A stretch of 64,000 nucleotides of DNA from Kitasatospora sp. CB01950 (GTDB lineage: Bacteria > Actinomycetota > Actinomycetes > Streptomycetales > Streptomycetaceae). Location: positions 234,419 to 298,418 of the forward strand of contig NZ_LISX01000001.1 in NCBI RefSeq assembly GCF_001905465.1. The letters run 5' to 3'. Shown here one piece after another: positions 1 through 64,000 of the stretch. The notes below the pieces were generated by a model. That model made no database searches. It saw only the letters and a list, made by a program, of their open reading frames with translations, and was not told the origin of the DNA. The position numbers and the translations under genes are program-made. Position 1 is the stretch's first letter. Each line of letters starts with the position of its first letter.

Positions 1-18
1 GGGCCCTGTTCCGTGCGG

Positions 19-606
19 TCAGCGGCCGTTCACGGTGGTGTTGCCGGTGATCGACCCGTCGGTGCCGTCCACCGTCACCAGGTGGCGGACCCCGTCGGTG
101 CCGAGCACCTCGACCGCCCACGAGCTGCCGCCGCCCTCCCGGCCGACCACCGACAGGGCGTCCGCCTTGCCGCCGGGCACCGCGCCGACCGCCTTGGTCA
201 GCGCCTGGTCGGCGGGCACGGTCGGCAGCGCGGCCGGCGCGAGCTGCGCCGCCCGACCGCCCGGCTGGACGGCCCCGTCGCGGTGCGTCGCCTTCCCGCC
301 GCCCTTCCGCTCGTCGTTCCGGCCGTCGTTCCGGCCGTCCTTGTGCGCCCCCGGAGCCCAGGGCGCCTCGGGCGCACCCGGCATCGGCTGGGCGAGCGTC
401 CGGTCCCACATCGGCCGCGAGTGCTCCGGGTGGTGCAGGGCCACCCCGGCGGTTGCTGCGCCGACCCCGAGCAGCACCGCGACCGCCGCGCCCAGCGCCC
501 ACCGGCCACCCCGCCGCTCCGGCAGCCGGAACCGGCGCCGACGGGCCGCCTTCTCCATCCCGACCTCGGCCTCGGACTCGAACGGCTCCGACTGCGGCTC
601 GGACAT
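19..606 (-). CDS. PepSY-domain membrane-anchored protein
   Basis: A 195-residue protein. Residues 1-25 are cytoplasmic and basic, followed by one hydrophobic segment (about 29-47, WALGAAVAVLLGVGAATAG) and a low-complexity Gly/Arg/Asn-rich linker. A C-terminal PepSY-like unit covers about 130-195, where the conserved pattern ALTKAVGAVPG leads into the strands WAVEVLG and HLVTVDG. PepSY modules are extracytoplasmic and are often found with metalloprotease propeptides or sensor kinases. I chose the ATG at 606 because GAGGGGAAG lies just upstream; the longer frame to 870 runs into the divergent regulator gene. It is divergent from the two-component system at 742-2863 and may be its target or its extracytoplasmic modulator (inference). 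Confidence 0.8.
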   Translation of the reverse strand: MSEPQSEPFESEAEVGMEKAARRRRFRLPERRGGRWALGAAVAVLLGVGAATAGVALHHPEHSRPMWDRTLAQPMPGAPEAPWAPGAHKDGRNDGRNDERKGGGKATHRDGAVQPGGRAAQLAPAALPTVPADQALTKAVGAVPGGKADALSVVGREGGGSSWAVEVLGTDGVRHLVTVDGTDGSITGNTTVNGR

Positions 607-741
607 CTGCCCACCACTTCCCCTCGACGACCCGGGCCGGGACCAGTCCGCCGGCCGGGGCGCCCAGCATGCCGCCACCCGCCTGAAGCCAAGCTGAAGC
701 CGCCCCCGCCGCCCGCCCGGACGCCTGCCACGCTGGTCCCC

Positions 742-1419
742 ATGCGCGTACTGGTGGTCGAGGACGAACGGCGGCTCGCCGCCGCACTGCAACGCGGCCT
801 GCGGGCCGAGGGGTTCGCCGTCGACATCGCCCACGACGGCGAGGACGGCCTCTGGCTGGCCACCGAGCACGACTACGACGTGATCGTGCTCGACATCATG
901 CTGCCCCGCCTGAACGGTTACCGGATCTGCGCCCGGCTGCGTGCGGCCGGCGACGACACCCCGATCCTGATGCTCACCGCCAAGGACGGCGAACTCGACG
1001 AGGCCGAGGCGCTGGACACCGGCGCCGACGACTTCCTCTCCAAGCCGTTCTCCTACGTGGTGCTGGTGGCCCGGCTGCGCGCCCTGGTCCGGCGGACCGG
1101 CCGACGCCTGCCGCAGACCCTGGAGTTCGGCGATCTGGCGATCGACCCGGCCCGCCGCATCTGCACCCGCGCGGGCGGCGAAGTGCGGCTCACCACCCGG
1201 GAGTTCGCGGTCCTGGAGTGCCTGGCCCGGGCGGCCGGCGGGGTGGTCTCAAAGCGGGACATCCTGGAGAACGTCTGGGACTCGGCCTACGACGGCGACC
1301 CGAACATCGTCGAGGTCCACATCAGCGCCCTGCGCCGCAAGATCGACGCCCCGTTCGGCCGCAGCGCCGTCGGTACCGTCCGCGGCGCGGGCTACCGGCT
1401 GGCGGTGGACGGTGGTTGA
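742..1419 (+). CDS. OmpR/PhoB-family response regulator
   Basis: A 225-residue response regulator. The receiver (1-115) has the acidic pair E7/D8, phosphoacceptor D51 in VIVLD, T79 and K101 in FLSKPF, so it looks fully functional. A winged-helix Trans_reg_C domain (about 130-222) follows, with the typical ending VRGAGYRL. The start is the ATG at 742 because the MRVLVVEDE N-terminus is canonical; the longer frame reads through the divergent promoter. Its stop lies inside the next gene (8-base overlap), so the regulator and the kinase are translated together. No specific signal can be read from the sequence. Confidence 0.93.
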   Translation: MRVLVVEDERRLAAALQRGLRAEGFAVDIAHDGEDGLWLATEHDYDVIVLDIMLPRLNGYRICARLRAAGDDTPILMLTAKDGELDEAEALDTGADDFLSKPFSYVVLVARLRALVRRTGRRLPQTLEFGDLAIDPARRICTRAGGEVRLTTREFAVLECLARAAGGVVSKRDILENVWDSAYDGDPNIVEVHISALRRKIDAPFGRSAVGTVRGAGYRLAVDGG

Positions 1420-2863
1420 CCGCCCCCGCCGCCCACGACGCCTCCGCCACCGTCTGCACAGCCTCCGCCGGTTCCTGCCGCGCTCGGTCCGTGCCCGGGC
1501 CACCTTCGCCGCCACGGCCGTGGTGACGCTCGCGTTGGGCGCCAGCTCGTTCGCGCTGCTCGCCGTGCTGCACACCAACCTGGTCCGCGCCGCCCGGAAC
1601 GCCGCGATCGAACAGGCCGGCAAGGTGGTCGAGTCGGCGTCCCGCGGACACCTGCCGTCGGTCCTCGCCCCGCGCGGCGGCGTCTCCGTCTGGGTGCTCG
1701 GCTCCGACGGCAACCCGGTCGCCGCCACCCCGGACCTGCTGGCCCGCCCGTACGCACCGCCGCCCGCCCCGAACGTCCCGACCCCGAACGTCCCGTTCAA
1801 GGCCGTCCCCGGCCCGGACGACGACCGGCACCCGCCCGGCGACCAGTTGCTGGTGGGCGTGATCTCGGACCGCCGCCTCCCGGTGATCTCGCTGTCCGTC
1901 ACCGGCCCGGACGGGCCGCTCACCGTGCACGCGGCCGTCTCACTGCGCGACCTGGACGCCGCCCAGGACACCACGAGCACCGCGCTGGCCGTCGGCGTCC
2001 CGGCGCTGGTGCTGCTGGTCGCGGCCGTCACCTGGGGCGTCACCGGCCGGGCGCTGCGCCCGGTGGAGGCGATCCGGGCCGAGGTCGCCGAGATCACCGA
2101 CCGCGACCTGCACCGCCGGGTGCCGGTCCCGCCGACCGGCGACGAGGTGGCCCGGCTGGCCGTCACCGTCAACGCCACGCTGGACCGGCTGGAGGACGCC
2201 GGCCTGCGCCAGCGCCGCTTCATCGCCGACGCCTCGCACGAACTGCGCAGCCCCATCGCGGTGCTGCGCACCCAGCTGGAGGTGGCGCTGGCCCACCCGG
2301 ACCCGGAGCTGTGGCCCGAACTGCTCGCCGACGCCGTCGAGGACACCGTCCGGCTGCAGGACCTGGCCGCCGACCTGCTGCTGCTCGCCCGGTTGGACGC
2401 CGCCGACCCGGTCGCCGTCGAACTCCTCGACCTGGCCGACGTGTTCACCGGTGCCCTGGCCGCCCGCACCGCCGACCGGATCCCGGTCGCCGCCCGACTC
2501 GCCGACGACGCCTGGGTGCTGGGCAACCGCACCTGGCTGACCAGGCTGCTCACCAACCTGGTCGACAACGCGCAGCGCTACGCCGCGAGCCGGGTGGAGG
2601 TCCGACTCGCCGTGCAGCAGGGCCTGGTGGTGCTGGAGGTGGGCGACGACGGGCCGGGCATCCCGGCGGCCGACCGGGAGCGGGTGTTCGAGCGCTTCAC
2701 CCGGCTCGACGACGCCCGCAGCCGTGAACTCGGCGGCGCCGGACTGGGGCTGGCCATCGCCCGGGACCTCGCCGGGCACCACGGCGGCACCCTGGCCGCC
2801 GAGCCCGCCCGCACCGGCGCCCGCCTGGTGGCCCGCCTGCCGCGGGCCGATCCGCCGGGGTGA
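1412..2863 (+). CDS. Sensor histidine kinase (HAMP, HisKA, HATPase_c)
   Basis: A 483-residue membrane kinase. TM1 lies at about 28-55 and TM2 at about 185-205. The roughly 125-residue extracytoplasmic loop between them is Pro-rich. A HAMP linker follows, then HisKA with H276 in ASHELRSP, the N-box LLTNLVDNAQ, G1 DDGPGIP and G2 GGAGLGLAIA. The GTG start at 1412 overlaps the regulator stop by 8 bases. It is the cognate kinase of the preceding regulator, probably autophosphorylating at H276 and passing phosphate to D51. The 3' end borders a 14-bp tandem repeat shared with the convergent gene. Confidence 0.93.
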   Translation: MVDRPRRPRRLRHRLHSLRRFLPRSVRARATFAATAVVTLALGASSFALLAVLHTNLVRAARNAAIEQAGKVVESASRGHLPSVLAPRGGVSVWVLGSDGNPVAATPDLLARPYAPPPAPNVPTPNVPFKAVPGPDDDRHPPGDQLLVGVISDRRLPVISLSVTGPDGPLTVHAAVSLRDLDAAQDTTSTALAVGVPALVLLVAAVTWGVTGRALRPVEAIRAEVAEITDRDLHRRVPVPPTGDEVARLAVTVNATLDRLEDAGLRQRRFIADASHELRSPIAVLRTQLEVALAHPDPELWPELLADAVEDTVRLQDLAADLLLLARLDAADPVAVELLDLADVFTGALAARTADRIPVAARLADDAWVLGNRTWLTRLLTNLVDNAQRYAASRVEVRLAVQQGLVVLEVGDDGPGIPAADRERVFERFTRLDDARSRELGGAGLGLAIARDLAGHHGGTLAAEPARTGARLVARLPRADPPG

Positions 2864-2910
2864 GCGGGCGGGGTCGAGCGGGCGGGATCGAGCGGGCAGG
2901 GTGAGCGGGC
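2862..2910. repeat. 14-bp direct repeat at a convergent gene junction
   Basis: A G-rich unit GAGCGGGCGGGGTC is repeated at 2862, 2876 (one change) and 2890 (degenerate), with a partial fourth copy at 2903. It occupies the whole gap between the kinase stop and the stop of the convergent PAS protein. No terminator hairpin is visible here. Confidence 0.75.
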
Positions 2911-2911
2911 C

Positions 2912-5900
2912 TCAGAACGAGGCGGCCGTCGCGACCTGTCCCAACGCGCCGACCCGGGCGAGCAGTTCGACGATCCGGCGCTGCACCTCGTCGGTGGTGG
3001 AGCGCTCGGCGAGGAACAGCACGTTCGCGCCGGTGCGGAGCCCTGCGCGGGCCTGCGGGTCGAGGTCGGCCGAGGTGTACACCACCAGCGGGGTGCGGTG
3101 CAGGCGGTCGTTGGCGCGCAGCCAGTCCAGCAGGCCGCGGTTGCGCTGTTCGATGCGGGCGAGGTCGAGCACCACCAGGTTGGGCTGGATGCTGCTGGCC
3201 CGGGCCACCGCCTCGTTCTCGTCGGTGGCGTGTTCGACCTGCATGCCGCGTCGTTCCAGGCTGGCGACGAGGGCGGCGGCGACCTCCGGGTCGGACTCGA
3301 CCAGCAGGACCCGGGCGGCGTGGTTCTCGCTGTCGCGGGGGGCGAGGGCCCGCAGCAGCACGGCGGGGTCGGCCCCGTAGGCGGCGTCCCGGGTGGCCTG
3401 GCCGAGCCCGGCGGCCAGCAGCACGGGGATCCGACCGGCCAGTGCGGCGGTGCGCAGCGCCTGCAGGGCGGTGCGGGTGATCGGTCCGGTCAGCGGGTCG
3501 ACGAAGAGCGCGGCGGGGGTCTGCGGGACCTGCGCGTCGACCTCTTCGCGGGAGGCGACGACGACCGGCCGGAAGCCCCGGTTCTGGAGCGCGCCGTGGG
3601 TGGACGGGTCGGGTTCGGGCCACACCAGCAGCGGGCGCGGGCCGTCGAACGCGGGCTCCTTGGCGGGGGCCAGTTCGGCGATCGGCCGGGGCGGCGTGCG
3701 CCCCTCGACGGCGCCGGGCCCGGCGGGCAGCGCCAGCGCCCCGCCGCCGTCGCCCGAACCGGCGGGCAGCGCCTGCCCGTTGACGGCCGCCGGGGCCGGG
3801 CCGGTCGGTTCGGCCTGCTGGGGCGTTCCGGGGGCCGGGAGCTGGCCGGGGAAGCCGCCCAGCGGCCGCGGCGGGACGAGTTCGCCCAGTCCGCTGCCGA
3901 CGGGCTGCGGCTGCCCGCCCTCGGCCGGGGCCGGCGGTGTGGGCGGCATCGGGGGAACGGCCGGGGCGGCGGGCCGGGCGATCTCCAGCGCGGTGGACGG
4001 CTCGGGCTCGGCGGCGGGGACGGGCGGCAGGACCGTCGTCACCTCTTCCGCGCTCTCCGTGGTGTCGGCGGGCAGGGCCAGTCGGCGCCGCCGCCCGGTG
4101 GGCCGGGTCGGCGGGGCGACGGGTTCCGGCGGGCCGGCGGGCAGCGCGTTCTCCAGGCCGGGGTAGACGGCCGCGCCGGCGTCCGGGATGCCGGGCAGGT
4201 GCAGGGCCGGCGAGCTGTCGTCGGAGTCGATCGGCGTGGCCCGGCGGGCCCGCCGCCCGGTGGGGGCGGGCGGTTCGGCGGTGGCGGGCTGCTCGGCGGG
4301 CTCGTCGGCGGACGGGCCGGGCCCGAGCGCGATCGGCGCGCCGGGGGCGGCCTGTTCGGGCCGTGCGCCCCCCTCGCGGGCCGGGCGGGCCCGGCGTCGG
4401 CCGGAGCCCTGGGTGTCGTCGGCCCGGGCGGCCCGGGCGGCCGGGGCGTCCTCCTCGGCCGGTTCGGCCGGTTCGGGCTTTGACGGCCCGTCGTCGTCCG
4501 CGGGGGCCGCCTCGGGCGAGGCAGGCTGTCCGGGGAGGCCGGGCAGCATCGCGGTGTCGGAGTCCTTGGGGACGTGCTGCTGCTTGTCGGGCGTGCCGCC
4601 GTCGCCGCCGTCGGGGTCGAGCGGCAGTTCGACCACGTAGGTGGCTCCGGCGCCGCCGGGCAGGTCGTGCCGCTGCAGGACGCCGCCGTGCCGCTGGACG
4701 GCGGCGCGGGCGATCGGCAGGTGGACGGCGCTGGCGGTCTGCGCGGGGCCGCGCACCTCGATCCGGGCGACCTGTCCGCGCTGGGCGGCGGCCAGCACCA
4801 CCATCGGCGGCTGCCCGGGGTCGGGCGCGGGGCCGGCGAAGGCCCCGCCGGTGGTGGCGGATTCGTCCTCGGCGCGGGTGGGTTCGGGCACGGGGGTGAC
4901 GCCGCTGACGTCGGCGACCAGGTGGGCGAGCGCCTGGGCGAGGCGTTCGCGGTCGGCGAGCACCTTCACGGCGGCGGCGTGCACCGAGTAGCGGACCCGG
5001 CCGGGGCCGACCAGTTCGCCGGCCCGGTCGACGGCGAGCTGCACGACCTCGTCCAGGCCGACGCGTTCGCGGTCCAGCGAGGCCTTGCCGCGGTCGGCGG
5101 CGGCCTCGAAGCGCTGGTGCTCCAGCACGCCCTCGATCAGCCGGCCGAACCGGCGGCACTCGTCGGCGAGTCGGCGCAGCGTCCAGTTGGCCTCGGGCCA
5201 GAGCTGTCCCGCCGGGTCGGCGGCGAGCGAGTCGATCCGCCGGTGCAGGGCGCCGAGCGCGCCGCCGAGTTCGGACTCCAGCACGGCGGTGAGGTGCTCG
5301 TTGCGTGCGGTGAGAGCGAGTTCGTGGGTGCGGTCGGTGAACGTCATGACGGCGCCGACGAGTTGTTCGCCGTCCCGGACCGGTGCGGTGGTCAGGTCGA
5401 CGGTGACGGGGCTGCCGTCCTTGCGCCACAGCACGGTGTTGCGGATCCGGTGCTTGCGGCCGGAGTGCAGGGTGTCGTTCAGCGCCGAGCTCTCGGCGGC
5501 CAGCGGGCTGCCGTCGGGCTGCGAGTGCTGGATCAGCGGGTGCAGTTCGCGCCCGCCGAGCTCGCTGGCCCGGAAGTCGAGGATGTGCGCGGCGGCCGGG
5601 TTGACCAGCACCACACGGCCCTCCAGGTCGACGCCGAGAACGCCCTCGGCGGCGGCGCGCAGGATCATCTCGGTCTGTTTGTGCTGCCGCCGGAGTTCCG
5701 ACTCCACGCCGAGGCGGGTCGACAGGTCGCGGACCAGCAACAGCAGCAGGTCCTTGTCGGTGGTGGCGAATGACAGGAAGCCGTGCGCCTCCCCGCCGCC
5801 CTCGTCGGTGAAGTCGTTGCCGGACACCTCGACGGCGAAGGTGGTGCCGTCGGTGCGTCGGGCGGTCATCCGGACCGGTAGTTCAAGGCTCTGGGTCTCG

Positions 5901-6127
5901 CTCGCCGGGGGCCGCATCGAACCGGGGATTCGGCTGGGGTCGAACTCCGGCAGCAGGTCCAGCACTCCCCGTCCGACCAGCGAGGTGCCGGGTGCCTGCA
6001 GGCTCTCCACGGCTGCCTTGTTGGCGTCCACCACAGTGCCGTTGGAGTTCACCAACAGCAGTGGGTCGGGTAGTGCGTCGAGTATCGCGGCGAGGCGAGC
6101 AGCGCCTCGGGTCGGCCTGCTGCTCAC
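2912..6127 (-). CDS. PAS-containing hybrid sensor with degenerate kinase and tandem receiver-like domains
   Basis: A soluble protein of 1071 residues. The N-terminus carries two PAS folds (about 5-115 and 140-260; cores LPDPLLLVNSNGTVVDANKA and GVLGVDLEGRVVLVNPAAA). A histidine-kinase-like region (about 270-520) lacks a recognisable H-box and a true N-box: LAQALAHLVADVSG stands where the Asn would be. A Pro/Ala/Glu-rich linker (about 520-840) joins two receiver-like modules. The first (about 840-935, ALFVDPLTG) is strongly degenerate. The second (939-1060) keeps D988 in LVVLDL but has Glu in place of the conserved Lys (LFLAERS). I chose the GTG at 6127 because AGGAG precedes it at good spacing; an in-frame GTG at 6145 lacks one. 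It is probably a signalling scaffold or pseudo-kinase; the signal is unknown. Confidence 0.82.
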   Translation of the reverse strand: MSSRPTRGAARLAAILDALPDPLLLVNSNGTVVDANKAAVESLQAPGTSLVGRGVLDLLPEFDPSRIPGSMRPPASETQSLELPVRMTARRTDGTTFAVEVSGNDFTDEGGGEAHGFLSFATTDKDLLLLLVRDLSTRLGVESELRRQHKQTEMILRAAAEGVLGVDLEGRVVLVNPAAAHILDFRASELGGRELHPLIQHSQPDGSPLAAESSALNDTLHSGRKHRIRNTVLWRKDGSPVTVDLTTAPVRDGEQLVGAVMTFTDRTHELALTARNEHLTAVLESELGGALGALHRRIDSLAADPAGQLWPEANWTLRRLADECRRFGRLIEGVLEHQRFEAAADRGKASLDRERVGLDEVVQLAVDRAGELVGPGRVRYSVHAAAVKVLADRERLAQALAHLVADVSGVTPVPEPTRAEDESATTGGAFAGPAPDPGQPPMVVLAAAQRGQVARIEVRGPAQTASAVHLPIARAAVQRHGGVLQRHDLPGGAGATYVVELPLDPDGGDGGTPDKQQHVPKDSDTAMLPGLPGQPASPEAAPADDDGPSKPEPAEPAEEDAPAARAARADDTQGSGRRRARPAREGGARPEQAAPGAPIALGPGPSADEPAEQPATAEPPAPTGRRARRATPIDSDDSSPALHLPGIPDAGAAVYPGLENALPAGPPEPVAPPTRPTGRRRRLALPADTTESAEEVTTVLPPVPAAEPEPSTALEIARPAAPAVPPMPPTPPAPAEGGQPQPVGSGLGELVPPRPLGGFPGQLPAPGTPQQAEPTGPAPAAVNGQALPAGSGDGGGALALPAGPGAVEGRTPPRPIAELAPAKEPAFDGPRPLLVWPEPDPSTHGALQNRGFRPVVVASREEVDAQVPQTPAALFVDPLTGPITRTALQALRTAALAGRIPVLLAAGLGQATRDAAYGADPAVLLRALAPRDSENHAARVLLVESDPEVAAALVASLERRGMQVEHATDENEAVARASSIQPNLVVLDLARIEQRNRGLLDWLRANDRLHRTPLVVYTSADLDPQARAGLRTGANVLFLAERSTTDEVQRRIVELLARVGALGQVATAASF

Positions 6128-6328
6128 GTCGACAGGTCTCCTCACGCCTTCGGGCCGCCGCTTCGACGGGCGGCTCTGGCTCTCCTCGGAGACTGGAGTA
6201 TCTCATTCTTCTTTGCGCCGTGGACGACCCGGCCAGTATCGTTGTGGTGGTTGGTGCCGGAGCCTTCGGCTGTGGCATCATCGCAGTCGCACGGAGTGCG
6301 CCGGAGTCCCGGCCGCAGTCCGGGTGTT

Positions 6329-6419
6329 GGAGGCGTCGCCTAGTCCGGTCTATGGCGCCGCACTGCTAATGCGGTTTGGGCTTTACCGTCCATCGAGGGT
6401 TCAAATCCCTCCGCCTCCG
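6329..6419 (+). tRNA. tRNA-Ser (anticodon GCT)
   Basis: The acceptor stem GGAGGCG (6329-6335) pairs with CGCCTCC (6412-6418), with discriminator G6419. The anticodon loop CTGCTAA is closed by CCGCA/TGCGG, giving anticodon GCT. The long variable arm and the T-loop GGTTCAAATCC are typical of class II tRNA-Ser. No CCA is encoded. It reads serine codons AGC/AGU. Confidence 0.96.
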
Positions 6420-6427
6420 CCTCACCG

Positions 6428-6460
6428 GGAGCCCCGTCGGTCACAGACCGACGGGGCTCC
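6428..6460 (+). terminator. Intrinsic terminator after tRNA-Ser
   Basis: A perfect 14-bp stem (GGAGCCCCGTCGGT at 6428-6441 with its complement at 6447-6460) and a 5-nt loop lie 8 bases after the tRNA. TTCGTT follows. Long GC stems with a poor T-tract are usual for actinobacterial terminators. Confidence 0.85.
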
Positions 6461-6596
6461 TTCGTTGTCGGCGACTGTTCGTCCGGTGGCCCCCGTGGCG
6501 GCCTTGACGGGGCCGACGGCAATCGATTTCGCCCCAGGTCGACGGTCATGTAATGTTGTCCCCGCACCGCCCAAGAGGCCAAGGCCGACGGGGCGA

Positions 6597-6672
6597 GCGC
6601 TCATAGCTCAACGGATAGAGCACTTGACTACGGATCAAGAGGTTGCAGGTTCGAATCCTGCTGAGCGCACCA
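6597..6672 (+). tRNA. tRNA-Arg (anticodon ACG), copy 1
   Basis: A 76-nt cloverleaf. Acceptor GCGCTCA pairs with TGAGCGC, the anticodon arm CTTGA-CTACGGA-TCAAG gives ACG, the T-arm is GCAGGTTCGAATCCTGC, and CCA is encoded. The A34 of ACG is the substrate of TadA, whose gene is at 23671-24210. A possible -10, TAATGT at 6551, lies upstream, but no good -35 is visible. Confidence 0.97.
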
Positions 6673-6706
6673 ATCTCCGCTCGCGGCTCCGCAAGGGGCC
6701 GTCCGA

Positions 6707-6782
6707 GCGCTCATAGCTCAACGGATAGAGCACTTGACTACGGATCAAGAGGTTGCAGGTTCGAATCCTGCTGAGCGCACCA
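6707..6782 (+). tRNA. tRNA-Arg (anticodon ACG), copy 2
   Basis: Base-for-base identical to copy 1, separated from it by 34 bp and probably on the same transcript. The encoded CCA ends at 6782, and a terminator hairpin begins 4 bases later. Confidence 0.97.
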
Positions 6783-6785
6783 GCC

Positions 6786-6815
6786 GAAGGCCCCGGGTTT
6801 CCACCCGGGGCCTTC
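6786..6815 (+). terminator. Intrinsic terminator after the tRNA-Arg pair
   Basis: A perfect 13-bp stem (GAAGGCCCCGGGT at 6786-6798, complement at 6803-6815) with a TTCC tetraloop, directly after the second tRNA-Arg and followed by GTCGTTCT. Confidence 0.88.
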
Positions 6816-6816
6816 G

Positions 6817-7288
6817 TCGTTCTGCCGGCGGCCCGAGCCCGGTCCGGTCGGTCCGGGGCGTCGCAGGCGGCGAGCTTGCGGAGATCCGAATCGTGCTCGA
6901 ACAAATTGGCGGAGAACTGTGCGGCGGCATCGCTGCCGCAGGGCCGGACCGCGGCGAACCCGCTATTGGTGCGTGTGGAATCAATGAACGCACCGGTCGA
7001 ATCTACTGATAAACACACCAATTCCGACACGCTGGCCTGACTGTCAGTCAAGTGCTCGACGTCGACGCCCGATTGATGCCTGCTTGGGCGAGTTGACGCC
7101 CTGCTCAGCGGGTATCCCCATGCTGCCGAACGAGTGGCCGCCGATCGGGTGGTGTCGGGCAAATTGACCAGGTGTCGCGGTATGACCGAAACCAGATCGT
7201 GATTCCCTTTTGTCTGATCGTCATGACCATTCGGGGCATGGCATCGGACCGCGAATTCGGCGGACGAAGATACCGAGAGGAGAGCCGG
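6817..7288. other. Gene-free upstream region of the surface protein gene
   Basis: About 470 bases without a supported gene; the open frames here have no start site or codon pattern like their neighbours. The region is less GC-rich than its surroundings. It holds a perfect palindrome TGACTGTCAGTCA at 7038-7050 and a TTGACC at 7164, but I cannot pair the latter with a -10. It probably carries the promoter of the gene at 7289. Confidence 0.5.
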
Positions 7289-10200
7289 ATGTGCCGACAG
7301 TTCCTCCACCGGGCCCCGGCCCCCGACGCCCGCCCGGCCGACCGTGACCGGCCCGGACCCCGGATCGGCCGGACCACCACCGCCCTGATCGCCACCGGGC
7401 TGCTCACCGGCCTCGGCACCCCGCCGGCGGTCGCCCAGCAGTCGCCCGACAGCTGGTCCGCCGAGCGGCGCGCCCAGCTGCCGTCCGGGCTGGCCGTCCA
7501 GTTCGACTGGGAGGCCGCCCCCGGGGTGGGCGTCGAGGCCGCGCCCGGCAAGCTCGCCGACCGGGTGGCCGGCGCCGCCTACAGCGACGGCATCCGCCCC
7601 GGCGACCCGGCCGAGACCTTCCGCGCCACGGAGGAACATCCGCACGCGGACGGTTCCTGGCACCCGCTCGGCACCCTGCGGCTCTCCTTCTCCCACCCGG
7701 TGCGCAACCCCCGCCTTCACGTCAGCGGCCTGACGGGGCTGGCCACCGGCAAGAACGGCACCACCGGCACCAGCACCCGGCTGACGGTCGCCGGCGGCAG
7801 CCCGGCCGCGCCCGCCCTGGCCGGCCGCACCGCCTGGGCCGGCTGGACGGTCGGCCCCGCCGAACTCGCCCCCGCCGAGGGCGGCGCCCGCGACGGCGAC
7901 GCCGACGGCACCGGCACCCTCGAACTGACCGGCACCGTCAGCACCGTCGATCTGCGCGTCGACCGCCGCTCCACCGCTCGGGACGGCTCCACCACCCCGC
8001 CCGAGGCCCTCCGCCCGGCCTGGACGGTCACCCTGGACGAGGGCCTGGGCAGCGCCCCGCAGGACTACGGCAACGCCTCCCACCTGGTCTCCGACCTGTT
8101 CCTCGGTCAGGACGCCGCCCCGTCCGCCACCCGCACCCGGCCCGACCTGGCCCAGTCCGTCGAGCAGCCGCTGCTGCCCGGCCCGGCCGGGTCCGGGCCG
8201 CCCGCCGCCGACGCCGGCCCGCTCGTGCCGAGCGTGGAGACCGACGGCGGGGCGAGCCGCCGCAGTCCCTGGGCCAACCCGGCGCAGCCCCGGCCCCGGC
8301 CCGGCCGGGCGGACTACCGGGGGGCCGACCCGAGCCTCACGTTCCCGGCCGAGGCCACCGCCGGGAGCACCTACCGGGTGGAGGTGCCGGTCAGCGCGGG
8401 CGGCGGCCCCGCAGTCCTGGCCGGCTGGATCGACTTCGACCACAACGGGCGGTTCGACCCCGAGGAGCGGGTGCAGGCCGAGGTCCCGGCGGGGGCGCGC
8501 AGCGCCGCGCTGGAGTGGCAGGTCCCGTCCGACGCGGCGAGCGGCGACACCTGGGTCCGGCTGCGGCTGGCCCGCAGCGGCTCCCAACTCGCCACCGCCG
8601 ACGGCTTCGCCGACTCCGGGCAGGTCGTCGACCAGCGCGTCGCGGTGACGGTCGTCCCCGCCGCCCCCGGGCCGGAGATCGCGCTGCCCATTCCGGGCAC
8701 CGTCACGGGCGAGGTGCGTCCGGAGTTCCGCGGCGACGGCGCACTCGCCGGGGCGGGCATCGCCGTCCAGGAGAACGGCTCCGCGCTGTGCACTGCGCAG
8801 GTCGGCAACGACGGCGGCTGGAACTGCCGTCCCGAGGGCGCGCTCGGCGAGGGCGCCCACACCCTGGTACTGGCGGAGACCGGCCGCGGCGGCGTGCTGC
8901 ACGGCGACCCGTTCCGGCTGACCGTGAAGACCGCCGCCCCGACCGCGCCCGTCCTCACCCTGCCCGCCTACAGCAACGACCCGGGGCTGCTGGTCACCGG
9001 CCTCGGCGAGCCGGGCTCCACCGTCACGGTCTCCACGGACGGCGGGGCGGAGGACATCGACCTGTGCTCCACCGGCGTCGCCGCCGACGGCAGTTGGTCC
9101 TGCCTGCCGGTGGAGAACCTGCCCGACGGCGACCACCGGCTCACCCCGCACGCCCGCGATGCGGCCGGCAACCGCTCCGACGGCAAGACCGTCGGGCTGA
9201 CGGTGGACACCGCCGCGCCCGACAAGCCGCAGCTCGTCTCGCCGGTCGCGGGTGAACTCCTGCACACCGTCCGGCCGGTGATCAGCGGCCGCGCCGAGCC
9301 CGGTTCCACCGTCACCGTCACCGCCGGGCAGAGCCGCGGCGAACGCGCCACCGTGTGCAGCGCCGTCACGGCGGCCGACGGCAGCTGGTCCTGCACCGCC
9401 ACCCACGACCTGACGGGCGGTGACGTCACGCTGATCGCCACCGCCACCGACCCGGCGGGCAACGGCACGGCGGGCGACCCGGTCGCGGTCCGGGTGCCCG
9501 GTGCACCGGCCGGCAGCGGCAGCACCGCCCCGACGACGCCAGCCCCGACGGCGTCGCCGAGCGCACCGGTCCCGTCCGCCACCTCCTCGCCGACCTCCAC
9601 GGCCACCACGGTCCGGCCGAGCGCACCGGCCCCGACGGGCACACCGTCCGTGCCGTCCGTGCCGTCCGTGCCGTCCGTGCCGTCGGCCCAGAGCCCGGCC
9701 GCGACCGGTCCGTCCGCCTCCGCTGCCGTCTCCGCCCCGGTGTCGGCCCCGGCGAGTGCGGTGCCCTCGGTGCTGCCGGTCGTGGTGCCGACGGAGAGCC
9801 GGAGGCCGTCCGCTCCGGCCGCCCCCGCGGTGCAGGAGCCGGACGAGCTGGAGGTGCCGTTGCCGCCCTTCCTGGAAGAGGTGGTGACGACCGATCAGTC
9901 CGTCTTCGCGGCCCGCCCCGTGACGTCGGAGGGCGCCCCGGAGCGCCAGGTGCCCGCGGCGACGGGCACGCCGGCGGCGAGCCCCACGCCGTCCGGGGCG
10001 GCGCCGACGGCCGAGGTGTCGAGCCCGACCCCGGAGCCGGCCGCTGCCGATGCGACGGTCCTGCTCACGCCGTCGGACACCACGGACACCACGGCAGCCT
10101 CGGCCGCGTCGTCCGGTGCGGCGGCGGCCGACGAGGCCGTCCGGGAGCGGACGTTGGCCGCGCCGCCGCCGCCGGGCGGGGTGGCGGCGGTCGAGCGTCG

Positions 10201-10318
10201 GGCGGCGGCGACCGGGTGGCGCGGTCTGGCCTGTGGGGCGCTGCTGATCGCGGCGGGCTTCGGGCTGTTGGCGCGCCGGGTGCTCGGCGGTCGGAGGCGG
10301 CGCACCCGCCGTCACTGA
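7289..10318 (+). CDS. Large secreted, membrane-anchored surface protein (GEVED and Ig-like repeats)
   Basis: A 1009-residue exported protein. An N-terminal signal (hydrophobic about 28-48, cleavage near AVAQQ) precedes a lectin- or CshA-like region that includes SFSHPVRNPRLHVSGL. A GEVED-type module follows (about 355-460; AGWIDFDHNGRFDPEER). Three Ig-like modules with paired cysteines come next (about 460-735; each has a segment like AADGSWSC). Then comes a Ser/Pro/Thr-rich stalk with repeated SVP, and finally a C-terminal TM with a basic tail (CGALLIAAGFGLLA then RRRRTRRH). There is no LPXTG, so TM anchoring is likely. GAGAGGAGAG just before the ATG at 7289 fixes the start. A role in adhesion or aggregation is inferred from domain types only. 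Confidence 0.8.
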   Translation: MCRQFLHRAPAPDARPADRDRPGPRIGRTTTALIATGLLTGLGTPPAVAQQSPDSWSAERRAQLPSGLAVQFDWEAAPGVGVEAAPGKLADRVAGAAYSDGIRPGDPAETFRATEEHPHADGSWHPLGTLRLSFSHPVRNPRLHVSGLTGLATGKNGTTGTSTRLTVAGGSPAAPALAGRTAWAGWTVGPAELAPAEGGARDGDADGTGTLELTGTVSTVDLRVDRRSTARDGSTTPPEALRPAWTVTLDEGLGSAPQDYGNASHLVSDLFLGQDAAPSATRTRPDLAQSVEQPLLPGPAGSGPPAADAGPLVPSVETDGGASRRSPWANPAQPRPRPGRADYRGADPSLTFPAEATAGSTYRVEVPVSAGGGPAVLAGWIDFDHNGRFDPEERVQAEVPAGARSAALEWQVPSDAASGDTWVRLRLARSGSQLATADGFADSGQVVDQRVAVTVVPAAPGPEIALPIPGTVTGEVRPEFRGDGALAGAGIAVQENGSALCTAQVGNDGGWNCRPEGALGEGAHTLVLAETGRGGVLHGDPFRLTVKTAAPTAPVLTLPAYSNDPGLLVTGLGEPGSTVTVSTDGGAEDIDLCSTGVAADGSWSCLPVENLPDGDHRLTPHARDAAGNRSDGKTVGLTVDTAAPDKPQLVSPVAGELLHTVRPVISGRAEPGSTVTVTAGQSRGERATVCSAVTAADGSWSCTATHDLTGGDVTLIATATDPAGNGTAGDPVAVRVPGAPAGSGSTAPTTPAPTASPSAPVPSATSSPTSTATTVRPSAPAPTGTPSVPSVPSVPSVPSAQSPAATGPSASAAVSAPVSAPASAVPSVLPVVVPTESRRPSAPAAPAVQEPDELEVPLPPFLEEVVTTDQSVFAARPVTSEGAPERQVPAATGTPAASPTPSGAAPTAEVSSPTPEPAAADATVLLTPSDTTDTTAASAASSGAAAADEAVRERTLAAPPPPGGVAAVERRAAATGWRGLACGALLIAAGFGLLARRVLGGRRRRTRRH

Positions 10319-10439
10319 CGGTCGGCCCGACGGAGGTTCGACGGCTGCCCGGTCCGCCTTTTCCGCCGTGTGCGGGAGGGCGGGCCGGGTGTCGCCGGAT
10401 TTTCCGACATAGCGACACACCGCAAGGCATTCATCGCAT

Positions 10440-10450
10440 TTGATGATCAA
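10440..10450. promoter_or_regulatory. Palindrome upstream of the SPFH operon
   Basis: TTGATGATCAA is an 11-base perfect palindrome in an AT-richer patch 80 bases before the SPFH start. It is a candidate operator. No regulator can be assigned. Confidence 0.35.
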
Positions 10451-10530
10451 TCGGCCTAGCCTGTGGTCCGGCACTGCCCGTCAGCTCCGGGCCGCCCGTT
10501 GCGCGACACTCTGACCCTTAGGACACGTGC

Positions 10531-11766
10531 ATGGACGTCACCCGCGACTCGTCGCCGCGATCCCGTTCCTGGCCCACCCCCACCGAGCCTCCCGCCGACC
10601 CTGTCGGCGCGACCCAACTGGTCAAGGCGGTGACCAACCCGCTGATCAAGGCACCCGCACCCGCACCCGCACCGGCTCCGGAGCAGTCCGACCGGAGCGA
10701 GCCGACCCAGCAGCTCCCGGCCGTCGATCCGGCCGCCCCGGCCGGGGGCGGCGCGGCCCACCCGACGGTCTCGGACGCCGCCACCCATCGACGGCCGCCG
10801 CGCGCCGACCAGTCGCTGCGCGAGCGTCCGGCCTTCGCGCTGCCGGGCTGGCTGCCGCTGCTGGCGCTGCTGCTCGGCACCGCCGGTGTGCTGCTGGTGC
10901 TGGCCAGGGCGGGGGCGATCCCGCACCTGGACGGCCTGCCGGACGTCCGCAACGCGGCCGCGAAGGCCGACGGCGGCCGGATGGACGACCGGACGATCGC
11001 CGCCGTCAGCGCGATCGGCCTGGCGATGCTGGTGTCGCTGGCCGGGCTGCTCTCCAACCCGGGCGGCGAGACCCGGGTGCTGACCCGCTGGGGCCGCTAC
11101 CGGGGCACGGTGCGCCGCACCGGCCTGCTGTGGGTGAACCCGATGGTGCGCCGCCGCCGGGTGGACGTCCGGCTGCGGCACTGGCGCAGCGAGCCGGTGC
11201 ACGTCACCGACCGGACGGGCACGCCGCTGCTGGTGCGGGTGTTGATCGTGTGGCGGGTCAAGGACACCGCGCGGGTCACCCTGGGCATCGCCGAACATGA
11301 AACGTATCTGCGCGAGCAGGTGCAGGCCGTTCTCACCCGAACCGCCTCCGCTCTGCCGTGCGACTCCAACTCCGCCCCGGGGCCCGCGCTGCGCGACGGC
11401 CAGTGGTTCGCCGACGAGTTGACCAGGGCGCTGGCGGCGGAGACCGCCCCGGCGGGCATCGAGGTGTACTCGGTGCAGCCGCTGGCCCTGGACTACGCGC
11501 CGGAGGTCGCCGAGTCGATGCGCCGCCGCAGGCTGGCCGACCTGGACGCCGGGCTGCGGACCGTCCTGGTGGACGACGCGGTGGAGGCCGCGGCGCTCGC
11601 GGTGCGCCGCCTGGAGCGCGCCACCGCCCATGAGTTGGACGACAGCGCGCGCAGCGCCCTGATGGAGCAGCTGCTGGTCGCGTTCGTCGCCCCGGCCGGG
11701 GTGACCGCCTCGGTGCCCGCTCCGGCCGTCCGGCGGCCGAGCCGCAAGGAAGGGAAGCCCGCGTGA
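10531..11766 (+). CDS. SPFH/band-7 domain membrane protein
   Basis: A 411-residue protein. A Pro/Ala-rich cytoplasmic N-terminus with an (AP)n run (1-95) is followed by two TM segments (about 104-123, LPLLALLLGTAGVLLVLA, and 150-170, AIGLAMLVSLAGLLS). An SPFH domain spans about 175-375; NPMVRRRRVDVRL and TPLLVRVLIVWRV are typical of its entry strands. SPFH proteins form membrane microdomain or ring assemblies. The ATG at 10531 follows CTTAGGACACGTGC, which could hold either a weak SD (AGGA) or a -10 for a nearly leaderless mRNA. Its stop overlaps the start of the NlpC/P60 gene (GTGA), so the two proteins are probably made in step. Confidence 0.85.
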   Translation: MDVTRDSSPRSRSWPTPTEPPADPVGATQLVKAVTNPLIKAPAPAPAPAPEQSDRSEPTQQLPAVDPAAPAGGGAAHPTVSDAATHRRPPRADQSLRERPAFALPGWLPLLALLLGTAGVLLVLARAGAIPHLDGLPDVRNAAAKADGGRMDDRTIAAVSAIGLAMLVSLAGLLSNPGGETRVLTRWGRYRGTVRRTGLLWVNPMVRRRRVDVRLRHWRSEPVHVTDRTGTPLLVRVLIVWRVKDTARVTLGIAEHETYLREQVQAVLTRTASALPCDSNSAPGPALRDGQWFADELTRALAAETAPAGIEVYSVQPLALDYAPEVAESMRRRRLADLDAGLRTVLVDDAVEAAALAVRRLERATAHELDDSARSALMEQLLVAFVAPAGVTASVPAPAVRRPSRKEGKPA

Positions 11767-12725
11767 AGCCGACGCTCGCCTCGATATCCACCGATCCCGC
11801 TGATCTCCCCGACTGGTCGGAGGGCCCGCTGCTGGGCTTCGCCGAATCCGACGGTGCGGCGCCCTGCCGCTGCCCGCAGTGCGCCCGGCCCGCCGCCGGC
11901 TCGAAGGCCGCCGGGTCGAGGGCCGCCGAGCGGGCGGGCCGAATACACCGCGCCGTGCGCTCGACCTGTCTGGCCACCACCGTGCTGGCCGGCGCGGGAG
12001 CCGTCGGTCTGGGCCTGGGCGCGAGCACCGCGCACGCCATGCCCGCACCGTCCGGCCCCGGCTGGGACGGTCACGTCTACTGGTTCAAGAACGCGTCCGG
12101 CGAGTGGCGCTACACCAAGTGGCAGAGCGTCTACCAGGAGCGCACCGGCGGCTCCAAGGGGCAGTCGCAGTCGCAGAGTTCCGGCTCCTCGGGGGGCATC
12201 CGGCAGGGCTGGGACGGCAAGGTCTACTGGTTCAAGAACGCGGCCGGCGAGTGGCGTTACACCAGCCACTACGACGTGTACGTCTCCCGCACCGGCGGGG
12301 GCGGCTCTTCCTCTTCCTCTTCCTCTTCCTCGTCCTCTTCCTCGTCGTCGAAGCCCGCGTCGAGCGGCACCGAGGCGGCGGTGGCGTACGCGCTGGCGCA
12401 GGTCGGCAAGCCCTATGTGTGGGGCGGCAACGGGCCGAACGGCTTCGACTGTTCGGGCCTGGTCCAGCAGGCGTTCCGCCGGGCCGGGGTGTCGACCCCG
12501 AGGGTGGCCGACGATCAGTACCGGGCCAGCACCCCGATCACCGCGAAGCAGCTGAAGCGCGGCGACCTGATCTTCTGGTCCAGCAACGGCCGGGTCTCCG
12601 GCATCCACCACGTGGCGATCTACCTCGGCGACGGGACGTACGTGGAGGCCCCCCGGCCCGGCAAGGACGTGCGGGTCTCCCATCTGAACAGCGGCTACTA
12701 CCCGGACTTCTTCGGCCGTCCCTGA
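11763..12725 (+). CDS. Secreted NlpC/P60 (C40) peptidase with duplicated WFKN motif
   Basis: A 320-residue cell-wall hydrolase. A long cytoplasmic N-terminus contains C35, C37 and C40 (CRCPQC). A signal segment (about 64-92) ends AHA-MP. Two copies of a 30-residue unit (100-129 and 149-178) share GWDG, VYWFKNA, GEWRYT and RTGG. A serine tract (182-196, from a TCC/TCG microsatellite) precedes the NlpC/P60 domain (203-320), with catalytic C230 (DCSG) and H283 (HHVAIYLG). The family cleaves D-gamma-glutamyl-diamino acid bonds of peptidoglycan stem peptides. The GTG start at 11763 overlaps the SPFH stop, which supports the long N-terminus. Confidence 0.87.
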   Translation: MKPTLASISTDPADLPDWSEGPLLGFAESDGAAPCRCPQCARPAAGSKAAGSRAAERAGRIHRAVRSTCLATTVLAGAGAVGLGLGASTAHAMPAPSGPGWDGHVYWFKNASGEWRYTKWQSVYQERTGGSKGQSQSQSSGSSGGIRQGWDGKVYWFKNAAGEWRYTSHYDVYVSRTGGGGSSSSSSSSSSSSSSSKPASSGTEAAVAYALAQVGKPYVWGGNGPNGFDCSGLVQQAFRRAGVSTPRVADDQYRASTPITAKQLKRGDLIFWSSNGRVSGIHHVAIYLGDGTYVEAPRPGKDVRVSHLNSGYYPDFFGRP

Positions 12726-12916
12726 CGGGCCGGCCGGCCGGGGTGCGGGATGTCACCCGGGGGCGTCAGTCGGCATCATGTTCGGGGGCAACCCGTTCGG
12801 GTCCTGCTCGGTTCCGCTGCGACCGGTTGTTCATGCGGGCGTCGTCCGAGGTGAGGGCTCCGTGCAGAGTGGGCGCGCAGTGGGGTCCGGGGTGTCGGCG
12901 GGGTGTCGGCGTTGGC

Positions 12917-12922
12917 TAGAGT
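12917..12922 (+). promoter_or_regulatory. -10 element for a leaderless-type transcript
   Basis: TAGAGT lies 8 bases before the ATG of the 67-residue membrane protein, and no Shine-Dalgarno sequence is present. The expected start of transcription is at or next to the ATG. The GGGGTGTCGGC duplication just upstream occupies the -35 position. Confidence 0.45.
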
Positions 12923-12930
12923 CCCGTTCC

Positions 12931-13134
12931 ATGGCTGACAACGACTACGACCCCGCCGGCTCCACCCAGATGTTCCGGGCGTTCGTCGACGAGGCCCCGG
13001 CCGCACAGGCCCCGGGCACCGTCACCACCTACGGCAGCAGCAGCTCCTCGTCGAGCCGCACCCCGATGATCGTCGTCGGGGCCATCGTGGCCCTGACGGT
13101 CGTGGTCGGTGTGATCTGGCTGGCCGTCAAGTAA
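12931..13134 (+). CDS. Small C-terminal-anchored membrane protein
   Basis: A 67-residue protein. An acidic N-terminus (MADNDYDPAGSTQMF) is followed by a Ser-rich linker and one TM at the C-terminus (about 46-66, IVVGAIVALTVVVGVIWLAV), so it is a tail-anchored type. Similar short proteins recur in Streptomyces genomes with no known function. The gene is monocistronic and stands between the peptidase and the tyrosine phosphatase. The ATG at 12931 fits a -10 (TAGAGT) 8 bases upstream. Confidence 0.78.
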   Translation: MADNDYDPAGSTQMFRAFVDEAPAAQAPGTVTTYGSSSSSSSRTPMIVVGAIVALTVVVGVIWLAVK

Positions 13135-13237
13135 CGCACGGCATCCGCCCTGTCGGGGCCGGCCGGACACTCCGGGCGGTCCCGCGGGTCGGCGCGCCTA
13201 CACTGGCGGCAACCGTCGCAGTCCGCCAGGAGGCCCC

Positions 13238-14086
13238 GTGTCCGCGCCGTCCGTCGAGACCGCCCGCAGCCTCGGCCTGGCGGCCGCCGTCAACGCCCGC
13301 GACCTGGGCGGCTACCGCACCGCCGACGGCCGCACCGTCCGTCCGGGTCTGATGCTGCGCACCGAGGCGCTGAGCCGCCTCGGCGAGCGCGACCGCGAGC
13401 TGCTCGGCGCGCTCGGCCTTCGGCACGTCGTCGACCTGCGCAGCCTGGACGAGGTGCGCCACCTGGGCGCCGACCTGGTCCCGGGCCTGCCGACGGCGGT
13501 GCTCCCGGTGGACGCCGCCGCGGCCCTCAGCGTGCCCTCGCCGGACGGGTTCGGCCCGGCCCTGCACCACCTGCCGGTCTTCTCCGCCGACTTCGACCTG
13601 TACGTCGACCTGCGGCGGGCGCTCGGCAGCGGCGAGCCGGACGCGATGCACGCCGTGCTCGGCGACGGCCGGGGCGCCGCGATGATGACGTCGATGTACC
13701 GCTGGTTCGTCACCGACGCCCTGGCCCGCTCCCGCTTCGCCACCGTGCTGCGCCTGATCGCCGAGGCCGACGGCGCGCCGGTCCTCTTCCACTGCACCGC
13801 CGGCAAGGACCGCACCGGCTGGACGGCCGCCCTGCTGCTCACCGCCCTCGGCGTGGACCGGGAAGCCGTCCTCGCCGACTACCTGCTCACCAACGAGCGC
13901 GCCGCGACGCGGATTTCCCGCGTCGACCCGTTGGTGCGGCCCCTGGCCCGCGCTGAAACGATGTACCTGGACGCGGCCTTCGAGGAACTCGCCCGCGGCT
14001 GGCCCACCTTCGAGGATTTCTGGCAGGACGGCCTGGGCCTGACGGGCGAGCACCTCTCGAATCTCCGGGCCGCGTGCACGCTCTAG
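13238..14086 (+). CDS. Tyrosine-protein phosphatase (DSP-like, HCxxGxxR)
   Basis: A 282-residue cytoplasmic phosphatase of the Y_phosphatase3 type. The N-terminal NARDLGGYRT and LMLRTEAL patterns are typical. The P-loop is HCTAGKDRTG (about 187-196), with the nucleophilic Cys and the Arg present. The general acid is probably in the Asp-rich segment before it. AGGAGG precedes the GTG at 13238, and TACACT at 13199 is a plausible -10. The substrate is unknown: phosphotyrosine or possibly a phosphoinositide. It converges on the sigN-like gene with a 9-bp gap. Confidence 0.9.
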   Translation: MSAPSVETARSLGLAAAVNARDLGGYRTADGRTVRPGLMLRTEALSRLGERDRELLGALGLRHVVDLRSLDEVRHLGADLVPGLPTAVLPVDAAAALSVPSPDGFGPALHHLPVFSADFDLYVDLRRALGSGEPDAMHAVLGDGRGAAMMTSMYRWFVTDALARSRFATVLRLIAEADGAPVLFHCTAGKDRTGWTAALLLTALGVDREAVLADYLLTNERAATRISRVDPLVRPLARAETMYLDAAFEELARGWPTFEDFWQDGLGLTGEHLSNLRAACTL

Positions 14087-14095
14087 GGAGCCCGA

Positions 14096-14944
14096 CTACT
14101 CGGCCGTCAGGCCTGCGCGGAGGTGGGCGAGAGTCTTGGTGAGCAGGCGGGAGACGTGCATCTGGGAGATGCCGATCTCCTCGCCGATCTGGGACTGCGT
14201 CAGGTTGCCGAAGAAGCGCAGCATGATGATGCGCCGTTCGCGGGGCGGGAGTTTGGCCAGCAGGGGCTTCAGCGACTCGCGGTACTCGACGCCTTCGAGG
14301 GCGAGGTCCTCGTAGCCGAGGCGGTCGGCGAGCGGGCCGTCGCCGCCGTCGTCCTCGCTGGGGCTGGAGTCGAGGGAGCTGGCGGTGTACGCGTTGCCGA
14401 CGGCGAGGCCCTCGACCACGTCGTCCTCGGAGACGCCGAGGTAGACGGCGAGTTCGGGGACGGTGGGGGAGCGGTCGAGCCGCTGGGAGAGTTCGTCGCC
14501 GGCCTTGGTGAGGGCGAGCCGGAGCTCCTGGAGGCGGCGCGGGACGCGCACCGACCAGCTGGTGTCGCGGAAGAAGCGCTTGATCTCGCCGACCACGGTG
14601 GGCATGGCGAAGGTGGGGAACTCGACGCCGCGGTCCGGGTCGAAGCGGTCGATGGCTTTGATCAGGCCGATGGTGCCGACCTGGACGATGTCCTCCATCG
14701 GCTCGTTGCGGCTGCGGAAACGCGCGGACGCGTACCGGACCAGCGGCAGGTTGAGCTCGATCAGGGTGTCGCGCACGTAGCCGTGCTCGGCGCTGCCGGG
14801 CTCCACCGCGGCCAGTCTGCGGAACAGCGATCGGGACAGCGTACGGGTGTCGAGTGCCCGGTCGGGGGCCTCGGCGGGTCCGGCCTGGGCCGGGATCGGT
14901 ACGACGACGGACTCGATGACCGCACTGCCCTGTTCTGTCAACAC
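14096..14944 (-). CDS. sigN: SigB/SigF-family RNA polymerase sigma factor, SigN-like
   Basis: A 282-residue group 3 sigma factor. Region 2 contains [37 protein letters not shown]. Region 3 follows [18 protein letters not shown], and region 4.2 ends [37 protein letters not shown] before the GTG at 14944 sets the start; the frame extends upstream only into non-coding DNA. The adjacent paralogue at 15061 is in the same orientation. From memory, Streptomyces coelicolor has sigN next to sigF, and the symbol rests on that synteny and on the SWSVRVPRRLQ signature. The family is usually held by anti-sigma and anti-anti-sigma proteins; none is encoded here. Confidence 0.85.
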   Translation of the reverse strand: MLTEQGSAVIESVVVPIPAQAGPAEAPDRALDTRTLSRSLFRRLAAVEPGSAEHGYVRDTLIELNLPLVRYASARFRSRNEPMEDIVQVGTIGLIKAIDRFDPDRGVEFPTFAMPTVVGEIKRFFRDTSWSVRVPRRLQELRLALTKAGDELSQRLDRSPTVPELAVYLGVSEDDVVEGLAVGNAYTASSLDSSPSEDDGGDGPLADRLGYEDLALEGVEYRESLKPLLAKLPPRERRIIMLRFFGNLTQSQIGEEIGISQMHVSRLLTKTLAHLRAGLTAE

Positions 14945-15060
14945 GCGCCCACCCCCTAGTGACTGCCTGTCGAACGGGTGCCGCGGTACGGCGGTTCCCG
15001 ACTGACGTGTCCTCCTGCTCAATACCGGATCACCGGGCCCGGCAAACCCGAACAGGCGGC

Positions 15061-15918
15061 TCACTCCTCCCAGGAGTTTCCGGTGCGCAGCCGGGTGAGG
15101 ATCCGGGACAGCAGTCGGGAGACGTGCATCTGGGACATGCCGAGTTCGGTGGAGATCTGCGACTGGGTGAGGTTGGCGAAGAACCGCAGCATGATGATCC
15201 GCCGTTCCCGTTCGGGGAGTTGGACCAGCAGGTGGCGGACCATGTCGCGGTGTTCGACGTCGGTGAGGGCGGAGTCCTCGTAGCCGAGCCGGTCGAGCAG
15301 GGCGAGTCCGCCCTCGTGTTCCTGGGCGGCTTCGAGCGAGGCGGCGTTGTAGGCGCGGCCGGCGTCCAGGCAGGCCCGGACGTCCTCCTCGGGGATGCGC
15401 AGGTTGGCGGCGATCTCGGGGACTTTCGGGACCCGGCCGTGGGTGACCGTCAGTTCTTCCATGGCGCCGCTGACCTGGACCCACAGTTCCTGGAGCCGGC
15501 GCGGGACGTGCATGGTGCGGACGTTGTCGCGGAAGTAGCGCTTGATCTCGCCGAGGATGGTGGGCAGCGCGTAGGTGGGGAACTGGACGCCGCGGGTGGG
15601 GTCGAAGCGGTCGATGGCGTTGATCAGGCCGATGGTGCCGACCTGGACGATGTCCTCCATGGGTTCGCTGCGGCTGCGGAAGCGGGTGGCGGCGTAGCGG
15701 ACCAGCGGGATGTTGATCTCGATCAGGGCGGCCCGGACCCGGGCGCGTTCGGGAGTGTCGGTCGGCAGTTCGGTGAGCCGTTCGAACAGCACCCGGGTGA
15801 GGGTCCGGACGTCGATCGTGCCGCGCGCGCCGGGGCGGCGGGCGGCCAGTTCGACCGGGTCCGTCAGCTCCTCGGCCCGGTCCTCCGGCGCACTGCTGCC
15901 CTGCGTCCGCACGGACAC
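15061..15918 (-). CDS. sigF: SigB/SigF-family RNA polymerase sigma factor, SigF-like
   Basis: A 285-residue paralogue of the neighbouring sigma factor with the same region 2, 3 and 4 layout. [31 protein letters not shown] and [17 protein letters not shown] strongly recall Streptomyces SigF, the late sporulation sigma factor. GGGAGGGG precedes the GTG at 15918. The 116-bp gap to the next gene suggests a separate promoter for each. SigF acts in maturing spores to thicken walls and make pigment (established knowledge); that role here is inferred. Confidence 0.88.
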
Positions 15919-16050
15919 GTCACCCCTCCCTCGTGAATCACCTCGCCAAAATTTCCGGCAAAACCGGTCATAGCATCACAAGTCGCTCTGTGGCCGGGCA
16001 AGCACCCGACGGAGGCGTGTTGACGGACTGTCCAGCATTCGGCGGAGCGC

Positions 16051-16091
16051 ACCGCGACCCCCGGCCTGCTGGGCGGGCCGGGGGTCGCGGT
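16051..16091 (-). terminator. Intrinsic terminator after the Dabb gene
   Basis: A perfect 16-bp stem (ACCGCGACCCCCGGCC at 16051-16066, complement at 16076-16091) with a 9-nt loop, about 30 bases beyond the stop of the minus-strand Dabb gene. Confidence 0.8.
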
Positions 16092-16123
16092 GGTCGTGCG
16101 TGTACGGCGGGGGTGTCGGGCGC

Positions 16124-16417
16124 TCAGACCTCGATGTCGGCGATCACCCAGGTGGCGAAGGCGCGCCACTGGCCGGCGGCGGCCTGGTGGGCCGGGTGGC
16201 CGAGGTAGGCGGCCAGCGCGTCGCGGTCCTCGACCAGGCTGTTGATCGCATAGTCGTACGCGATGTCCCGCTCGGTGGTGTTCCAGCCGCACTCCCACTC
16301 GCGCAGCTCGGGGACGATCGCGCCCAGCTCGTCGAACGCCTTCGCACCCGCCAGGGCCCGCGGGTCGTCCTTGGCGATGCCGTCGTTGAGCTTGAACAGG
16401 ACCAGGTGCCGGATCAC
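16124..16417 (-). CDS. Dabb-family stress-responsive protein
   Basis: A 97-residue dimeric alpha-beta-barrel (Dabb) protein. It starts MIRHLVLFKL, has the WECGWNT and YDYAINSLVEDRDALAAYLGHPAH patterns, and ends in a beta strand, all diagnostic of the fold. The GTG at 16417 is preceded by GAGGAG. Members range from stress proteins to polyketide cyclases; nothing nearby suggests a biosynthetic substrate, so the function is open. Confidence 0.88.
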   Translation of the reverse strand: MIRHLVLFKLNDGIAKDDPRALAGAKAFDELGAIVPELREWECGWNTTERDIAYDYAINSLVEDRDALAAYLGHPAHQAAAGQWRAFATWVIADIEV

Positions 16418-16513
16418 GATGCCGCTCCTCGCGGATCAGGAGGGCACGCCCCGGCGGGGGAGCGCCCCCGAAGGACGAACCCCGCAAACGCTACAGGGCG
16501 GGTCGGCCCGGCC

Positions 16514-16678
16514 TCAGCGCACCAGTCCGGTCATGAAGGAGCCGACCGCCTTGGCCGCGTCCGAGATCCCGACGAAGCCGGACTGCACCAGCTCGGCGGC
16601 GCGCACCGGCGAGGTGATGATCGTGTAGATGACGAAGATGACCAGAATCCACATGGCCACCTTCTTCGCCTGAGCCAT
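16514..16678 (-). CDS. Small conserved membrane protein
   Basis: A 54-residue protein. One TM at about 7-23 (VAMWILVIFVIYTIITS) follows a basic MAQAKK start, and an amphipathic C-terminus (AAELVQSGFVGISDAAKAVGSFM) follows it. The ATG at 16678 is the only likely start. I recall similar short proteins as conserved in Streptomyces, without a function. Confidence 0.75.
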   Translation of the reverse strand: MAQAKKVAMWILVIFVIYTIITSPVRAAELVQSGFVGISDAAKAVGSFMTGLVR

Positions 16679-17030
16679 CGAACGGGCCTGCCTCCCTGAG
16701 TCGGGCCGCCGTCCTCTCCCCGCACGGCCCTGCCACCCGCAGCTTATCCACCGGACGGCGCAACGGGTGAGGGCCTTGTTCACCTGGCAGGACGAAGGTC
16801 CTGCGCGGACAGGGCTTTCTCCGGGTGTGCCCCTCGCGGCGGCACGGCAGGATGGTTCATGTACCGAGGATCTGGCAGGAATCCCCGGTACGGCGATCCG
16901 GAGGTCCCCGCTGTGGGACCGGGCACCGCGGCTTCCCCCCGACGCGGACCCGGTTGTGGGACCTCCGCCCGGGGCGGCAGCTCGTCCCCCCGGAGCTGCC
17001 GCCCCCACCGCGGACCGAGAGGTTCGTTAC
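16679..17030. other. Gene-free region with inverted repeats
   Basis: About 350 bases between two minus-strand genes. I see no supported gene on either strand. It contains a 12-bp inverted repeat GGGCGGCAGCTC (16972-16983; complement 16993-17004) and two imperfect copies of a GTGGGACC element near 16914 and 16956. It lies downstream of the NACHT gene, so it may hold further terminator or decay signals. Confidence 0.5.
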
Positions 17031-17080
17031 GGCTCCGCACTCCCGAGGCTCGGTGGTCAACCGCTCGGGAGTGCGGAGCC
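17031..17080 (-). terminator. Long hairpin spanning the NACHT gene stop codon
   Basis: A perfect 17-bp stem (GGCTCCGCACTCCCGAG at 17031-17047, complement at 17064-17080) contains an inner CGGT/ACCG pairing. The stop codon of the NACHT gene (17057-17059) lies in the loop, so the hairpin begins inside the coding sequence. It is the likely terminator of the cassette. Confidence 0.65.
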
Positions 17081-20000
17081 GTCCGCTGTCCACGGCGTGA
17101 CCGTGGAGCGCAGCGCCTCGCCGAGCCGGGCGGCCTCGACCGCCACCGACGGCAGCCGTTCGGCGCGCGCCCGGGCGGCCAGCAGCTCCAGCGTCTCCGG
17201 GCCGGGGAAGGCGAACGCCAGGGCCCGCAGCGCCGCGATCCGGGTCTCCTCGTCGCCGTCCGCGACCGCCCGCAGGCGCAGGAACTCCGTCACGTCCGGT
17301 TCGGCCGCCAGGGCCCGCAGCGCCACCCTGCGCGGCAGCGGGTCGGCGTCCGCGACGGCGCGTTCGCGCAGCAGCCCGGCCGGGCGGGCCGTGCGGTGGC
17401 GGGCCAGGGCGTGCAGGGCGATCGCCCGGATCGGCGCGGACGTGTCGGCGACCGCCCGTTCGCGCAGCAGCGCCCGTACCGCCGGGTCGTCCGGCCGGTG
17501 CGCCAGCAGCGCCCGCAGCACGGACAGCCGGACGGCCGCGTCCCGCAGGTGTGCGGCGCGGGCGAGCAGCAGCAGGCCGGCGCGGTCCTCGCCGTCGTAG
17601 CAGCGGACCACGGCGGCCAGCGCCAGGTCCCGGGTGCGCGGGTCGGGGTCGGACACCGCGCGTTCCAGGAACAGGGCGCGGGCCTGCGCGCTCGGCGCGC
17701 GGCGGTCCGCCAGGGCGGTCAGCACCGCGCCGCGCACCAGCGGGTCGGGGGAGTGCACGGCCTCGTGGCGGACGAAGGCGTCGAGTTCCGGGTCGTCGGC
17801 GAAGTGCGCGGCGAGTTCGCCGGTGGCCTGGGCACGGCCGTGCCCGTCGGCGGCCCGGGCGCGTTCGAACAGGAACTCCGCGACCTCCCGGTCGCCCGCC
17901 CAGCCCTGGCCGAGCAGGGTCAGCGCGAAGGCCCGCACCTCGGGCAGTCCGTCGCCGGCGACGAAGCCGCGCAGCTGGTCGGCGACCTGCCGGTCGCCCG
18001 CCCAGCGGTGGGCGAGTACGGCGAGCGTGCGGCGGCGCACGATCGGGTCCGGGTCCTCGGCGACGCGTTGGCGCAGGAACTCGGCGACCTCCGGGTCGCC
18101 CGCCCAGCCGCGGGCCAGCCCGGCCAGCGCCGCCATCCGTACCCGGGGGTCCTTGTCGGCCCCGGCGAGCAGCCGCAGGAACGAGGCGTTGCGCGGGTCC
18201 TCGGCCGGTTGCAGGCAGATCGCCTGCAGGGCCAGGCCGCGCACGCCCGGGTCCCGGTCGGTGCGGACCCGGTCGCGCAGGAACTCCGCGAGCGGGCCGC
18301 CGACCCGCTCGTTCACGGTCAGCGCGAACACCGCGAGGCCGCGCAGCTCCGGGTGCACGTCGGCCGCCGCGATCTCCCGCAGCAGCTGCTGCGCGGGGCC
18401 GTCGTTCGCCCAGCCCTTGCCGAGCGCCAGCATCTCGTTCAGCCGGTTCTCGCCCCGCGCGCCCGCCACCCGGGCGCGCAGGAACGCCCCGCCGGCGGCC
18501 TCGCCCGCCCAGCCGTCGGCGAGCGCCGCCACCGCCGCCTCCTGGGTGAGCGGGTCGGGGTCCTCCTCGATGCGGCGGCGCACGAACGCCCCCACCTGCC
18601 GGTCGCCCGCCCAGCCGTCGGCGAGCGCCGCGAACGCCGCCGCCCGCTGCGCCGGCGACCAGCCGTGCTCGGCCCAGGCCCGCAGCACCGCCGGGCCGCG
18701 CGGGTCGTTCAGCAGCAGCGCGCAGGCCAGCCGGGCCGTCACCGCGCCCACCGCCAGCAGCGGGGACTCGCGCTGCGCGTGGTGCCCGTACACCAGGTAC
18801 CAGCGCAGGAACCGCTCCCGGCCGACCCAGTGCGGGCCGAGTCCGGTCAGCACCGGCCGCAGCCCGTCCAGCGCCTCGACGGTGTCGCCCGACAGCACCG
18901 TCGAGCCCTCCGCGGCGTACGCCTCGAACAGCGCCACCAGGGCGTCCACCACCGCCTCGCTCTGCGCCGTCACCAGGCCGAGCTTGCGGACCTCGCCCAG
19001 GCAGCGCACCGCCAGCACCAGCCACTCCGGCGCCGGGTCGCCCGCCGCGGGCAGGGCGGGCGCGGCCGCGAGGAGGCGGGTGACGGCCTCGCCGACGAAG
19101 CGTTCGTCGAGTTCGCCCGCGAGCAGGAGCAGCACCTCGCGCCAGGCCGGGTCCCGCCAGCGGGCCGCGAAGACGCCCTCCAGCAGCTGTTCCTCGGTCA
19201 GCGACCGTTCCCGGTTGAAGCGGTAGGCGATGTCGGACGCCGCCAGGTACTCCAGGAACGCGCGGTGGACGAAGCCGTACACCTCGCCGCCGAAGCGGCT
19301 CAGGATGAAGTTCCGCTCCCGGAACTGCTGGAGCATCGCCCGGGCGACCGGCGCCGCCCGGTCGGCGGGCAGTTCGTAGCGCTCCCGCAGGTAGCCCTCG
19401 AAGGACGCCAGCAGCACCCGCCCGGGGATGTGGTTGCCGGCGATGCCGTCGCCGCCCTCCTGCATGCGCCGGGCGACCAGCCGCAGCAGCTCCAGGCGGT
19501 CCTCGGACGCCAGGTACGGCATGCCGCCGTCCACCCGCCGGTCCTGCAGGTACTTGCTCGGGTCCCAGTGCTCGACCAGCACGGCCACCGCGTGCTCGTA
19601 CACGGTGCGGCGGTCCCGGGGCAGTTCCCGGCGGCGGCCGATGATCGCCAGGATGGTCAGGATCAGCGGGTTTCCGGCCAGCTCCCGCACGGGCGCGGAG
19701 GACGCCACGGCGGCCGTCACCCGGCGGCGCAGCCGCTGCGCCTCCACGGGGTCGTTGGGGCAGGCGGTGGCGTACCAGAGGGTGGCGAAGGTGTCGATCT
19801 GCCGGTCGTCGAGGTCCTGCAGCATGTAGTGGCCGAACCCGGCGGCGTCCAGCGGTTCGCGCCGGTAGCCGATGACGCGGGACGTCACCAGCACCCGCAC
19901 CTGCGGGTAGCGGGCGGCGAACGCGGCGATCCGCCGGCTCGCGGTCTCCCGGACCTGCGGGTCGAACAGTTCGTCGAGGCCGTCGAAGACCACCAGGGTG

Positions 20001-20764
20001 GCTGCGGGGTGCTCGGTCAGCTGGCGGTCGAGCAGGTCGGCGGGCAGGCCGAGGCCCTCGGTGCCGTGCAGGTGGGCGAGGAAGTCCTCGAAGGTCCGCT
20101 CCCGCCACTCCGGGTCGGCGTAGCGGCGCAGTTCGACGATCAGCGGCAGCCGGCCGGCGAGCGCGGCGACCTCCTCGGGGACGGCCGCGCCGGGGTGGAC
20201 CAGCGGTTCGGTCAGCGTCAGGCCGAGGAACCGGGCCAGGGTGGACTTCCCGGAGCCGGGGTCGCCGAGCAGCACTGCGCGGTGGCCGTCCGGGCCGGCC
20301 AGCATCGGCAGCACCGGCACCGCCGGGCGGCGGCGGTAGGCCTCCCGCACCCGGCGGACGGTTTCGCGCTCCACGCCGGGCGGCAGCCGGCCCGGGTCGA
20401 GTTCGCCGGTCTCGGTCAGCCGTTTCAGCAGCTCGCGGGGGAGTTCCACCGGCGGCGGGTCGGCCCGGACCAGCTGCGGGACGAAGACCTCGCGCAGGTG
20501 CACCGCCGGGTGCTCGTCCTGCTCGGACAGCGGGGTCAGCACCTCCAGGTCGAGCCGGTGGTAGCGCTCGCGCAGCCGCACCGCGTGGCGTCGGCGGGCC
20601 GCGTCCAGGTCGCCCGGGGGCGGAGGTGGGGTGCCCACGGTGATCTGCACGCTCCGGGCGTGCTGGATCATCGTCAGGTCACGACCGGCGGTGGCGTGTT
20701 CGGCGGACTGGCCGCCGCTCGCGGCGCCCTCGGCGCCGAACAGCCGGCGCCAGAAGCCGCTCAC
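17057..20764 (-). CDS. NACHT-HEAT STAND NTPase (NLR-like) with N-terminal shared motif
   Basis: A 1235-residue cytoplasmic STAND ATPase. Residues 18-44 carry a short motif (GQSA, then AGRDL, MIQ, SVQI) that recurs twice in the neighbouring small protein. A helical segment precedes the NACHT module: Walker A GDPGSGKST (167-175), Walker B LVVFDGLDEL (257-266) and VTSR (293-296). A winged-helix-type region contains the typical bacterial NACHT pattern HRAFLEYLAA. From about 735 to the end are some 15 HEAT-like units of 30-34 residues, several with WAGD and R-DPDP, the probable sensor. The GTG start at 20764 overlaps the stop of the small gene (GTGA). Many bacterial NACHT proteins are anti-phage sensors; the specific trigger is unknown. 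Confidence 0.88.
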   Translation of the reverse strand: MSGFWRRLFGAEGAASGGQSAEHATAGRDLTMIQHARSVQITVGTPPPPPGDLDAARRRHAVRLRERYHRLDLEVLTPLSEQDEHPAVHLREVFVPQLVRADPPPVELPRELLKRLTETGELDPGRLPPGVERETVRRVREAYRRRPAVPVLPMLAGPDGHRAVLLGDPGSGKSTLARFLGLTLTEPLVHPGAAVPEEVAALAGRLPLIVELRRYADPEWRERTFEDFLAHLHGTEGLGLPADLLDRQLTEHPAATLVVFDGLDELFDPQVRETASRRIAAFAARYPQVRVLVTSRVIGYRREPLDAAGFGHYMLQDLDDRQIDTFATLWYATACPNDPVEAQRLRRRVTAAVASSAPVRELAGNPLILTILAIIGRRRELPRDRRTVYEHAVAVLVEHWDPSKYLQDRRVDGGMPYLASEDRLELLRLVARRMQEGGDGIAGNHIPGRVLLASFEGYLRERYELPADRAAPVARAMLQQFRERNFILSRFGGEVYGFVHRAFLEYLAASDIAYRFNRERSLTEEQLLEGVFAARWRDPAWREVLLLLAGELDERFVGEAVTRLLAAAPALPAAGDPAPEWLVLAVRCLGEVRKLGLVTAQSEAVVDALVALFEAYAAEGSTVLSGDTVEALDGLRPVLTGLGPHWVGRERFLRWYLVYGHHAQRESPLLAVGAVTARLACALLLNDPRGPAVLRAWAEHGWSPAQRAAAFAALADGWAGDRQVGAFVRRRIEEDPDPLTQEAAVAALADGWAGEAAGGAFLRARVAGARGENRLNEMLALGKGWANDGPAQQLLREIAAADVHPELRGLAVFALTVNERVGGPLAEFLRDRVRTDRDPGVRGLALQAICLQPAEDPRNASFLRLLAGADKDPRVRMAALAGLARGWAGDPEVAEFLRQRVAEDPDPIVRRRTLAVLAHRWAGDRQVADQLRGFVAGDGLPEVRAFALTLLGQGWAGDREVAEFLFERARAADGHGRAQATGELAAHFADDPELDAFVRHEAVHSPDPLVRGAVLTALADRRAPSAQARALFLERAVSDPDPRTRDLALAAVVRCYDGEDRAGLLLLARAAHLRDAAVRLSVLRALLAHRPDDPAVRALLRERAVADTSAPIRAIALHALARHRTARPAGLLRERAVADADPLPRRVALRALAAEPDVTEFLRLRAVADGDEETRIAALRALAFAFPGPETLELLAARARAERLPSVAVEAARLGEALRSTVTPWTADGSALPSG

Positions 20765-21183
20765 GGCTGCTGCTCGCCGAACCGGACCGACCCCTCCACC
20801 CCGTCCACCAGGTTCACGTCGCCGCCCGCGCGGACGCCGCGCGCCGACTGGCCGTCATCCGCCGTGTCGGTGACGGGAGTTGTGGCGGCGTCGGGGACGG
20901 TCCCGGGGGCGGGCGAGCCGCCGATGACCACGTCGCCCTTCACGTTGCGCACCATCCGCACCGAGCCGCCGGCGGCCGCGCCGTCCGCGGACTGGCCGCC
21001 GCCGCGGCCGCGGATGCCGCCCGTCACCGACAGCACCAGGCCCGCCAGCCCGACGAACAGGCCCAGCACGCCCGCCCATTGATTCGCCCGGTCCAGGCCC
21101 TCTCCCCACAGGAAGAACGCCAGCCCCACCACCGAGATCCCGGCCCCGACCCACACCAACCAGCGCCACCTCGTACTCCCCAT
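20761..21183 (-). CDS. Small two-TM protein with two copies of the NACHT-shared motif (candidate effector)
   Basis: A 140-residue protein. A short basic start is followed by two TM helices (about 8-26 and 37-55), so both ends lie on the same side. The tail holds two copies of the motif seen at the NACHT N-terminus, at 63-88 (GQSADGAAAGG then VRM, DVVIG) and 111-136 (GQSARGVRAGG then VNL, SVRFG), joined by a Pro/Thr/Asp-rich linker. GAGGGG precedes the ATG at 21183. It is translated immediately ahead of the NACHT gene with overlapping stop and start codons. It matches no family I know. I infer a membrane effector, or a membrane anchor for the NACHT protein. Confidence 0.72.
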   Translation of the reverse strand: MGSTRWRWLVWVGAGISVVGLAFFLWGEGLDRANQWAGVLGLFVGLAGLVLSVTGGIRGRGGGQSADGAAAGGSVRMVRNVKGDVVIGGSPAPGTVPDAATTPVTDTADDGQSARGVRAGGDVNLVDGVEGSVRFGEQQP

Positions 21184-21446
21184 GCGGGCATCATCCCCTC
21201 AACTGCGCCCCGGGCAACCGGAAATGGGCGCCCAGTGCGGTGCCCGGGGGAAACCGGGCGGCCCGGGTTTCCACTCCGAAGGCCCCCCGGCGGCTGGACC
21301 GGGCGGGTACTTACCGGCGGTCGCTCGCGTGTCCGAGCATCGAGGCCACGTTCGGGCGGGTCGACTGCGAGGCGTCGACAGCAGACCGCGTGCGTCCGTG
21401 GCGGGGCAGTGGCCCGGCGGAGCGCCGCAGGAAGGCGGAACGAGAA

Positions 21447-23441
21447 GTGCTGACCACCCATCGGCCGGTCGGGGCCGGCCGCAGACTCCTGGCGGGGGCG
21501 GTCTGCGCCCTGGCCGTCCTCGCCCCGGCCGCGCTGCCGCCGGCCGCCGCCGCGCCGACCGTGCCCCGGGCCGGCTCCGGCACCCTGCTGGTGTCCGAGA
21601 CGTTCACCGGCGCGACCGCCGACCCGGCGTTCGTCGCCACCCAGGGCGCCTGCCTGACCGGCGCCCCGACCGCCCCGCCCCCGGTCGGCAACCCGCACCC
21701 GCTGCCCGGCTGCCCCGACGCCGGGACCGGCCCCGTGCCGCCGAACAACGCCGCCCCGCACGGCTACCTGCGGATGACCGACGCCGGCCACGACCGCACC
21801 GCCGCCGTGCTGTACGAGCGGCCGCTGCCCGCCCACGAGGGCATCCAGGTCTCGTTCGAGCAGTGGCAGTACGGCGGCGACCCCGCCGAGCCGCGCCCCG
21901 CCGACGGCATCTCGTTCTTCCTGGTCGACGGCGCCGCCCCGCTGAGTCGGCCCGGCGCGTACGGCGGCAGCCTGGGGTACGCCCAGAAGCTGCCCGACGA
22001 CAACCCCGCCAACCCGTTCCTGCCGGGCGTCGAGGGCGGGTACCTCGGCGTCGGGCTCGACGTGCTCGGCAACTACTTCGGCGACTGGGAGCGCCGCGGC
22101 AACGGCTGCCCGCCCGGCGAGCGCTCCCCGGCCGGCACCGGCTTCCACGCACCCGCGCCCGGGCCCAACATGATCACCCTGCGCGGGCCCGGCGAGGACA
22201 CCACCGGGTACTGCTACCTCGCCGCGACCACCAGCAACACCACCACGACCGGACCGTGGCCCTCCACCCTGCCCGGCGAGCTGCAGGGCCCCACCACCGC
22301 CGCCGACCTGCCGCCCGGCATCACCCCGGCGCAGGCCGAGCTCGCGCTGGTGCCCAGTCGGCGCACCGTCACCGTCACCGTCACGCCCACCCCCGACCCG
22401 CAGATCGAGGTGGACGTCGACTTCGGTTCCGGACCGGTCCGGGTGCTCAGCACTCCCGCGCCCCAACCGGTGCCCGCCACCTACAAGTTCGGCTTCGCCT
22501 CGTCCACCGGCGACTTCACCGACGTGCACCTGCTGCGCAACGTCGTCGCCCGCAGCGTCAACCCGCTGCCCCAGCTGAACCTGGTCAAGCAGATCGACCG
22601 GACGACGCCGCTGCCCGACCCGGTCACCGCCGGCACCGTGCTGCCCTACCAGTTCGTGGTCACCAACGCGGGCGACATCGAGATCCGCGACCTGGTGGTC
22701 AGCGACCCGGTGGTCGGCGCCGTCAGCTGCCCGACCGGCACGCTGGCGGTCGGCGAGACGGTCACCTGCACCGGCACGTACACCGTCACCGCCGAGGACG
22801 TGCGGCGCGGCTACCTCACCAACGTCGCCGTCGCCGACGGCGACTCGGACAGCGGGCCGGTCGTCTCGCCGGAGGCCGAGCACACGCTGCCGCTGAACGA
22901 CGCCTACGGCCTGCTGCTGGAGAAGCGCGTCGACGACGACCGGGTCTACCGGGTCGGCGAGACCGCGACCTACACCTACACCGTCACCAACACCACCGAT
23001 CAGGAGGTCTCCGACCTCGCCGTGCTCGACGACCGGCTGACCGGGGTGCAGTGCGAGTCCACCACGCTGGCCCCGTTCGACACGCCCGGCGCGGCCACCA
23101 CCTGCACCGGGTCGTACACCGTCACCGAGGCCGACGCCGACGCCGGAACGGTCCACAACACCGCGCACGCCACCGGCACCGCGCCAGAACGGACCGTCAC
23201 CTCGCCGCCCGCCGAGGAGGAGATCGTCGTCCGGGGCGAGGGGCCGAGCCCCAGCCCGTCGCCGTCGCACTCCAAGCACCCCTCGGAGCCGCCGTCCGAG
23301 CACCCGTCCGAGCACCCGGGCCGCCCGGGCGAGCTGCCCAGGACCGGTGGTGACGGATCCCCGGTGCTGCCGCTGCTGCTCTCCGCCGGACTGGGCGTGG
23401 TCGGCCTGCTCACCCTCCGCTGGGCCCGCCGCCGCGGCTGA
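21447..23441 (+). CDS. LPXTG-anchored surface protein with lectin-like and DUF11 domains
   Basis: A 664-residue sortase substrate. A signal peptide (about 1-31, cleavage in the Ala run before APTVPRAG) precedes a legume-lectin-like beta-sandwich (about 40-370; DGISFFLVDGA and GGYLGVGLDVLGNY are typical). Two DUF11 repeats follow (about 375-475 and 490-600; YQFVVTNAGD and YTYTVTNTTDQ). A Pro/Ser/His linker leads to ELPRTGGDGS, a TM and WARRRG, a canonical sortase signal. The GTG at 21447 is preceded by AGGAAGG. It is probably displayed on hyphae; the ligand is unknown. A terminator at 23480 ends the gene. Confidence 0.87.
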   Translation: MLTTHRPVGAGRRLLAGAVCALAVLAPAALPPAAAAPTVPRAGSGTLLVSETFTGATADPAFVATQGACLTGAPTAPPPVGNPHPLPGCPDAGTGPVPPNNAAPHGYLRMTDAGHDRTAAVLYERPLPAHEGIQVSFEQWQYGGDPAEPRPADGISFFLVDGAAPLSRPGAYGGSLGYAQKLPDDNPANPFLPGVEGGYLGVGLDVLGNYFGDWERRGNGCPPGERSPAGTGFHAPAPGPNMITLRGPGEDTTGYCYLAATTSNTTTTGPWPSTLPGELQGPTTAADLPPGITPAQAELALVPSRRTVTVTVTPTPDPQIEVDVDFGSGPVRVLSTPAPQPVPATYKFGFASSTGDFTDVHLLRNVVARSVNPLPQLNLVKQIDRTTPLPDPVTAGTVLPYQFVVTNAGDIEIRDLVVSDPVVGAVSCPTGTLAVGETVTCTGTYTVTAEDVRRGYLTNVAVADGDSDSGPVVSPEAEHTLPLNDAYGLLLEKRVDDDRVYRVGETATYTYTVTNTTDQEVSDLAVLDDRLTGVQCESTTLAPFDTPGAATTCTGSYTVTEADADAGTVHNTAHATGTAPERTVTSPPAEEEIVVRGEGPSPSPSPSHSKHPSEPPSEHPSEHPGRPGELPRTGGDGSPVLPLLLSAGLGVVGLLTLRWARRRG

Positions 23442-23479
23442 CCCGCGCGGTACCCGGAAACGCCGCACCCGGAAACGGA

Positions 23480-23510
23480 GAAGGGCCCCGACCTGAGGTC
23501 GGGGCCCTTC
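23480..23510. terminator. Bidirectional intrinsic terminator
   Basis: A perfect 14-bp stem (GAAGGGCCCCGACC at 23480-23493, complement at 23497-23510) with a 3-nt loop lies between the convergent LPXTG gene and tRNA-Ser(CGA). It sits 7 bases from the tRNA 3' end. Confidence 0.88.
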
Positions 23511-23516
23511 AACAAG

Positions 23517-23603
23517 CGGTAGCGGTGGGATTCGAACCCACGGTGGAGTTGCCCCCACACACGCTTTCGAGGCGTGCTCCTTTGGCCGCTCGGACACGCT
23601 ACC
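23517..23603 (-). tRNA. tRNA-Ser (anticodon CGA)
   Basis: An 87-nt class II tRNA. Acceptor GGTAGCG pairs with CGCTACC, the anticodon arm CACGC-CTCGAAA-GCGTG gives CGA, there is a long variable arm, and the T-arm is GTGGGTTCGAATCCCAC. No CCA is encoded. It reads UCG, a frequent serine codon at this GC content. Confidence 0.96.
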
Positions 23604-23670
23604 GAGGGGAACTCTACCGGATGGGCGGGGACGGACGAAATCCGTTTCGGGCGGGAGATCGGCGCGGTGG

Positions 23671-24210
23671 TCAGCGCTGGGTGTCGAAGAATGCCCGCAG
23701 TTGGGCGGTGCACTCCTCGGCGAGCACGCCCGGGATCACCTCGGGGCGGTGGTTGAGCCGGTTGTCGCGCAGGACGTCGAAGAGCGAGCCGGCCGCGCCG
23801 GCCTTCGGGTCGAGGGCGCCGTAGACCACCCGGTCCAGCCGGGACAGCACGATCGCGCCCGCGCACATGGTGCACGGCTCCAGCGTCACCACCAGGGTGC
23901 AGCCGCTCAGCCGCCACTCGCCGACGGCGTTCGCCGCCTGACGGATCGCCACCACCTCGGCGTGCCCGGTGGGGTCTCCGACGGCCTCGCGGACGTTGTG
24001 GCCGCGGCCCAGCACCGACCCGTCCGGCCCGAGGACGAACGCCCCGACCGGGACGTCATCGGTGGCGGTGGCCAGTGCCGCCTCGTCGATGGCGAGGCGC
24101 ATCAGGTCGCGCCACCGGTCGCGGACCGGATCGGGGCGTTCGGGGGCGGGCAGCGGGGCGATCCGCGGCCGGTCGCCCAGGGTGCCGGCGGGGAGGGGAA
24201 CGGACTGCAT
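23671..24210 (-). CDS. tadA: tRNA-specific adenosine deaminase
   Basis: A 179-residue cytidine/deoxycytidylate deaminase-fold enzyme. HAE (in TGHAEVVAIR) provides the zinc-binding His and the catalytic Glu, and PCTMC provides the two zinc-binding Cys. The core from MRLAIDEAAL to AFFDTQR matches TadA, which converts A34 of tRNA-Arg(ACG) to inosine; two such tRNA genes are in this window. I chose the ATG at 24210. An in-frame GTG at 24237 lies 3 bases from the upstream stop and is possible if translation is coupled. The upstream gene encodes the protein usually found with actinobacterial tadA. Confidence 0.92.
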   Translation of the reverse strand: MQSVPLPAGTLGDRPRIAPLPAPERPDPVRDRWRDLMRLAIDEAALATATDDVPVGAFVLGPDGSVLGRGHNVREAVGDPTGHAEVVAIRQAANAVGEWRLSGCTLVVTLEPCTMCAGAIVLSRLDRVVYGALDPKAGAAGSLFDVLRDNRLNHRPEVIPGVLAEECTAQLRAFFDTQR

Positions 24211-24239
24211 GGACCCAGTGTCGGACACCGGGACCACCG

Positions 24240-24803
24240 CTACCGAACGGCCTCCAGGATCTCGCCGCAGCCGAGGGCCTCGGCGATCTCGCCGAGCGCG
24301 TCGCCCGGCGCCGCGCCCTCGCCCGCGAGCTCCAGCAGCGCGGCCTGGCCGAGGCCGAACTCGCTCAGCAGTTCGGAGTCGCCGATCGGCCCGACCGGCG
24401 TCGCGCCCGGTCCGCCGGCCGGCTCGTCGTCCTCGTCCGCGTCGTCGGCCTCGTCGTTCGCGTCGGTGTTCTCGTCGAGTTCGGCCACCAAGCCGTCCAG
24501 GTCGTCGAAGTCGGCCTCCCCGTCCTGTTCGATCAGCTCGTCGGTGAGCACCGAGCCGTACGAACTGCGCGCCGCGGCGGCCGCGTCGGAGACGAAGATC
24601 CGCGGGTCGTCCTCACCGTCGATCCGCAGGACGGCGAACCAGGCGTCCTCCTGCTCGATGAAGACCAGCACCGTGTCGTCGTCCTCGGCCGTCTCGCGGG
24701 CCAGGTCGGTCAGGTCGGCCAGGGTCTCTACGTCGTCGAGTTCGGTCTCGCTCACATCCCACCCGGCACCGGTGCGAGCAAGCACTGCAGCGAAGTACGC
24801 CAC
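24240..24803 (-). CDS. tRNA adenosine deaminase-associated protein
   Basis: A 187-residue acidic protein beginning MAYFAAVLART, with VLVFIEQEDAWFAVLRIDGEDDPRIFVSD as its core. The centre is a long Asp/Glu-rich stretch (DANDEADDADEDDEPAG) and the C-terminus is helical. It is known only as a conserved partner gene of tadA in actinomycetes; the biochemical role is undefined. The GTG at 24803 has GGGAG 8 bases upstream, while a GTG three codons earlier has its SD too close. Confidence 0.85.
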   Translation of the reverse strand: MAYFAAVLARTGAGWDVSETELDDVETLADLTDLARETAEDDDTVLVFIEQEDAWFAVLRIDGEDDPRIFVSDAAAAARSSYGSVLTDELIEQDGEADFDDLDGLVAELDENTDANDEADDADEDDEPAGGPGATPVGPIGDSELLSEFGLGQAALLELAGEGAAPGDALGEIAEALGCGEILEAVR

Positions 24804-25091
24804 CAGGGACACTCCCAAGATTGGTCTCGGCTGTCGGCGATCTCGGGCGGGTGCGGTCCGGCCGCCCCCGCGCCAGAGGGGCGGTCCGCTGTTCGGACCG
24901 TCCCACCGCATCGTGACAGAAAGCCCGCCGCTGCGGGGGGTGTTCGGCAGCGCGTCTTCGCAGGTCGTGTCGGAATGGCCGGTCTCCGGCCGCTCCAGGC
25001 GTGGATCATGCCCCTCGAACGCCCCCGGGCGGGGGGGCGGACGGCGGCGCGTGGGGCGCGACCGCGGTGCGGGGCGCGGCCCTCGGACGGC

Positions 25092-25352
25092 TCAGATCCG
25101 GAAGGTTCTCATCCGCAGGGCCTCGCGCATCCGGCGTTCCTTGGTGCGTCTGGGCTGCACCCGGGCGCGCAGTTCGCGGGCCTCGGCCAGCTCGCGGAGG
25201 AACACGGCCCGGCGCCTGCGCCGTTCCGCGGCGGTTTCTTCCTCGGTCTCCGCGTCGGTCTCTTCGACGTTCTCTGACTCCGGACGGGACTCGTCTGTCG
25301 AGCCGGACCCGCCCGCGCCGGCGGTCGATGCCCGCGTCGGGTTGCTCTTCAT
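25092..25352 (-). CDS. Small charged protein of unknown function
   Basis: An 86-residue protein. The first half is acidic and Ser/Glu-rich (ESENVEETDAETEEET) and the second half very basic and helical (AAERRRRRAVFLRELAEARELRARVQ), a likely coiled coil. No domain is recognised. It stands divergent from upp with a 149-bp gap. The ATG at 25352 has only a weak GGAA upstream. Codon use fits its neighbours, so I accept it as a gene with moderate confidence. Confidence 0.6.
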   Translation of the reverse strand: MKSNPTRASTAGAGGSGSTDESRPESENVEETDAETEEETAAERRRRRAVFLRELAEARELRARVQPRRTKERRMREALRMRTFRI

Positions 25353-25488
25353 AGGTTCCGACTTTCCCAGATGTCACCCGCCGATACCACAGCGGTGCCC
25401 GGGAATCGGCGATTTCCACAGGTCTCCGGGCTGGTCACGGCGGGTCGTCGCGGAACGGGCGAAGTCGTACAGATGTGCCGACGGCCGT

Positions 25489-25494
25489 TATCGT
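25489..25494 (+). promoter_or_regulatory. -10 element of upp, leaderless type
   Basis: TATCGT ends 7 bases before the upp ATG, which has no Shine-Dalgarno sequence. Transcription starting 6-7 bases after the -10 would begin at the ATG itself. The -35 region (around 25465, TCGTAC) is poor. Confidence 0.5.
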
Positions 25495-25501
25495 CGTTGT
25501 C

Positions 25502-26137
25502 ATGCGTCTCCACGTCGTCGACCACCCGCTGGTCGCCCACAAGCTGTCCACCCTGCGCGACGAGCGCACGGACTCGCCGACCTTCCGGCGGCTCACCGAC
25601 GAGCTGGTGACCCTGCTCGCGTACGAGGCGACCAGGGACGTCCGGACCGAAACGGTCGAGATCACCACCCCGGTCGCCGTCACCCGGGGCACCCGGCTGT
25701 CCTACCCGCGCCCGCTGGTGGTGCCGATCCTGCGGGCCGGCCTCGGCATGCTCGACGGCATGACCCGGCTGCTGCCCACCGCCGAGGTCGGCTTCCTCGG
25801 CATGGTCCGCAACGAGGAGACCCTGGAGGCCTCCACGTACGCGACCCGGATGCCGGACGACCTCTCGGGCCGGCAGGTCTACGTCCTCGACCCGATGCTC
25901 GCCACCGGCGGCACGCTGGTCGCGGCGATCCGGATGCTGCTCGACCGCGGGGCGACCGACGTCACCGCCGTGGTGCTGCTCGTCTCGCCCGAGGGCATCG
26001 CCGTGATGGAGCGCGAGCTGGCCGGCCAGCCCGTCACCGTGGTGACCGCCGCCGTGGACGAGCGTCTCAACGAGAACGGCTACATCGTCCCGGGCCTGGG
26101 CGACGCCGGCGACCGCCTGTACGGCACCGCCGGCTGA
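25502..26137 (+). CDS. upp: Uracil phosphoribosyltransferase
   Basis: A 211-residue cytoplasmic enzyme of pyrimidine salvage (uracil + PRPP to UMP + PPi). The start [16 protein letters not shown], the segment [17 protein letters not shown], the PRPP loop [13 protein letters not shown] and the C-terminal uracil-binding [13 protein letters not shown] are all conserved, and the length is normal. The ATG at 25502 lies right after a -10 (TATCGT), suggesting a leaderless mRNA. A 20-bp terminator hairpin follows the stop. Confidence 0.97.
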
Positions 26138-26154
26138 TTCCGCCCGCTCGACGG

Positions 26155-26202
26155 AGAGCGATCCGGCCGGAGACGGGCTTCTGTCTCCGGCCGGATCGCT
26201 CT
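26155..26202 (+). terminator. Intrinsic terminator between upp and the LytR_C gene
   Basis: A 20-bp perfect stem (AGAGCGATCCGGCCGGAGAC at 26155-26174, complement at 26183-26202) with an 8-nt loop, followed by GTTCTG. It serves upp and can also serve the convergent gene, which ends at 26225. Confidence 0.88.
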
Positions 26203-26224
26203 GTTCTGCGTCTCAGGACAGGCC

Positions 26225-26899
26225 CTAGCAGTGGCCGGACTCGGGGTTCGGCGAGGGCTTGGTGAGTTCGGCCAGGGTGGCCGAGGCCTGGTTCGGGTCG
26301 GCGAGGGCGGTGAAGGCGTCGCCGATGACGAAGTCGACGGTGGCGTCGGAGCGGTCGTCCTGGGTGCTGGTGCCGGAGGCGACCTGGGAGACCAGCAGGG
26401 TGGCCGCGCCCAGTCCGCCGGGGCCGCTCAGCACCTGGGCGGTGCCGGTGACCTTCTTGTCCAGCGCGGACGGCGCGTTGCCGACCTTGCCGACCTGGAA
26501 GCCGCGCTTCTTCAGTTCGTCGGCGGTCCGGGCCGCGAGGCCGGACTTGTCGGTGGCGTTGTAGACGTTGACCGTGACGTTTCCGGGCTGCGGGACGGCG
26601 GTGTTGCTCGGGGCGGCCCCGGGGGCGGCCGATTCCGCGGCGGACGGGGAGCCCTCCGGGGCGGCCAGCGGCTTGCCGGACGGCGAGGCGCAGGCCTGCG
26701 CGGCGGCGTTCTTGTTCTTGCCGGTGAAGACGTCGTAGAGCTGGACGCCGCCGACCGAGACCAGGCCGAGGGCGAGGACGCCGCCGACGGCGATGACGAC
26801 CTTGCGGCCGCGACGCGGGGGACGCCCGAGACGGGGGTAACTGTTGCCGGTGACCCGGTACTGCTTCCCCTTCAACCCCCGGGGAGTCAACATGCTCAT
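26225..26899 (-). CDS. LytR C-terminal domain membrane protein
   Basis: A 224-residue protein. A basic cytoplasmic start and one TM (about 34-54, VVIAVGGVLALGLVSVGGVQL) are followed by an Ala/Pro/Ser linker. A LytR_C domain covers about 105-195, opening VTVNVYNATDKSGLAARTADELKKRGF and ending near DFVIGDAF. The domain also occurs at the C-terminus of LCP wall-glycopolymer ligases; here it stands alone. The ATG at 26899 has GGGGAG 7 bases upstream, better than the one at 26914. It is probably an envelope protein; the partner is unknown. Confidence 0.85.
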   Translation of the reverse strand: MSMLTPRGLKGKQYRVTGNSYPRLGRPPRRGRKVVIAVGGVLALGLVSVGGVQLYDVFTGKNKNAAAQACASPSGKPLAAPEGSPSAAESAAPGAAPSNTAVPQPGNVTVNVYNATDKSGLAARTADELKKRGFQVGKVGNAPSALDKKVTGTAQVLSGPGGLGAATLLVSQVASGTSTQDDRSDATVDFVIGDAFTALADPNQASATLAELTKPSPNPESGHC

Positions 26900-27107
26900 G
26901 GTCTGTCTCCCCATAGGTGCCAGGGTGGGGTGCCGGTGACCGCGGTGCGGCCGTGGAAAAAGGCCGCGTGAACCGCGGTCGTCAGCAGCAGATTAATCCG
27001 ACAACAGCGGTACAGGTACTGGATGATCATCATCCGGGGGACGACGGCACTCGAAAGGACGTACCGACACCGACCATCGGTTGCAGCCGACGGCGGGTGG
27101 CGGTGCG

Positions 27108-27404
27108 TCAGTCCATTTCGAGGACCCGGGCGTGCAGAACCTGCCGCTGCTGGAGCGCGGCCCGCACGGCACGGTGCAGCCCGTCCTCCAGGTAGAGGTC
27201 ACCGCGCCACTTCACCACGTGGGCAAAGAGGTCCCCGTAGAAGGTGGAGTCCTCCGCGAGGAGGGTTTCCAGGTCCAACTGGCCCTTGGTGGTCACCAAC
27301 TGGTCGAGCCGCACCGGACGCGGCGCGACGTCCGCCCACTGGCGGGTGCTGGTCCGGCCGTGATCCGGGTACGGCCGCCCGTTACCGATGCGCTTGAAGA
27401 TCAC
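27108..27404 (-). CDS. Conserved actinobacterial protein, VapB-antitoxin-like annotation
   Basis: A 98-residue soluble protein, MIFKRIGNGRPYPDHGR at the start and FYGDLFAHVVKWRGDLYLEDGLHRAVRAALQ in the second half. The last segment resembles the ParB/Srx DGxHR signature. I recall very close relatives in most Streptomyces, labelled as a type II antitoxin of the VapB family, but there is no toxin gene beside it, so that label is doubtful. The GTG at 27404 has no strong SD. Confidence 0.7.
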   Translation of the reverse strand: MIFKRIGNGRPYPDHGRTSTRQWADVAPRPVRLDQLVTTKGQLDLETLLAEDSTFYGDLFAHVVKWRGDLYLEDGLHRAVRAALQQRQVLHARVLEMD

Positions 27405-27480
27405 ACGGAAAGCCTACCGTTTGGGGCATGGCGGGCGCAGCAAGCGGGACCAACGCTGCGTGACTTTCCCCTTCGGGCGC

Positions 27481-28644
27481 TCAGCGCAGTGCGGCTCCGA
27501 TCCGGTCGAGAGAGGCGAGCCGCATCAGGCCGTAGTTGTAGAACTCGACCTCGGGGACGCCGAGTTCGCGCAGGGTGGTGATCTTGGCGGCGAGGTTGGC
27601 GGCGCTGTCGCAGTCGGAGGACATCGGGCGGAGGATGACGGCCATGTCCTGGGGGCGGACGCCGTGCAGGGCGAAGGCGGCGACCTTTTCGCGGACGGCC
27701 TCGGGGGTTTTGGCGTAGCCGAGGGTCTCGATCCGGTGGGCGGCGCCGGCGAGGGCGGGGAGGTCGATGCCGGAGAGCCAGCCGGTGCCGGGGCCGCCGC
27801 CGTCCATGAAGGTGAGGCGCATGCCGTGGGTGGCGGCGGTGGCGGCGAGTTCGGCGGCGAGCGTGGTGACGGTGCGGGCGCTCGCGTCGACGTAGGCGGC
27901 GAGGGCGCCGTCGGCGAGTCCGTCGAGCCGGACGGGCGTGAGGGCGCGGGTCTCGTCGGCGAGGCGGGCGCGCAGTTCGGTGCGGACGGTGTCGCGGACG
28001 TGCTCGGCGGGGATGCCCGCGGCGGTGGCGGCGGCCAGGCAGTGCGGGCAGAAGCAGATCGACAGCAGGGCTTCGGTGACGGGGCCGAGCTGCTCGAAGT
28101 AGCGCTCGTGGTGGTAGCCGTGGGCCAGGCCGTGGAAGTGCAGCGACTCGGCGCGGATCGCGTCCACGCCGTAGCGGGCGAGTTCCTCCACCAGGGTGTG
28201 GCAGTACGCGCGGACCTCGGGGTTGGCGGGGCAGAGCTCGGTGAGGTGGCGGTCGCCGAAGGCGTTGGCGGGGGCGCAGTCGGGGTGGGCGAAGCCGAGC
28301 CGGTCGTTGTGGCAGAAGACCGTCCAGGCGTGCAGTTTGAGGCCGCGGCGGCGGGTCTCCTCGGCGGCCTCGGCGAACGGGTCGCGGTCGCCGATCGCGG
28401 TGGAGGGCAGCGGGGCGAGGCGGCGGCCGGCCCAGCGGGCGGGGTCGGGGCGGAAGTAGGCGGCGCCGGGTTCGAGGTAGCGGACCACACGGTGCGGGTT
28501 GTGCGGGAAGACGTCGCGGGCGGCGTGGTAGACGGAGGCCAGCGTGACTCCTCCGACGCCGGCCCGGTCGGTAAGGTTGCCGAAGAAGGTGTCGGCCCCT
28601 TCGTCGAGCAGGTCGGTGGCGAAGGCGAGGACGGACGTCTCCAC
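27481..28644 (-). CDS. Uncharacterised TIM-barrel-like protein with cysteine motifs
   Basis: A 387-residue cytoplasmic protein. It reads like a glycoside-hydrolase-type barrel: LKLHAWTVFCHNDRLG, VDAIRAESLHFHGLAHGY, MRLTFMDGGGPGTGW and VEFYNYGLMR resemble strand ends rich in His, Glu and Asp. CFCPHC (in ICFCPHCLAA) and FAHPDCAP could bind metal. I cannot name the family or substrate. The GTG at 28644 has GGAG upstream. It is divergent from the arylformamidase-like hydrolase with under 100 bp between them, which may mean co-regulation. Confidence 0.7.
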   Translation of the reverse strand: METSVLAFATDLLDEGADTFFGNLTDRAGVGGVTLASVYHAARDVFPHNPHRVVRYLEPGAAYFRPDPARWAGRRLAPLPSTAIGDRDPFAEAAEETRRRGLKLHAWTVFCHNDRLGFAHPDCAPANAFGDRHLTELCPANPEVRAYCHTLVEELARYGVDAIRAESLHFHGLAHGYHHERYFEQLGPVTEALLSICFCPHCLAAATAAGIPAEHVRDTVRTELRARLADETRALTPVRLDGLADGALAAYVDASARTVTTLAAELAATAATHGMRLTFMDGGGPGTGWLSGIDLPALAGAAHRIETLGYAKTPEAVREKVAAFALHGVRPQDMAVILRPMSSDCDSAANLAAKITTLRELGVPEVEFYNYGLMRLASLDRIGAALR

Positions 28645-28739
28645 GGGGCAACTCCGGAGAAGGAAGTACGGGGAGTGACCACGCTAACCGGGGCCTCCCG
28701 TATTGGTCTATACCTGGTTGGGTGAGGGGAGTGGCAGGG

Positions 28740-29576
28740 GTGGCGGTCTACCGGGGCTTCGACCAGCAGGAACTCGATCGGGAGTACTCGCCGAGCAGCC
28801 GGGTGGCGGACTTCGGCGCGGAACTCGCCGCGTACGCCCGGGAGAGCGGGCGGGCCCTGCGGGAGGTGCCCGGACACCGGGAGCTGCGGTACGGGGCGGC
28901 CGGGCCGGAGCTGATCGACTTCTTCCCCGCGCTGCCGGGCGCGCCGCTGCACGTCTTCGTGCACGGCGGCTACTGGCAGGAGCTCGGCAAGGAGGACTCG
29001 CTCTTCCCCGCGCTGGACTTCGTCGCCCGGGGCACCGCGTACGCCGCCGTCGGCTACGGGCTGGCGCCGGCCTGGACGGTGGAGCAGATCGCCGGGCAGG
29101 TCACCGAGGCGGTGGTGTGGCTGGTCGAGCACGCCGCCGAGCTGGGCGTGGACCCGGAGCGGATCGTGCTCAGCGGCAGTTCGGCCGGCGCGCACCTGGC
29201 GGCCACCGCGCTGCTGGACGGGCGGCTGCGCGGGCGGATCGCCGGGGCGGCGCTGCTCAGCGGGGTGTACGACCTGGAGCCGGTGGCGCTCAGCTACATC
29301 AACGAGCCGCTCGGCCTGGACGCCGAGCGGGCCCGCCGGCTCAGCCCGCTGTTCGCGGACCTGTCGGCGCTGCCGCCGCTGGTGGTGGCGCTCGGCGAGT
29401 ACGAGACCGGCGAGTTCGCCCGCCAGCAGGCCGAGTTCGCGCACGCCGCCCGGGACGCCGGGGTGCCGGTGCGCGAGCTGCTGATCGGCGGCCGCAACCA
29501 CTTCGACCTGGTCTTCGACCTCGGCCGGACCGACACGGTGCTCGGCGCGGCCGCCGAGGCGCCGGGTCGCGGCTGA
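28740..29576 (+). CDS. Alpha/beta hydrolase, kynurenine formamidase-like
   Basis: A 278-residue hydrolase. FVHGGYWQELGK is the HGGxW oxyanion motif, VLSGSSAGAHLA holds the nucleophilic Ser, and the end GGRNHFDLVFDLG carries the catalytic His. The N-terminus YRGFDQQELDREYSPSSRV is typical of arylformamidase (KynB-type) relatives of tryptophan breakdown. No other kynurenine gene is nearby, so the substrate is not certain. Three in-frame GTGs precede it; I chose 28740 because AGGGGAG lies about 8 bases upstream. GTG 28722 would add 6 residues. Confidence 0.8.
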   Translation: MAVYRGFDQQELDREYSPSSRVADFGAELAAYARESGRALREVPGHRELRYGAAGPELIDFFPALPGAPLHVFVHGGYWQELGKEDSLFPALDFVARGTAYAAVGYGLAPAWTVEQIAGQVTEAVVWLVEHAAELGVDPERIVLSGSSAGAHLAATALLDGRLRGRIAGAALLSGVYDLEPVALSYINEPLGLDAERARRLSPLFADLSALPPLVVALGEYETGEFARQQAEFAHAARDAGVPVRELLIGGRNHFDLVFDLGRTDTVLGAAAEAPGRG

Positions 29577-29625
29577 CGCTCCGTAGACTGCCCGCGGTAC
29601 CCCGCACAGCTGAGAGAGGACGCCG

Positions 29626-30147
29626 ATGACCGGCCGCATCCCGCTTCCGTACGACTTCCTGCCGCCGGTGCCGAGGTTCGAGCTGCACAGCGCGGACCTG
29701 GTGAACGGGGCGACCATGCCGGAGGCGCACGTGTACGCGGCGGGGAACCTCTCGCCGCAGCTGTCCTGGCAGGGCTTCCCGGCGGGCACCCGGTCGTTCG
29801 CGGTGACCTGCTACGACCCGGACGCGCCGACCGGGGCCGGCTGGTGGCACTGGCTGGCCGTCGACCTGCCGGCCGGCACCACCGAACTGCCGCGCGGCGC
29901 GGGCGCGGAGGACGGCACGCTGCCCGGCGGGGCGTTCCACGTCCGCACCGACTTCCCCGGCCACCGGTACGACGGCGCGGCGCCGCCGCCCGGGCCGGCG
30001 CACCGCTACGTGTTCGTGGTGCACGCCCTGGACGTGGAGCGCCTCGGCGTGGACCGCGACACCCCCGCGGCGCAGGTCGGCTTCGCGCTGACCGCGCACG
30101 CGCTGGGCCGGGCGCTGCTCACCGTGGAGTACAAGTCCGGGTCGTGA
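29626..30147 (+). CDS. YbhB/YbcL-family (PEBP-like) protein
   Basis: A 173-residue Raf-kinase-inhibitor-like protein. NLSPQLSW, the anion pocket YDPDAPTGAGWWHW, LPGGAFHVRTDFPGHRYDGAAPPPG and HRYVFVVHALD are the conserved blocks. GAGAGGA precedes the ATG at 29626, and TAGACT at 29584 is a plausible -10. Bacterial members bind small anionic ligands; their role is unclear. Confidence 0.93.
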   Translation: MTGRIPLPYDFLPPVPRFELHSADLVNGATMPEAHVYAAGNLSPQLSWQGFPAGTRSFAVTCYDPDAPTGAGWWHWLAVDLPAGTTELPRGAGAEDGTLPGGAFHVRTDFPGHRYDGAAPPPGPAHRYVFVVHALDVERLGVDRDTPAAQVGFALTAHALGRALLTVEYKSGS

Positions 30148-30154
30148 CGGTCCC

Positions 30155-30649
30155 TCAGGCCAGGATCTGGCGGAGGAAGGCCTCCAGGTTGGCGACCGTC
30201 CGGGCGATCTGGTCCTCCGGCGGGAGGGATTCGTCCGGGCGGCTGACCGTCGCCGGGCGGCGGATGCCGCGGACGTACAGCGAGCAGGCCAGGTCGGCGC
30301 AGATGTAGGTGCCGACCGAGTTGCCCTCGCGGCCGCGGACGCCGGCCCGGGGCGCGGTCAGCAGCGAGACGCCGCTGCCCTGGTGGGCGGTGATGCAGAG
30401 CGAGCAGACGTTGGTGCGGGTGAGGCTGCGCCGGACGTTCGGGGAGCGGAGCGTGACGCCGACCAGGTCTCCGTCGAGTGCGGAGACCAGGTAGGCCCGG
30501 TCGGGCGCGCCGAGGTCGCGCCAGCCGAGGAAGTCCAGGTCGTCCCAGCGCTGTTCGGCCAGTTCGCGCGGGACGGGCAGGCGCTTGGCCTCGCCCTTCG
30601 AGCAGTTGACGAAGGACGCACGGATCTCGGGCTCGCTCAGGGCACGCAT
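30155..30649 (-). CDS. FBP-domain protein (EF-G-binding, treble-clef zinc finger)
   Basis: A 164-residue protein. MRALSEPEIRASFVNCSKGEAKRL opens the FBP domain. RTNVCSLCITAHQG and GTYICADLACSLYVRG supply the four cysteines of the treble-clef zinc site. The related fusidic acid resistance proteins (FusB type) bind elongation factor G. Stand-alone FBP proteins are common in actinomycetes without proven resistance. The ATG at 30649 is followed by a normal-length domain. Confidence 0.87.
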   Translation of the reverse strand: MRALSEPEIRASFVNCSKGEAKRLPVPRELAEQRWDDLDFLGWRDLGAPDRAYLVSALDGDLVGVTLRSPNVRRSLTRTNVCSLCITAHQGSGVSLLTAPRAGVRGREGNSVGTYICADLACSLYVRGIRRPATVSRPDESLPPEDQIARTVANLEAFLRQILA

Positions 30650-30703
30650 GGGCCAGACGCTAGTCGACGCCGCCCGGGCGTGTCGTCCGGTTTTTGGCCG
30701 GTA

Positions 30704-31288
30704 TCAGCTCTTGGCGGCCTTCGCGGCGCGCTTGGCCTCCTGCTTGGTGGCGCGGACCTTCAGCAGCGACTCGGGGCCGGTGATGTCGGCGACTGAGCGG
30801 TGGCTGCCCTCCTCGCCGTACGCGCCGGCCGCCTCGCGCCAGCCGGGCGGGCGGACGCCGTACTGCTTGCCGAGCAGGGCGAGGAAGATCTGCGCCTTCT
30901 GGGCGCCGAAGCCGGGCAGGTCCTTCAGGCGGGCCAGCAGGTCCTTGCCGGTGGGGGCGTCGCGCCAGACCGCCTCGGCGTCGCCGTCGTAGTGCTCGAC
31001 CAGGTGGGCGCAGAGCTGCTGGACGCGCTTGGCCATCGAGCCGGGGTAGCGGTGCACGGCGGGCTTCTCGGCGAACAGCGCGGCGAACGCCTCCGGGTCG
31101 GCGGCGGCGATGGCGTGCGCGTCCAGGTCGTCCGCGCCCAGCCGCTGGGCGATCACCCAGGGGCCGCTGAACGCCTTCTCCATGGGGACTTGCTGGTCCA
31201 GCAGCATGCCCGTGAGCGCGGCGAGCGGGCTGCGGCCGAGCAGGGCGTCGGCGTCGTCCTGCTGGGCGAGGTGCACGGTGACGGCCAT
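30704..31288 (-). CDS. HhH-GPD-type base excision repair protein
   Basis: A 194-residue protein opening MAVTVHLAQQDDADALLGRSPLAALTGMLLDQQVPMEKAF. The helix-hairpin-helix LKDLPGFGAQKAQIFLALLGKQYGV is followed by a basic Lys/Ala tail (RATKQEAKRAAKAAKS). I recall this family as HhH-GPD DNA glycosylases of actinobacteria; the usual Asp of the GPD loop is not clear here. GGAG lies 8 bases before the ATG at 31288. The longer frame to 31942 is antisense to the next gene and is rejected. Confidence 0.82.
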   Translation of the reverse strand: MAVTVHLAQQDDADALLGRSPLAALTGMLLDQQVPMEKAFSGPWVIAQRLGADDLDAHAIAAADPEAFAALFAEKPAVHRYPGSMAKRVQQLCAHLVEHYDGDAEAVWRDAPTGKDLLARLKDLPGFGAQKAQIFLALLGKQYGVRPPGWREAAGAYGEEGSHRSVADITGPESLLKVRATKQEAKRAAKAAKS

Positions 31289-31383
31289 GGCGGGCTCCAG
31301 GTGGTCGGGGCTCCCATCCTGGCAGCCGCGGTTCGGCGGCGCGTCCCACAACACACCGCCGGTGGGCGGGCCACACTGGGGGG

Positions 31384-31893
31384 ATGACCCAACAGCGGCG
31401 GTTGATCGTGCTGCGGCACGCCAAGGCGGACTGGCCGGACGTCCCGGACGAGTTGCGCCCGCTGGCCGAGCGCGGCCGGGCCGACGCGGCGGCGGCCGGG
31501 CGCTGGCTGGCCGCGCACGCGCTGGTGCCGGACCGGGTGCTGTGCTCGACGGCGGTGCGGACGCGGCAGACCTGGGAGTTGGCGGAGCCGGCCCTCGGGG
31601 GTACGCCCGAACTCGTCCTGGAGCCGCGGGCGTACCGGGCGGGTGCGGACGAACTGCTCGGGCTGGTACGGGAGTTGCCGCCGATGGTGCGGACGGTGCT
31701 GCTGGTCGGGCACCGGCCGGAGGTGCAGGAGCTGGTGCTGGAGCTGGCCGGGGAGCGGGAGAGCGAGCCGTTGCGGCGGGTGCGGGAGAAGTTCTCCACG
31801 GCCGGCATCGCGGTTCTGGAGGTGCCCGGGGAGTGGAGTCAACTCGGTCCGGGAAGTGCCGAGTTGACCGAGTTTGCGGTGCCGCGTGGCTGA
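31384..31893 (+). CDS. SixA-type histidine phosphatase
   Basis: A 169-residue phosphoglycerate-mutase-fold enzyme. LIVLRHAKADWPD carries the RHA(K) catalytic motif, CSTAVRTRQTWE the second Arg, and VLLVGHRPEVQEL the second His. The short length and RHAK mark the SixA type, which removes phosphate from histidine phosphotransfer domains. GGGGGG just before the ATG serves as SD. Confidence 0.9.
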   Translation: MTQQRRLIVLRHAKADWPDVPDELRPLAERGRADAAAAGRWLAAHALVPDRVLCSTAVRTRQTWELAEPALGGTPELVLEPRAYRAGADELLGLVRELPPMVRTVLLVGHRPEVQELVLELAGERESEPLRRVREKFSTAGIAVLEVPGEWSQLGPGSAELTEFAVPRG

Positions 31894-31919
31894 CTTGTCG
31901 GGCGTGATAGGGATGGGGC

Positions 31920-32519
31920 ATGCGCTTCGACTCCGTGCCCAAGCCGCCCGCCGTGGCCGTCCGCCCGCAGGACGGGCGCGGCTATCCGGTGCCCGCGATC
32001 ACCCCGTGGGAGGGCGATGCCCCGCAGTTCGGGCTGACCGACTACGAGCGGTCCGCCGCCTGTGCGCGGGAGCGGCTGTGCTCGGTGTGCAACACGCTGA
32101 TGCCGCGGGGCCCGGTGTGGCGGGTGGTCGGCGGGGAGGAGGCGGCCGCGATCGGCGAGGCGCTGGCGGCCGGGCTCCCGTACCGGAACATGGCGCCGAC
32201 CATGGAGGCTCCCGGGCACCGGGCGTGCATGCTGTACGCCACGATGGTCTGTCCGTACCTGGGGCGGCCGAACGCCCGCCGCCACGTGACGGCCGACCGG
32301 GCGGAGGCCCCGGACGACCTGACCGCGCACGTGGTGCGCGGGGCCGCCCGGGGCGAGCTGGGCGCCGTGGTGGGCTTCGCGGACTACGAGTTCGCGATCA
32401 CCCCGAGCCGGGTGCTGTTCCGTTTCATCGACCCGGTGGAGTGGCTCCCGTACGACGTCGCCGACGAGCAACTCCCGCATTTGCAGGAGGAGTTGAAGCG
32501 GGAAGATCAGCCGCGGTAG
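31920..32519 (+). CDS. Cysteine-containing protein of unknown function
   Basis: A 199-residue cytoplasmic protein. It contains CARERLCSVC, HRACMLYATMVCPYL and the C-terminal EFAITPSRVLFRFIDPVEWL. The four clustered cysteines (CxxC plus C-x8-C) could bind zinc. I recall similar short proteins as hypothetical in Streptomyces. AGGGATGGGG precedes the ATG at 31920. Its last codons lie in a 28-bp tandem duplication whose second copy ends the convergent lipoprotein gene, so the C-terminal REDQPR is probably recent. Confidence 0.75.
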   Translation: MRFDSVPKPPAVAVRPQDGRGYPVPAITPWEGDAPQFGLTDYERSAACARERLCSVCNTLMPRGPVWRVVGGEEAAAIGEALAAGLPYRNMAPTMEAPGHRACMLYATMVCPYLGRPNARRHVTADRAEAPDDLTAHVVRGAARGELGAVVGFADYEFAITPSRVLFRFIDPVEWLPYDVADEQLPHLQEELKREDQPR

Positions 32520-32553
32520 GCGGGCGCGGGAAGGTCAGCCGCGGTAGGCGGGC
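32499..32553. repeat. 28-bp tandem duplication covering two convergent gene ends
   Basis: Copies at 32499-32525 and 32527-32553 match at 26 of 27 positions (AAGATCAG versus AAGGTCAG). The first holds the TAG of the plus-strand gene and the second the TGA of the minus-strand lipoprotein gene. The duplicated sequence encodes the lipoprotein C-terminus (LPAYRG) on the minus strand. Confidence 0.85.
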
Positions 32554-33542
32554 AGGCCGACCGTGTCGGTGACCTTCTCGGCCTTTCCGCCCTTGACGGA
32601 CACGGTGTAGATGCCGTCCGGGCCGCGGAACGCCACGTTCTTGCCGTCGTGCGAGATCACCGGCTGGGTGTAGTCGGCGTTGGCGTCCGGGGTCAGGTCG
32701 ACCTCCTTGGAGCCCTGCTCCTTCGCCATGGCGAAGATGTGGCTGTGGCCGTTCGACGAGCGGACGAACACCAGCTCGCCGTCGTCGGCGATCGCGGGCT
32801 GCGAACCCTTGGTGAGCACGCCGCCGTTGGTACGGCTCAGCACGTCGTGGTAGTACACCTGGTTGTCGTTCTTGTTGGCGTACACCGTCATGCCCGCCTG
32901 GCCGGCCGAGTTCGGCCACAGGTTCCCGGTGTCGGGGAGGGTCTTCTGGTCCTCGCTGTCGCCGACGCGCAGCGGCTCCGGCTTGGCGTTGGCCTTGGCC
33001 TCGACGGACAGCAGGCGCAGTGCCTTCTTGTCGTCGGCGGTGAACAGCAGGAAGGTGCCGGCGCCGTGCGGCTCGTCCGGGCCGTAGACCTGCCAGGTCG
33101 GGTGGGACCAGGTGGTGCCCGACGGGGCCTTGGCGACCACGGTCTTGTGGCCGCCGTCCGGGTCGGAGATCTCCAGGTTGCCGTTGCCGTCGACGAACGC
33201 GGCGTGCTTGCCGTCCGGGGACCAGGCCAGGTCGCGGACGACGGTGCCGAAGTCGACGGCCTTGCCGTCCATCAGCACGGTGTTGGTGCCGGTGCTGACG
33301 GTCAGCCTGGTGCCGGCGGTCTTGTTCAGCTTGCCCCCCGCGGTGGGCGCGGACGAACCCTCGGCGCCGGCGCTCGGGGCGTCCGCGGCCGGGCTGTCGG
33401 CGGCCTTGCTGGGCGCGGCGGTGGTCGCCGGGCTGTCGCCGCCCTCCGGGTCGCAGGCGGTCAGCAGCAGCGCCGACCCGGTGGTGACGGCGGCCACCAG
33501 CAGGGCGGCCGCGGACCGGCGCAGACGGATGCGTTCGCTCAT
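32535..33542 (-). CDS. Propeller lipoprotein (PD40/TolB-like), copy A
   Basis: A 335-residue lipoprotein. Lipobox LTAC with C30 follows a basic signal peptide, and a Ser/Ala/Pro linker (31-75) follows. A beta-propeller is made of PD40-like blades: DLAWSPDGKHAAFVDGNGNLEISD, PVISHDGKNVAFRGPDGIYTV and others. TolB-type propellers at the cell surface usually bind proteins or wall components. GGGGGAA precedes the ATG at 33542. The upstream neighbour is a clear paralogue. The stop lies in the 28-bp duplication. Confidence 0.87.
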   Translation of the reverse strand: MSERIRLRRSAAALLVAAVTTGSALLLTACDPEGGDSPATTAAPSKAADSPAADAPSAGAEGSSAPTAGGKLNKTAGTRLTVSTGTNTVLMDGKAVDFGTVVRDLAWSPDGKHAAFVDGNGNLEISDPDGGHKTVVAKAPSGTTWSHPTWQVYGPDEPHGAGTFLLFTADDKKALRLLSVEAKANAKPEPLRVGDSEDQKTLPDTGNLWPNSAGQAGMTVYANKNDNQVYYHDVLSRTNGGVLTKGSQPAIADDGELVFVRSSNGHSHIFAMAKEQGSKEVDLTPDANADYTQPVISHDGKNVAFRGPDGIYTVSVKGGKAEKVTDTVGLPAYRG

Positions 33543-33736
33543 CGAAGATTCCCCCATGGAACTGATCTGCGTGCGGCAGCGGCCCGATCGGTGACCGGGC
33601 CGCCGCCATGATGGCATGTGTCTCGTACACATCCTGTCAGTTCGCACCAACGGCCTTGACTGCGGCGGCCGTTCAGGATGCCGGCGGCTCGGCGGCGGCT
33701 TGTCGCAGCAGGTGCGAACCGGGACGGACCGGGGCG

Positions 33737-34825
33737 TCAGCCGCGGAACGCGGGCAGGCCCACCGTGTCGCTGACCTTCTGCGGGGTGCCGCCCTTGGCG
33801 GGCACGGTGTAGATGCCGTCCGGGCTGCGGAAGGCGACGGTCCTGCCGTCGTGCGAGAGGACCGGCTCGGTGTAGTCGGCCGAGGCGCGCGGGGTGAGGT
33901 CGCGCTCCTGGTGGGAGTCGACGGACCGCTCGAAGATGTGGCTGTGCCCGTCGACCGAGCGGACGAACACGATGTCGCCCTCGTCGTCGGCGGCCGGCTG
34001 GGACCCCTTGGTGACGGCGGCGCCGTCGAGCCGCGTGTACTCGTCGCGGATGTACACCTGGCCGTCGTCCTTGTTGGCGTACACGGCCGAGCCGTGCGAG
34101 CCGGTCGCGTTCGGCCACAGGTTGCCGGCCTGCGGCACGCCCGGGCCGCCGTCGATGTCGGACGTGATCAGGCGGAGCGCCGCGGGGGTGGCGCCGGCGT
34201 GGGCGGGGACGGTGAGCAGGCGCAGCGTGTCGTGGTCGTCGGCGGTGAGGAGCAGGTTGTTGCGGCCCGGGTCGATCGAGTCGGGGACGGTGACCTGCCA
34301 GGTCGGGTGGGACCAGGTCTGGCCCGAGGGGGCCTTGGCGATCAGCACCTTGTGGCTGCCGTCCGGGTCGGAGGTCTGCAGGTTGCCGTTGCCGTCGACG
34401 AACGCGGCGTGCTTGCCGTCCGGGGACCACGTCAGGTCGCGGACCACGGTGCCGAAGTCGACGGCCTTGCCGTCCATCACCACGTACCGGGTGCCGTTGC
34501 TGATGGTCAGCCCGGTGCCCTTGGTGAGGTTCAGCGCGGCCTTGGTCGGCGTGGTGGAGGGCGTGGCGGCCGGGGCGGACGCGGAGCCGGTGGGCGTGGT
34601 CGACGCGGCGGCGGACGGGGTGGCGGAGCCGCCGGCGGAGGACGAGGGCGAGGCCGAGCCGGCGGCGGACGGGGAGGTGGACCGGGTCGGCGCGGCGGTG
34701 CCGGACTTCGCGTCGGCCGCGTCGGCCGACGGGTCGCAGGCGGTGAGCAGCAGAGCGGAACCCGCAGTGATCGCGGAGACGAAGGCGACGGCGGCGGAAC
34801 GGCGGAGGCGGGCGCGCGCGGACAT
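33737..34825 (-). CDS. Propeller lipoprotein (PD40/TolB-like), copy B
   Basis: A 362-residue paralogue of the gene at 32535. C30 is in LTAC, followed by a longer Ser/Pro/Ala-rich linker (31-97) and the same blades (DLTWSPDGKHAAFVDGNGNLQTSD, PVLSHDGRTVAFRSPDGIYTV). LWPNATGSHGSAVYANKDDGQVY parallels LWPNSAGQAGMTVYANKNDNQVY in copy A. GGGGGAA precedes the ATG at 34825. The 194-bp gap suggests each copy has its own promoter. Confidence 0.87.
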   Translation of the reverse strand: MSARARLRRSAAVAFVSAITAGSALLLTACDPSADAADAKSGTAAPTRSTSPSAAGSASPSSSAGGSATPSAAASTTPTGSASAPAATPSTTPTKAALNLTKGTGLTISNGTRYVVMDGKAVDFGTVVRDLTWSPDGKHAAFVDGNGNLQTSDPDGSHKVLIAKAPSGQTWSHPTWQVTVPDSIDPGRNNLLLTADDHDTLRLLTVPAHAGATPAALRLITSDIDGGPGVPQAGNLWPNATGSHGSAVYANKDDGQVYIRDEYTRLDGAAVTKGSQPAADDEGDIVFVRSVDGHSHIFERSVDSHQERDLTPRASADYTEPVLSHDGRTVAFRSPDGIYTVPAKGGTPQKVSDTVGLPAFRG

Positions 34826-35154
34826 GGAAGGTTTCCCCCGGAAGCAGTGAGTGATGGTGGCTTCGCCCGGTCCGTTCCGCGCTCTGCTGCGCTGTCGTTC
34901 GGGCGTTGACCAAAGATAGTCAGCCGGATGACCCGGGACCGTGTGTGCACTGTCACTGCCCTGTAACCGGCGTTCGAGAGCCCGTTTCCGAGTGGTCCCA
35001 GGGTTGGTGACGACCCGTCGGGTGGCGGTCGCGCGCGTCGCCGGGAAACCGGGGCGGTCGCTGGCTAGCGTGGCCAGCGCACGTGGTCGTGCCCGTGGCC
35101 GGTCCTTTGCCGGGCCGCGGATTCCCGATCCCCGACAGCGGAGCGAGAGGCACC
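34826..35154. other. Divergent intergenic region
   Basis: A stretch of 329 bases between lipoprotein copy B (minus) and the VOC gene (plus), without a gene. It contains TTGACC at 34906 and a GTGTGCACTGTCAC patch near 34940, but I cannot assign a complete promoter to either gene. There is no hairpin of note. Confidence 0.45.
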
Positions 35155-35955
35155 ATGGCTGCGCAACCCGAAGGCACCCCGGTCTGGGCGGACGCGATGT
35201 TCACCGACCTGGAGGGTGCGAAGAGCTTCTACGGCGAGGTGCTGGGCTGGACGTTCGGCGAGTCCTCGACCGAGCACGGCAACTACACGCAGGCGTTCCG
35301 GGACGGCAAGGCGGTGGCCGCGATCGTCCCGCCGCCGCCCGGGCACGGCGAGGCCCGGTCCACCTGGGTGCTCTACCTGGCCTCGCCGGACGTCCGGGCC
35401 ACCGCGGAGCGGATCCGGGCGGCCGGCGGCACCCTGCTGCTGGAGCCGATGCAGGTCGGCGCCTTCGGGTCGATGGCGGTCGCCACGGACCCGGGCGGCG
35501 TGCTGTTCGGCGTCTGGCAGGGCGGGGAGCACACCGGCTTCGAACTGCGCGACGTGCCTGGCAGTTACGGCTGGGCGGAGGTGTTCACCCGGGACCCGGA
35601 CGCCGCGAACACCTTCTTCCCGCAGGTCTTTTCGTACGGGGTGCGGAAGCTCGTCGACGAGAAGGTCGAGTACCGGCTCTTCACCGTCGGCGGCAGGGAG
35701 GTGCTCGGGTCGATGGCGATGACGCCCGAAGTGCCCGCGCAGGTACCGTCGTTCATCAGCATCTACTTCATCGTGGAGAACTGCGACGCCGCGGTCGAGC
35801 GGGTCGCCAAGGCCGGCGGGCAGCTGGTGTTCGGGCCGATGACCAGCCCGTTCGGGCGGTTCGCGTCGTTCGTGGACCCGCAGGGCGCGGCGTTCTCGCT
35901 GATCGACCCGGGGGCCGCGGAGGGCGAGCCGCCGTCCACGGTGGAGGTGTCCTGA
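35155..35955 (+). CDS. Two-domain VOC (glyoxalase-fold) protein
   Basis: A 266-residue protein made of two vicinal-oxygen-chelate modules: 8-122 (MFTDLEGAKSFYGEVLGWTFGE to DPGGVLFGVWQ) and 137-255 (AEVFTRDPDAANTFFPQVFSY to DPQGAAFSLID). It resembles actinobacterial enzymes annotated as glyoxalase/bleomycin-resistance-like. Metal ligands are incomplete, so it may bind rather than catalyse. GGAGCGAGAGG precedes the ATG at 35155. Its stop overlaps the start of the DinB gene (ATGA). Confidence 0.9.
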   Translation: MAAQPEGTPVWADAMFTDLEGAKSFYGEVLGWTFGESSTEHGNYTQAFRDGKAVAAIVPPPPGHGEARSTWVLYLASPDVRATAERIRAAGGTLLLEPMQVGAFGSMAVATDPGGVLFGVWQGGEHTGFELRDVPGSYGWAEVFTRDPDAANTFFPQVFSYGVRKLVDEKVEYRLFTVGGREVLGSMAMTPEVPAQVPSFISIYFIVENCDAAVERVAKAGGQLVFGPMTSPFGRFASFVDPQGAAFSLIDPGAAEGEPPSTVEVS

Positions 35956-36476
35956 TGGTCACGCCGCGGCCCGAACCCACCGGCGAGCGGGCCGATCTGC
36001 TGGCCTCGCTCGACAAGCACCGGGGGTTCCTGCGCTACACCGTCCGCGGGCTGACGGACGACCAGGCCCAGCAGCGCACCACCGTCAGCGAACTCACCCT
36101 CGGCGGGTTGGTCAAGCATGTCGCGGGGGTCGAGGAACGCTGGATGCGGTTCGCCATCGGCGGCGCGGAGGCGATGCGTTCCGAGGGCGCGCCGACGGAC
36201 GCCGGGGCCTGGGCGGAGCAGTTCCGGATGCTGCCCGGCGAGACCCTGGACGTCCTGCTGGAGCGCTACCGGGCCGTTGCCGAGCACACCGACGGCCTGG
36301 TCGCCACCCTCGACCTGGACGCCGTCCACCCCCTGCCGTCCGCCCCCTGGTTCGAACCGGGTGCGGCCTGGAGCGTCCGCCGGGTCCTGCTGCACATCGT
36401 CGCCGAGACCGCACAGCACGCGGGCCACGCCGACATCCTCCGCGAGGCGCTGGACGGGCAGCGCACCATGGGCTGA
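35955..36476 (+). CDS. DinB-family protein, copy A
   Basis: A 173-residue four-helix DinB-fold protein. The potential metal ligands are in GLVKHVAGVEERW, the middle region, and HIVAETAQHAGHAD. The members known best are mycothiol- or bacillithiol-dependent transferases and stress proteins. It starts with an ATGA overlap on the VOC gene, so the two are an operon. A paralogue lies at 38101 across the WYL/MerR regulators. Confidence 0.9.
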   Translation: MVTPRPEPTGERADLLASLDKHRGFLRYTVRGLTDDQAQQRTTVSELTLGGLVKHVAGVEERWMRFAIGGAEAMRSEGAPTDAGAWAEQFRMLPGETLDVLLERYRAVAEHTDGLVATLDLDAVHPLPSAPWFEPGAAWSVRRVLLHIVAETAQHAGHADILREALDGQRTMG

Positions 36477-36587
36477 GTCGGTCCGCGACGTGCAGGACCA
36501 ACTTGCCCTGGAGGCGGCCCTGTTCGGTGCGGTGGCGGGTGGGTCGGTGGTGGGCGGCTGCGGCTCTGGACGGGGCGGTGCGGGGGG

Positions 36588-36968
36588 TCAGTCGGCGTCG
36601 AGGACGGTCCGGTAGTAGTCGATTTTGTCGCGCAGGTGGGTGCGTTGGCGTGCCAGCAGGGTGATCTGGTCGTTGACGGCGGTGTCGTGCTTCTCCAGCA
36701 GGGCGATCCGGTCGCGGAGGCTGTCCGGGTGGTCGGTGCGGGCGAGTTCGGCGTAGCGGCGCATGTCGGCGATCGGCATGCCGGTGTCGCGCAGGCAGCG
36801 CAGGATGCCCAGCCAGGCCAGGTCGTCGGGGGTGAAGCGGCGGTGGCCGCTGGTGGCGCGGGTGATGGAGGTGAGCAGGCCGATGCGCTCGTAGTAGCGC
36901 AGGGTGTCCAGGCTGAAGCCCGAGCGTTCGGCGGCCTCGGCGGGGGTGAGCAGCTGCTGAGTCGTCAC
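36588..36968 (-). CDS. MerR-family transcriptional regulator
   Basis: A 126-residue regulator. The N-terminal HTH LTPAEAAERSGFSLDTLRYYERIGLLTSITRATSGHRRFTPDDLAWL is standard MerR, and a C-terminal coiled coil mediates dimer formation. There is no cysteine cluster for metals, so a small-molecule or redox signal is more likely. The GTG at 36968 overlaps the stop of the WYL regulator (GTGA), so the two regulators share a transcript and coupled translation. Confidence 0.92.
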   Translation of the reverse strand: MTTQQLLTPAEAAERSGFSLDTLRYYERIGLLTSITRATSGHRRFTPDDLAWLGILRCLRDTGMPIADMRRYAELARTDHPDSLRDRIALLEKHDTAVNDQITLLARQRTHLRDKIDYYRTVLDAD

Positions 36969-37957
36969 GGGGCCGATTCTGCCTGCTTGTTGGGCGCGGT
37001 GCAGCGGACGAAGCGTTCGCCCCAGGCGGCCATCAGGGCGGCGAGTTCGGGCGGGGAGACGATCTGGAAGTCGACGTCCAGGGAGCCGACGGCCATCGCG
37101 GGCCAGTCCAGCGACTCGGCGTTCATCAGGAGGCGGCAGCGGCCCTCGTCGACCTCCTCGATGTCGGACCAGTGGCCGATCCGCTGCCGGACGGTCGCCG
37201 CCGGGGCGTCGATCAGCACTTCGACGCGGTGCGGGCGGGACTGGGCGTTCAGGCCGGCCCGGACGAACTCGGCGGCGTCGGCGGCCGGCAGGGTGCGGGG
37301 GCGGAAGTGGGCGCCGGTCGGGGCGGGCGCGGTGAGCCGGTCGAGGCGGAAGGTGCGCCAGTCGTGCCGGACGAGGTCGTAGGCGACCAGGTACCAGCGC
37401 CGGCCCAGTCGGACCAGGTGGTGCGGCTCGGTGTGGCGCTCGCCGGTGCGGCCGTCCGCGGTGCCGTACTGGAAGCGCAGGCGTTCGGTGTCGCGGCAGG
37501 CGAGGGCGGTGGCGGTGAGGGTGTCGGGGTCGATGCGGTCGTCGGCGGTGTCCCGGCCGCGCCAGACGCCCGGCACGGTGACGGTGCGCAGCGCGTCGAC
37601 GCGGCGGCGCAGGCGGGTCGGCATCACCTGCACCACCTTGGCCAGTGCCCGCACCGAGGCCTCCGCGATGCCCTCGACCGGGCCGTCGGCCGCTGCCTGG
37701 AGTCCGACGGCCAGCGCGACCGCCTCCTCGTCGTCGATCACCAGCGGCGGCAGGGCGGCGCCGGCGGCGAGCTGGTAGCCGCCGTCCACGCCGCGCCGGG
37801 CTTCGACCGGGTAGCCGAGCTCGCGCAGCCGGTCCACGTCGCGGCGCAGCGTGCGGGCCGAGACGCCGAGGCGGGTGGAGAGTTCCTCGCCGCTCCAGTA
37901 GCGGTGGGACTGGAGCAGGGTGAGCAGCCGCAGGGTGCGGGCACTGGTGTCGGCCAT
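36965..37957 (-). CDS. WYL-domain (YafY-type) transcriptional regulator
   Basis: A 330-residue regulator. A DeoR/HTH_11 domain (1-60; YWSGEELSTRLGVSARTLRRDVDRL) is followed by a WYL domain (about 145-230; RLGRRWYLVAYDLVRHDWRTFRLDRL) and the C-terminal WCX extension. WYL domains sense nucleic acid or nucleotide ligands in several systems. The ATG at 37957 follows GAGGATCCGGAG. A 9-bp inverted repeat 20 bases upstream lies in the divergent promoter region shared with DinB copy B, which is its likely target. Confidence 0.93.
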   Translation of the reverse strand: MADTSARTLRLLTLLQSHRYWSGEELSTRLGVSARTLRRDVDRLRELGYPVEARRGVDGGYQLAAGAALPPLVIDDEEAVALAVGLQAAADGPVEGIAEASVRALAKVVQVMPTRLRRRVDALRTVTVPGVWRGRDTADDRIDPDTLTATALACRDTERLRFQYGTADGRTGERHTEPHHLVRLGRRWYLVAYDLVRHDWRTFRLDRLTAPAPTGAHFRPRTLPAADAAEFVRAGLNAQSRPHRVEVLIDAPAATVRQRIGHWSDIEEVDEGRCRLLMNAESLDWPAMAVGSLDVDFQIVSPPELAALMAAWGERFVRCTAPNKQAESAP

Positions 37958-37976
37958 GACTCCGGATCCTCTCGCA

Positions 37977-38001
37977 ATTGCGGCCGGAAACTGGCCGCAA
38001 T
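37977..38001. promoter_or_regulatory. Inverted repeat between the WYL regulator and DinB copy B
   Basis: ATTGCGGCC and GGCCGCAAT are perfect 9-base arms separated by GGAAACT, 20 bases upstream of the WYL start and 100 bases upstream of the divergent DinB gene. It is a candidate WYL operator with autoregulation. Confidence 0.6.
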
Positions 38002-38100
38002 GGCCCCTAGTGTGGAACACGAGCGAGCGGGACGGCGCCGAGAACGCGCCGAACTCCCTTGTGTTGAAACGCTGTTGATGTGCTTACGAGAGGCGAGACG

Positions 38101-38673
38101 ATGACCGAGACCACCGAGACCCCCGTCGGCCAGTACCCCGTCGCCACCGCCACGGACGAGCGGCCGACCGGCGAGCAGGCCGAGCTGCTGGACGCGCTGC
38201 GGGCGGCCCGGCACTTCCTGCGGCTGACCGCCCGCGACCTGGACGACGAGCAGGCCGGGCGGCGCACCACCGTCAGCGAGCTGTGCATCGGCGGCCTGAT
38301 CAAGCACGTCAGCTCGGTGGAGCGGACCTGGGCGGCGTTCATCGAGTTCGGGCCGTCCGTGATGCCGGACTTCATGAGCTTCACCGAGGCGGACTACGAG
38401 CAGCGCGCCGCGGAGTTCCGGATGCTGCCCGGCGAGACCCTGGCCGGGGTGCTGACCGCGTACGAGACCGTCGCCCGGGCCACCGACGAGCTGGTGTCGA
38501 ACCTGTCCGACCTGGGCGTCTCGCACCCGCTGCCGCCCGCGCCGTGGTTCCAGGCCGACACGGCCTGGTCGGCCCGTCGCACGCTGATCCACATCGTCGC
38601 GGAGACCACCCAGCACGCCGGGCACGCCGACATCATCCGGGAGGCGATCGACGGGGCGAAGAGCATGGGCTGA
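38101..38673 (+). CDS. DinB-family protein, copy B
   Basis: A 190-residue paralogue of the protein at 35955. Shared blocks include RRTTVSEL, GGLIKHV, EFRMLPGETL, HPLPPAPWF and HIVAETTQHAGHADI. An N-terminal extension of about 20 residues (TETTETPVGQYPVATATDER) is unique to it. GAGAGGCGAGACG precedes the ATG at 38101. It is divergent from the WYL regulator, with a palindrome between. Confidence 0.92.
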   Translation: MTETTETPVGQYPVATATDERPTGEQAELLDALRAARHFLRLTARDLDDEQAGRRTTVSELCIGGLIKHVSSVERTWAAFIEFGPSVMPDFMSFTEADYEQRAAEFRMLPGETLAGVLTAYETVARATDELVSNLSDLGVSHPLPPAPWFQADTAWSARRTLIHIVAETTQHAGHADIIREAIDGAKSMG

Positions 38674-38842
38674 GGTTCGGACGGGCTGCGGCCGCCGCGT
38701 CACGACCCCGGGGGCTGGGGTGGTGGCGCGGCACGGCGGCCTGGTGCGGACGGCGCGGACGGCGTGCTGGGCTGCCCGGGCGAGGCGACCCGGAGGCGGG
38801 CGGGCGGACTCTCGGCAGCGCGGGCCGGGCGCCTCCGGACCT

Positions 38843-38848
38843 TAGGCT
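38843..38848 (+). promoter_or_regulatory. -10 element of the GlxA-family regulator gene
   Basis: TAGGCT lies 6 bases before the ATG at 38855, and no Shine-Dalgarno sequence is seen. A leaderless mRNA is likely. Confidence 0.4.
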
Positions 38849-38854
38849 GACGGG

Positions 38855-39811
38855 ATGTCTGCTCCTCGTCTGCGCCGGGTCGCCGTGCTGGTCCTCGACG
38901 GTGCGAAGCCGCTCGACGTCGGGATCCCGGCGCAGGTGTTCTCCACCCGCGCGAGCATGCCGTACGAGGTGCGGGTGTGCGGCGCGGCGCCCGGGCTGGT
39001 GGCGGGCGGGGACGGACTGTCGTACCACGTGGCGCACGGGCTGGAGGCGCTGGAGTGGGCGGAGTCGGTGTTCGTGCCCGGCTACCGTCACCCCGACCGG
39101 GACGACCCGCCGGCCGCCGTGGTCGAGGCGCTGTGCGCGGCGCACCGGCGCGGGGCCCGGCTGGCGGCGATCTCCACCGGGGCGTTCGCGCTGGCCGCGA
39201 CCGGGCTGCTGGACGGCCGCCGCGCCACCACGCACTGGCACTACACGCGGGCGCTGGCCGCCAAGTATCCGCAGGTGCGGGTGGACGAGAACGTGCTGTT
39301 CGTGGACGAGGGCAGCGTGCTCACGTCGGCGGGCGCGGCGTCCGGCATCGACCTGTGCCTGCACATGCTGCGCCGGGACCTCGGGGTGGCGGCGTCCAAC
39401 CACACCGCGCGGCGGCTGGTGGCCGCGCCGTACCGCAGCGGCGGTCAGGCGCAGTACGTGCCGCGCAGCGTGCCCGAGCCGATCGGGGAGCGGTTCGCCG
39501 CCACCCGGGAGTGGGCGCTGCACCGGCTGGACGAGCCGCTGACGGTACGGACGCTGGCCCGGCACGCCGCGGTCTCGCCGCGCACCTTCTCCCGGCGGTT
39601 CGTCGAGGACACCGGGTACACGCCGATGCAGTGGGTGCTGCGAGCCCGCGTCGATCTCGCCCGTGAGCTGCTGGAACGTTCCGAGCGGAGCGTAGAGCGG
39701 ATCGCCGCGGAGACCGGTCTCGGTACCGGGGCCAACCTGCGCACGCACTTCCAACAGATCCTCGGGACCACGCCGAGCGAGTACCGGCGGACGTTCGCCA
39801 AGGGGGAGTGA
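38855..39811 (+). CDS. GlxA-family regulator (DJ-1/PfpI plus AraC HTH)
   Basis: A 318-residue regulator. A DJ-1/PfpI-like sensor (1-190; RRVAVLVLDGAKPLDVGIPAQVF at the start) has no Cys at the nucleophile-elbow position (ISTGAFALA). Two AraC helix-turn-helices follow (about 210-312; LARHAAVSPRTFSRRF and YRRTFA). The start at 38855 fits a leaderless transcript. The stop lies inside the first of two LacI-type palindromes upstream of gap. Confidence 0.92.
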   Translation: MSAPRLRRVAVLVLDGAKPLDVGIPAQVFSTRASMPYEVRVCGAAPGLVAGGDGLSYHVAHGLEALEWAESVFVPGYRHPDRDDPPAAVVEALCAAHRRGARLAAISTGAFALAATGLLDGRRATTHWHYTRALAAKYPQVRVDENVLFVDEGSVLTSAGAASGIDLCLHMLRRDLGVAASNHTARRLVAAPYRSGGQAQYVPRSVPEPIGERFAATREWALHRLDEPLTVRTLARHAAVSPRTFSRRFVEDTGYTPMQWVLRARVDLARELLERSERSVERIAAETGLGTGANLRTHFQQILGTTPSEYRRTFAKGE

Positions 39812-39848
39812 AAGCGCTTTCCGGAGGCGACGGGAAAGCGTTTTCCCG
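39810..39848. promoter_or_regulatory. Two LacI-type palindromes upstream of gap
   Basis: GAAAGCGCTTTC (39810-39821) is a perfect palindrome. CGGGAAAGCGTTTTCCCG (39831-39848) is near-perfect, with a single mismatch. Centres are 24 bp apart. This centre (AAAGCGCTTT) is typical of LacI/GalR-family sugar regulators. The start codon of gap is 115 bases downstream. Confidence 0.65.
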
Positions 39849-39963
39849 CTGCCGCGGGGGCCTGGCACGATCCTTGCGAACCGTGGCACTGACGCCACTG
39901 CCACGGGCCGGGCGGGCGGGCGAGAGTGGAGGAGTTCACTCAGCGCACAGGAGGGCACTTCCC

Positions 39964-40962
39964 ATGACCCGCATCGCCATCAATGGATTCGGCCGCATCG
40001 GACGCAACGTGCTGCGCGCTCTGCTGGAGCGCGACAGCAAGCTGGAGGTCGTGGCCGTCAACGACCTGACCGAGCCCACCGCGCTCGGCCGGCTGCTGGC
40101 CTACGACACCACCTCGGGCCGGCTCGGCCGCCCGGTGACCGTCGAGGGCGACGTGCTGGTGGTGGACGGCCGTCGGATCAAGGTGCTCGCCGAGCGCAAC
40201 CCCGCCGACCTGCCGTGGGCCGCGCTCGGCGTGGACCTCGTGCTGGAGGCCACCGGCCGGTTCACCTCCGCGGACGCCGCCCGCGCCCACCTGGCGGCCG
40301 GCGCGAAGAAGGTCCTGGTGTCCGCGCCGTCCGACGGCGCCGACGTCACCCTCGCCTACGGCGTCAACACCGAGGCGTACGACCCGGCCGCGCACACCAT
40401 CGTCTCCAACGCGTCCTGCACCACCAACGCGCTGGCCCCGCTGGCCGCCGTCCTCGACGAACTGGCCGGCATCGAGCACGGGTTCATGACCACCGTGCAC
40501 GCCTACACCCAGGAGCAGAACCTCCAGGACGGCCCGCACCGCGACCCGCGTCGGGCCCGCGCCGCCGCCGTCAACATCGTGCCGACCACCACCGGCGCCG
40601 CGAAGGCGATCGGCCTGGTGCTGCCGCAGCTGGACGGCAAGCTGTCCGGCGACTCGATCCGGGTGCCCGTCCCGGTCGGCTCGATCGTGGAGCTGAACAC
40701 CACCGTCTCCCGCGACGTCACCCGCGAGGAGGTGCTCGCCGCCTACCGCGAGGCCGCCGCCGGCAAGCTGGCGGGCGTCCTGGAGTACTCGGACGACCCG
40801 CTGGTCTCCTCCGACATCACCGGCAACCCGGCGTCCTCGATCTTCGACTCGGAGCTCACCCGGGTCGAGGGCCGGCACGTCAAGGTGGTCGCCTGGTACG
40901 ACAACGAGTGGGGTTTCTCGAACCGGGTGATCGACACCCTGGAGCTGCTCGCCGCGAACTGA
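39964..40962 (+). CDS. gap: Glyceraldehyde-3-phosphate dehydrogenase
   Basis: A 332-residue cytoplasmic enzyme of glycolysis (G3P + NAD + Pi to 1,3-bisphosphoglycerate). The NAD-binding start is MTRIAINGFGRIGRNVLRAL. Catalytic C152 is in SNASCTTNALAPL, followed by TTTGAAKAIGLVLPQL and WYDNEWGFSNRV. An acidic D34 of AVNDL suggests NAD preference. GGAGGGCAC lies before the ATG at 39964. Two LacI-type palindromes upstream suggest carbon-source control. Streptomyces usually has several gap copies; the carbohydrate-regulated kind is a plausible assignment. Confidence 0.97.
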   Translation: MTRIAINGFGRIGRNVLRALLERDSKLEVVAVNDLTEPTALGRLLAYDTTSGRLGRPVTVEGDVLVVDGRRIKVLAERNPADLPWAALGVDLVLEATGRFTSADAARAHLAAGAKKVLVSAPSDGADVTLAYGVNTEAYDPAAHTIVSNASCTTNALAPLAAVLDELAGIEHGFMTTVHAYTQEQNLQDGPHRDPRRARAAAVNIVPTTTGAAKAIGLVLPQLDGKLSGDSIRVPVPVGSIVELNTTVSRDVTREEVLAAYREAAAGKLAGVLEYSDDPLVSSDITGNPASSIFDSELTRVEGRHVKVVAWYDNEWGFSNRVIDTLELLAAN

Positions 40963-40972
40963 CGCGCGTGGC

Positions 40973-41009
40973 AGAGGGCCCGTACCGCGATGCGCGGTGC
41001 GGGCCCTCT
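40973..41009. terminator. Intrinsic terminator between gap and the serine hydrolase gene
   Basis: A 17-bp stem with one G-T wobble (AGAGGGCCCGTACCGCG at 40973-40989 with 40993-41009) and a 3-nt loop between convergent genes; it probably serves both. Confidence 0.85.
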
Positions 41010-41023
41010 CGCGTGCGTGCGGG

Positions 41024-42277
41024 TCAGTGCGTCGGCAGGTCGAACGCGGCGGCGGCGACCTGGTACTGGGCGGCGAAGGAAGCGCCCGCGCGGGAGGTCG
41101 GAGTGAAGGAGTAGACCAGGTCGCGGGAGCCGTCGCGGGTGGCGAAGACGGCGCTGGTGTACCCGGGGCGGCTGCCGGTCTTGCCCCAGAACTCGACGCC
41201 GGGGGCGGGGGAGAAGCGCATCAGGCCGGTGCTGAAGCAGGCCCGGCCGGTGGTGGGGCCGATGTCGCAGTGGTCGTTCTGGTTGTTCGGCACGTCCGGG
41301 ACGGCGAACAGTTCGGCCTGCTGGGCGGGCGGCAGCAGCTTGCCGTGCAGCAGCGCGGACATGAAGCGCTCCAGGTCGGGCGCGGTGGAGATCATGCCGC
41401 CCTCGGCCCAGGGCCAGGGGCTCTGCTCGGTCACGTCCGCCAGGCCGGTGCTGCCGTCCGGGCGGGTGACGGTGAGGACGGCGTGCGCGGTCGGGTTCGG
41501 CAGCGCGGTGTCGTCGACGCCCGGCGCCCAGGTGTGGTGCAGGCCGAGCGGGCGCAGGATCCGGGCACCGACCTCGTGGCCGTAGCTGTGGCCGGTGACC
41601 TGCTCGATCAGCAGGCCCGCCAGGTAGTAGTTGACGCCGTTGTACTGCTGGGCCTTGCCCGCGTCGAACGCCTTCGGGTTGAGCATGATCCGCCGGACCA
41701 CCTCCTGCGGGGTGAAGCTGTCGCTCGCGTGGGCGGCGAACCACTCCGGGGTGCCGTCGTCGGGGAACTGCCCCAGGCCGTTCGGCAGGCCGCTGGTGTG
41801 GTTGAGCAACTGCCGTACGGTGACCGCGGAGTAGGCCTCCGGCAGGGTGTTCGGCGGCAGGTACCGCACGGCGGGGCCGTCCAGGTCGACCCGGTGCTCG
41901 GCGGCGAGCTGGAGGACCACGGCGGCGGTGAAGACCTTGGTGATGCTGCCGATCCGGAACTCGCCGTCCGCCTTCACCGGCCGCCCGGTCGCCGGGTCGC
42001 CCACCCCGGAGGTGCCCGACCAGCGGCCGCCCTCGCCGCCCACCAGCACGACGGCGCTGGTGAGTTGGTCGCTGGGCAGGCCTGCGATGGACGCCTTCAG
42101 GGCGGCCGCGTTCGGCGGCGTCGCGGCGGTGAACGGGCCGGCGGCAGCGGACGGGCTCGCGGCGGTGGGCAGGCTCGCGGGGGCGGTCGGTGCGGCGGTG
42201 GCCACGCCGGCGGTGAGGCCCACCACCAGTGCGCCGATCGCGGCGGTGGCTGCCAGCTTGCGTCCCGTGGTCTTCAT
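41024..42277 (-). CDS. Secreted serine hydrolase (class C beta-lactamase / D-Ala-D-Ala carboxypeptidase fold)
   Basis: A 417-residue exported enzyme. The signal peptide (1-29) ends ATA-AP. The nucleophile S111 is in the SITK motif (IGSITKVF), Y of the YxN motif is in YNGVNYYLAG, and the third motif is WGKTGSRPG. The pattern fits streptomycete DD-peptidases (R61-like) that trim or cross-link wall peptides or act on related substrates. The ATG at 42277 is followed by a basic MKTTGRK start. It converges on gap with a shared terminator. Confidence 0.9.
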   Translation of the reverse strand: MKTTGRKLAATAAIGALVVGLTAGVATAAPTAPASLPTAASPSAAAGPFTAATPPNAAALKASIAGLPSDQLTSAVVLVGGEGGRWSGTSGVGDPATGRPVKADGEFRIGSITKVFTAAVVLQLAAEHRVDLDGPAVRYLPPNTLPEAYSAVTVRQLLNHTSGLPNGLGQFPDDGTPEWFAAHASDSFTPQEVVRRIMLNPKAFDAGKAQQYNGVNYYLAGLLIEQVTGHSYGHEVGARILRPLGLHHTWAPGVDDTALPNPTAHAVLTVTRPDGSTGLADVTEQSPWPWAEGGMISTAPDLERFMSALLHGKLLPPAQQAELFAVPDVPNNQNDHCDIGPTTGRACFSTGLMRFSPAPGVEFWGKTGSRPGYTSAVFATRDGSRDLVYSFTPTSRAGASFAAQYQVAAAAFDLPTH

Positions 42278-42408
42278 GCTCGTCCCCCATGTTCCTCAAC
42301 AGCCGCTCCCGATGAGCGCGTTGACGTGGGAAAGTCTTCCGTCCGGCCGTTCCGTGGTCATCCGGGACGAACCCTGAGCGGCCCCGGAGGTCGGACCTCG
42401 GGGCCGGC

Positions 42409-43083
42409 TCAGGGGTGGCTCAGGGGCGGGTCGACCAGGTGGTGCTGCCAGGCCCAGGCGGCGATCTCGACGCGGTTGCGGGCGCCGAGCTTCTGCTGGA
42501 CGGCGGTCAGGTGGCTCTTCACGGTGCTGAGGGTGATGAACAGGTCGGCGGCGATCTCCTGATTGGTGCGGCCCCGGGCGATGGCGCGGACCACCTCGGT
42601 CTCGCGGGCGGAGAGCGGGCGGCCGGGCGGGCGGCCCAGCACGGTGGGTGCCGGGGCGGGGGCGAGGCCGCGCAGCAGACGGAGGGTCAGGGACGGGGAG
42701 ATCAGGGCGTCGCCGGCGTGCGCGGCCCGGACGGCCTCGATCAGCAGCGCGGGCGCCGCGCCCTTGAGGACGAACCCGACCGCGCCGGCGTGCAGCGCGC
42801 CGTGCACGTACTCGTCGAGGTCGAAGGTGGTGACGACGACCACCCGCAGCGGGTCGGCGACACCCGGACCGGCCAGCGCGCGGGTCACGTCGATGCCGTC
42901 CAGGCCGGGCATCCGGATGTCGACCAGGCAGACGTCGGGCCGCAGCCGGCGGGCGAGTTCGACCGCCTCGGCGCCGTCGGAGGCCTCGCCGACGACGGTC
43001 AGGTCGTCCTCGTCCTCCAGGATCAGGCGCAGGCCGCTGCGGATCATCGCCTGGTCGTCGGCGAGCAGGATGCGAATGGTCAT
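42409..43083 (-). CDS. NarL/LuxR-type response regulator
   Basis: A 224-residue regulator. The receiver has D9/D10, phosphoacceptor D55 (VCLVDIRMPG) and K (GFVLKGA). A GerE-type HTH follows (about 150-215; LSARETEVVRAIARGRTNQEIAADLFITLSTVKSHL). The ATG at 43083 has no SD; it overlaps the stop of a 15-residue micro-ORF that itself overlaps the kinase stop. It is the cognate regulator of the upstream kinase and probably controls the divergent ABC operon. Confidence 0.93.
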   Translation of the reverse strand: MTIRILLADDQAMIRSGLRLILEDEDDLTVVGEASDGAEAVELARRLRPDVCLVDIRMPGLDGIDVTRALAGPGVADPLRVVVVTTFDLDEYVHGALHAGAVGFVLKGAAPALLIEAVRAAHAGDALISPSLTLRLLRGLAPAPAPTVLGRPPGRPLSARETEVVRAIARGRTNQEIAADLFITLSTVKSHLTAVQQKLGARNRVEIAAWAWQHHLVDPPLSHP

Positions 43084-43127
43084 CGGGGGGCGCTTTCGGG
43101 GACGGGCGGCGGGGTGGGGTCGGTCAT
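43080..43127 (-). CDS. 15-residue micro-ORF coupling kinase and regulator
   Basis: ATG at 43127 to TGA at 43080. Its ATG overlaps the kinase stop (ATGA) and its stop overlaps the regulator ATG (ATGA), making an unbroken chain of re-initiation sites. It encodes MTDPTPPPVPESAPR. The PVPESAP part repeats the kinase C-terminus (LPVPESAPESTSR), which suggests origin by duplication. It is probably a translation relay rather than a functional peptide. Confidence 0.5.
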   Translation of the reverse strand: MTDPTPPPVPESAPR

Positions 43128-44260
43128 CGGGAGGTGCTTTCGGGGGCGCTTTCGGGGACGGGGAGTTCGGCGTGGACGGTCCAGCCGCCGGTGGGGGCGG
43201 GGCCGGTGGTGAGGGTGCCGCCGAGGGCTTCGACGCGTTCGCGCATGCCGAGGAGGCCGTATCCGGCGGGGCGGCGGTGGCGGGTGTGGGCGGGGGCGGC
43301 GTCGTCGGCGACGGTGACGGTCAGGACGCCCGGGGTGTGGGCGACGGCGACCTCGGCGGTCCGGGCGTGGGCGGCGTGGCGGGCGACGTTGGTCAGCGAC
43401 TCCTGGACGATCCGGTGCACGGTGGTGGCGACCTCGGGCGGCCAGGTCGGCGCGTCCCGGTCCGGAAGCTGCAGCCGAATGCTCGGGCCGTGGCCTTCGA
43501 ACTTCCTTGCCAGATCGGCGAGTTCGGCCGGGCCGGGGGCGGCGGGCGCCGTCCCCGGAGTGTCGTCGGCGGCGCGCAGCAGGCCCACGACGCGGCGCAT
43601 CGCGGACAGCGCGTCCGCGCCGGCCGTCTCGATCCCGGCAAGGGTGTCGTCCAGCTGCTCGGGACGTTTGCGGGCGACGATCCGGGCCGCCTGCGCCTGC
43701 ACCACCACGCCGGTGATGTGGTGGGCGACCAGGTCGTGCAACTCCCGTGCCAGCGCGAGGCGTTCGTCGCGGCGCGCGGTCTCGGCGGCGGCCTGCCGGC
43801 GGTGGTCCAGCAGGCGCAGCCCGAGGCCGGCGGCGAGCGCCAGCGCCCACACCTCGATGCCGACCCGGAACGGGGTCGCCGGGGCCTGCGCCGCCAGCAG
43901 GCCCGCCGTCATCATCGCCAGCCCGGCGACGGCGAGCGCGGCGGCCGAACGCCACGGCAGCGTCCGCACCGCGGAGCCGCCCAGCACCAGCAGCCCCAGC
44001 ACCGCCGCCGCGCCGGGCTCCCCGGGCAGCCCCGCCGCGCGGGCGGCGAGGGCCGCCGCACCGGCCACGGCCAGACCCAGCGCGGCCGCCCCGCCACGGT
44101 TCCGCTCCCGCCCCACGGCCAGCGCGCACACCACCGCACCGGTCGCCGCGTCCAGCAGCCACATCCGGCCCTGCGCCGCGTACTGCGCCGCCATCACCAG
44201 CACCACCAGCGCGAACCCCGCCCCGAGCACTGCGTTCCCCACCACCGACGTCCGTCTCAC
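43124..44260 (-). CDS. NarL-type sensor histidine kinase (HisKA_3)
   Basis: A 378-residue membrane kinase. About five hydrophobic segments occupy 10-155. H175 is in ARELHDLVAHHITGVVVQAQ (HisKA_3). The ATPase has an N-box of the type QESLTNVARHA and G2 GYGLLGMRERV. There is no extracytoplasmic sensing domain of size, as in the intramembrane-sensing kinases of envelope-stress systems. It is divergent from an ABC exporter operon, with a long inverted repeat in the gap. The stop starts the ATGA chain to the regulator. Confidence 0.92.
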   Translation of the reverse strand: MRRTSVVGNAVLGAGFALVVLVMAAQYAAQGRMWLLDAATGAVVCALAVGRERNRGGAAALGLAVAGAAALAARAAGLPGEPGAAAVLGLLVLGGSAVRTLPWRSAAALAVAGLAMMTAGLLAAQAPATPFRVGIEVWALALAAGLGLRLLDHRRQAAAETARRDERLALARELHDLVAHHITGVVVQAQAARIVARKRPEQLDDTLAGIETAGADALSAMRRVVGLLRAADDTPGTAPAAPGPAELADLARKFEGHGPSIRLQLPDRDAPTWPPEVATTVHRIVQESLTNVARHAAHARTAEVAVAHTPGVLTVTVADDAAPAHTRHRRPAGYGLLGMRERVEALGGTLTTGPAPTGGWTVHAELPVPESAPESTSR

Positions 44261-44297
44261 GCCGCCACGCTAGGGGAAGCCGCGGGTGCGGCGGACC

Positions 44298-44341
44298 GGC
44301 CGAAAGTACGACGGGCGGGTGGGGGGACCGTACCTTCGGCC
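44298..44341. promoter_or_regulatory. Inverted repeat in the kinase/ABC divergent promoter
   Basis: GGCCGAAAGTAC (44298-44309) faces GTACCTTCGGCC (44330-44341), 12-base arms with one mismatch and a 20-bp spacer. It lies between the kinase start (44260) and the small membrane protein (44379), and is a candidate site for the NarL-type regulator. Confidence 0.55.
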
Positions 44342-44378
44342 GCTGTGGGGGGTCGGGGGTGGGCGGGAGTGTGGGGGC

Positions 44379-44570
44379 ATGGATGGATTGACGAGCGGTG
44401 CCGTGCTGGTGGCGGTGGCCGAGAAGACCGAGCGGAGCCCGCTGTTGTACGCGTGGTGGGCGCTTCAGTTGGGCGTACTGGTTGCTCTGGGGTGGGGTGC
44501 GTACCGGTTGGTGCGGGCCTGGCGGGGGCGGCGGGCGGGGCGGGACGCCGAGGACGTGGAGCTGTGGTGA
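44379..44570 (+). CDS. Small membrane protein heading the ABC operon
   Basis: A 63-residue protein. One TM at about 21-43 (LLYAWWALQLGVLVALGWGAYRLV) is followed by a basic then acidic tail (RAWRGRRAGRDAEDVELW). Its stop overlaps the GTG of the ATPase gene, which ties it to the exporter. A GGGAG-like stretch precedes the ATG at 44379. I recognise no family; perhaps an exporter accessory subunit. Confidence 0.7.
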   Translation: MDGLTSGAVLVAVAEKTERSPLLYAWWALQLGVLVALGWGAYRLVRAWRGRRAGRDAEDVELW

Positions 44571-45466
44571 CGCCGGTGTTGGAGGCCGTCGGGCTCGGCA
44601 AGCGGTACGGGCGTCGATCGGCGCTCGCGGACGTGGAGTTGAGTGTTCCGGCGGGCCGGGTGGTCGGTCTGGTCGGGCCGAACGGGGCCGGGAAGTCGAC
44701 GCTGTTGCAGCTCGCGTGCGGGCTGATCGCCCCGACGGCGGGCCGGATCCGGGTGCACGGTGCGGAGCCGGGCGTCCGACCGGATCACCTGGCGCGGGTC
44801 GGGTACGTCGCCCAGGACACGCCCGTCTACCCGGACCTCACCGTCGCCGAGCACCTGCGTCTCGGCGCCCGCCTCAACCCGCGCTGGGATGCGGCGCTCG
44901 CCGAACGCCGGTTGGCCCGTTCCGAGTTGGACCCTCGGCAGAAGGCCGGTCGGCTGTCCGGCGGGCAGCGTGCCCAACTCGCCCTGACCGTGGCCGCCGC
45001 CAAGCGGCCGGACCTGCTGATCCTCGACGAGCCCGCCGCCGCGCTCGACCCGCTGGCCCGGCACGCGTTCCTGGACCACCTGATGGAGTCCGTCACCGAG
45101 CTGGGCGCGACGGCCGTGCTCTCCTCGCACGCCCTGCCCGATGTCGCCCGGGTCTGCGACCACCTGGTGGTGCTGGCTCGCGGACGGGTCCAACTGCACG
45201 GCGACATCGGCCCGTTGCTGGCCCGGCACGCCCGGGTGACCGGCCGTCCCGCCGACCTCGACGCGCTCCCGTCGGCCGTCACCGTGCTCACCCGCACCGA
45301 GCCGTCCGACGGCGGCCCGGCGACCGCCCTGGTCCGCACCGAGCACCCGCTGCCGGACGGACCGTGGGCCGTCACCGCGCCCGACCTGGAGGAACTCGTC
45401 CTCGCCCAGCTGGCCCGCGCCGAGAACGCGCGCCGTCCCGCCGCCCGACCGGAGGCCCGTCGATGA
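44567..45466 (+). CDS. ABC transporter ATP-binding protein
   Basis: A 299-residue ATPase. Walker A is GPNGAGKST (about 34-42), the Q-loop VAQD, the signature LSGGQ, Walker B LLILDEP, and the switch His is in SSHAL. It is of the CcmA/multidrug type that pairs with ABC-2-like permeases. GGAG lies 5 bases before the GTG at 44567. It overlaps the permease start by 4 bases (ATGA). It is divergent from the NarL-type system and is its probable target operon. Confidence 0.93.
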   Translation: MTPVLEAVGLGKRYGRRSALADVELSVPAGRVVGLVGPNGAGKSTLLQLACGLIAPTAGRIRVHGAEPGVRPDHLARVGYVAQDTPVYPDLTVAEHLRLGARLNPRWDAALAERRLARSELDPRQKAGRLSGGQRAQLALTVAAAKRPDLLILDEPAAALDPLARHAFLDHLMESVTELGATAVLSSHALPDVARVCDHLVVLARGRVQLHGDIGPLLARHARVTGRPADLDALPSAVTVLTRTEPSDGGPATALVRTEHPLPDGPWAVTAPDLEELVLAQLARAENARRPAARPEARR

Positions 45467-46455
45467 TCTGGCTGACCTGGCGTCAGTTCCGCACCCAGGC
45501 GCTGATCGGCCTGGGCGCGCTGCTCCTGCTGGCCGGCTACCTGGTGGTGCTCGGCCTCGACGTCCACCACGCCCAGCAGGACACGCTCGCGCACTGCTCG
45601 GCCCGCGCCGACTGCACCGGGCCGCTCGCCGCCTTCGCGGACCGCTACGGGCTGCGCACCGACCTGCTCGGCTACCTGCTGCTGGTGGCGCCCGCCGTGT
45701 TCGGGGTGTTCTGCGGCGCGCCGCTGGTGGCCCGGGAGTTCGAGGCGGGCACGCACCGGCTGGTGTGGAACCAGAGCATCACCCGACGCCGCTGGCTGGC
45801 GGCCAAACTCGGTGTGGTGGGCGGCAGTTGCACCCTCGCCGCCGCTCTCGCCGCGCTACTGCTGGGCTGGGCCACCGGCCCCGTCACCGCCGTTCGCGGT
45901 GCGCGCTTCGAGCCGGTCGCGTTCGCCTCGCACGGCCTGGTGCCCGCCGCGTACGCCGCGTTCGCGTCCGTGCTCGGCGCCACCCTGGGCCTGTACCTGC
46001 GGCGCACCGTCCCCGCGATGGCGGCCACGCTCGCCGTGTTCGCCGTCGTCCAGCTGGTCGTCCCGGCCGTCGTCCGTCCGCACTACCGGGCGCCCGAGCG
46101 CACCGCGGTGCAGCTGACCGCGCCGATCGTCGCCAACCTCAGCAAGATCGGCACCTACGGCGACATCGGCGGACTGCGGGTGCCCGGCGGGCCGTGGGTG
46201 ATCGACACGAGCGCGATCCTCGACGAGTCCGGCGCGCCCGTCGGGCACAGCGACTGGTTCCAGGACTGCATGGACCACAGTTCGCTCACCGACCTGCCCG
46301 GCTGCCTCGCCGACCACCGGATCCACGTCGAGATCACCCAACAGCCCGCCGATCGCTACTGGACCTTCCAGTTCGTGGAGAGTGCGCTGTTCGCCCTGCT
46401 CGCCGCCGCCCTGGCCGCTCTCGCGGTGCGCCGGCTGCGGACCCGCGCCGACTGA
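45463..46455 (+). CDS. ABC transporter permease (ABC-2-like)
   Basis: A 330-residue permease beginning MIWLTWRQFRTQALIG, a common start of these actinomycete permeases. There are about six TM segments and an extracytoplasmic loop with cysteines after TM1 (LAHCSARADCTG). The cytoplasmic APLVAREFEAGTHRLVWNQSITRRRWLAAKL contacts the ATPase. A second large outer loop with cysteines lies before the last TM. It makes an exporter with the preceding ATPase; the substrate is unknown, possibly a lantibiotic-like or cell-envelope-active compound. Confidence 0.92.
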   Translation: MIWLTWRQFRTQALIGLGALLLLAGYLVVLGLDVHHAQQDTLAHCSARADCTGPLAAFADRYGLRTDLLGYLLLVAPAVFGVFCGAPLVAREFEAGTHRLVWNQSITRRRWLAAKLGVVGGSCTLAAALAALLLGWATGPVTAVRGARFEPVAFASHGLVPAAYAAFASVLGATLGLYLRRTVPAMAATLAVFAVVQLVVPAVVRPHYRAPERTAVQLTAPIVANLSKIGTYGDIGGLRVPGGPWVIDTSAILDESGAPVGHSDWFQDCMDHSSLTDLPGCLADHRIHVEITQQPADRYWTFQFVESALFALLAAALAALAVRRLRTRAD

Positions 46456-46494
46456 GCGGAGACGATCCGAAAAACTGCTGACAACCTTTCCGGC

Positions 46495-47028
46495 ATGTTC
46501 GGGCGTGTGGTCGGTGTGAGTCGAGAAACCGAGGACGACGCCTACACGGCCTTCGTCGCGGCCGCCTGGCCGCGGCACCTGCGCACGGCCACCCTGATAG
46601 CGGGGGACCGGTACCGCGGCGAGGAGCTGTTGCAGGACTGCCTGGTCAAGCTGTACGTCCGCTGGCGACGGGTGGCCACCGACGATCCGCACGCCTACCT
46701 GCGGCGGATGCTGGTCAACGGGCACATCAGTTGGTGGCGTCGACGACGTCGGGAGACGCTCACCGCCGATCTGCCGGAGACGGCCGGCGCGGTCGGTGTC
46801 GAGTACGACGAGATGGACGAACTCCGGCGTGCGCTGCGGTCGTTGGCACCGCGGCAGCGTGCGGTAGTGGTGCTGCGGCACCTGGAGGACCTGTCCGAGA
46901 AGGACACCGCCACCGTCCTCGGCTGCTCGGTCGGCACCGTCAAGAGCCAACACTCCCGGGCGATGGCCCGGCTGCGCACCACCCTGTCGAACAACCGGTC
47001 GAGGAACGAGGAGGCTGTCAGCCCATGA
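46495..47028 (+). CDS. SigE-family ECF sigma factor
   Basis: A 177-residue ECF sigma factor of the actinobacterial SigE subfamily. Region 2 contains FVAAAWPRHLRTATLIAGDRYRGEELLQDCLVKLYVRW, and region 4 is LAPRQRAVVVLRHLEDLSEKDTATVLGCSVGTVKSQHSRAMARLR. The ATG at 46495 has no visible SD; a GTG at 46507 is an alternative. The stop overlaps the ATG of the next gene (ATGA). The membrane protein that follows is typical of this sigma group and may act on it. Confidence 0.92.
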   Translation: MFGRVVGVSRETEDDAYTAFVAAAWPRHLRTATLIAGDRYRGEELLQDCLVKLYVRWRRVATDDPHAYLRRMLVNGHISWWRRRRRETLTADLPETAGAVGVEYDEMDELRRALRSLAPRQRAVVVLRHLEDLSEKDTATVLGCSVGTVKSQHSRAMARLRTTLSNNRSRNEEAVSP

Positions 47029-47852
47029 GCACCACTGACCACGAGGACCTGTCGCACGCGCTGGAGGTGCTGGCGGACGGCCAGGCCCCGGCCGGGCCCG
47101 CGCCGGTGGCGGACCTGCTGCGTCGGGGCCGCCGCAGCAAGCGTCGGCGCGCCGCCACCATGACGGGTGCCGTCGCGGCGATCATCGCCGTCGCGGTGGC
47201 GGGCGGCGCCGTGCTGACCGCCGGCCCGACGAGCACTGTGGCCGGTCCGGCGGCCGCCCCGTCCGGCGGGGGCTCGTCGAAGCCGAGCGACGGTGCGTCG
47301 TCCAAGCCCGGCAGCCCGGGTTCCGTGCCGAATGTCGCGGAGCTGCTGGCGGCGCGGATCCCGGCCGGCTACCGGATCGAGAACACCTGGAACGACCCGG
47401 GCCCGCAGCCGCTGCCGAGCGGGATGCCGGGCCCGACGGACGGAGTCCGGCAGCAGGCGTTCCGGGTCGGGGCGCTGCACAGCATCACCAACGGCACGCG
47501 GTCGGGCAACATCCGGATCGAGGTCGGCCAGGTCATCGGTGTTCCGCGGCACTCGACGGGCTACAAGCCGCACGCGACCTGCGGCAATGTGCCCAAGTGC
47601 GCGGTCGAGAACCGCCCCGACGGCAGCCAGCTGTACACGTACCTCCCCGACGCGGCGGCGGGCCTGCAGGACTGGCGGGTGACCCTCTACCGCACCGACG
47701 GCAGCATGATCACCGCTTCCTCGAACACCATCGCCAACCAGGGGGACAAGCTGTATCCGTCGCCGCTGCTCGACGGCGACCAGCTCACGGCCCTCGCGCT
47801 GGACCCGGTGTGGCAGCATGTCGCCGACACCGCGCCGGACGCCAAGGTCTGA
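47025..47852 (+). CDS. Single-pass membrane protein paired with the ECF sigma factor
   Basis: A 275-residue protein. A cytoplasmic basic N-terminus (about 1-45; RRGRRSKRRR) and one TM (about 46-66) precede a Ser/Gly/Pro linker. The extracytoplasmic region (about 105-275) has two cysteines near one another (ATCGNVPKCAV). It lacks a ZAS zinc motif, so it is not a standard anti-sigma factor. The overlap with the sigma gene and the topology suggest a sensor or target that works with it. Confidence 0.8.
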   Translation: MSTTDHEDLSHALEVLADGQAPAGPAPVADLLRRGRRSKRRRAATMTGAVAAIIAVAVAGGAVLTAGPTSTVAGPAAAPSGGGSSKPSDGASSKPGSPGSVPNVAELLAARIPAGYRIENTWNDPGPQPLPSGMPGPTDGVRQQAFRVGALHSITNGTRSGNIRIEVGQVIGVPRHSTGYKPHATCGNVPKCAVENRPDGSQLYTYLPDAAAGLQDWRVTLYRTDGSMITASSNTIANQGDKLYPSPLLDGDQLTALALDPVWQHVADTAPDAKV

Positions 47853-47864
47853 CCCCGGCGCCGG

Positions 47865-49265
47865 TCAGGGGCGCAGCAGCCCCCAGTAGAGCGCCCACGG
47901 GACGAACGCCGCGCCCGAGAGCGTCAGCAGTCCGAGCCGTACCCGGGCGCCGCCCGCCGGGCGGTTCCGGAGCGCGGTGAACGCGGTCAGTGCGACCGCC
48001 ACCACCGTTGCCACGGCGGCGAGTTGCAGCAGCCACCAGACGGCCGGCCGGCCCAGCAGGACCGGTCCGGGCAGGGAGGCTGCGGTGATCGCCATGAACA
48101 GCAGGTAGAGCGGGGTGCCGACGACCGTGAGGGTGCCGGTCAGGGCGGCCCAGCGGGCCGGGCGGGGCAGGCCTGCCGGGGCGGGGCGGCGGCGCAGTCG
48201 GCGGACTGTGCCGGTGGCGAGGTGCCCGACGAATCCGATCAGGCAGACGCCGGTCAACGCGGCCTGGAGCCACGGGGGTTCGTACCAGTGGAGCGGGGCG
48301 AGCGGCCGGCTGGCGTACTCCTGTGCGGGGGCGGTGTCGGCGGATGCCGCCGGCAGTCCGCTCGCCAGCCCGTTGATCCAGCGGGACTCGAAGTCGGCGT
48401 AGTCGTCCGGCAGTTGAGGGGATCGGTCGAAGCCGTCGGCGAAGCTGCGGCGGAGGTTGTGGCGGACGTCCGGGACGGTTCGGATCGTGTAGTGGCGGTT
48501 GCCCGCGCGGTCCAGGGCCTCCCGGACGATCCGCTCGCTCTCGGCGGGCACGGCCTCGCGGTCCAGCGTGCCCCACTCGGCCAGCACCGGCTGGTGGATC
48601 CGCTCCCAGGCGGGCACCGGGTCGTAGTCCGCCTCCGGGAAGAGCCCGGCAGCGGCCAGCTGTCGGATCAGCGTGCTCTGCATGGTCGGTACCAGCGAGC
48701 CGGTGATTCCGGCGTGTCGGAGGAACTCGCCGTACGCCCAGGCCTGTTGGCGGGCCGGGGTGAGGCCGACCGCGCCGGCCGTCAGCACGAAGGACACGTC
48801 CGAGGGGGTGCGTCCGGCGGCCAGGGTGGCCACCCATGCGCCCTCCGACAGGCCCCACAGGCCGACCCGGTTCGGGTCGATCTCGGGCCGGGAGCGCAGG
48901 AGTTGGGCTGCGGCGAGGGCGTCGTCGGCGAGCCGGTCGTAGTCGCGTCGGAGGGTGGAGTAACCGGCGGTCCGCTTGTCCCAGATCAGGGTCGGGATGC
49001 CGTGGGCGGCGAACGCCTCGGCGGCGGGCCGCAGTTCGTCCATGGTGACCGGGCCGGCCCCGCCGACCATCGCCAGCCCGGGGGCGCCGTTCGCGCCCTG
49101 CGGGGCGATCAGTTCGCCGTGCAGAGTGACGCCGTCGACGCTGGTGAACTCGACGGCCGTGTGCGCCAGTTGACCGTTCGGGCGGGCTGCTGCGGGGGCC
49201 GCGGTCGGCAGCAGGAGCAGGAGTGCGATCACTCCCAGCAGTTTTGTTCGATGTCTGTTCCCCAT
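47865..49265 (-). CDS. Secreted alpha/beta hydrolase fused to a C-terminal membrane domain
   Basis: A 466-residue protein. The signal peptide (1-28) ends APAAA. The alpha/beta hydrolase (about 35-310) has the nucleophile in GLWGLSEGAW, with Asp and His expected in LAEWGTLD and DVRHNL. Three or four TM helices follow (about 345-466; WLQAALTGVCLIGFVGHLA, WAALTGTLTVVGTPLYLLFMAI, WWLLQLAAVATVVAVALTAF, LTLSGAAFVPWALYWGLL). GGGGAG lies 8 bases before the ATG at 49265. The catalytic part should lie outside the cell, held by its tail. The substrate is unknown. Confidence 0.82.
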   Translation of the reverse strand: MGNRHRTKLLGVIALLLLLPTAAPAAARPNGQLAHTAVEFTSVDGVTLHGELIAPQGANGAPGLAMVGGAGPVTMDELRPAAEAFAAHGIPTLIWDKRTAGYSTLRRDYDRLADDALAAAQLLRSRPEIDPNRVGLWGLSEGAWVATLAAGRTPSDVSFVLTAGAVGLTPARQQAWAYGEFLRHAGITGSLVPTMQSTLIRQLAAAGLFPEADYDPVPAWERIHQPVLAEWGTLDREAVPAESERIVREALDRAGNRHYTIRTVPDVRHNLRRSFADGFDRSPQLPDDYADFESRWINGLASGLPAASADTAPAQEYASRPLAPLHWYEPPWLQAALTGVCLIGFVGHLATGTVRRLRRRPAPAGLPRPARWAALTGTLTVVGTPLYLLFMAITAASLPGPVLLGRPAVWWLLQLAAVATVVAVALTAFTALRNRPAGGARVRLGLLTLSGAAFVPWALYWGLLRP

Positions 49266-49384
49266 GGTGTGGTCTCCCCGTGGTCGAGCGCGGTCGGTCG
49301 ATCCACCCTTTCCGATCGTCCGCCGTCGCACGATGCGGTTGCCACCCGGACCCGGGGTAGGGGCAACCCCCGGATACGCCAAAT

Positions 49385-49405
49385 GAGCTGACGAGATGTC
49401 AGCTC
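49385..49405 (-). terminator. Terminator of the DrrAB-like ABC operon
   Basis: GAGCTGAC and GTCAGCTC (8-bp stem, 5-nt loop) lie 17 bases beyond the stop of the minus-strand permease gene. Confidence 0.6.
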
Positions 49406-49421
49406 TGTTTTGGCTGGGTGG

Positions 49422-50198
49422 CTACTTCGGCTCGCGGTCGAACTGCGAGCGGGACCAGCGGTAGCCGAGCACGGTGAGGGCGGCGCACCAGATCAGCGCG
49501 ATCCACCAGTTGTTGCCGATGTGGGTGCCGAGCAGCAGGCCGCGCAGCGTCTCGATGGCGGGGGTGAACGGCTGGTACTGGGCGATCGGCTGGAACCAGC
49601 CGGGCATCGAGTGCAGCGGGACGAAGGCGGTGGAGATCAGCGGCAGCAGGATCAGCGGCAGTGCGGCGTTGCTGGCGGCCTCCGCGTTGGGGCTGCCCAT
49701 GCCCATGCCGACGGCGAGCCAGGTGAGGGCGAGCGCGACCAGCACCAGCAGGCCGAACGCGGCGAGCCACTCCAGCGCGGTGGCGTCGTGCGAGCGGAAT
49801 CCGATGGCGACGCCGACGGCGCCGACCAGCACCACGCTCAGCACCGACTGCAGGACGCTGCCGACGACCCGGCCGAACAGCACCGACCCGCGGTGGATCG
49901 CCATGGTGCGGAACCGGGCGACGATGCCCTCGTTCATGTCGGTCGCCATCGAGACGGCGGTGCCGACCACGGTGGAGCCGATGGTCATCAGCAGGATGCC
50001 GGGCAGCAGGTAGGCGACGTACGCGGCCCGGCCGGCCCCGCCGCTCATCGCGCCGCCGAAGACGTAGACGAACAGCAGGAGCAGCATCACGGGGGTGAGC
50101 AGCAGGTTCAGGGTGAGCGACGGGTAGCGCCGGGCGTGCAGCAGGTTGCGCCGCAGCATGGTCGACGAGTCGCGGAAGGCGAGGGCGAAGGCGCTCAT
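49422..50198 (-). CDS. ABC-2 permease (DrrB-like)
   Basis: A 258-residue permease with six TM helices (NLLLTPVMLLLLFVYVFGGA, YLLPGILLMTIGSTVVGTA, SVLQSVLSVVLVGAVGVAI and others). DMNEGIVARFRTMAIHRGSVLFGRV is the conserved coupling segment of the daunorubicin-resistance DrrB type. The ATG at 50198 overlaps the ATPase stop (ATGA). With the ATPase it forms a drug- or lipid-type exporter; the substrate is unknown. Confidence 0.93.
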   Translation of the reverse strand: MSAFALAFRDSSTMLRRNLLHARRYPSLTLNLLLTPVMLLLLFVYVFGGAMSGGAGRAAYVAYLLPGILLMTIGSTVVGTAVSMATDMNEGIVARFRTMAIHRGSVLFGRVVGSVLQSVLSVVLVGAVGVAIGFRSHDATALEWLAAFGLLVLVALALTWLAVGMGMGSPNAEAASNAALPLILLPLISTAFVPLHSMPGWFQPIAQYQPFTPAIETLRGLLLGTHIGNNWWIALIWCAALTVLGYRWSRSQFDREPK

Positions 50199-51157
50199 CG
50201 TGCGTTCTCCTTGGGCTGGTCGGTGACGGCGGGCGCGCCGGTCAGCGCGAAGAACACGTCGTCGAGGTCGGGGGTGTGCACGGTCAGCGCGTCGGCCTCG
50301 GCGCCGGCGGAGTCCAGCCGGTCGAGTACGGAGCGCAGGGCGCGCTGGCTGCCGTCGCTGGGGACGAGCAGGGTCAGCGAGTCGTCGTCGCGGGCGCTCT
50401 CGGCGAGGGCGTCGGCGGCGGACCGGTACCCGGCCGGGTCGGTGAAGCGGAGTCGGACGTGGCCGCCGGGGACGAGGCGCTTGAGCTCGTCGGCGGTGCC
50501 TTCGGCGGCGATCACGCCGTTGTGCAGGACGGCGATGCGGTCGGCGAGTTCGTCGGCCTCCTCCAGGTACTGGGTGGTGAGGAAGACGGTGACGCCGCCG
50601 GTGACGAGTTCCCTGATGATCTGCCACATGCTGTGGCGGCTGCGGGGGTCGAGGCCGGTGGTGGGCTCGTCCAGGAAGATGATCCGAGGATTGCCGACCA
50701 GCGTCATCGCGATGTCGAGGCGGCGCTTCATGCCGCCGGAGTAGGTGGAGGCGGGCTTCTGTGCGGCCTCGGTGAGGTCGAACCGGGCCAGCAGGTCGGC
50801 GGCGACGCGGCGGCCCTCGGCCTTGGGCAGGTGGTGCAGGTCCGCCATCAGCAGCATGTTCTCCTCGCCGGTGATCAGGCCGTCGACGGCGGAGAACTGG
50901 CCGGTGACGCCGATCTCGGCGCGCACCGCCTGCGGGTCGGTGGCGAGGTCGTGGCCGCCGATCCGGATCGGGCCGCTGCCGGGGCCGGCCGAGATGAGGG
51001 TGGAGAGGATCTTCACGGCGGTGGTCTTGCCGGCCCCGTTCGGGCCGAGCAGGGCGAAGACGGTGCCTTGCGGGACGGACAGGTCGACGCCGTCGAGGAC
51101 GGTCTTGTCCCCGTAGGACTTGCGCAGCCCCTGTGCCGCGATGGCCAGGCCGGTCAT
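50195..51157 (-). CDS. ABC transporter ATP-binding protein (DrrA-like)
   Basis: A 320-residue ATPase. GPNGAGKTT, TYSGGMKRRLDIAMTLVGNPRIIFLDEPTTGLDPRSR and QYLEEADELADRIAVL are the DrrA-type motifs, and a C-terminal regulatory extension follows the nucleotide-binding domain. AAGGAG before the ATG at 51157 sets the start; the longer frame reads only a 15-bp tandem repeat. It is the first gene of the two-gene exporter operon. Confidence 0.94.
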   Translation of the reverse strand: MTGLAIAAQGLRKSYGDKTVLDGVDLSVPQGTVFALLGPNGAGKTTAVKILSTLISAGPGSGPIRIGGHDLATDPQAVRAEIGVTGQFSAVDGLITGEENMLLMADLHHLPKAEGRRVAADLLARFDLTEAAQKPASTYSGGMKRRLDIAMTLVGNPRIIFLDEPTTGLDPRSRHSMWQIIRELVTGGVTVFLTTQYLEEADELADRIAVLHNGVIAAEGTADELKRLVPGGHVRLRFTDPAGYRSAADALAESARDDDSLTLLVPSDGSQRALRSVLDRLDSAGAEADALTVHTPDLDDVFFALTGAPAVTDQPKENAR

Positions 51158-51180
51158 GGGAGAACTCCTTCTGCTGCTGG

Positions 51181-51255
51181 GCGGGTTGATGCCGTGCGGG
51201 TTGGTACTGGGCGGGTTGGTGCCGTGCGGGTCTATGCCGTGCAAGTTGGTGCCGT
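51181..51255. repeat. 15-bp tandem repeat in the exporter 5' region
   Basis: Five units of 15 bp based on GCGGGTTGGTGCCGT run from 51181 to 51255, with 1-5 changes each. They lie between the DrrA-like ATPase start and the DUF4097 gene stop. In the minus-strand frame they read as Asn/Pro/His-rich codons ahead of the chosen start. Confidence 0.75.
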
Positions 51256-51299
51256 GCGGGGCCGCCGTGCGGTGCGGCGGCCCGGTGGCGGGGCTGCGG

Positions 51300-51968
51300 T
51301 CAGACCGTGCGGGCGGTGATGTCGCCGTTCATGGTGGTGGCGCGGATGGCGAGCCCGGGCACGTCGTCGGCGTTGCGCAGGGCGTTGTGGATGCGGCCGT
51401 GGCCGGTGCCGGCGTCCAGCGAGGCGGACACTCCGCGGGCGGCGCCGACGGTGATCGAACCGGACTGGGTGGTGAGCGCCAGCTCGCCGCTCACCGCCTC
51501 GGTGACGGTCAGGTCGCCGCTCTGGGTGTCGAGCTTCGCCGAGCCGGTGAGGCGGCCGACCTCGATGCTGCCGGCCTGGAGGACGAGCCAGCCGCCGGCC
51601 GCCTCGTCGAGCTTGATCGTGCCCCGGGCGCTCTCGAACGCGACCTCGCCGAGCCGTCCCACGCCGGTCAGTTCGGTGTCGGCGGACTTGGCCTCGATCC
51701 GGGAGCCGGCCGGCAGCTGGACGGTGACCTCCAGCGCGCCGGTCGGGCCGAGCAGGCGGTGCTGTCCGGAGGCGGTGACGATCCGCAGCACGCCGTCCGC
51801 GAAGACCACCTCGGTCTGCTCGGCGGCCCGCACGTCGCGGTCCTTCTTCGGGTTGGCGGGGAGCACCTCGACGACGGTGTCGGTGCGGTCGGTGGCGATC
51901 AGGCGGAGGTGGCCGGCGGGGATCTCGACGACGGCGGTGATCGCGGCGGGGGTGGCGAACTGCTGCAT
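51300..51968 (-). CDS. DUF4097-family beta-strand repeat protein
   Basis: A 222-residue protein made of short repeated beta strands (GRLGEVAFESARGTIKLDEA, GWLVLQAGSIEVGRLTGSAKLDTQSGDLTVTEA), the DUF4097 beta-solenoid pattern. There is no signal or TM. GGAG lies 6 bases before the ATG at 51968, which is better than the ATG at 51980. It precedes the DrrAB-like exporter in the same direction and is divergent from a GbsR/MarR-type regulator. I recall this protein-exporter pairing as common in Streptomyces; its function is unknown. Confidence 0.87.
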   Translation of the reverse strand: MQQFATPAAITAVVEIPAGHLRLIATDRTDTVVEVLPANPKKDRDVRAAEQTEVVFADGVLRIVTASGQHRLLGPTGALEVTVQLPAGSRIEAKSADTELTGVGRLGEVAFESARGTIKLDEAAGGWLVLQAGSIEVGRLTGSAKLDTQSGDLTVTEAVSGELALTTQSGSITVGAARGVSASLDAGTGHGRIHNALRNADDVPGLAIRATTMNGDITARTV

Positions 51969-52010
51969 GGCTGACTCCATCTGCGCTTCGTTTCTGATGA
52001 TGGAAACGCT

Positions 52011-52135
52011 ACGTTGCGTTCATGAATTCGGCAATGGACTTGTTGCAATCGAAGCGCATCGCAGCAGGTCAATGGCTGTAAATCGTTGCAACGGCCCTCC
52101 AGCTAACGCAACGTTGAGGGCGGGTGCGGTGCAAT
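52011..52135. promoter_or_regulatory. Cluster of GTTGC/GCAAC operator-like sites
   Basis: ACGTTGCGTT (52011), TTGCAA (52043), the perfect palindrome CGTTGCAACG (52084-52093), CGCAACGTTG (52107-52116) and GTGCAATG (about 52129) fall within 125 bases of the divergent region. They are candidate sites for the GbsR/MarR-type regulator at 52194 acting on itself and on the DUF4097/exporter operon. Confidence 0.55.
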
Positions 52136-52193
52136 GAAATGTGCGTGAACGCTATGCTGGGGCCGACCGGGAAGACCGACCGAGGAGACCGTG

Positions 52194-52970
52194 ATGCCGG
52201 GAGGCAGGCTCACCCAGCAGGAACGCCAGCAGATCGCGCTGGGACTGGCCGAGGACCTTGCGTACGCCGAGATCGCCCGCCGACTCGACCGTCCGACCTC
52301 GACCGTCACCCGCGAGGTCATGCGCAACGGCGGCCCCAACGGCTACCGGGCCGACCTGGCCCACCGCGCCACCGAACGCCGCGCCCAGCGCCGACAGGCG
52401 CTGCCCCGCAGCCCGTACTCCGACCGGCCCGCCGACGGGCGCGACCCGGAGGCGGTGGCGGTCTATGCGGAGACCGTCACCACGGTGTTCATGCACTCCG
52501 GCATGAGCCGGATGCCCGCACGGGTGCTGGCCGCGCTGATGCTCACCGACGAAGGCCGCCTCACCGCGGTCGAGCTCGCCCAGCGGCTCCAGGTCAGTCC
52601 GGCGTCCATCTCCAAGGCGGTCGCTTTCCTGGACGACCAGGCGATGATCCGGCGTGAGCGCGACGAGCGCCGCCGTGAGAGCTATGTCCTGGACGAGGAC
52701 ATCTGGTACCAGGCCACCGTCGCCAGCGCCCGGGCCAACGCCGCCGTGGTCGAGGCCGTCCGCGAGGGCGTCTCCGTGCTCGGCCCCGGCACCCCGGCCT
52801 CCGACCGGCTGGACAGCATCGCGCGGTTCCTGAACTTCGTCTCCGAGGGCCTGTTCCGGCTGGCCGAGGACGCCCGGGAGATCCAGCACGCCAAGCCCGA
52901 TCCGGACGCCGAGGACACCGAAGCCGCCGAAGCCGCCGAGGACGCGGTGGTCGGCGGCGGCAGGGGCTGA
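52194..52970 (+). CDS. GbsR/MarR-type regulator with an extra N-terminal HTH
   Basis: A 258-residue regulator. Residues 1-50 form an IS30/HTH_38-like helix-turn-helix (LTQQERQQIALGLAEDLAYAEIARRLDRPTSTVTREVMRNGG). A MarR/GbsR-type winged helix follows (about 95-200; LTAVELAQRLQVSPASISKAVAFLDDQAMIRRERDERRRESYVL), and an acidic Glu/Ala tail ends the protein. The presence of two HTHs is notable. GAGGAG lies 6 bases before the ATG at 52194. It is divergent from the DUF4097/exporter genes. Confidence 0.9.
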   Translation: MPGGRLTQQERQQIALGLAEDLAYAEIARRLDRPTSTVTREVMRNGGPNGYRADLAHRATERRAQRRQALPRSPYSDRPADGRDPEAVAVYAETVTTVFMHSGMSRMPARVLAALMLTDEGRLTAVELAQRLQVSPASISKAVAFLDDQAMIRRERDERRRESYVLDEDIWYQATVASARANAAVVEAVREGVSVLGPGTPASDRLDSIARFLNFVSEGLFRLAEDAREIQHAKPDPDAEDTEAAEAAEDAVVGGGRG

Positions 52971-52988
52971 GGGTCCTGGCCCGCCCGG

Positions 52989-54437
52989 TCAGGCCGTGGG
53001 CCGGGCCGGGTTCGGGCCGCGCGGCCCGACCGGGCGGGCCAGGAACGCGCCGACCGCCGCGGCGCCGGCCAGCAGGGCGACACCGGCCACCAGCAGCGCG
53101 AGCCGGGTGCCGGAGCCGTCCCCGGCCGCGTCGGCCGTCGCGCCCAGTACGGCCACGCCGAGCACCGCGCCGGTCTGCCGAGCCGAGTTCAGCGCGCCCG
53201 AGGCGATCCCGGACTGCTCCTTGGCGACCGCGCCGACCACCGCCGTCATCAGCGACGGGATCGCGAACGACACCCCGAAGCCGAGCACCAGCAGCCCGCC
53301 CGCCGTCGCCACCCGCGCGACCGTCGAACCCCCGGTCGCCGCGGCGGCCACCAGCACCCCGACGCCCATCAGCAGGAACCCGGCGACGGCCGGGCGGCGA
53401 GCGCCGATCCGACCCACCAGGCGGCCGGTGAACACCGGGTTGAACGCGGTCGGCAGCATCAGCGGCAGGAACGCCACGCCCGCGCCGAACGCGCTCAGGC
53501 CGTGCGCCCGTTGGAAGTGCAGCGAGAGCACGAACAGCACCCCCGACAGGCCGAAGTTCACCAGCAGCCCCGCGCCCAGCCCGGTGGCGAGCGTCCGGTC
53601 GCGCAGCAGTCCCAGCGGCAGCATCACGGCACGTCCCGCGGTCTCCCGGCGCCGCTCGACCAGCACGAACAGGCCGCCGGACAGCGCGAACACCGCGAAG
53701 CCGCCGAGCACCGGCAGCGAGCCCCAGCCCGCCGGCCCGCCCTCGATGAGGGCGCAGGTCAGGCCGGTCAGGGCCGGCACCGCACAGACCTGCCCCGGCA
53801 GGTCCACACCCCGGTCCACGCCCCGGTCCGCCCTGCCCCGGTCCGCCCCGGGCCGGTCCGCCGGCGCGTGACGTGCCGTCAGGGCGAGGGCGAGGAACGC
53901 CACCGGCACATTGACCAGGAAGATCGCCTGCCAGCCGAACCGGTCGGTGAGCGCCCCGCCGACCAGCGGCCCGGCGGCCAGCGCGCTGCCGCTGATCGCC
54001 GCCCAGACGCCCATCGCCCGGGCCCGGGCCGCCGGTTCGGTCCAGGCGTGCGCGATCACCGCCAGCGAGGCCGGCAGCAGCAGCGCGCCCGCCACCCCGA
54101 GCAGCGCCCGCAGCGCGATCAGCGCGCCCATCGAACCGGCCAGTGCGCTCACGCCGGAGCACGCGCCGAACAGCCACAGCCCGGCCAGGAACACCCGCCG
54201 TCCGCCGTGCCGGTCGGCCAGCGCACCCGCGGTGAGCAGCAGCGCGGCGAAGGTGAGGGTGTAACCGTTGGAGACCCACTGCAGAGCGCCGAGCGAACCC
54301 GACAGGTCCGCGCCGATCGCCGGCAGGGCCACGGTCACCACCGTGGTGTCCAGCATCACCATGAAGTAGCCGAGCGAGAGTCCGAGCAGCAGCAGCCCGT
54401 TCCCACGCCGGGAGTCGGTCCGTCGACGACCGGGCAC
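52989..54437 (-). CDS. DHA2-type MFS drug exporter
   Basis: A 482-residue transporter with about 14 TM helices. GYFMVMLDTTVVTVALPAIGADL in TM1 is the DHA2 signature, followed by GALADRHGGRRVF (motif A) and ALLGVAGALLLPASLAVIAHAW (motif C region). The GTG at 54437 has GGGGGA 6 bases upstream. It shares a 274-bp divergent region, with a 9-bp tandem repeat, with a LysR regulator that probably controls it. Confidence 0.92.
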   Translation of the reverse strand: MPGRRRTDSRRGNGLLLLGLSLGYFMVMLDTTVVTVALPAIGADLSGSLGALQWVSNGYTLTFAALLLTAGALADRHGGRRVFLAGLWLFGACSGVSALAGSMGALIALRALLGVAGALLLPASLAVIAHAWTEPAARARAMGVWAAISGSALAAGPLVGGALTDRFGWQAIFLVNVPVAFLALALTARHAPADRPGADRGRADRGVDRGVDLPGQVCAVPALTGLTCALIEGGPAGWGSLPVLGGFAVFALSGGLFVLVERRRETAGRAVMLPLGLLRDRTLATGLGAGLLVNFGLSGVLFVLSLHFQRAHGLSAFGAGVAFLPLMLPTAFNPVFTGRLVGRIGARRPAVAGFLLMGVGVLVAAAATGGSTVARVATAGGLLVLGFGVSFAIPSLMTAVVGAVAKEQSGIASGALNSARQTGAVLGVAVLGATADAAGDGSGTRLALLVAGVALLAGAAAVGAFLARPVGPRGPNPARPTA

Positions 54438-54608
54438 AGTTGTCCCCCGAGGGTGCGAAAGAAGTGAATGGATGCGAAGGGCGCGCCGGACGGTGGCGGC
54501 ACCGGAGTTCACCTCGCCGGTTGTGCACGGCGGGCGGTCACTGAAATTCTGGCCGTGCCAGGGTGGTTGAGGAAGCGGGCGCTTCCGATGACACCCATCG
54601 CCGGAACC

Positions 54609-54662
54609 GATGCAAGCGATGCACGCGACGCACGCGATGCGAGCGACGCAAGCGGTACACGC
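54609..54662. repeat. Six 9-bp tandem repeats between MFS and LysR genes
   Basis: Units GATGCAAGC, GATGCACGC, GACGCACGC, GATGCGAGC, GACGCAAGC and GGTACACGC run head to tail from 54609 to 54662 in the divergent promoter region, about 50 bases upstream of the LysR start. Confidence 0.8.
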
Positions 54663-54711
54663 CATGCAGCCGGTACGGCGGCCGACACCGACCTGACGAG
54701 GAGCGGACGCC

Positions 54712-55629
54712 GTGGAACTGCGCCACCTTCGGACCTTCCGCACCGTCGCCCGGACGCTCAACTTCACTCGCGCCGCAGCCGAGTTGAACTACGCCCAGTC
54801 CAGCGTCACCGAACAGGTCCAGGCCCTGGAGGCCGAACTCGGCACCAAACTGTTCGACCGCAGCCACCGCCGGCTCTCCCTCACCTCCGCCGGGGAGCGA
54901 CTGGTCGAGTACGCCGACCGGATGCTGCTGCTCGTCCAGGAGGCCCGGACGGCCGTCGAGGACGGAGACCGCCACCCCGGCGGCCGACTGGTCGTCGGCG
55001 GCCTGGAGACGCTCTGCGCGCACCGCCTGCCCGCCGTCCTCGCCGCCTACCGCCGCGAGTGCCCCCGGGTGCAGGTGTCGGTCCGCCAGGGCAGCCGCGG
55101 CGAACTGTACGACTGGGTGCGGCGCGGCGAGATCGACGTCGTACTGACCTTCGGCCGGGCGCCCCGCGGCGAGGCGACGGCCAGCGAGACGCTGGCCGGC
55201 GAGCGGCTGATGGTGGTCGCCCCGAACGGCCACCGGCTGGCCCAGTACGCGCAGCTCGCCGGGCCCGAACTGCGCGGAGAGCCGTTCCTGGCCACCCCGG
55301 TCGGCTGCGGCTTCCGCGAGATGCTGGACCGCCTGATCGACAGCCTCGACTCCGACGCCCCTGTGATCGAGACCGAACTGGCCGGCATCGCCGCCCTTCG
55401 CCAGTGCGCCGCCGCCGGCCTGGGCTGCGCCCTGCTGCCCGAACTCGCGGTGGCCGACGCGGCGTCCCGCGGCGAACTCACCGCCGTCCCGCTGCTCGGC
55501 GACGCCGCCCGGACGACGATCACCATGACCTGGCTGCGCCGCGCCGAGACGCGGCCCGCCGTACCGGCGTTCCTCGCCACGGCGCGCGCCGCGTTCGCCC
55601 GGCTGGCGATGGAGGGGGCGGCGGCGTGA
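54712..55629 (+). CDS. LysR-family transcriptional regulator
   Basis: A 305-residue regulator. The HTH (1-60) is MELRHLRTFRTVARTLNFTRAAAELNYAQSSVTEQVQALEAELGTKLFDR. A substrate-binding-like domain (about 90-295) follows. GAGGAG precedes the GTG at 54712. It is divergent from a DHA2 exporter, the classic target arrangement. It converges on the isochorismatase-like gene with a 7-bp gap. Confidence 0.93.
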   Translation: MELRHLRTFRTVARTLNFTRAAAELNYAQSSVTEQVQALEAELGTKLFDRSHRRLSLTSAGERLVEYADRMLLLVQEARTAVEDGDRHPGGRLVVGGLETLCAHRLPAVLAAYRRECPRVQVSVRQGSRGELYDWVRRGEIDVVLTFGRAPRGEATASETLAGERLMVVAPNGHRLAQYAQLAGPELRGEPFLATPVGCGFREMLDRLIDSLDSDAPVIETELAGIAALRQCAAAGLGCALLPELAVADAASRGELTAVPLLGDAARTTITMTWLRRAETRPAVPAFLATARAAFARLAMEGAAA

Positions 55630-55636
55630 GCTGCGC

Positions 55637-56191
55637 TCAACCTGCCTTCAGGCTTGAGCAGTTGAGCAGTTCGGCGCGGGCCGGGAGCACCTTTTCGAGC
55701 AGCAGTTCGTGGAGGTGCGGGTCCGGGTCGGCGACGCCGTCGGACAGCACGCGGAGGCGGTAGTCGTGGTCGGCAGCGTCCAGGGCGGTGGCCAGGACGG
55801 CGCCGCCGGTGCTGAGACCGGCGAGGATCAGGGTGTCGACGGCGCGGGCGCGCAGCCGTTGGTCCAGGCCGGTGCCGGACAGGGCGGAGAGGCGGGTCTT
55901 GCGAACCGCCAAGTCGTCGTCCAGTTGGGGGAGTTGCGGGTGGAAGGCGGCGTCCGGGTCATCGTGGTGCAGGACGCGATGCCGGGCCACGGCGGCGAAG
56001 ACCTGGTTGGTGGCGGGGACGGCCGCCCAGTCGGACTCGGTGAACGCGGTGCGCACGTGGGCCACCGTGCCGCCCCCGGCACGGACGTCGGCGGCGGCTC
56101 GCTCCAGCCGGGCGAGCAGCGGAGCGGGATCGGGCAGGGCGGCCAGGACGGCGGGCTGGCAGTCGAGCAGGAGCAGTGCGGTGTGCTTCAT
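55637..56191 (-). CDS. Isochorismatase-like hydrolase lacking the catalytic cysteine
   Basis: A 184-residue protein of the isochorismatase fold. D10 (ALLLLDCQPAVL) and the Lys of VRKTRLSA are present. At the nucleophile position the usual Cys is replaced (LAGLSTGGAVLATAL), as in true isochorismatases, which do not use a cysteine thiolate. GAGGA precedes the ATG at 56191. No siderophore or phenazine genes are nearby, so the substrate is unknown. Confidence 0.87.
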   Translation of the reverse strand: MKHTALLLLDCQPAVLAALPDPAPLLARLERAAADVRAGGGTVAHVRTAFTESDWAAVPATNQVFAAVARHRVLHHDDPDAAFHPQLPQLDDDLAVRKTRLSALSGTGLDQRLRARAVDTLILAGLSTGGAVLATALDAADHDYRLRVLSDGVADPDPHLHELLLEKVLPARAELLNCSSLKAG

Positions 56192-56237
56192 GGAGAGGTC
56201 CTCGAAGTGGCGGATCGACGAACAGCGCGGCTTCGCT

Positions 56238-57545
56238 TCACGGAGTGGGCGTCGAAGTGGGCGTTCCTGCAACGCCGTTGATCGGAGCAGGCTCGCGCGT
56301 CGGCTCCGGCTCCGGCTCCGGCTCCGGCACCGGCGCTGGCGCCGGCTCGCGGCGCGGGAGCAGGAGCGGGGTCGCCAGCGCCAGCAGCCCGGCGACGGCC
56401 AGGGTGGTGCGCGGGTCGGTCAGGGTGGCGAGCAGACCGCCGAGCGCGGTGAGGACGGCGGTCGTCGCCTGCTGGCCGATCGACCACGCGGACAGGGTGC
56501 GGGCGACCAGGTGGGTGGGGGTGCGTTCCAGCCGGTAGGTGGCGAGGACCGGCGTGAACAGGCTCATGTGGACGATGATCGCCAGCTCGACGGCCATCAC
56601 CGTGAGCAGGCCGACCACGCCGGACGGGACGAAGGCCAGCCCGATCAGCCAGACGACGCGCAGCGTGCCGACCGTCCGGAACACCCACGTCCGGCCGCGT
56701 CGCGCCACCACCCGGCGGGCCAGCCGGGAGCCGATCAGCCCGCCGAGGCAGGGTGCGGCGAACGCCAGGCCGTACTGCCAGGCGGGGAAGTGGAGTTGGC
56801 GCAGCAGCAGGACGGCGAGCACCGGTTCGGTGGCCATGATCAGGCCGGACACCAGCAGGTTGTTGAGGTACAGCGCCCGCAGTTCCGGGTCGCCCAGCAG
56901 GTGTCGCCAGCCGTCCAACAGCGATCCCGGTCCGGCCGGGCCGCCGTCGCGGGCGGGCGGGGGCTCCTCGCGGTGGCGGATCGCCGCGAGGCCGAGCGCC
57001 GAGAGCAGATAGCTGCCCGCGTCCGCCAGCACCGTGACGACCGGGCCGAACACGCCGATCGCGGCCCCGCCGAGCGGCGGGCCGACCGCGATCGAGCTCC
57101 AATTCGTCGATTCGAAACGGGAGTTGGCGACCAGCAGGTCGTCCGGCCGGACCAGTGCCTTCAGGTAGGCCCCGCTCGCCGCGCCGAACGCGATCTTCGC
57201 TGCGGCGACCACCGCCGACACCGCGAGCAGCTGGCCGAACCCGAGCACCCCGCAGGCGTACGCGAGCGGGACGGACGCCATCGCGCCGCACCTGACCAGG
57301 TCGGCCGCGACCATCACCGGTCGCTTGCGCCGGAACTCCACCCACGGCGCGAGCGGCAGCGCCAGCAGCGCCCCCACCGCCGGGCCCACGGCGGACAGCG
57401 CCGACACCTCGGCGGGGCCGGCGTGCAGCACCAGCACCGCGATCAGCGGCAGCGCCCCGAACCCCAGCCCCGATCCGTACGCGCTCACCGCGTACGCCGC
57501 CCACAGCCACCCGAAGGGCCGTCCCAACGACCGCCGACTGCCCAT
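56238..57545 (-). CDS. MFS exporter
   Basis: A 435-residue transporter with about 12 TM helices, of the DHA3/enterobactin-exporter-like type. WLWAAYAVSAYGSGLGFGALPLIAVLVL starts TM1, and EFRRKRPVMVAADLVRC is motif A. The C-terminus is a Glu-Pro repeat (EPEPEPEPTREP, from a GGCTCC hexamer run). The ATG at 57545 (or the GTG two codons upstream) has only a weak SD. It is divergent from a LysR regulator with a 126-bp gap that holds a palindrome. Confidence 0.88.
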   Translation of the reverse strand: MGSRRSLGRPFGWLWAAYAVSAYGSGLGFGALPLIAVLVLHAGPAEVSALSAVGPAVGALLALPLAPWVEFRRKRPVMVAADLVRCGAMASVPLAYACGVLGFGQLLAVSAVVAAAKIAFGAASGAYLKALVRPDDLLVANSRFESTNWSSIAVGPPLGGAAIGVFGPVVTVLADAGSYLLSALGLAAIRHREEPPPARDGGPAGPGSLLDGWRHLLGDPELRALYLNNLLVSGLIMATEPVLAVLLLRQLHFPAWQYGLAFAAPCLGGLIGSRLARRVVARRGRTWVFRTVGTLRVVWLIGLAFVPSGVVGLLTVMAVELAIIVHMSLFTPVLATYRLERTPTHLVARTLSAWSIGQQATTAVLTALGGLLATLTDPRTTLAVAGLLALATPLLLPRREPAPAPVPEPEPEPEPTREPAPINGVAGTPTSTPTP

Positions 57546-57639
57546 CGCCACCCCGTTCGACCGCACAAACCCGCGTTGACCCGGCAGAGCAAATCGGGTC
57601 GTGAAGGTGCAGGTCAAACAACCGGGAAGGGCCTCGGAT

Positions 57640-57654
57640 ACAACCGCTGGTTGT
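57640..57654. promoter_or_regulatory. Palindrome between MFS and LysR genes
   Basis: ACAACC-GCT-GGTTGT is a perfect 6-bp palindrome with a 3-nt centre, 17 bases upstream of the LysR start. It is a candidate autoregulatory site covering the divergent promoters. Confidence 0.5.
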
Positions 57655-57671
57655 TCACTAAGGTGGACGGC

Positions 57672-58607
57672 GTGGACCTCGAAGCCGTACGCACCTACCT
57701 CGCCGTCGCCGAGGCGGGCCAGTTCCAGAAGGCCGCCGCCGACCTGGCGGTCACCCAGCAGGCCGTCTCCAAACGCATCGCCGCCCTCGAACGGGACCTC
57801 GGTGTGCGGCTGTTCGCCCGCACTCCGCGCGGCGCCGAGACCACCATCGACGGCCAGGCGTTCCTGCCGCACGCCCGCGAGCTGCTGCGGGTCGCCGAAC
57901 GCGCCGTCGCCTCCGTGCACACCGCCCGCCGCCCGCTGCGGGTGGACGTGATCAACCTGCGCGGCGCCGCGTCCGGCCTGCTGCGCGGTTTCCACCGCAC
58001 CCGCCCCGAGATCGAACTCGACGTGGTGAAGCTGCTCGACATCGACGAGGCCATCGACGCGATCCGCGCGGGCACCATCGACGCGTCCTTCCGCGCCGTC
58101 GGCACGCCGGGCCGGCCGCTGCCCGACGACCTGGCGTCCGTCCGGGTGATCGACGAGAAGCTCGAACTGCTCACCGGCCCCGGCCACGTGCTGGCCGGGG
58201 CCCGCGCGGTGACACCGGGCGAGCTGGTCGGGCACCGGATCTGGATGCCCGGCATCCTCCCCGGCTCCGAGTGGGCGGCCTACTACGACGACCTGGTCGC
58301 CGAGTTCGGCCTCACCATCGAGGCCACCGGGCCCAACTTCGGCTCCGACGCGCTGCTCGACACCATCGCCGACACCCCGGCACTGGCCACCTTCATGAGC
58401 GACGGCACCCGCCTGGTCTGGCCGGCCGGCCACGACCTGCGCCGGATTCCGCTCACCGACCCGACGCCGGTCTACCCGCACTCCCTGGTCTGGCACCGCG
58501 ACAACCCACACCCGGCGCTGGCCGCCCTGCGCGCCCACCTGGCCGCCGCGGGGACTGTCCAGGACGCCCCGGGCACCTGGGTGCCGGGCTGGGCGCGGAG
58601 GGCCTGA
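57672..58607 (+). CDS. LysR-family transcriptional regulator
   Basis: A 311-residue regulator. The HTH is MDLEAVRTYLAVAEAGQFQKAAADLAVTQQAVSKRIAALERDLGVRLFART. The effector domain runs about 90-300. I chose the GTG at 57672 because VDLEAVRTYL is the usual start of the family; a GTG at 57663 would add three residues. It is divergent from the MFS exporter at 56238. Its stop is the beginning of a 12-bp tandem repeat. Confidence 0.92.
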   Translation: MDLEAVRTYLAVAEAGQFQKAAADLAVTQQAVSKRIAALERDLGVRLFARTPRGAETTIDGQAFLPHARELLRVAERAVASVHTARRPLRVDVINLRGAASGLLRGFHRTRPEIELDVVKLLDIDEAIDAIRAGTIDASFRAVGTPGRPLPDDLASVRVIDEKLELLTGPGHVLAGARAVTPGELVGHRIWMPGILPGSEWAAYYDDLVAEFGLTIEATGPNFGSDALLDTIADTPALATFMSDGTRLVWPAGHDLRRIPLTDPTPVYPHSLVWHRDNPHPALAALRAHLAAAGTVQDAPGTWVPGWARRA

Positions 58608-58696
58608 AGCAGGACCTAAAGCAGGACCTAAAGCAGGACCTAAAGCAGGACCTAAAGCAGGACCTAAAGCAGGACCTAAAGCAGGACCTAAAGCAG
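58606..58696. repeat. 12-bp tandem repeat joining two convergent gene ends
   Basis: Unit AAAGCAGGACCT: one variant copy (GAAGCAGGACCT, 58606), six perfect copies from 58618 to 58689, and a partial copy to 58696. The TGA of the LysR gene (58605-58607) is at the left edge. The TAG of the minus-strand hydrolase (58688-58690) is at the right edge. Confidence 0.9.
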
Positions 58697-59488
58697 TCCG
58701 CGCAGGAAACGTTCGAAGGCGGCGGGGGCGGACAGCATCGGGTAGTGGTCGGCCTCCGGCAGGGCCGTCAGTTCCGCGTCCGGCACCTGCTCGGCCAGCC
58801 GCCGGGCCCACAGCCGGGTCGCCGGGAGGTCGTGCTCCCCGACCAACACGCTGACAGGAACGGCGAGTTCGGCGAACCGGGTCTTGACGGGCGGGTCGAG
58901 CTCGGTGCCGAGGTACTCCTCGTCGGGCAGCGTGACGAGGTGGGTGTTCGCCACCTCCAGGCCGATCATCAGCCTGCGCTGGTCCCGTCCGAGCGCCGGA
59001 CCCCACGCGTCCACGTCCACCGCCGCCGAGGCGTGCATCCCCTCGGCCGCCCTGACCCGTGCGATCCGTTCGAACAGCGCCGGCAGCAGGGCGCGGGAGG
59101 TCTCCTCCTCGGCGTTCGGGTCGGGGAACGGCCCGAACGTGCCGCCCACCGCAACCACCCGGCGGATCCGCGCCGGGTACCGGTGTGCGAACGCCAGCGC
59201 ACGACGCGCCCCGTCCGAGACGCCCAGCAGGAGCGCGTCCGTCACCCCGGCCGCGTCGAACACCGCCGCGATGTCCTCGACCTCGCTGTACGGCGCCGTC
59301 CCCGCCGAGGACAGGCCCGTGTCGCGGTAGTCGAAGGTGATCACGCGGGCCGCCCCGGACAGCCAGGGCAGCGTCGACTCCCACATCCGCAGATCCGCCG
59401 CGCCCGCGTTGCACAGCACCACGTCCCGGCCCGTGCCCGCCGTCCGGTAGTGCAGGTAACCCCCGGGAATCTCAACGTACTTCGCCAT
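58688..59488 (-). CDS. Alpha/beta hydrolase
   Basis: A 266-residue cytoplasmic hydrolase. VVLCNAGAADLRMWE is the oxyanion region, LLGVSDGARRALAFAHRYP holds the nucleophilic Ser, and EADHYPMLS the catalytic His. The ATG at 59488 has no clear SD; an in-frame ATG at 59506 would add MLINDH. It is divergent from an ArsR-type regulator with a TGATCGTTGATCA palindrome between, so it is a likely target. Its last codons come from the 12-bp repeat. Confidence 0.85.
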   Translation of the reverse strand: MAKYVEIPGGYLHYRTAGTGRDVVLCNAGAADLRMWESTLPWLSGAARVITFDYRDTGLSSAGTAPYSEVEDIAAVFDAAGVTDALLLGVSDGARRALAFAHRYPARIRRVVAVGGTFGPFPDPNAEEETSRALLPALFERIARVRAAEGMHASAAVDVDAWGPALGRDQRRLMIGLEVANTHLVTLPDEEYLGTELDPPVKTRFAELAVPVSVLVGEHDLPATRLWARRLAEQVPDAELTALPEADHYPMLSAPAAFERFLRGLL

Positions 59489-59489
59489 A

Positions 59490-59502
59490 TGATCGTTGAT
59501 CA
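59490..59502. promoter_or_regulatory. Palindrome at the hydrolase start
   Basis: TGATC-GTT-GATCA, a perfect 5-bp palindrome with a 3-nt centre, overlaps the upstream ATG option of the hydrolase. It is a candidate operator for the divergent ArsR-type regulator. Confidence 0.4.
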
Positions 59503-59605
59503 GCATGTTCGAACTGTCGCAGCGCCGGTCGGCCCGGGGGAGCTGTGAGGCCCCCGGCCTCATAGCGACAAAACGCCCACCGGACCGGCCCCGGGGGAGG
59601 CACCC

Positions 59606-60568
59606 GTGATCGAACTCGCGCTCGACGTCCACGACCTGGCCCGGACGAGCTTCAGCATCTCGCCGTTGGAACAACTGCTCACCGGTTCGCTCGCCGTCGA
59701 CAGCCGCCGCCGCACCGGCCCGAAGGCCCGCTGGTGGCGCGGCATCCGCTCGCGCGTCCCGCACCGGGCCGCACCCTTCCTCGACCTGCTCGCCGACAGC
59801 CCGCGCGGCCTGCCCGACTTCCTGCTCGCCGACAGCACCGCCTACCTGCGCACCTTCGCCGACGAACTCGACAGCGTGCTCACCACCACCGACGAACGCA
59901 TCCACGCCGAACTCGACCACTGCTACGACCGCACCGCACCGCCCGTCGTCCAACGCCTGCGCGAGGAAGGCGCGAGCGCGCTGCGGCCCGTGGTGAACGC
60001 CGCAGCCGCGCTCTACCGCGCGTGCCTGGCCCCCGAGTGGCGCGAGATCCGGCGCACCCTCGACGCCGAAGTCCGGTGCCACGCACAGGCGGTGGTGACG
60101 GACGGGCCCGCCGCGATGCTGGAGCGCCTGCACCCCCGGCTCGACTGGCGCGACACCGGCACCCTCACCGTCGACCGCCCCGGCCCGCCGGTACGGCACC
60201 GGCTCGCCGGGCGGGGCCTGCAACTCCACCCGAACCTGTTCCTCGACAAGTGCGCCGTCCTGCACCAGCACGACCGTCCCACCGCCCTCCTGCACCCGGT
60301 GTTGCTCCCGTCCCGCCGGACCGCCGACGACTCCGACGGCCTGCGCCCACTGCTCGGCCCCGCCCGCGCCCGCACCCTCCGAGCGATCGCCCAAGGCCCC
60401 TGCACCACCACCGAGTTGGCGGCGACGCTCGGCATCGCGCCGTCCTCGGCCTCGCCGCACACCAACGCGCTGCGGGCCGCCGGGCTGATCACCACCACCC
60501 GGCAGGGGCGCGGCGTCCAGCACGCCCTGACGCCCCTGGGACACGCCCTGCTGGCAGCCAACCCCTGA
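59606..60568 (+). CDS. ArsR-type winged-helix regulator with large N-terminal domain
   Basis: A 320-residue regulator. A long N-terminal domain (1-245; IELALDVHDLARTSFSISPLEQL at the start) is followed by a winged helix at the end (ARARTLRAIAQGPCTTTELAATLGIAPSSASPHTNALRAAGLITTTRQGRGVQHAL). I recall this shape as typical of actinobacterial ArsR-like regulators with a DUF5937 domain. There are no metal-binding cysteines. GGGGGAGG precedes the GTG at 59606. It is divergent from the hydrolase at 58688. Confidence 0.88.
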   Translation: MIELALDVHDLARTSFSISPLEQLLTGSLAVDSRRRTGPKARWWRGIRSRVPHRAAPFLDLLADSPRGLPDFLLADSTAYLRTFADELDSVLTTTDERIHAELDHCYDRTAPPVVQRLREEGASALRPVVNAAAALYRACLAPEWREIRRTLDAEVRCHAQAVVTDGPAAMLERLHPRLDWRDTGTLTVDRPGPPVRHRLAGRGLQLHPNLFLDKCAVLHQHDRPTALLHPVLLPSRRTADDSDGLRPLLGPARARTLRAIAQGPCTTTELAATLGIAPSSASPHTNALRAAGLITTTRQGRGVQHALTPLGHALLAANP

Positions 60569-60622
60569 GGGGCGCCGAGCGGGCCCTGACGGTGCCCTGG
60601 AAGGCCGTGTCGGCCCGTCATG

Positions 60623-62197
60623 TCAGCCCGCCGGGACGGGGTTGCCGACGCCCTTGCCGGCACGCACCCACTGCATCGCCTCGCGGACCCGGGCCGCACC
60701 GGTCCGGGCGAACGCCTGGCCGCCGCCGACCGCGGGGGTACGGGCGCCCAGACCGGCACACGGGCGGCAGATGCCCGGCTCGGGGATCGGATCGCAGCAC
60801 CTGGCGCACTCGGCGTACGGAGCCCGTGGGGGCGGCGCGGCCTCCGGGACGGGCGGCAGTTTCGTCTCCAACCGGTAGCGCAGGAAGCCCCCCGGCGAGA
60901 GGATCCGGTCCGGCAGACCGTCCGTGAGGGCCCGGGTGAGCTCCGATTCCGGCACACCGCGCTCCAGCCACGGCACGACCTGCGGCGCGAGCCTCCGCGC
61001 CTCGGCCTGGCCGATCCGCAGACGCGGCGTGCCGGCGATCGCCCGGAGCAGCACGGAGACGGCCTTCCGGTTGCGCTCCTTCACGGCCTCGGCCACCAGC
61101 TGATGCACGGCCTCACGCCCGGCCCGCGTGCTCGGATCCAGCTGCTCGGCAGACGCGGGCTGGGCGGGGACGGCGGCGGGGGCGGGGACGGCGTGGGCGA
61201 CGGGCGCGGCGGGTGCGGCGGGTGCGGCGGGCCGTGCGGCGCGTTCGCGTCGGGCGACGGGAACGGCTGGTCGGCTCGGCGCGGCGGGCGCGGCGGGCTG
61301 GTTCGGCCGAGGCGAGCCCATGGGCCCACCGGACCCACCCGGGCCACCGGGCCCACCGGGGCCACCGGACCCACCCGGGCCACCGGGCCCACCGGGGCCA
61401 CCGGACCCACCCGGGCCACCGGGCCCACCGGGCTCGTCAGGCCGGGCAGGCCCACCCGGGTCGTCGGGGCCGCCACGGCCATCGGGGCCGCCAGGCACAC
61501 CGGACCCGCCAAGACCGTCCCGCTCGTCCGGCCCGCCAAGGCCGTTCGGCGGGACTGGCCCGGCAACGCCGCCCTGCTCGTCCGGCCCGCCAAGGCCGTT
61601 CGGCGGGACTGGCCCGGCAACGCCGCCCTGCTCGGCAGGCCCGCCAAGGCCCTCCGGCGCGTTCGGCGTGTCGGCTCGGCCCGAGTCCGGCTGAGGCGCG
61701 TTCGGCGGGTCGGTCTCGATCCGCCGTTCCGGCCGTCCCGCCCCGACCGGCTCGCGCTGCTCGGCGAGCTTGGCGAGCCCGTTGAGCTCGCCGGGGGGTA
61801 GGGGGGTGGTTTTTACCTCCAGGTCTTTAAGGAGGAGTCCCGGCGCGTCGAACGTCACTCCACCGAAGCCCGGCCCGTCGGTCCCCGGTCCCCGGTCACG
61901 GGAGGGGAGGTGGGGCTTGTCGTGCACGTGGATCTGGGTGGTGACCCGACCCTGGAAGCGGGTCTTCACCGTCACGTAGTACCCGGCGGCCTTCAGCTCT
62001 GCCAGGGCGTTGTTGACGGCGGCTCGACCCAGGCAGCTGGAGTCGGCGAGGTTCTTGGCGGTCTCCCAGTGGCCGTCCGGCAGGGAGAGGAGGTACCCGA
62101 TCACACCGCGGGCGGTGAAGGAGAGGGCAGGATTCTGCAGAATCTCGGTTGGCAGATAGGTGCATTCGCCCTCGTGGGCGCTACGATAAACGCGCAT
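60623..62197 (-). CDS. Winged-helix protein with collagen-like centre and C-terminal zinc ribbon
   Basis: A 524-residue protein. The N-terminal winged helix (1-90; [63 protein letters not shown]) resembles replication-initiator and phage HTHs. A long low-complexity centre (about 150-300) has an exact nonapeptide-like duplication ([17 protein letters not shown]) and GGP/GGS triplets. A helical domain follows (about 345-440), then [17 protein letters not shown], a likely zinc ribbon. The ATG at 62197 follows AGGAACAG. Streptomyces genomes have several of these without a known function. Confidence 0.75.
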
Positions 62198-62420
62198 CGG
62201 AAATTGCTGTTCCTGTTGCCGGGCCCCGGGACGTTGGCGCGTCGCCGGGGCTATTTGGTTTCTTGGAAGCGGAACTTAGCACCCGAACCGTGGCAGAAGA
62301 CGGGTGAGAGAGTCCGCTGACCGGATGGTCGCCATGTGTGTACGCAATCGGACCGTTCGCGATCGTAAACGGTCAAAATCTGTCATCTTCCTGACCGCTT
62401 CTGACCGTTTCGCCTGAAGA
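62198..62420. promoter_or_regulatory. Upstream region of the winged-helix gene with a TGACCG inverted repeat
   Basis: AAACGGTCA (62367-62375) and TGACCGTTT (62402-62410) are perfect 9-base inverted arms. A third TGACCG lies at 62392. This region is AT-richer than its surroundings and probably carries the promoter of the minus-strand gene at 62197. The arms may be sites for that winged-helix protein. Confidence 0.4.
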
Positions 62421-63263
62421 TCACCCGTTCGAAGGACGCCCCGCCGTCACCAGGTAGTAGTCGAGCAGCCCCCGCTCGTACGCGTGCAGGAAGTTTCGCG
62501 GCCAGCTGCCCTCGTCCCACCAGCGGCTGAGCCAGCGGTCCCAGCCCGGCCAGACGTCCGCGCCGAGCGACTCGACACGCCGGTCGGCCAGCCCGGTTGC
62601 CGCGAAGGCGTCGGTGAGTGCGCCGACCGGGCGGGCGATGTCGAGGCCGTCGGCGAAGGTGTCGAGCAGGCCGGCGAGGTCCTCGGGGCGGCCGGGGGAG
62701 TCGTCGGGCGTGAAGAAGCTGACGACGGCGACCCGCCCGCCGGGGCGCAGTACGCGGAAGGTTTCGGCGGCGAAGTCGGTCAGGCTCGGAAAGTGCTGGG
62801 CGGCCTCGACGCTGATGACGACGTCGAACTGCCGGTCCTCCAACAGCAGTTGGCCTGCCGCGCCGCGGACGAACCGGAGCCGGTCCGGTTCGCGCCGGAG
62901 CGTCTCGGCGTGGGCCCGGCGGGCCCGTTCCAGCTGGGCGGGGTGGATGTCCAGACCGGTCACGGTGGCGGCGTCGCATTCGTTCAGGGCGAGTACGCAG
63001 CCCATGCCGAGCCCGCAGCCGACCTCCAGGATCCGGGGCGCTTTCGGAAGCCGGGCGGCGTCCAGGACGCGCCGGTAGAGGTCCTGCTGGCTGCGGATCC
63101 GGTCGGCTTCGTCAATCGGGTGCGTCAGATCGATGTCATGCCAATAACCGAAGTTGATGAATCCTCCGGCGAAGATCCGTTCCGCGCCCAGGTCGGCGGG
63201 GCCGTACGTCTCCCGCACGGCGGGACTCATCTCGGGAACGTCAGGACGGGCATCGGGTTCCAC
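62421..63263 (-). CDS. Class I SAM-dependent methyltransferase
   Basis: A 280-residue enzyme. Motif I is ILEVGCGLGMG, the acidic loop TGLDIH, and motif IV DVVISVEAAQHFPSL, followed by FRVLRPGGRVAVVSFF. FAGGFINFGYWHDIDLTHPIDEADRIRSQQDLYRRVLD upstream recalls small-molecule methyltransferases of natural-product type (RebM/geranyl-type). GGAGG 7 bases before the GTG at 63263 gives the start. The substrate cannot be read from its context. Confidence 0.88.
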   Translation of the reverse strand: MEPDARPDVPEMSPAVRETYGPADLGAERIFAGGFINFGYWHDIDLTHPIDEADRIRSQQDLYRRVLDAARLPKAPRILEVGCGLGMGCVLALNECDAATVTGLDIHPAQLERARRAHAETLRREPDRLRFVRGAAGQLLLEDRQFDVVISVEAAQHFPSLTDFAAETFRVLRPGGRVAVVSFFTPDDSPGRPEDLAGLLDTFADGLDIARPVGALTDAFAATGLADRRVESLGADVWPGWDRWLSRWWDEGSWPRNFLHAYERGLLDYYLVTAGRPSNG

Positions 63264-63419
63264 GGGGCGCACCTCCGGATCGAGCGGTCGTCGAATGGCG
63301 TGCGACGCCCAGCGTGCCGTGGGCGCGCACCGCCTGACAACGGCGCGTGGCGCGGCCCGGTGACGGGCGGGCGGAATCCTCATCCGGTCCGATCACGACG
63401 GGAAACCGCCATCTTCCGC

Positions 63420-64000
63420 CTACCCGTTCAGGCAGGCGAGGACGGCCAGCACCCGCCGGTTGCTGTCGCTGTCCGGTGGCAGCCGTAGCTTCACGAAGAT
63501 GTTCGAGATGTGCTTGGCGGCCGCGCCCTCGGTCACGAACAGCCGCCCGGCGATCGCGGTGTTGGAGCAGCCCTCGGCCATCAGCTCCAGCACCTCGCGC
63601 TCGCGCGCTGAGCGTGCCGAGCGGTTGGTCGCGGGAGTGGCTGACCATCAGCTGGGAGACCACGGCCGGGTCCATCGCGGTGCCGCCGGCGGCGACCCGG
63701 CGGATCGCGCCGATGAACTGCTCGTTGTCGAAGACGCTGTCCTTGAGCAGGTAGCCGATGCCGCCGGTGCCGTCGGCGAGCAGCTCACGGGCGTACATCT
63801 GCTCGACGTGCTGGGAGAGCACCAGGATCGGCAGGCCGGGGATCTGCCGCCGCGCCTGCAGCGCGGCCCGCAGGCCCTCGGTGGTGAAGGTCGGCGGGAG
63901 GCGGACGTCGACCAGCAGGATGTCGGGACGGTGCTCGGCGGCGGCCGTCAGCAGGTCGGGGCCGTTGTCGACGGCCGCGACGGTCTCGAAGCCGTAGGCG
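63420..64000 (-). pseudogene. NarL-type response regulator, frameshifted and cut by the window edge
   Basis: The minus-strand frame entering at 64000 encodes a receiver (DILLVDVRLPPTF, LPILVLSQHVEQMYA, GYLLKDS with the conserved Lys). It then goes out of frame near 63601-63612, inside PLGTLSA. From there the right continuation of the GerE domain lies in another frame (REREVLELMAEG, TNTAIAGRLFV-type, KHISNIFVKLRL) to a TAG at 63420. The break is explained by loss of one GC dinucleotide from a GCGCGC run. It is either a real pseudogene or an assembly error. The N-terminus lies beyond the window. Confidence 0.8.

Follow-up and report, generated by a model that had tools for sequence, protein, structure and literature searches.

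We report a conserved cysteine tag, F-x-E...C-x-C-x2-C, that precedes the signal peptide of several wall hydrolases of Streptomycetaceae and is linked to a gene for an SPFH membrane protein. With a probability of about 40%, we propose that it is a portable export-handling element of these enzymes, which would dock the precursor at the SPFH scaffold with its thiols as a metal or redox part, and that repeats called GWDG units would hold the enzyme on the wall. What interests us most is this tag, with its conserved cysteines, predicted cytosolic location, portability and tie to an SPFH gene, which was not found in the literature that we searched; the same search yielded no paper pairing CxCxxC with an n-region and a signal peptide.

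The window, i.e. the whole stretch of 64,000 nucleotides that was analysed, is part of a 7.65-Mb Kitasatospora genome. Its relevant features are as follows:

10531..11766, + strand: gene for an SPFH/Band 7 membrane protein of 411 aa (PF01145, 1.1e-21)
10849..11052, + strand: two predicted transmembrane segments of the SPFH protein, residues 107-125 and 156-174 (hydropathy)
11763..11766, + strand: 4-bp stop/start overlap, GTGA, from the SPFH gene to the hydrolase gene (sequence; homologues)
11763..12725, + strand: NlpC/P60 endopeptidase gene, type A (ORF of 320 aa, GTG start; orthologues)
11763..11966, + strand: extended, predicted cytosolic n-region of the precursor, residues 1-68 (alignments, hydropathy)
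11838..11882, + strand: tag motif F26-x-E28 ... C35-x-C37-x-x-C40 (invariant F and three Cys; CxCxxC of homologues)
11967..12038, + strand: predicted signal-peptide h-region (69-87) and A90-x-A92 cleavage site (hydropathy; invariant A90/A92)
12060..12152, + strand: GWDG unit 1, residues 100-130 (self-match, alignment)
12207..12299, + strand: GWDG unit 2, residues 149-179, predicted beta-beta-alpha minidomain (self-match, alignment, model)
12300..12365, + strand: Ser-rich linker (translation)
12405..12707, + strand: NlpC/P60 catalytic domain, PF00877, residues 215-315 (8.2e-29; invariant residues; structures)

Type A hereafter denotes SPFH-adjacent NlpC/P60 enzymes with GWDG units and the cysteine tag, type B their paralogues encoded elsewhere, without an SPFH neighbour, and type C tagged proteins with a divergent NlpC domain and peptidoglycan (PG)-binding repeats. 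The overlap between the SPFH and hydrolase genes, already pointed out in a preliminary description of this DNA, is 4 bp long (GTGA) and is a probable case of translational coupling. Just 5' of the SPFH gene, an ORF of 1048 aa (7172-10318, + strand) codes for a large repeat protein that is secreted and anchored in the membrane by its C-terminus, and two tandem adjacent genes for SigB/SigF-like sigma factors, alike, are found at 14096-15918 (- strand).

The hydrolase had been described as an NlpC/P60 peptidase with a duplicated GWDG unit, and its match to PF00877 (100.1 bits, for a Pfam cut-off of 23) agrees with the former. C230, the catalytic Cys, H283 and E295 are invariant in the alignment of its homologues and fit C383, H432 and E444 of RipA, which are mutant residues according to the titles of the structures, in order and near spacing. 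The model of the full-length protein is poor (pLDDT of 58), and its catalytic part matches the RipA, RipB and Cg1735 structures. The curated NCBIfam cut-offs were not reached for RipA (73.6 vs 625 bits), RipB (78.4 vs 335), RipC (94.6 vs 425) or RipD (69.1 vs 215). Judged from its sequence, the hydrolase is therefore not a Rip protein by these models, its scores being far below their cut-offs, and is an ordinary member of the known NlpC/P60 family. It would act as a D,L-endopeptidase like RipA and other NlpC/P60 enzymes and be exported by a Sec-type route.

Residues 69-87 form the sole hydrophobic segment of the hydrolase by hydropathy, followed by A90-x-A92, which by inspection has the form of a type I signal peptidase site. 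Both Ala residues are invariant in 14 divergent N-termini, and the precursor is presumably cleaved there. C35, C37 and C40 precede this only hydrophobic segment and are predicted to be cytosolic, as the preliminary description had it when it placed them before the signal peptide; they are also conserved. A lipoprotein was rejected, given that there is no lipobox and that the fourth Cys, C69, which opens the hydrophobic stretch at the start of the h-region, is not conserved. Tat export as a common feature was also discarded: type C proteins have RR before the h-region, and type A proteins R-A-V-R.

Before the hydrophobic stretch, M1, F26, C35, C37, C40 and R66, the last of which adjoins that stretch, are invariant in the 14 divergent N-termini. 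The CxCxxC motif, as part of F-x-E...C-x-C-x2-C ahead of the signal peptide, was found in 43 of 43 distinct SPFH-adjacent homologues and in 0 of 15 paralogues unlinked to SPFH (type B). A start codon is available at the 4-bp SPFH overlap in 37 of the 43 homologues, and in 29 of 38 by an unselected measure. Type B proteins form one clade nested among the tagged type A proteins in the tree (96/84). We thus rejected many independent tag losses in type B, and as read from these sequences the contrast between the two types is one loss. The GWDG unit was similarly rejected as the SPFH-linked element, since type B proteins, which have no SPFH neighbour, and proteins with Rpf and LysM domains (see below) keep units without the tag. 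Type C proteins carry the tag, lack the GWDG unit and, in Streptomyces, are encoded next to the SPFH gene. In these sequence comparisons, the SPFH gene is thus tracked by the cysteine tag and not by the GWDG unit.

Type C proteins were found by a profile search with the n-region; they harbour F-E-E...D-C-x-C-x-G-C, a signal sequence, a divergent NlpC domain and PG-binding repeats. In Streptomyces, the type C gene is located directly 5' of the SPFH gene in 18 of 18 loci inspected (L288-L305). Tagged enzymes encoded 3' of SPFH in this genus include an M23 peptidase (L238) and two NlpC enzymes (L229 and L239). In the Streptomyces loci inspected, type C was not found in the adjoining 5' stretch where a tagged type A-like gene sits 3' of SPFH. 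Thus, the SPFH gene keeps a tagged neighbour, whose kind and side change. The tag is a portable element present on three enzyme architectures, NlpC/P60, PG-binding NlpC and M23. Many Streptomyces SPFH genes are followed on their 3' side by an LPMO gene without the tag. An AA10-type LPMO gene 3' and a tagged NlpC/PG-binding gene 5' of SPFH were seen together at L196, L201, L218-L227 and similar Streptomyces loci, and neither LPMO nor type C genes were found in the Kitasatospora SPFH flanks inspected.

The genome of the window has its own type C gene (C1:20142-21410), 225 kb from the SPFH gene. When the 1.0-Mb contig of this genome (~900 ORFs) was scanned for a start, CxCxxC and then a hydrophobic segment, only two tagged ORFs were retrieved, namely the type A and type C hydrolase genes. 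The preliminary description had suggested, from the gene overlap, that export or activity may be tied to a membrane microdomain. The genetic link to SPFH proved stronger than that overlap, as it recurs with a different tagged enzyme at the opposite flank of SPFH, and it concerns the tag rather than the unit.

We collected SPFH relatives using the SPFH domain as the query. Among the 32 Streptomyces included in both searches, 24 have both the SPFH and the tag protein (type C), 8 have neither, and 0 are discordant. This co-occurrence (Fisher 9.5e-8, phylogeny not corrected) involves neighbours on the chromosome, for which joint loss is possible. A close SPFH gene is present in 69 of 70 Kitasatospora, the exception (G003) being without type A and type C, and several members of the genus keep SPFH without type A. 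Decayed type A remnants were identified beside an intact SPFH gene in G001 (L385) and G062 (L387). At L388 (G038), too, a tagged NlpC gene has decayed and the SPFH gene beside it is intact. No tagged gene of type A or C was found in the Kitasatospora genomes G016, G034 and G053. Outside Streptomycetaceae, the part of the first-look candidates from 346 genomes of the class that was scored included no convincing full-length match to the tag, with weak partial matches near 1e-4.

The SPFH protein harbours a Band_7 domain (78.1 bits, cut-off of 23.6), with two hydrophobic segments N-terminal to it. Hydropathy and the positive-inside rule predict that the SPFH domain is cytosolic, i.e. on the side of the tag. 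The Streptomyces SPFH protein is 50-55% identical to that of the window over ~210 residues. One clade of these SPFH proteins has a single invariant Cys residue, in an LPCDS motif (22 of 22). We considered this Cys as the fourth ligand of a metal site shared with the tag and rejected it, as no strict rule emerged: LPADAF replaces LPCDS in Streptomyces SPFH proteins with a tagged partner, and LPCDS is kept in Kitasatospora that lost type A.

As for the GWDG units, the two copies of the hydrolase are identical at 23 of 31 residues and 71 of 93 bases, and among ungapped 31-residue self-matches, 300 shuffles of the unit stretch gave 12 identities at best, which bears out the duplication described earlier. 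Across 18 representative units, G1, D3, G4, Y7, W8, F9, G14, W16, R17, T19 and Y25 are invariant, and proteins harbour one to three copies. Searches of Pfam, NCBIfam, PHROGs and PDB sequences gave no match to the units, in keeping with the initial impression that they fall outside known wall-binding families. In searches with the hydrolase and the units, wall-binding Pfam families gave no match up to E = 1, and PHROGs none below E 0.05. A single unit folded alone (26 rows, 36-residue model) gave a compact beta-beta-alpha prediction with a mean pLDDT of 92.4. Comparison of this model with solved structures gave a best E of 2.0 with Foldseek and a best Z of 2.5 with VIA, the latter for an unrelated chaperonin; no PDB fold stands out, which does not by itself make the modelled fold new.

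Run on Streptomycetaceae, the unit profile matched 86 of 395 genomes, in 4 of 17 genera. Divergent units of the form GWDxxxxVYWYQxxGxWYWTSHxxVY separate the Rpf transglycosylase domain from the LysM domain in Rpf proteins of Kitasatospora (loci L175-L183), which lack the cysteine tag, and one unit-bearing Rpf gene is found in the window's own genome (C23:711390-711461, L187). A divergent unit is also present in an M23 peptidase. Being common to NlpC/P60, M23 and Rpf wall enzymes, the unit is most simply explained as wall-targeting, and its recurrence fits the preliminary view that it is placed like a wall-binding domain. By its distribution, it is probably a wall-targeting module that would hold the enzyme on the wall; given its model, we regard it as a candidate new one, an uncurated domain absent from the family databases used.

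The mechanism that we propose is as follows. The precursor would carry a long cytosolic n-region with the tag, which signal peptidase would remove, so that the tag could act on the precursor only. The tag would dock or retain the precursor at the cytosol-facing SPFH scaffold encoded next door, in a contact to which the three thiols would contribute a metal- or redox-dependent element. The scaffold would gather or delay tagged precursors before or during export, and would thereby select the membrane site, or the moment, at which the enzyme is released. We infer the precursor-SPFH contact, the metal or redox role, wall binding and spatial control from several traits. The tag is invariant in SPFH-adjacent proteins, recurs on other enzymes, is rare in the genome, and is linked to and co-occurs with SPFH, which at the sequence level argues for docking. 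However, the type A/B contrast is one event, the second tagged gene of the window's genome is 225 kb off, some Kitasatospora have SPFH only, and the SPFH Cys is not strictly coupled, all of which argue against it.

The tag might instead be a stand-alone metal or redox export switch, for instance with Zn or oxidation folding the n-region and blocking Sec, and SPFH merely co-expressed. Three invariant Cys residues in a cytosolic segment, a second tagged gene of Kitasatospora that is not beside SPFH and the loose coupling of the LPC cysteine are consistent with such a switch. We nevertheless consider it unlikely, in view of tagged genes on opposite sides of one SPFH gene, with neighbours swapped, and of the perfect presence/absence match in the sampled Streptomyces. 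If the tag served quality control or delay by binding a general factor (SecA, SRP, chaperone or protease), the SPFH linkage would be a matter of shared regulation in a wall-growth cluster. The Streptomyces loci with SPFH, type C and LPMO genes do resemble SCO2833-2835, which the accessible part of PMC9040799 describes as clustered with cslA-glxA-cslZ. Such factors are found in all actinobacteria, yet among the candidates scored the tag was confined to Streptomycetaceae, where it follows the SPFH gene, and we regard this reading as rather improbable.

Similarly improbable in our view is an uncleaved signal, which would yield type II membrane hydrolases with a cytosolic Cys motif, stably joined to the SPFH protein in a transmembrane complex. 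It would account for the long n-region and the single hydrophobic segment, and SCO2835 is called a putative membrane protein in the part of PMC9040799 available to us, but the invariance of A-x-A at the expected site in 14 divergent sequences is that of type I signal peptidase substrates. Finally, the cysteines might be an annotation artefact 5' of the true start, as the GTG start and the unusual length of the n-region (68 residues) could suggest. Residues that are invariant across three genera and several architectures and the conserved 4-bp overlap make this highly improbable. A downstream start that removes the cysteines, envisaged in the preliminary description, is excluded, as far as sequence can do so, by the invariant F26, C35, C37 and C40 and by the CxCxxC and overlap-start counts given above.

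Docking at the SPFH scaffold remains our preferred reading. An unsolved problem is how actinobacteria that grow at their tips restrict harmful wall hydrolases to the sites of growth. A short conserved precursor motif that occurs on enzymes of the NlpC/P60, PG-binding NlpC and M23 kinds and has a genetic link to a single SPFH gene provides a specific handle. The Streptomyces SPFH gene sits in a cluster that resembles the S. coelicolor apical-glycan locus, as far as the accessible part of its description goes. Our analysis suggests that the export of wall enzymes may be steered or timed by a route not described before. In its broadest form, which we put forward tentatively and rate as doubtful, Streptomycetaceae would place a removable cytosolic cysteine tag on several unrelated wall-hydrolase precursors, to be read by a dedicated SPFH scaffold that sets where or when the enzymes exit. 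This would amount to a signal-peptide-borne addressing code, along with an undescribed 30-residue beta-beta-alpha wall-targeting domain.

Choline-binding and other aromatic repeats (CW_binding, LysM, SH3b, PG_binding_1) are short and lie beside a wall-hydrolase domain. The GWDG units resemble them by analogy, as short aromatic repeats near such a domain, but none of these families reaches E = 1 and the predicted fold of the unit is beta-beta-alpha. With RipA, RipB, RipC and Cg1735, which are peptidoglycan endopeptidases of Corynebacteriales, the Kitasatospora enzyme shares the catalytic fold, the C-H-E arrangement and the character of a secreted wall endopeptidase. Their N-terminal parts differ, that of the Kitasatospora enzyme harbouring tandem GWDG units and the predicted cytosolic CxCxxC tag. 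Export of another NlpC/P60 hydrolase, CwlA of C. difficile, is controlled from the cytoplasm by phosphorylation (PMC8262956); that control involves PrkC and not a cysteine n-region. Flotillins affect peptidoglycan synthesis in B. subtilis, according to the accessible part of PMC7360373. Unlike p-flotillin genes with an NfeD-type partner gene, the SPFH gene described here adjoins a hydrolase gene. The closest arrangement is that of SCO2833-SCO2834-SCO2835 in S. coelicolor, which code for the LPMO LpmP, an SPFH protein and a PG-binding membrane protein, are conserved next to cslA-glxA-cslZ and are presented with no mention of a cysteine tag in the part of PMC9040799 available to us. Only one paper in the literature that we searched names SCO2834 and SCO2835. 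By the description in PMC9040799, our Streptomyces loci have the matching three gene types, in order, whereas in Kitasatospora the neighbour of the SPFH gene is the GWDG-containing NlpC/P60 enzyme, on the 3' side.
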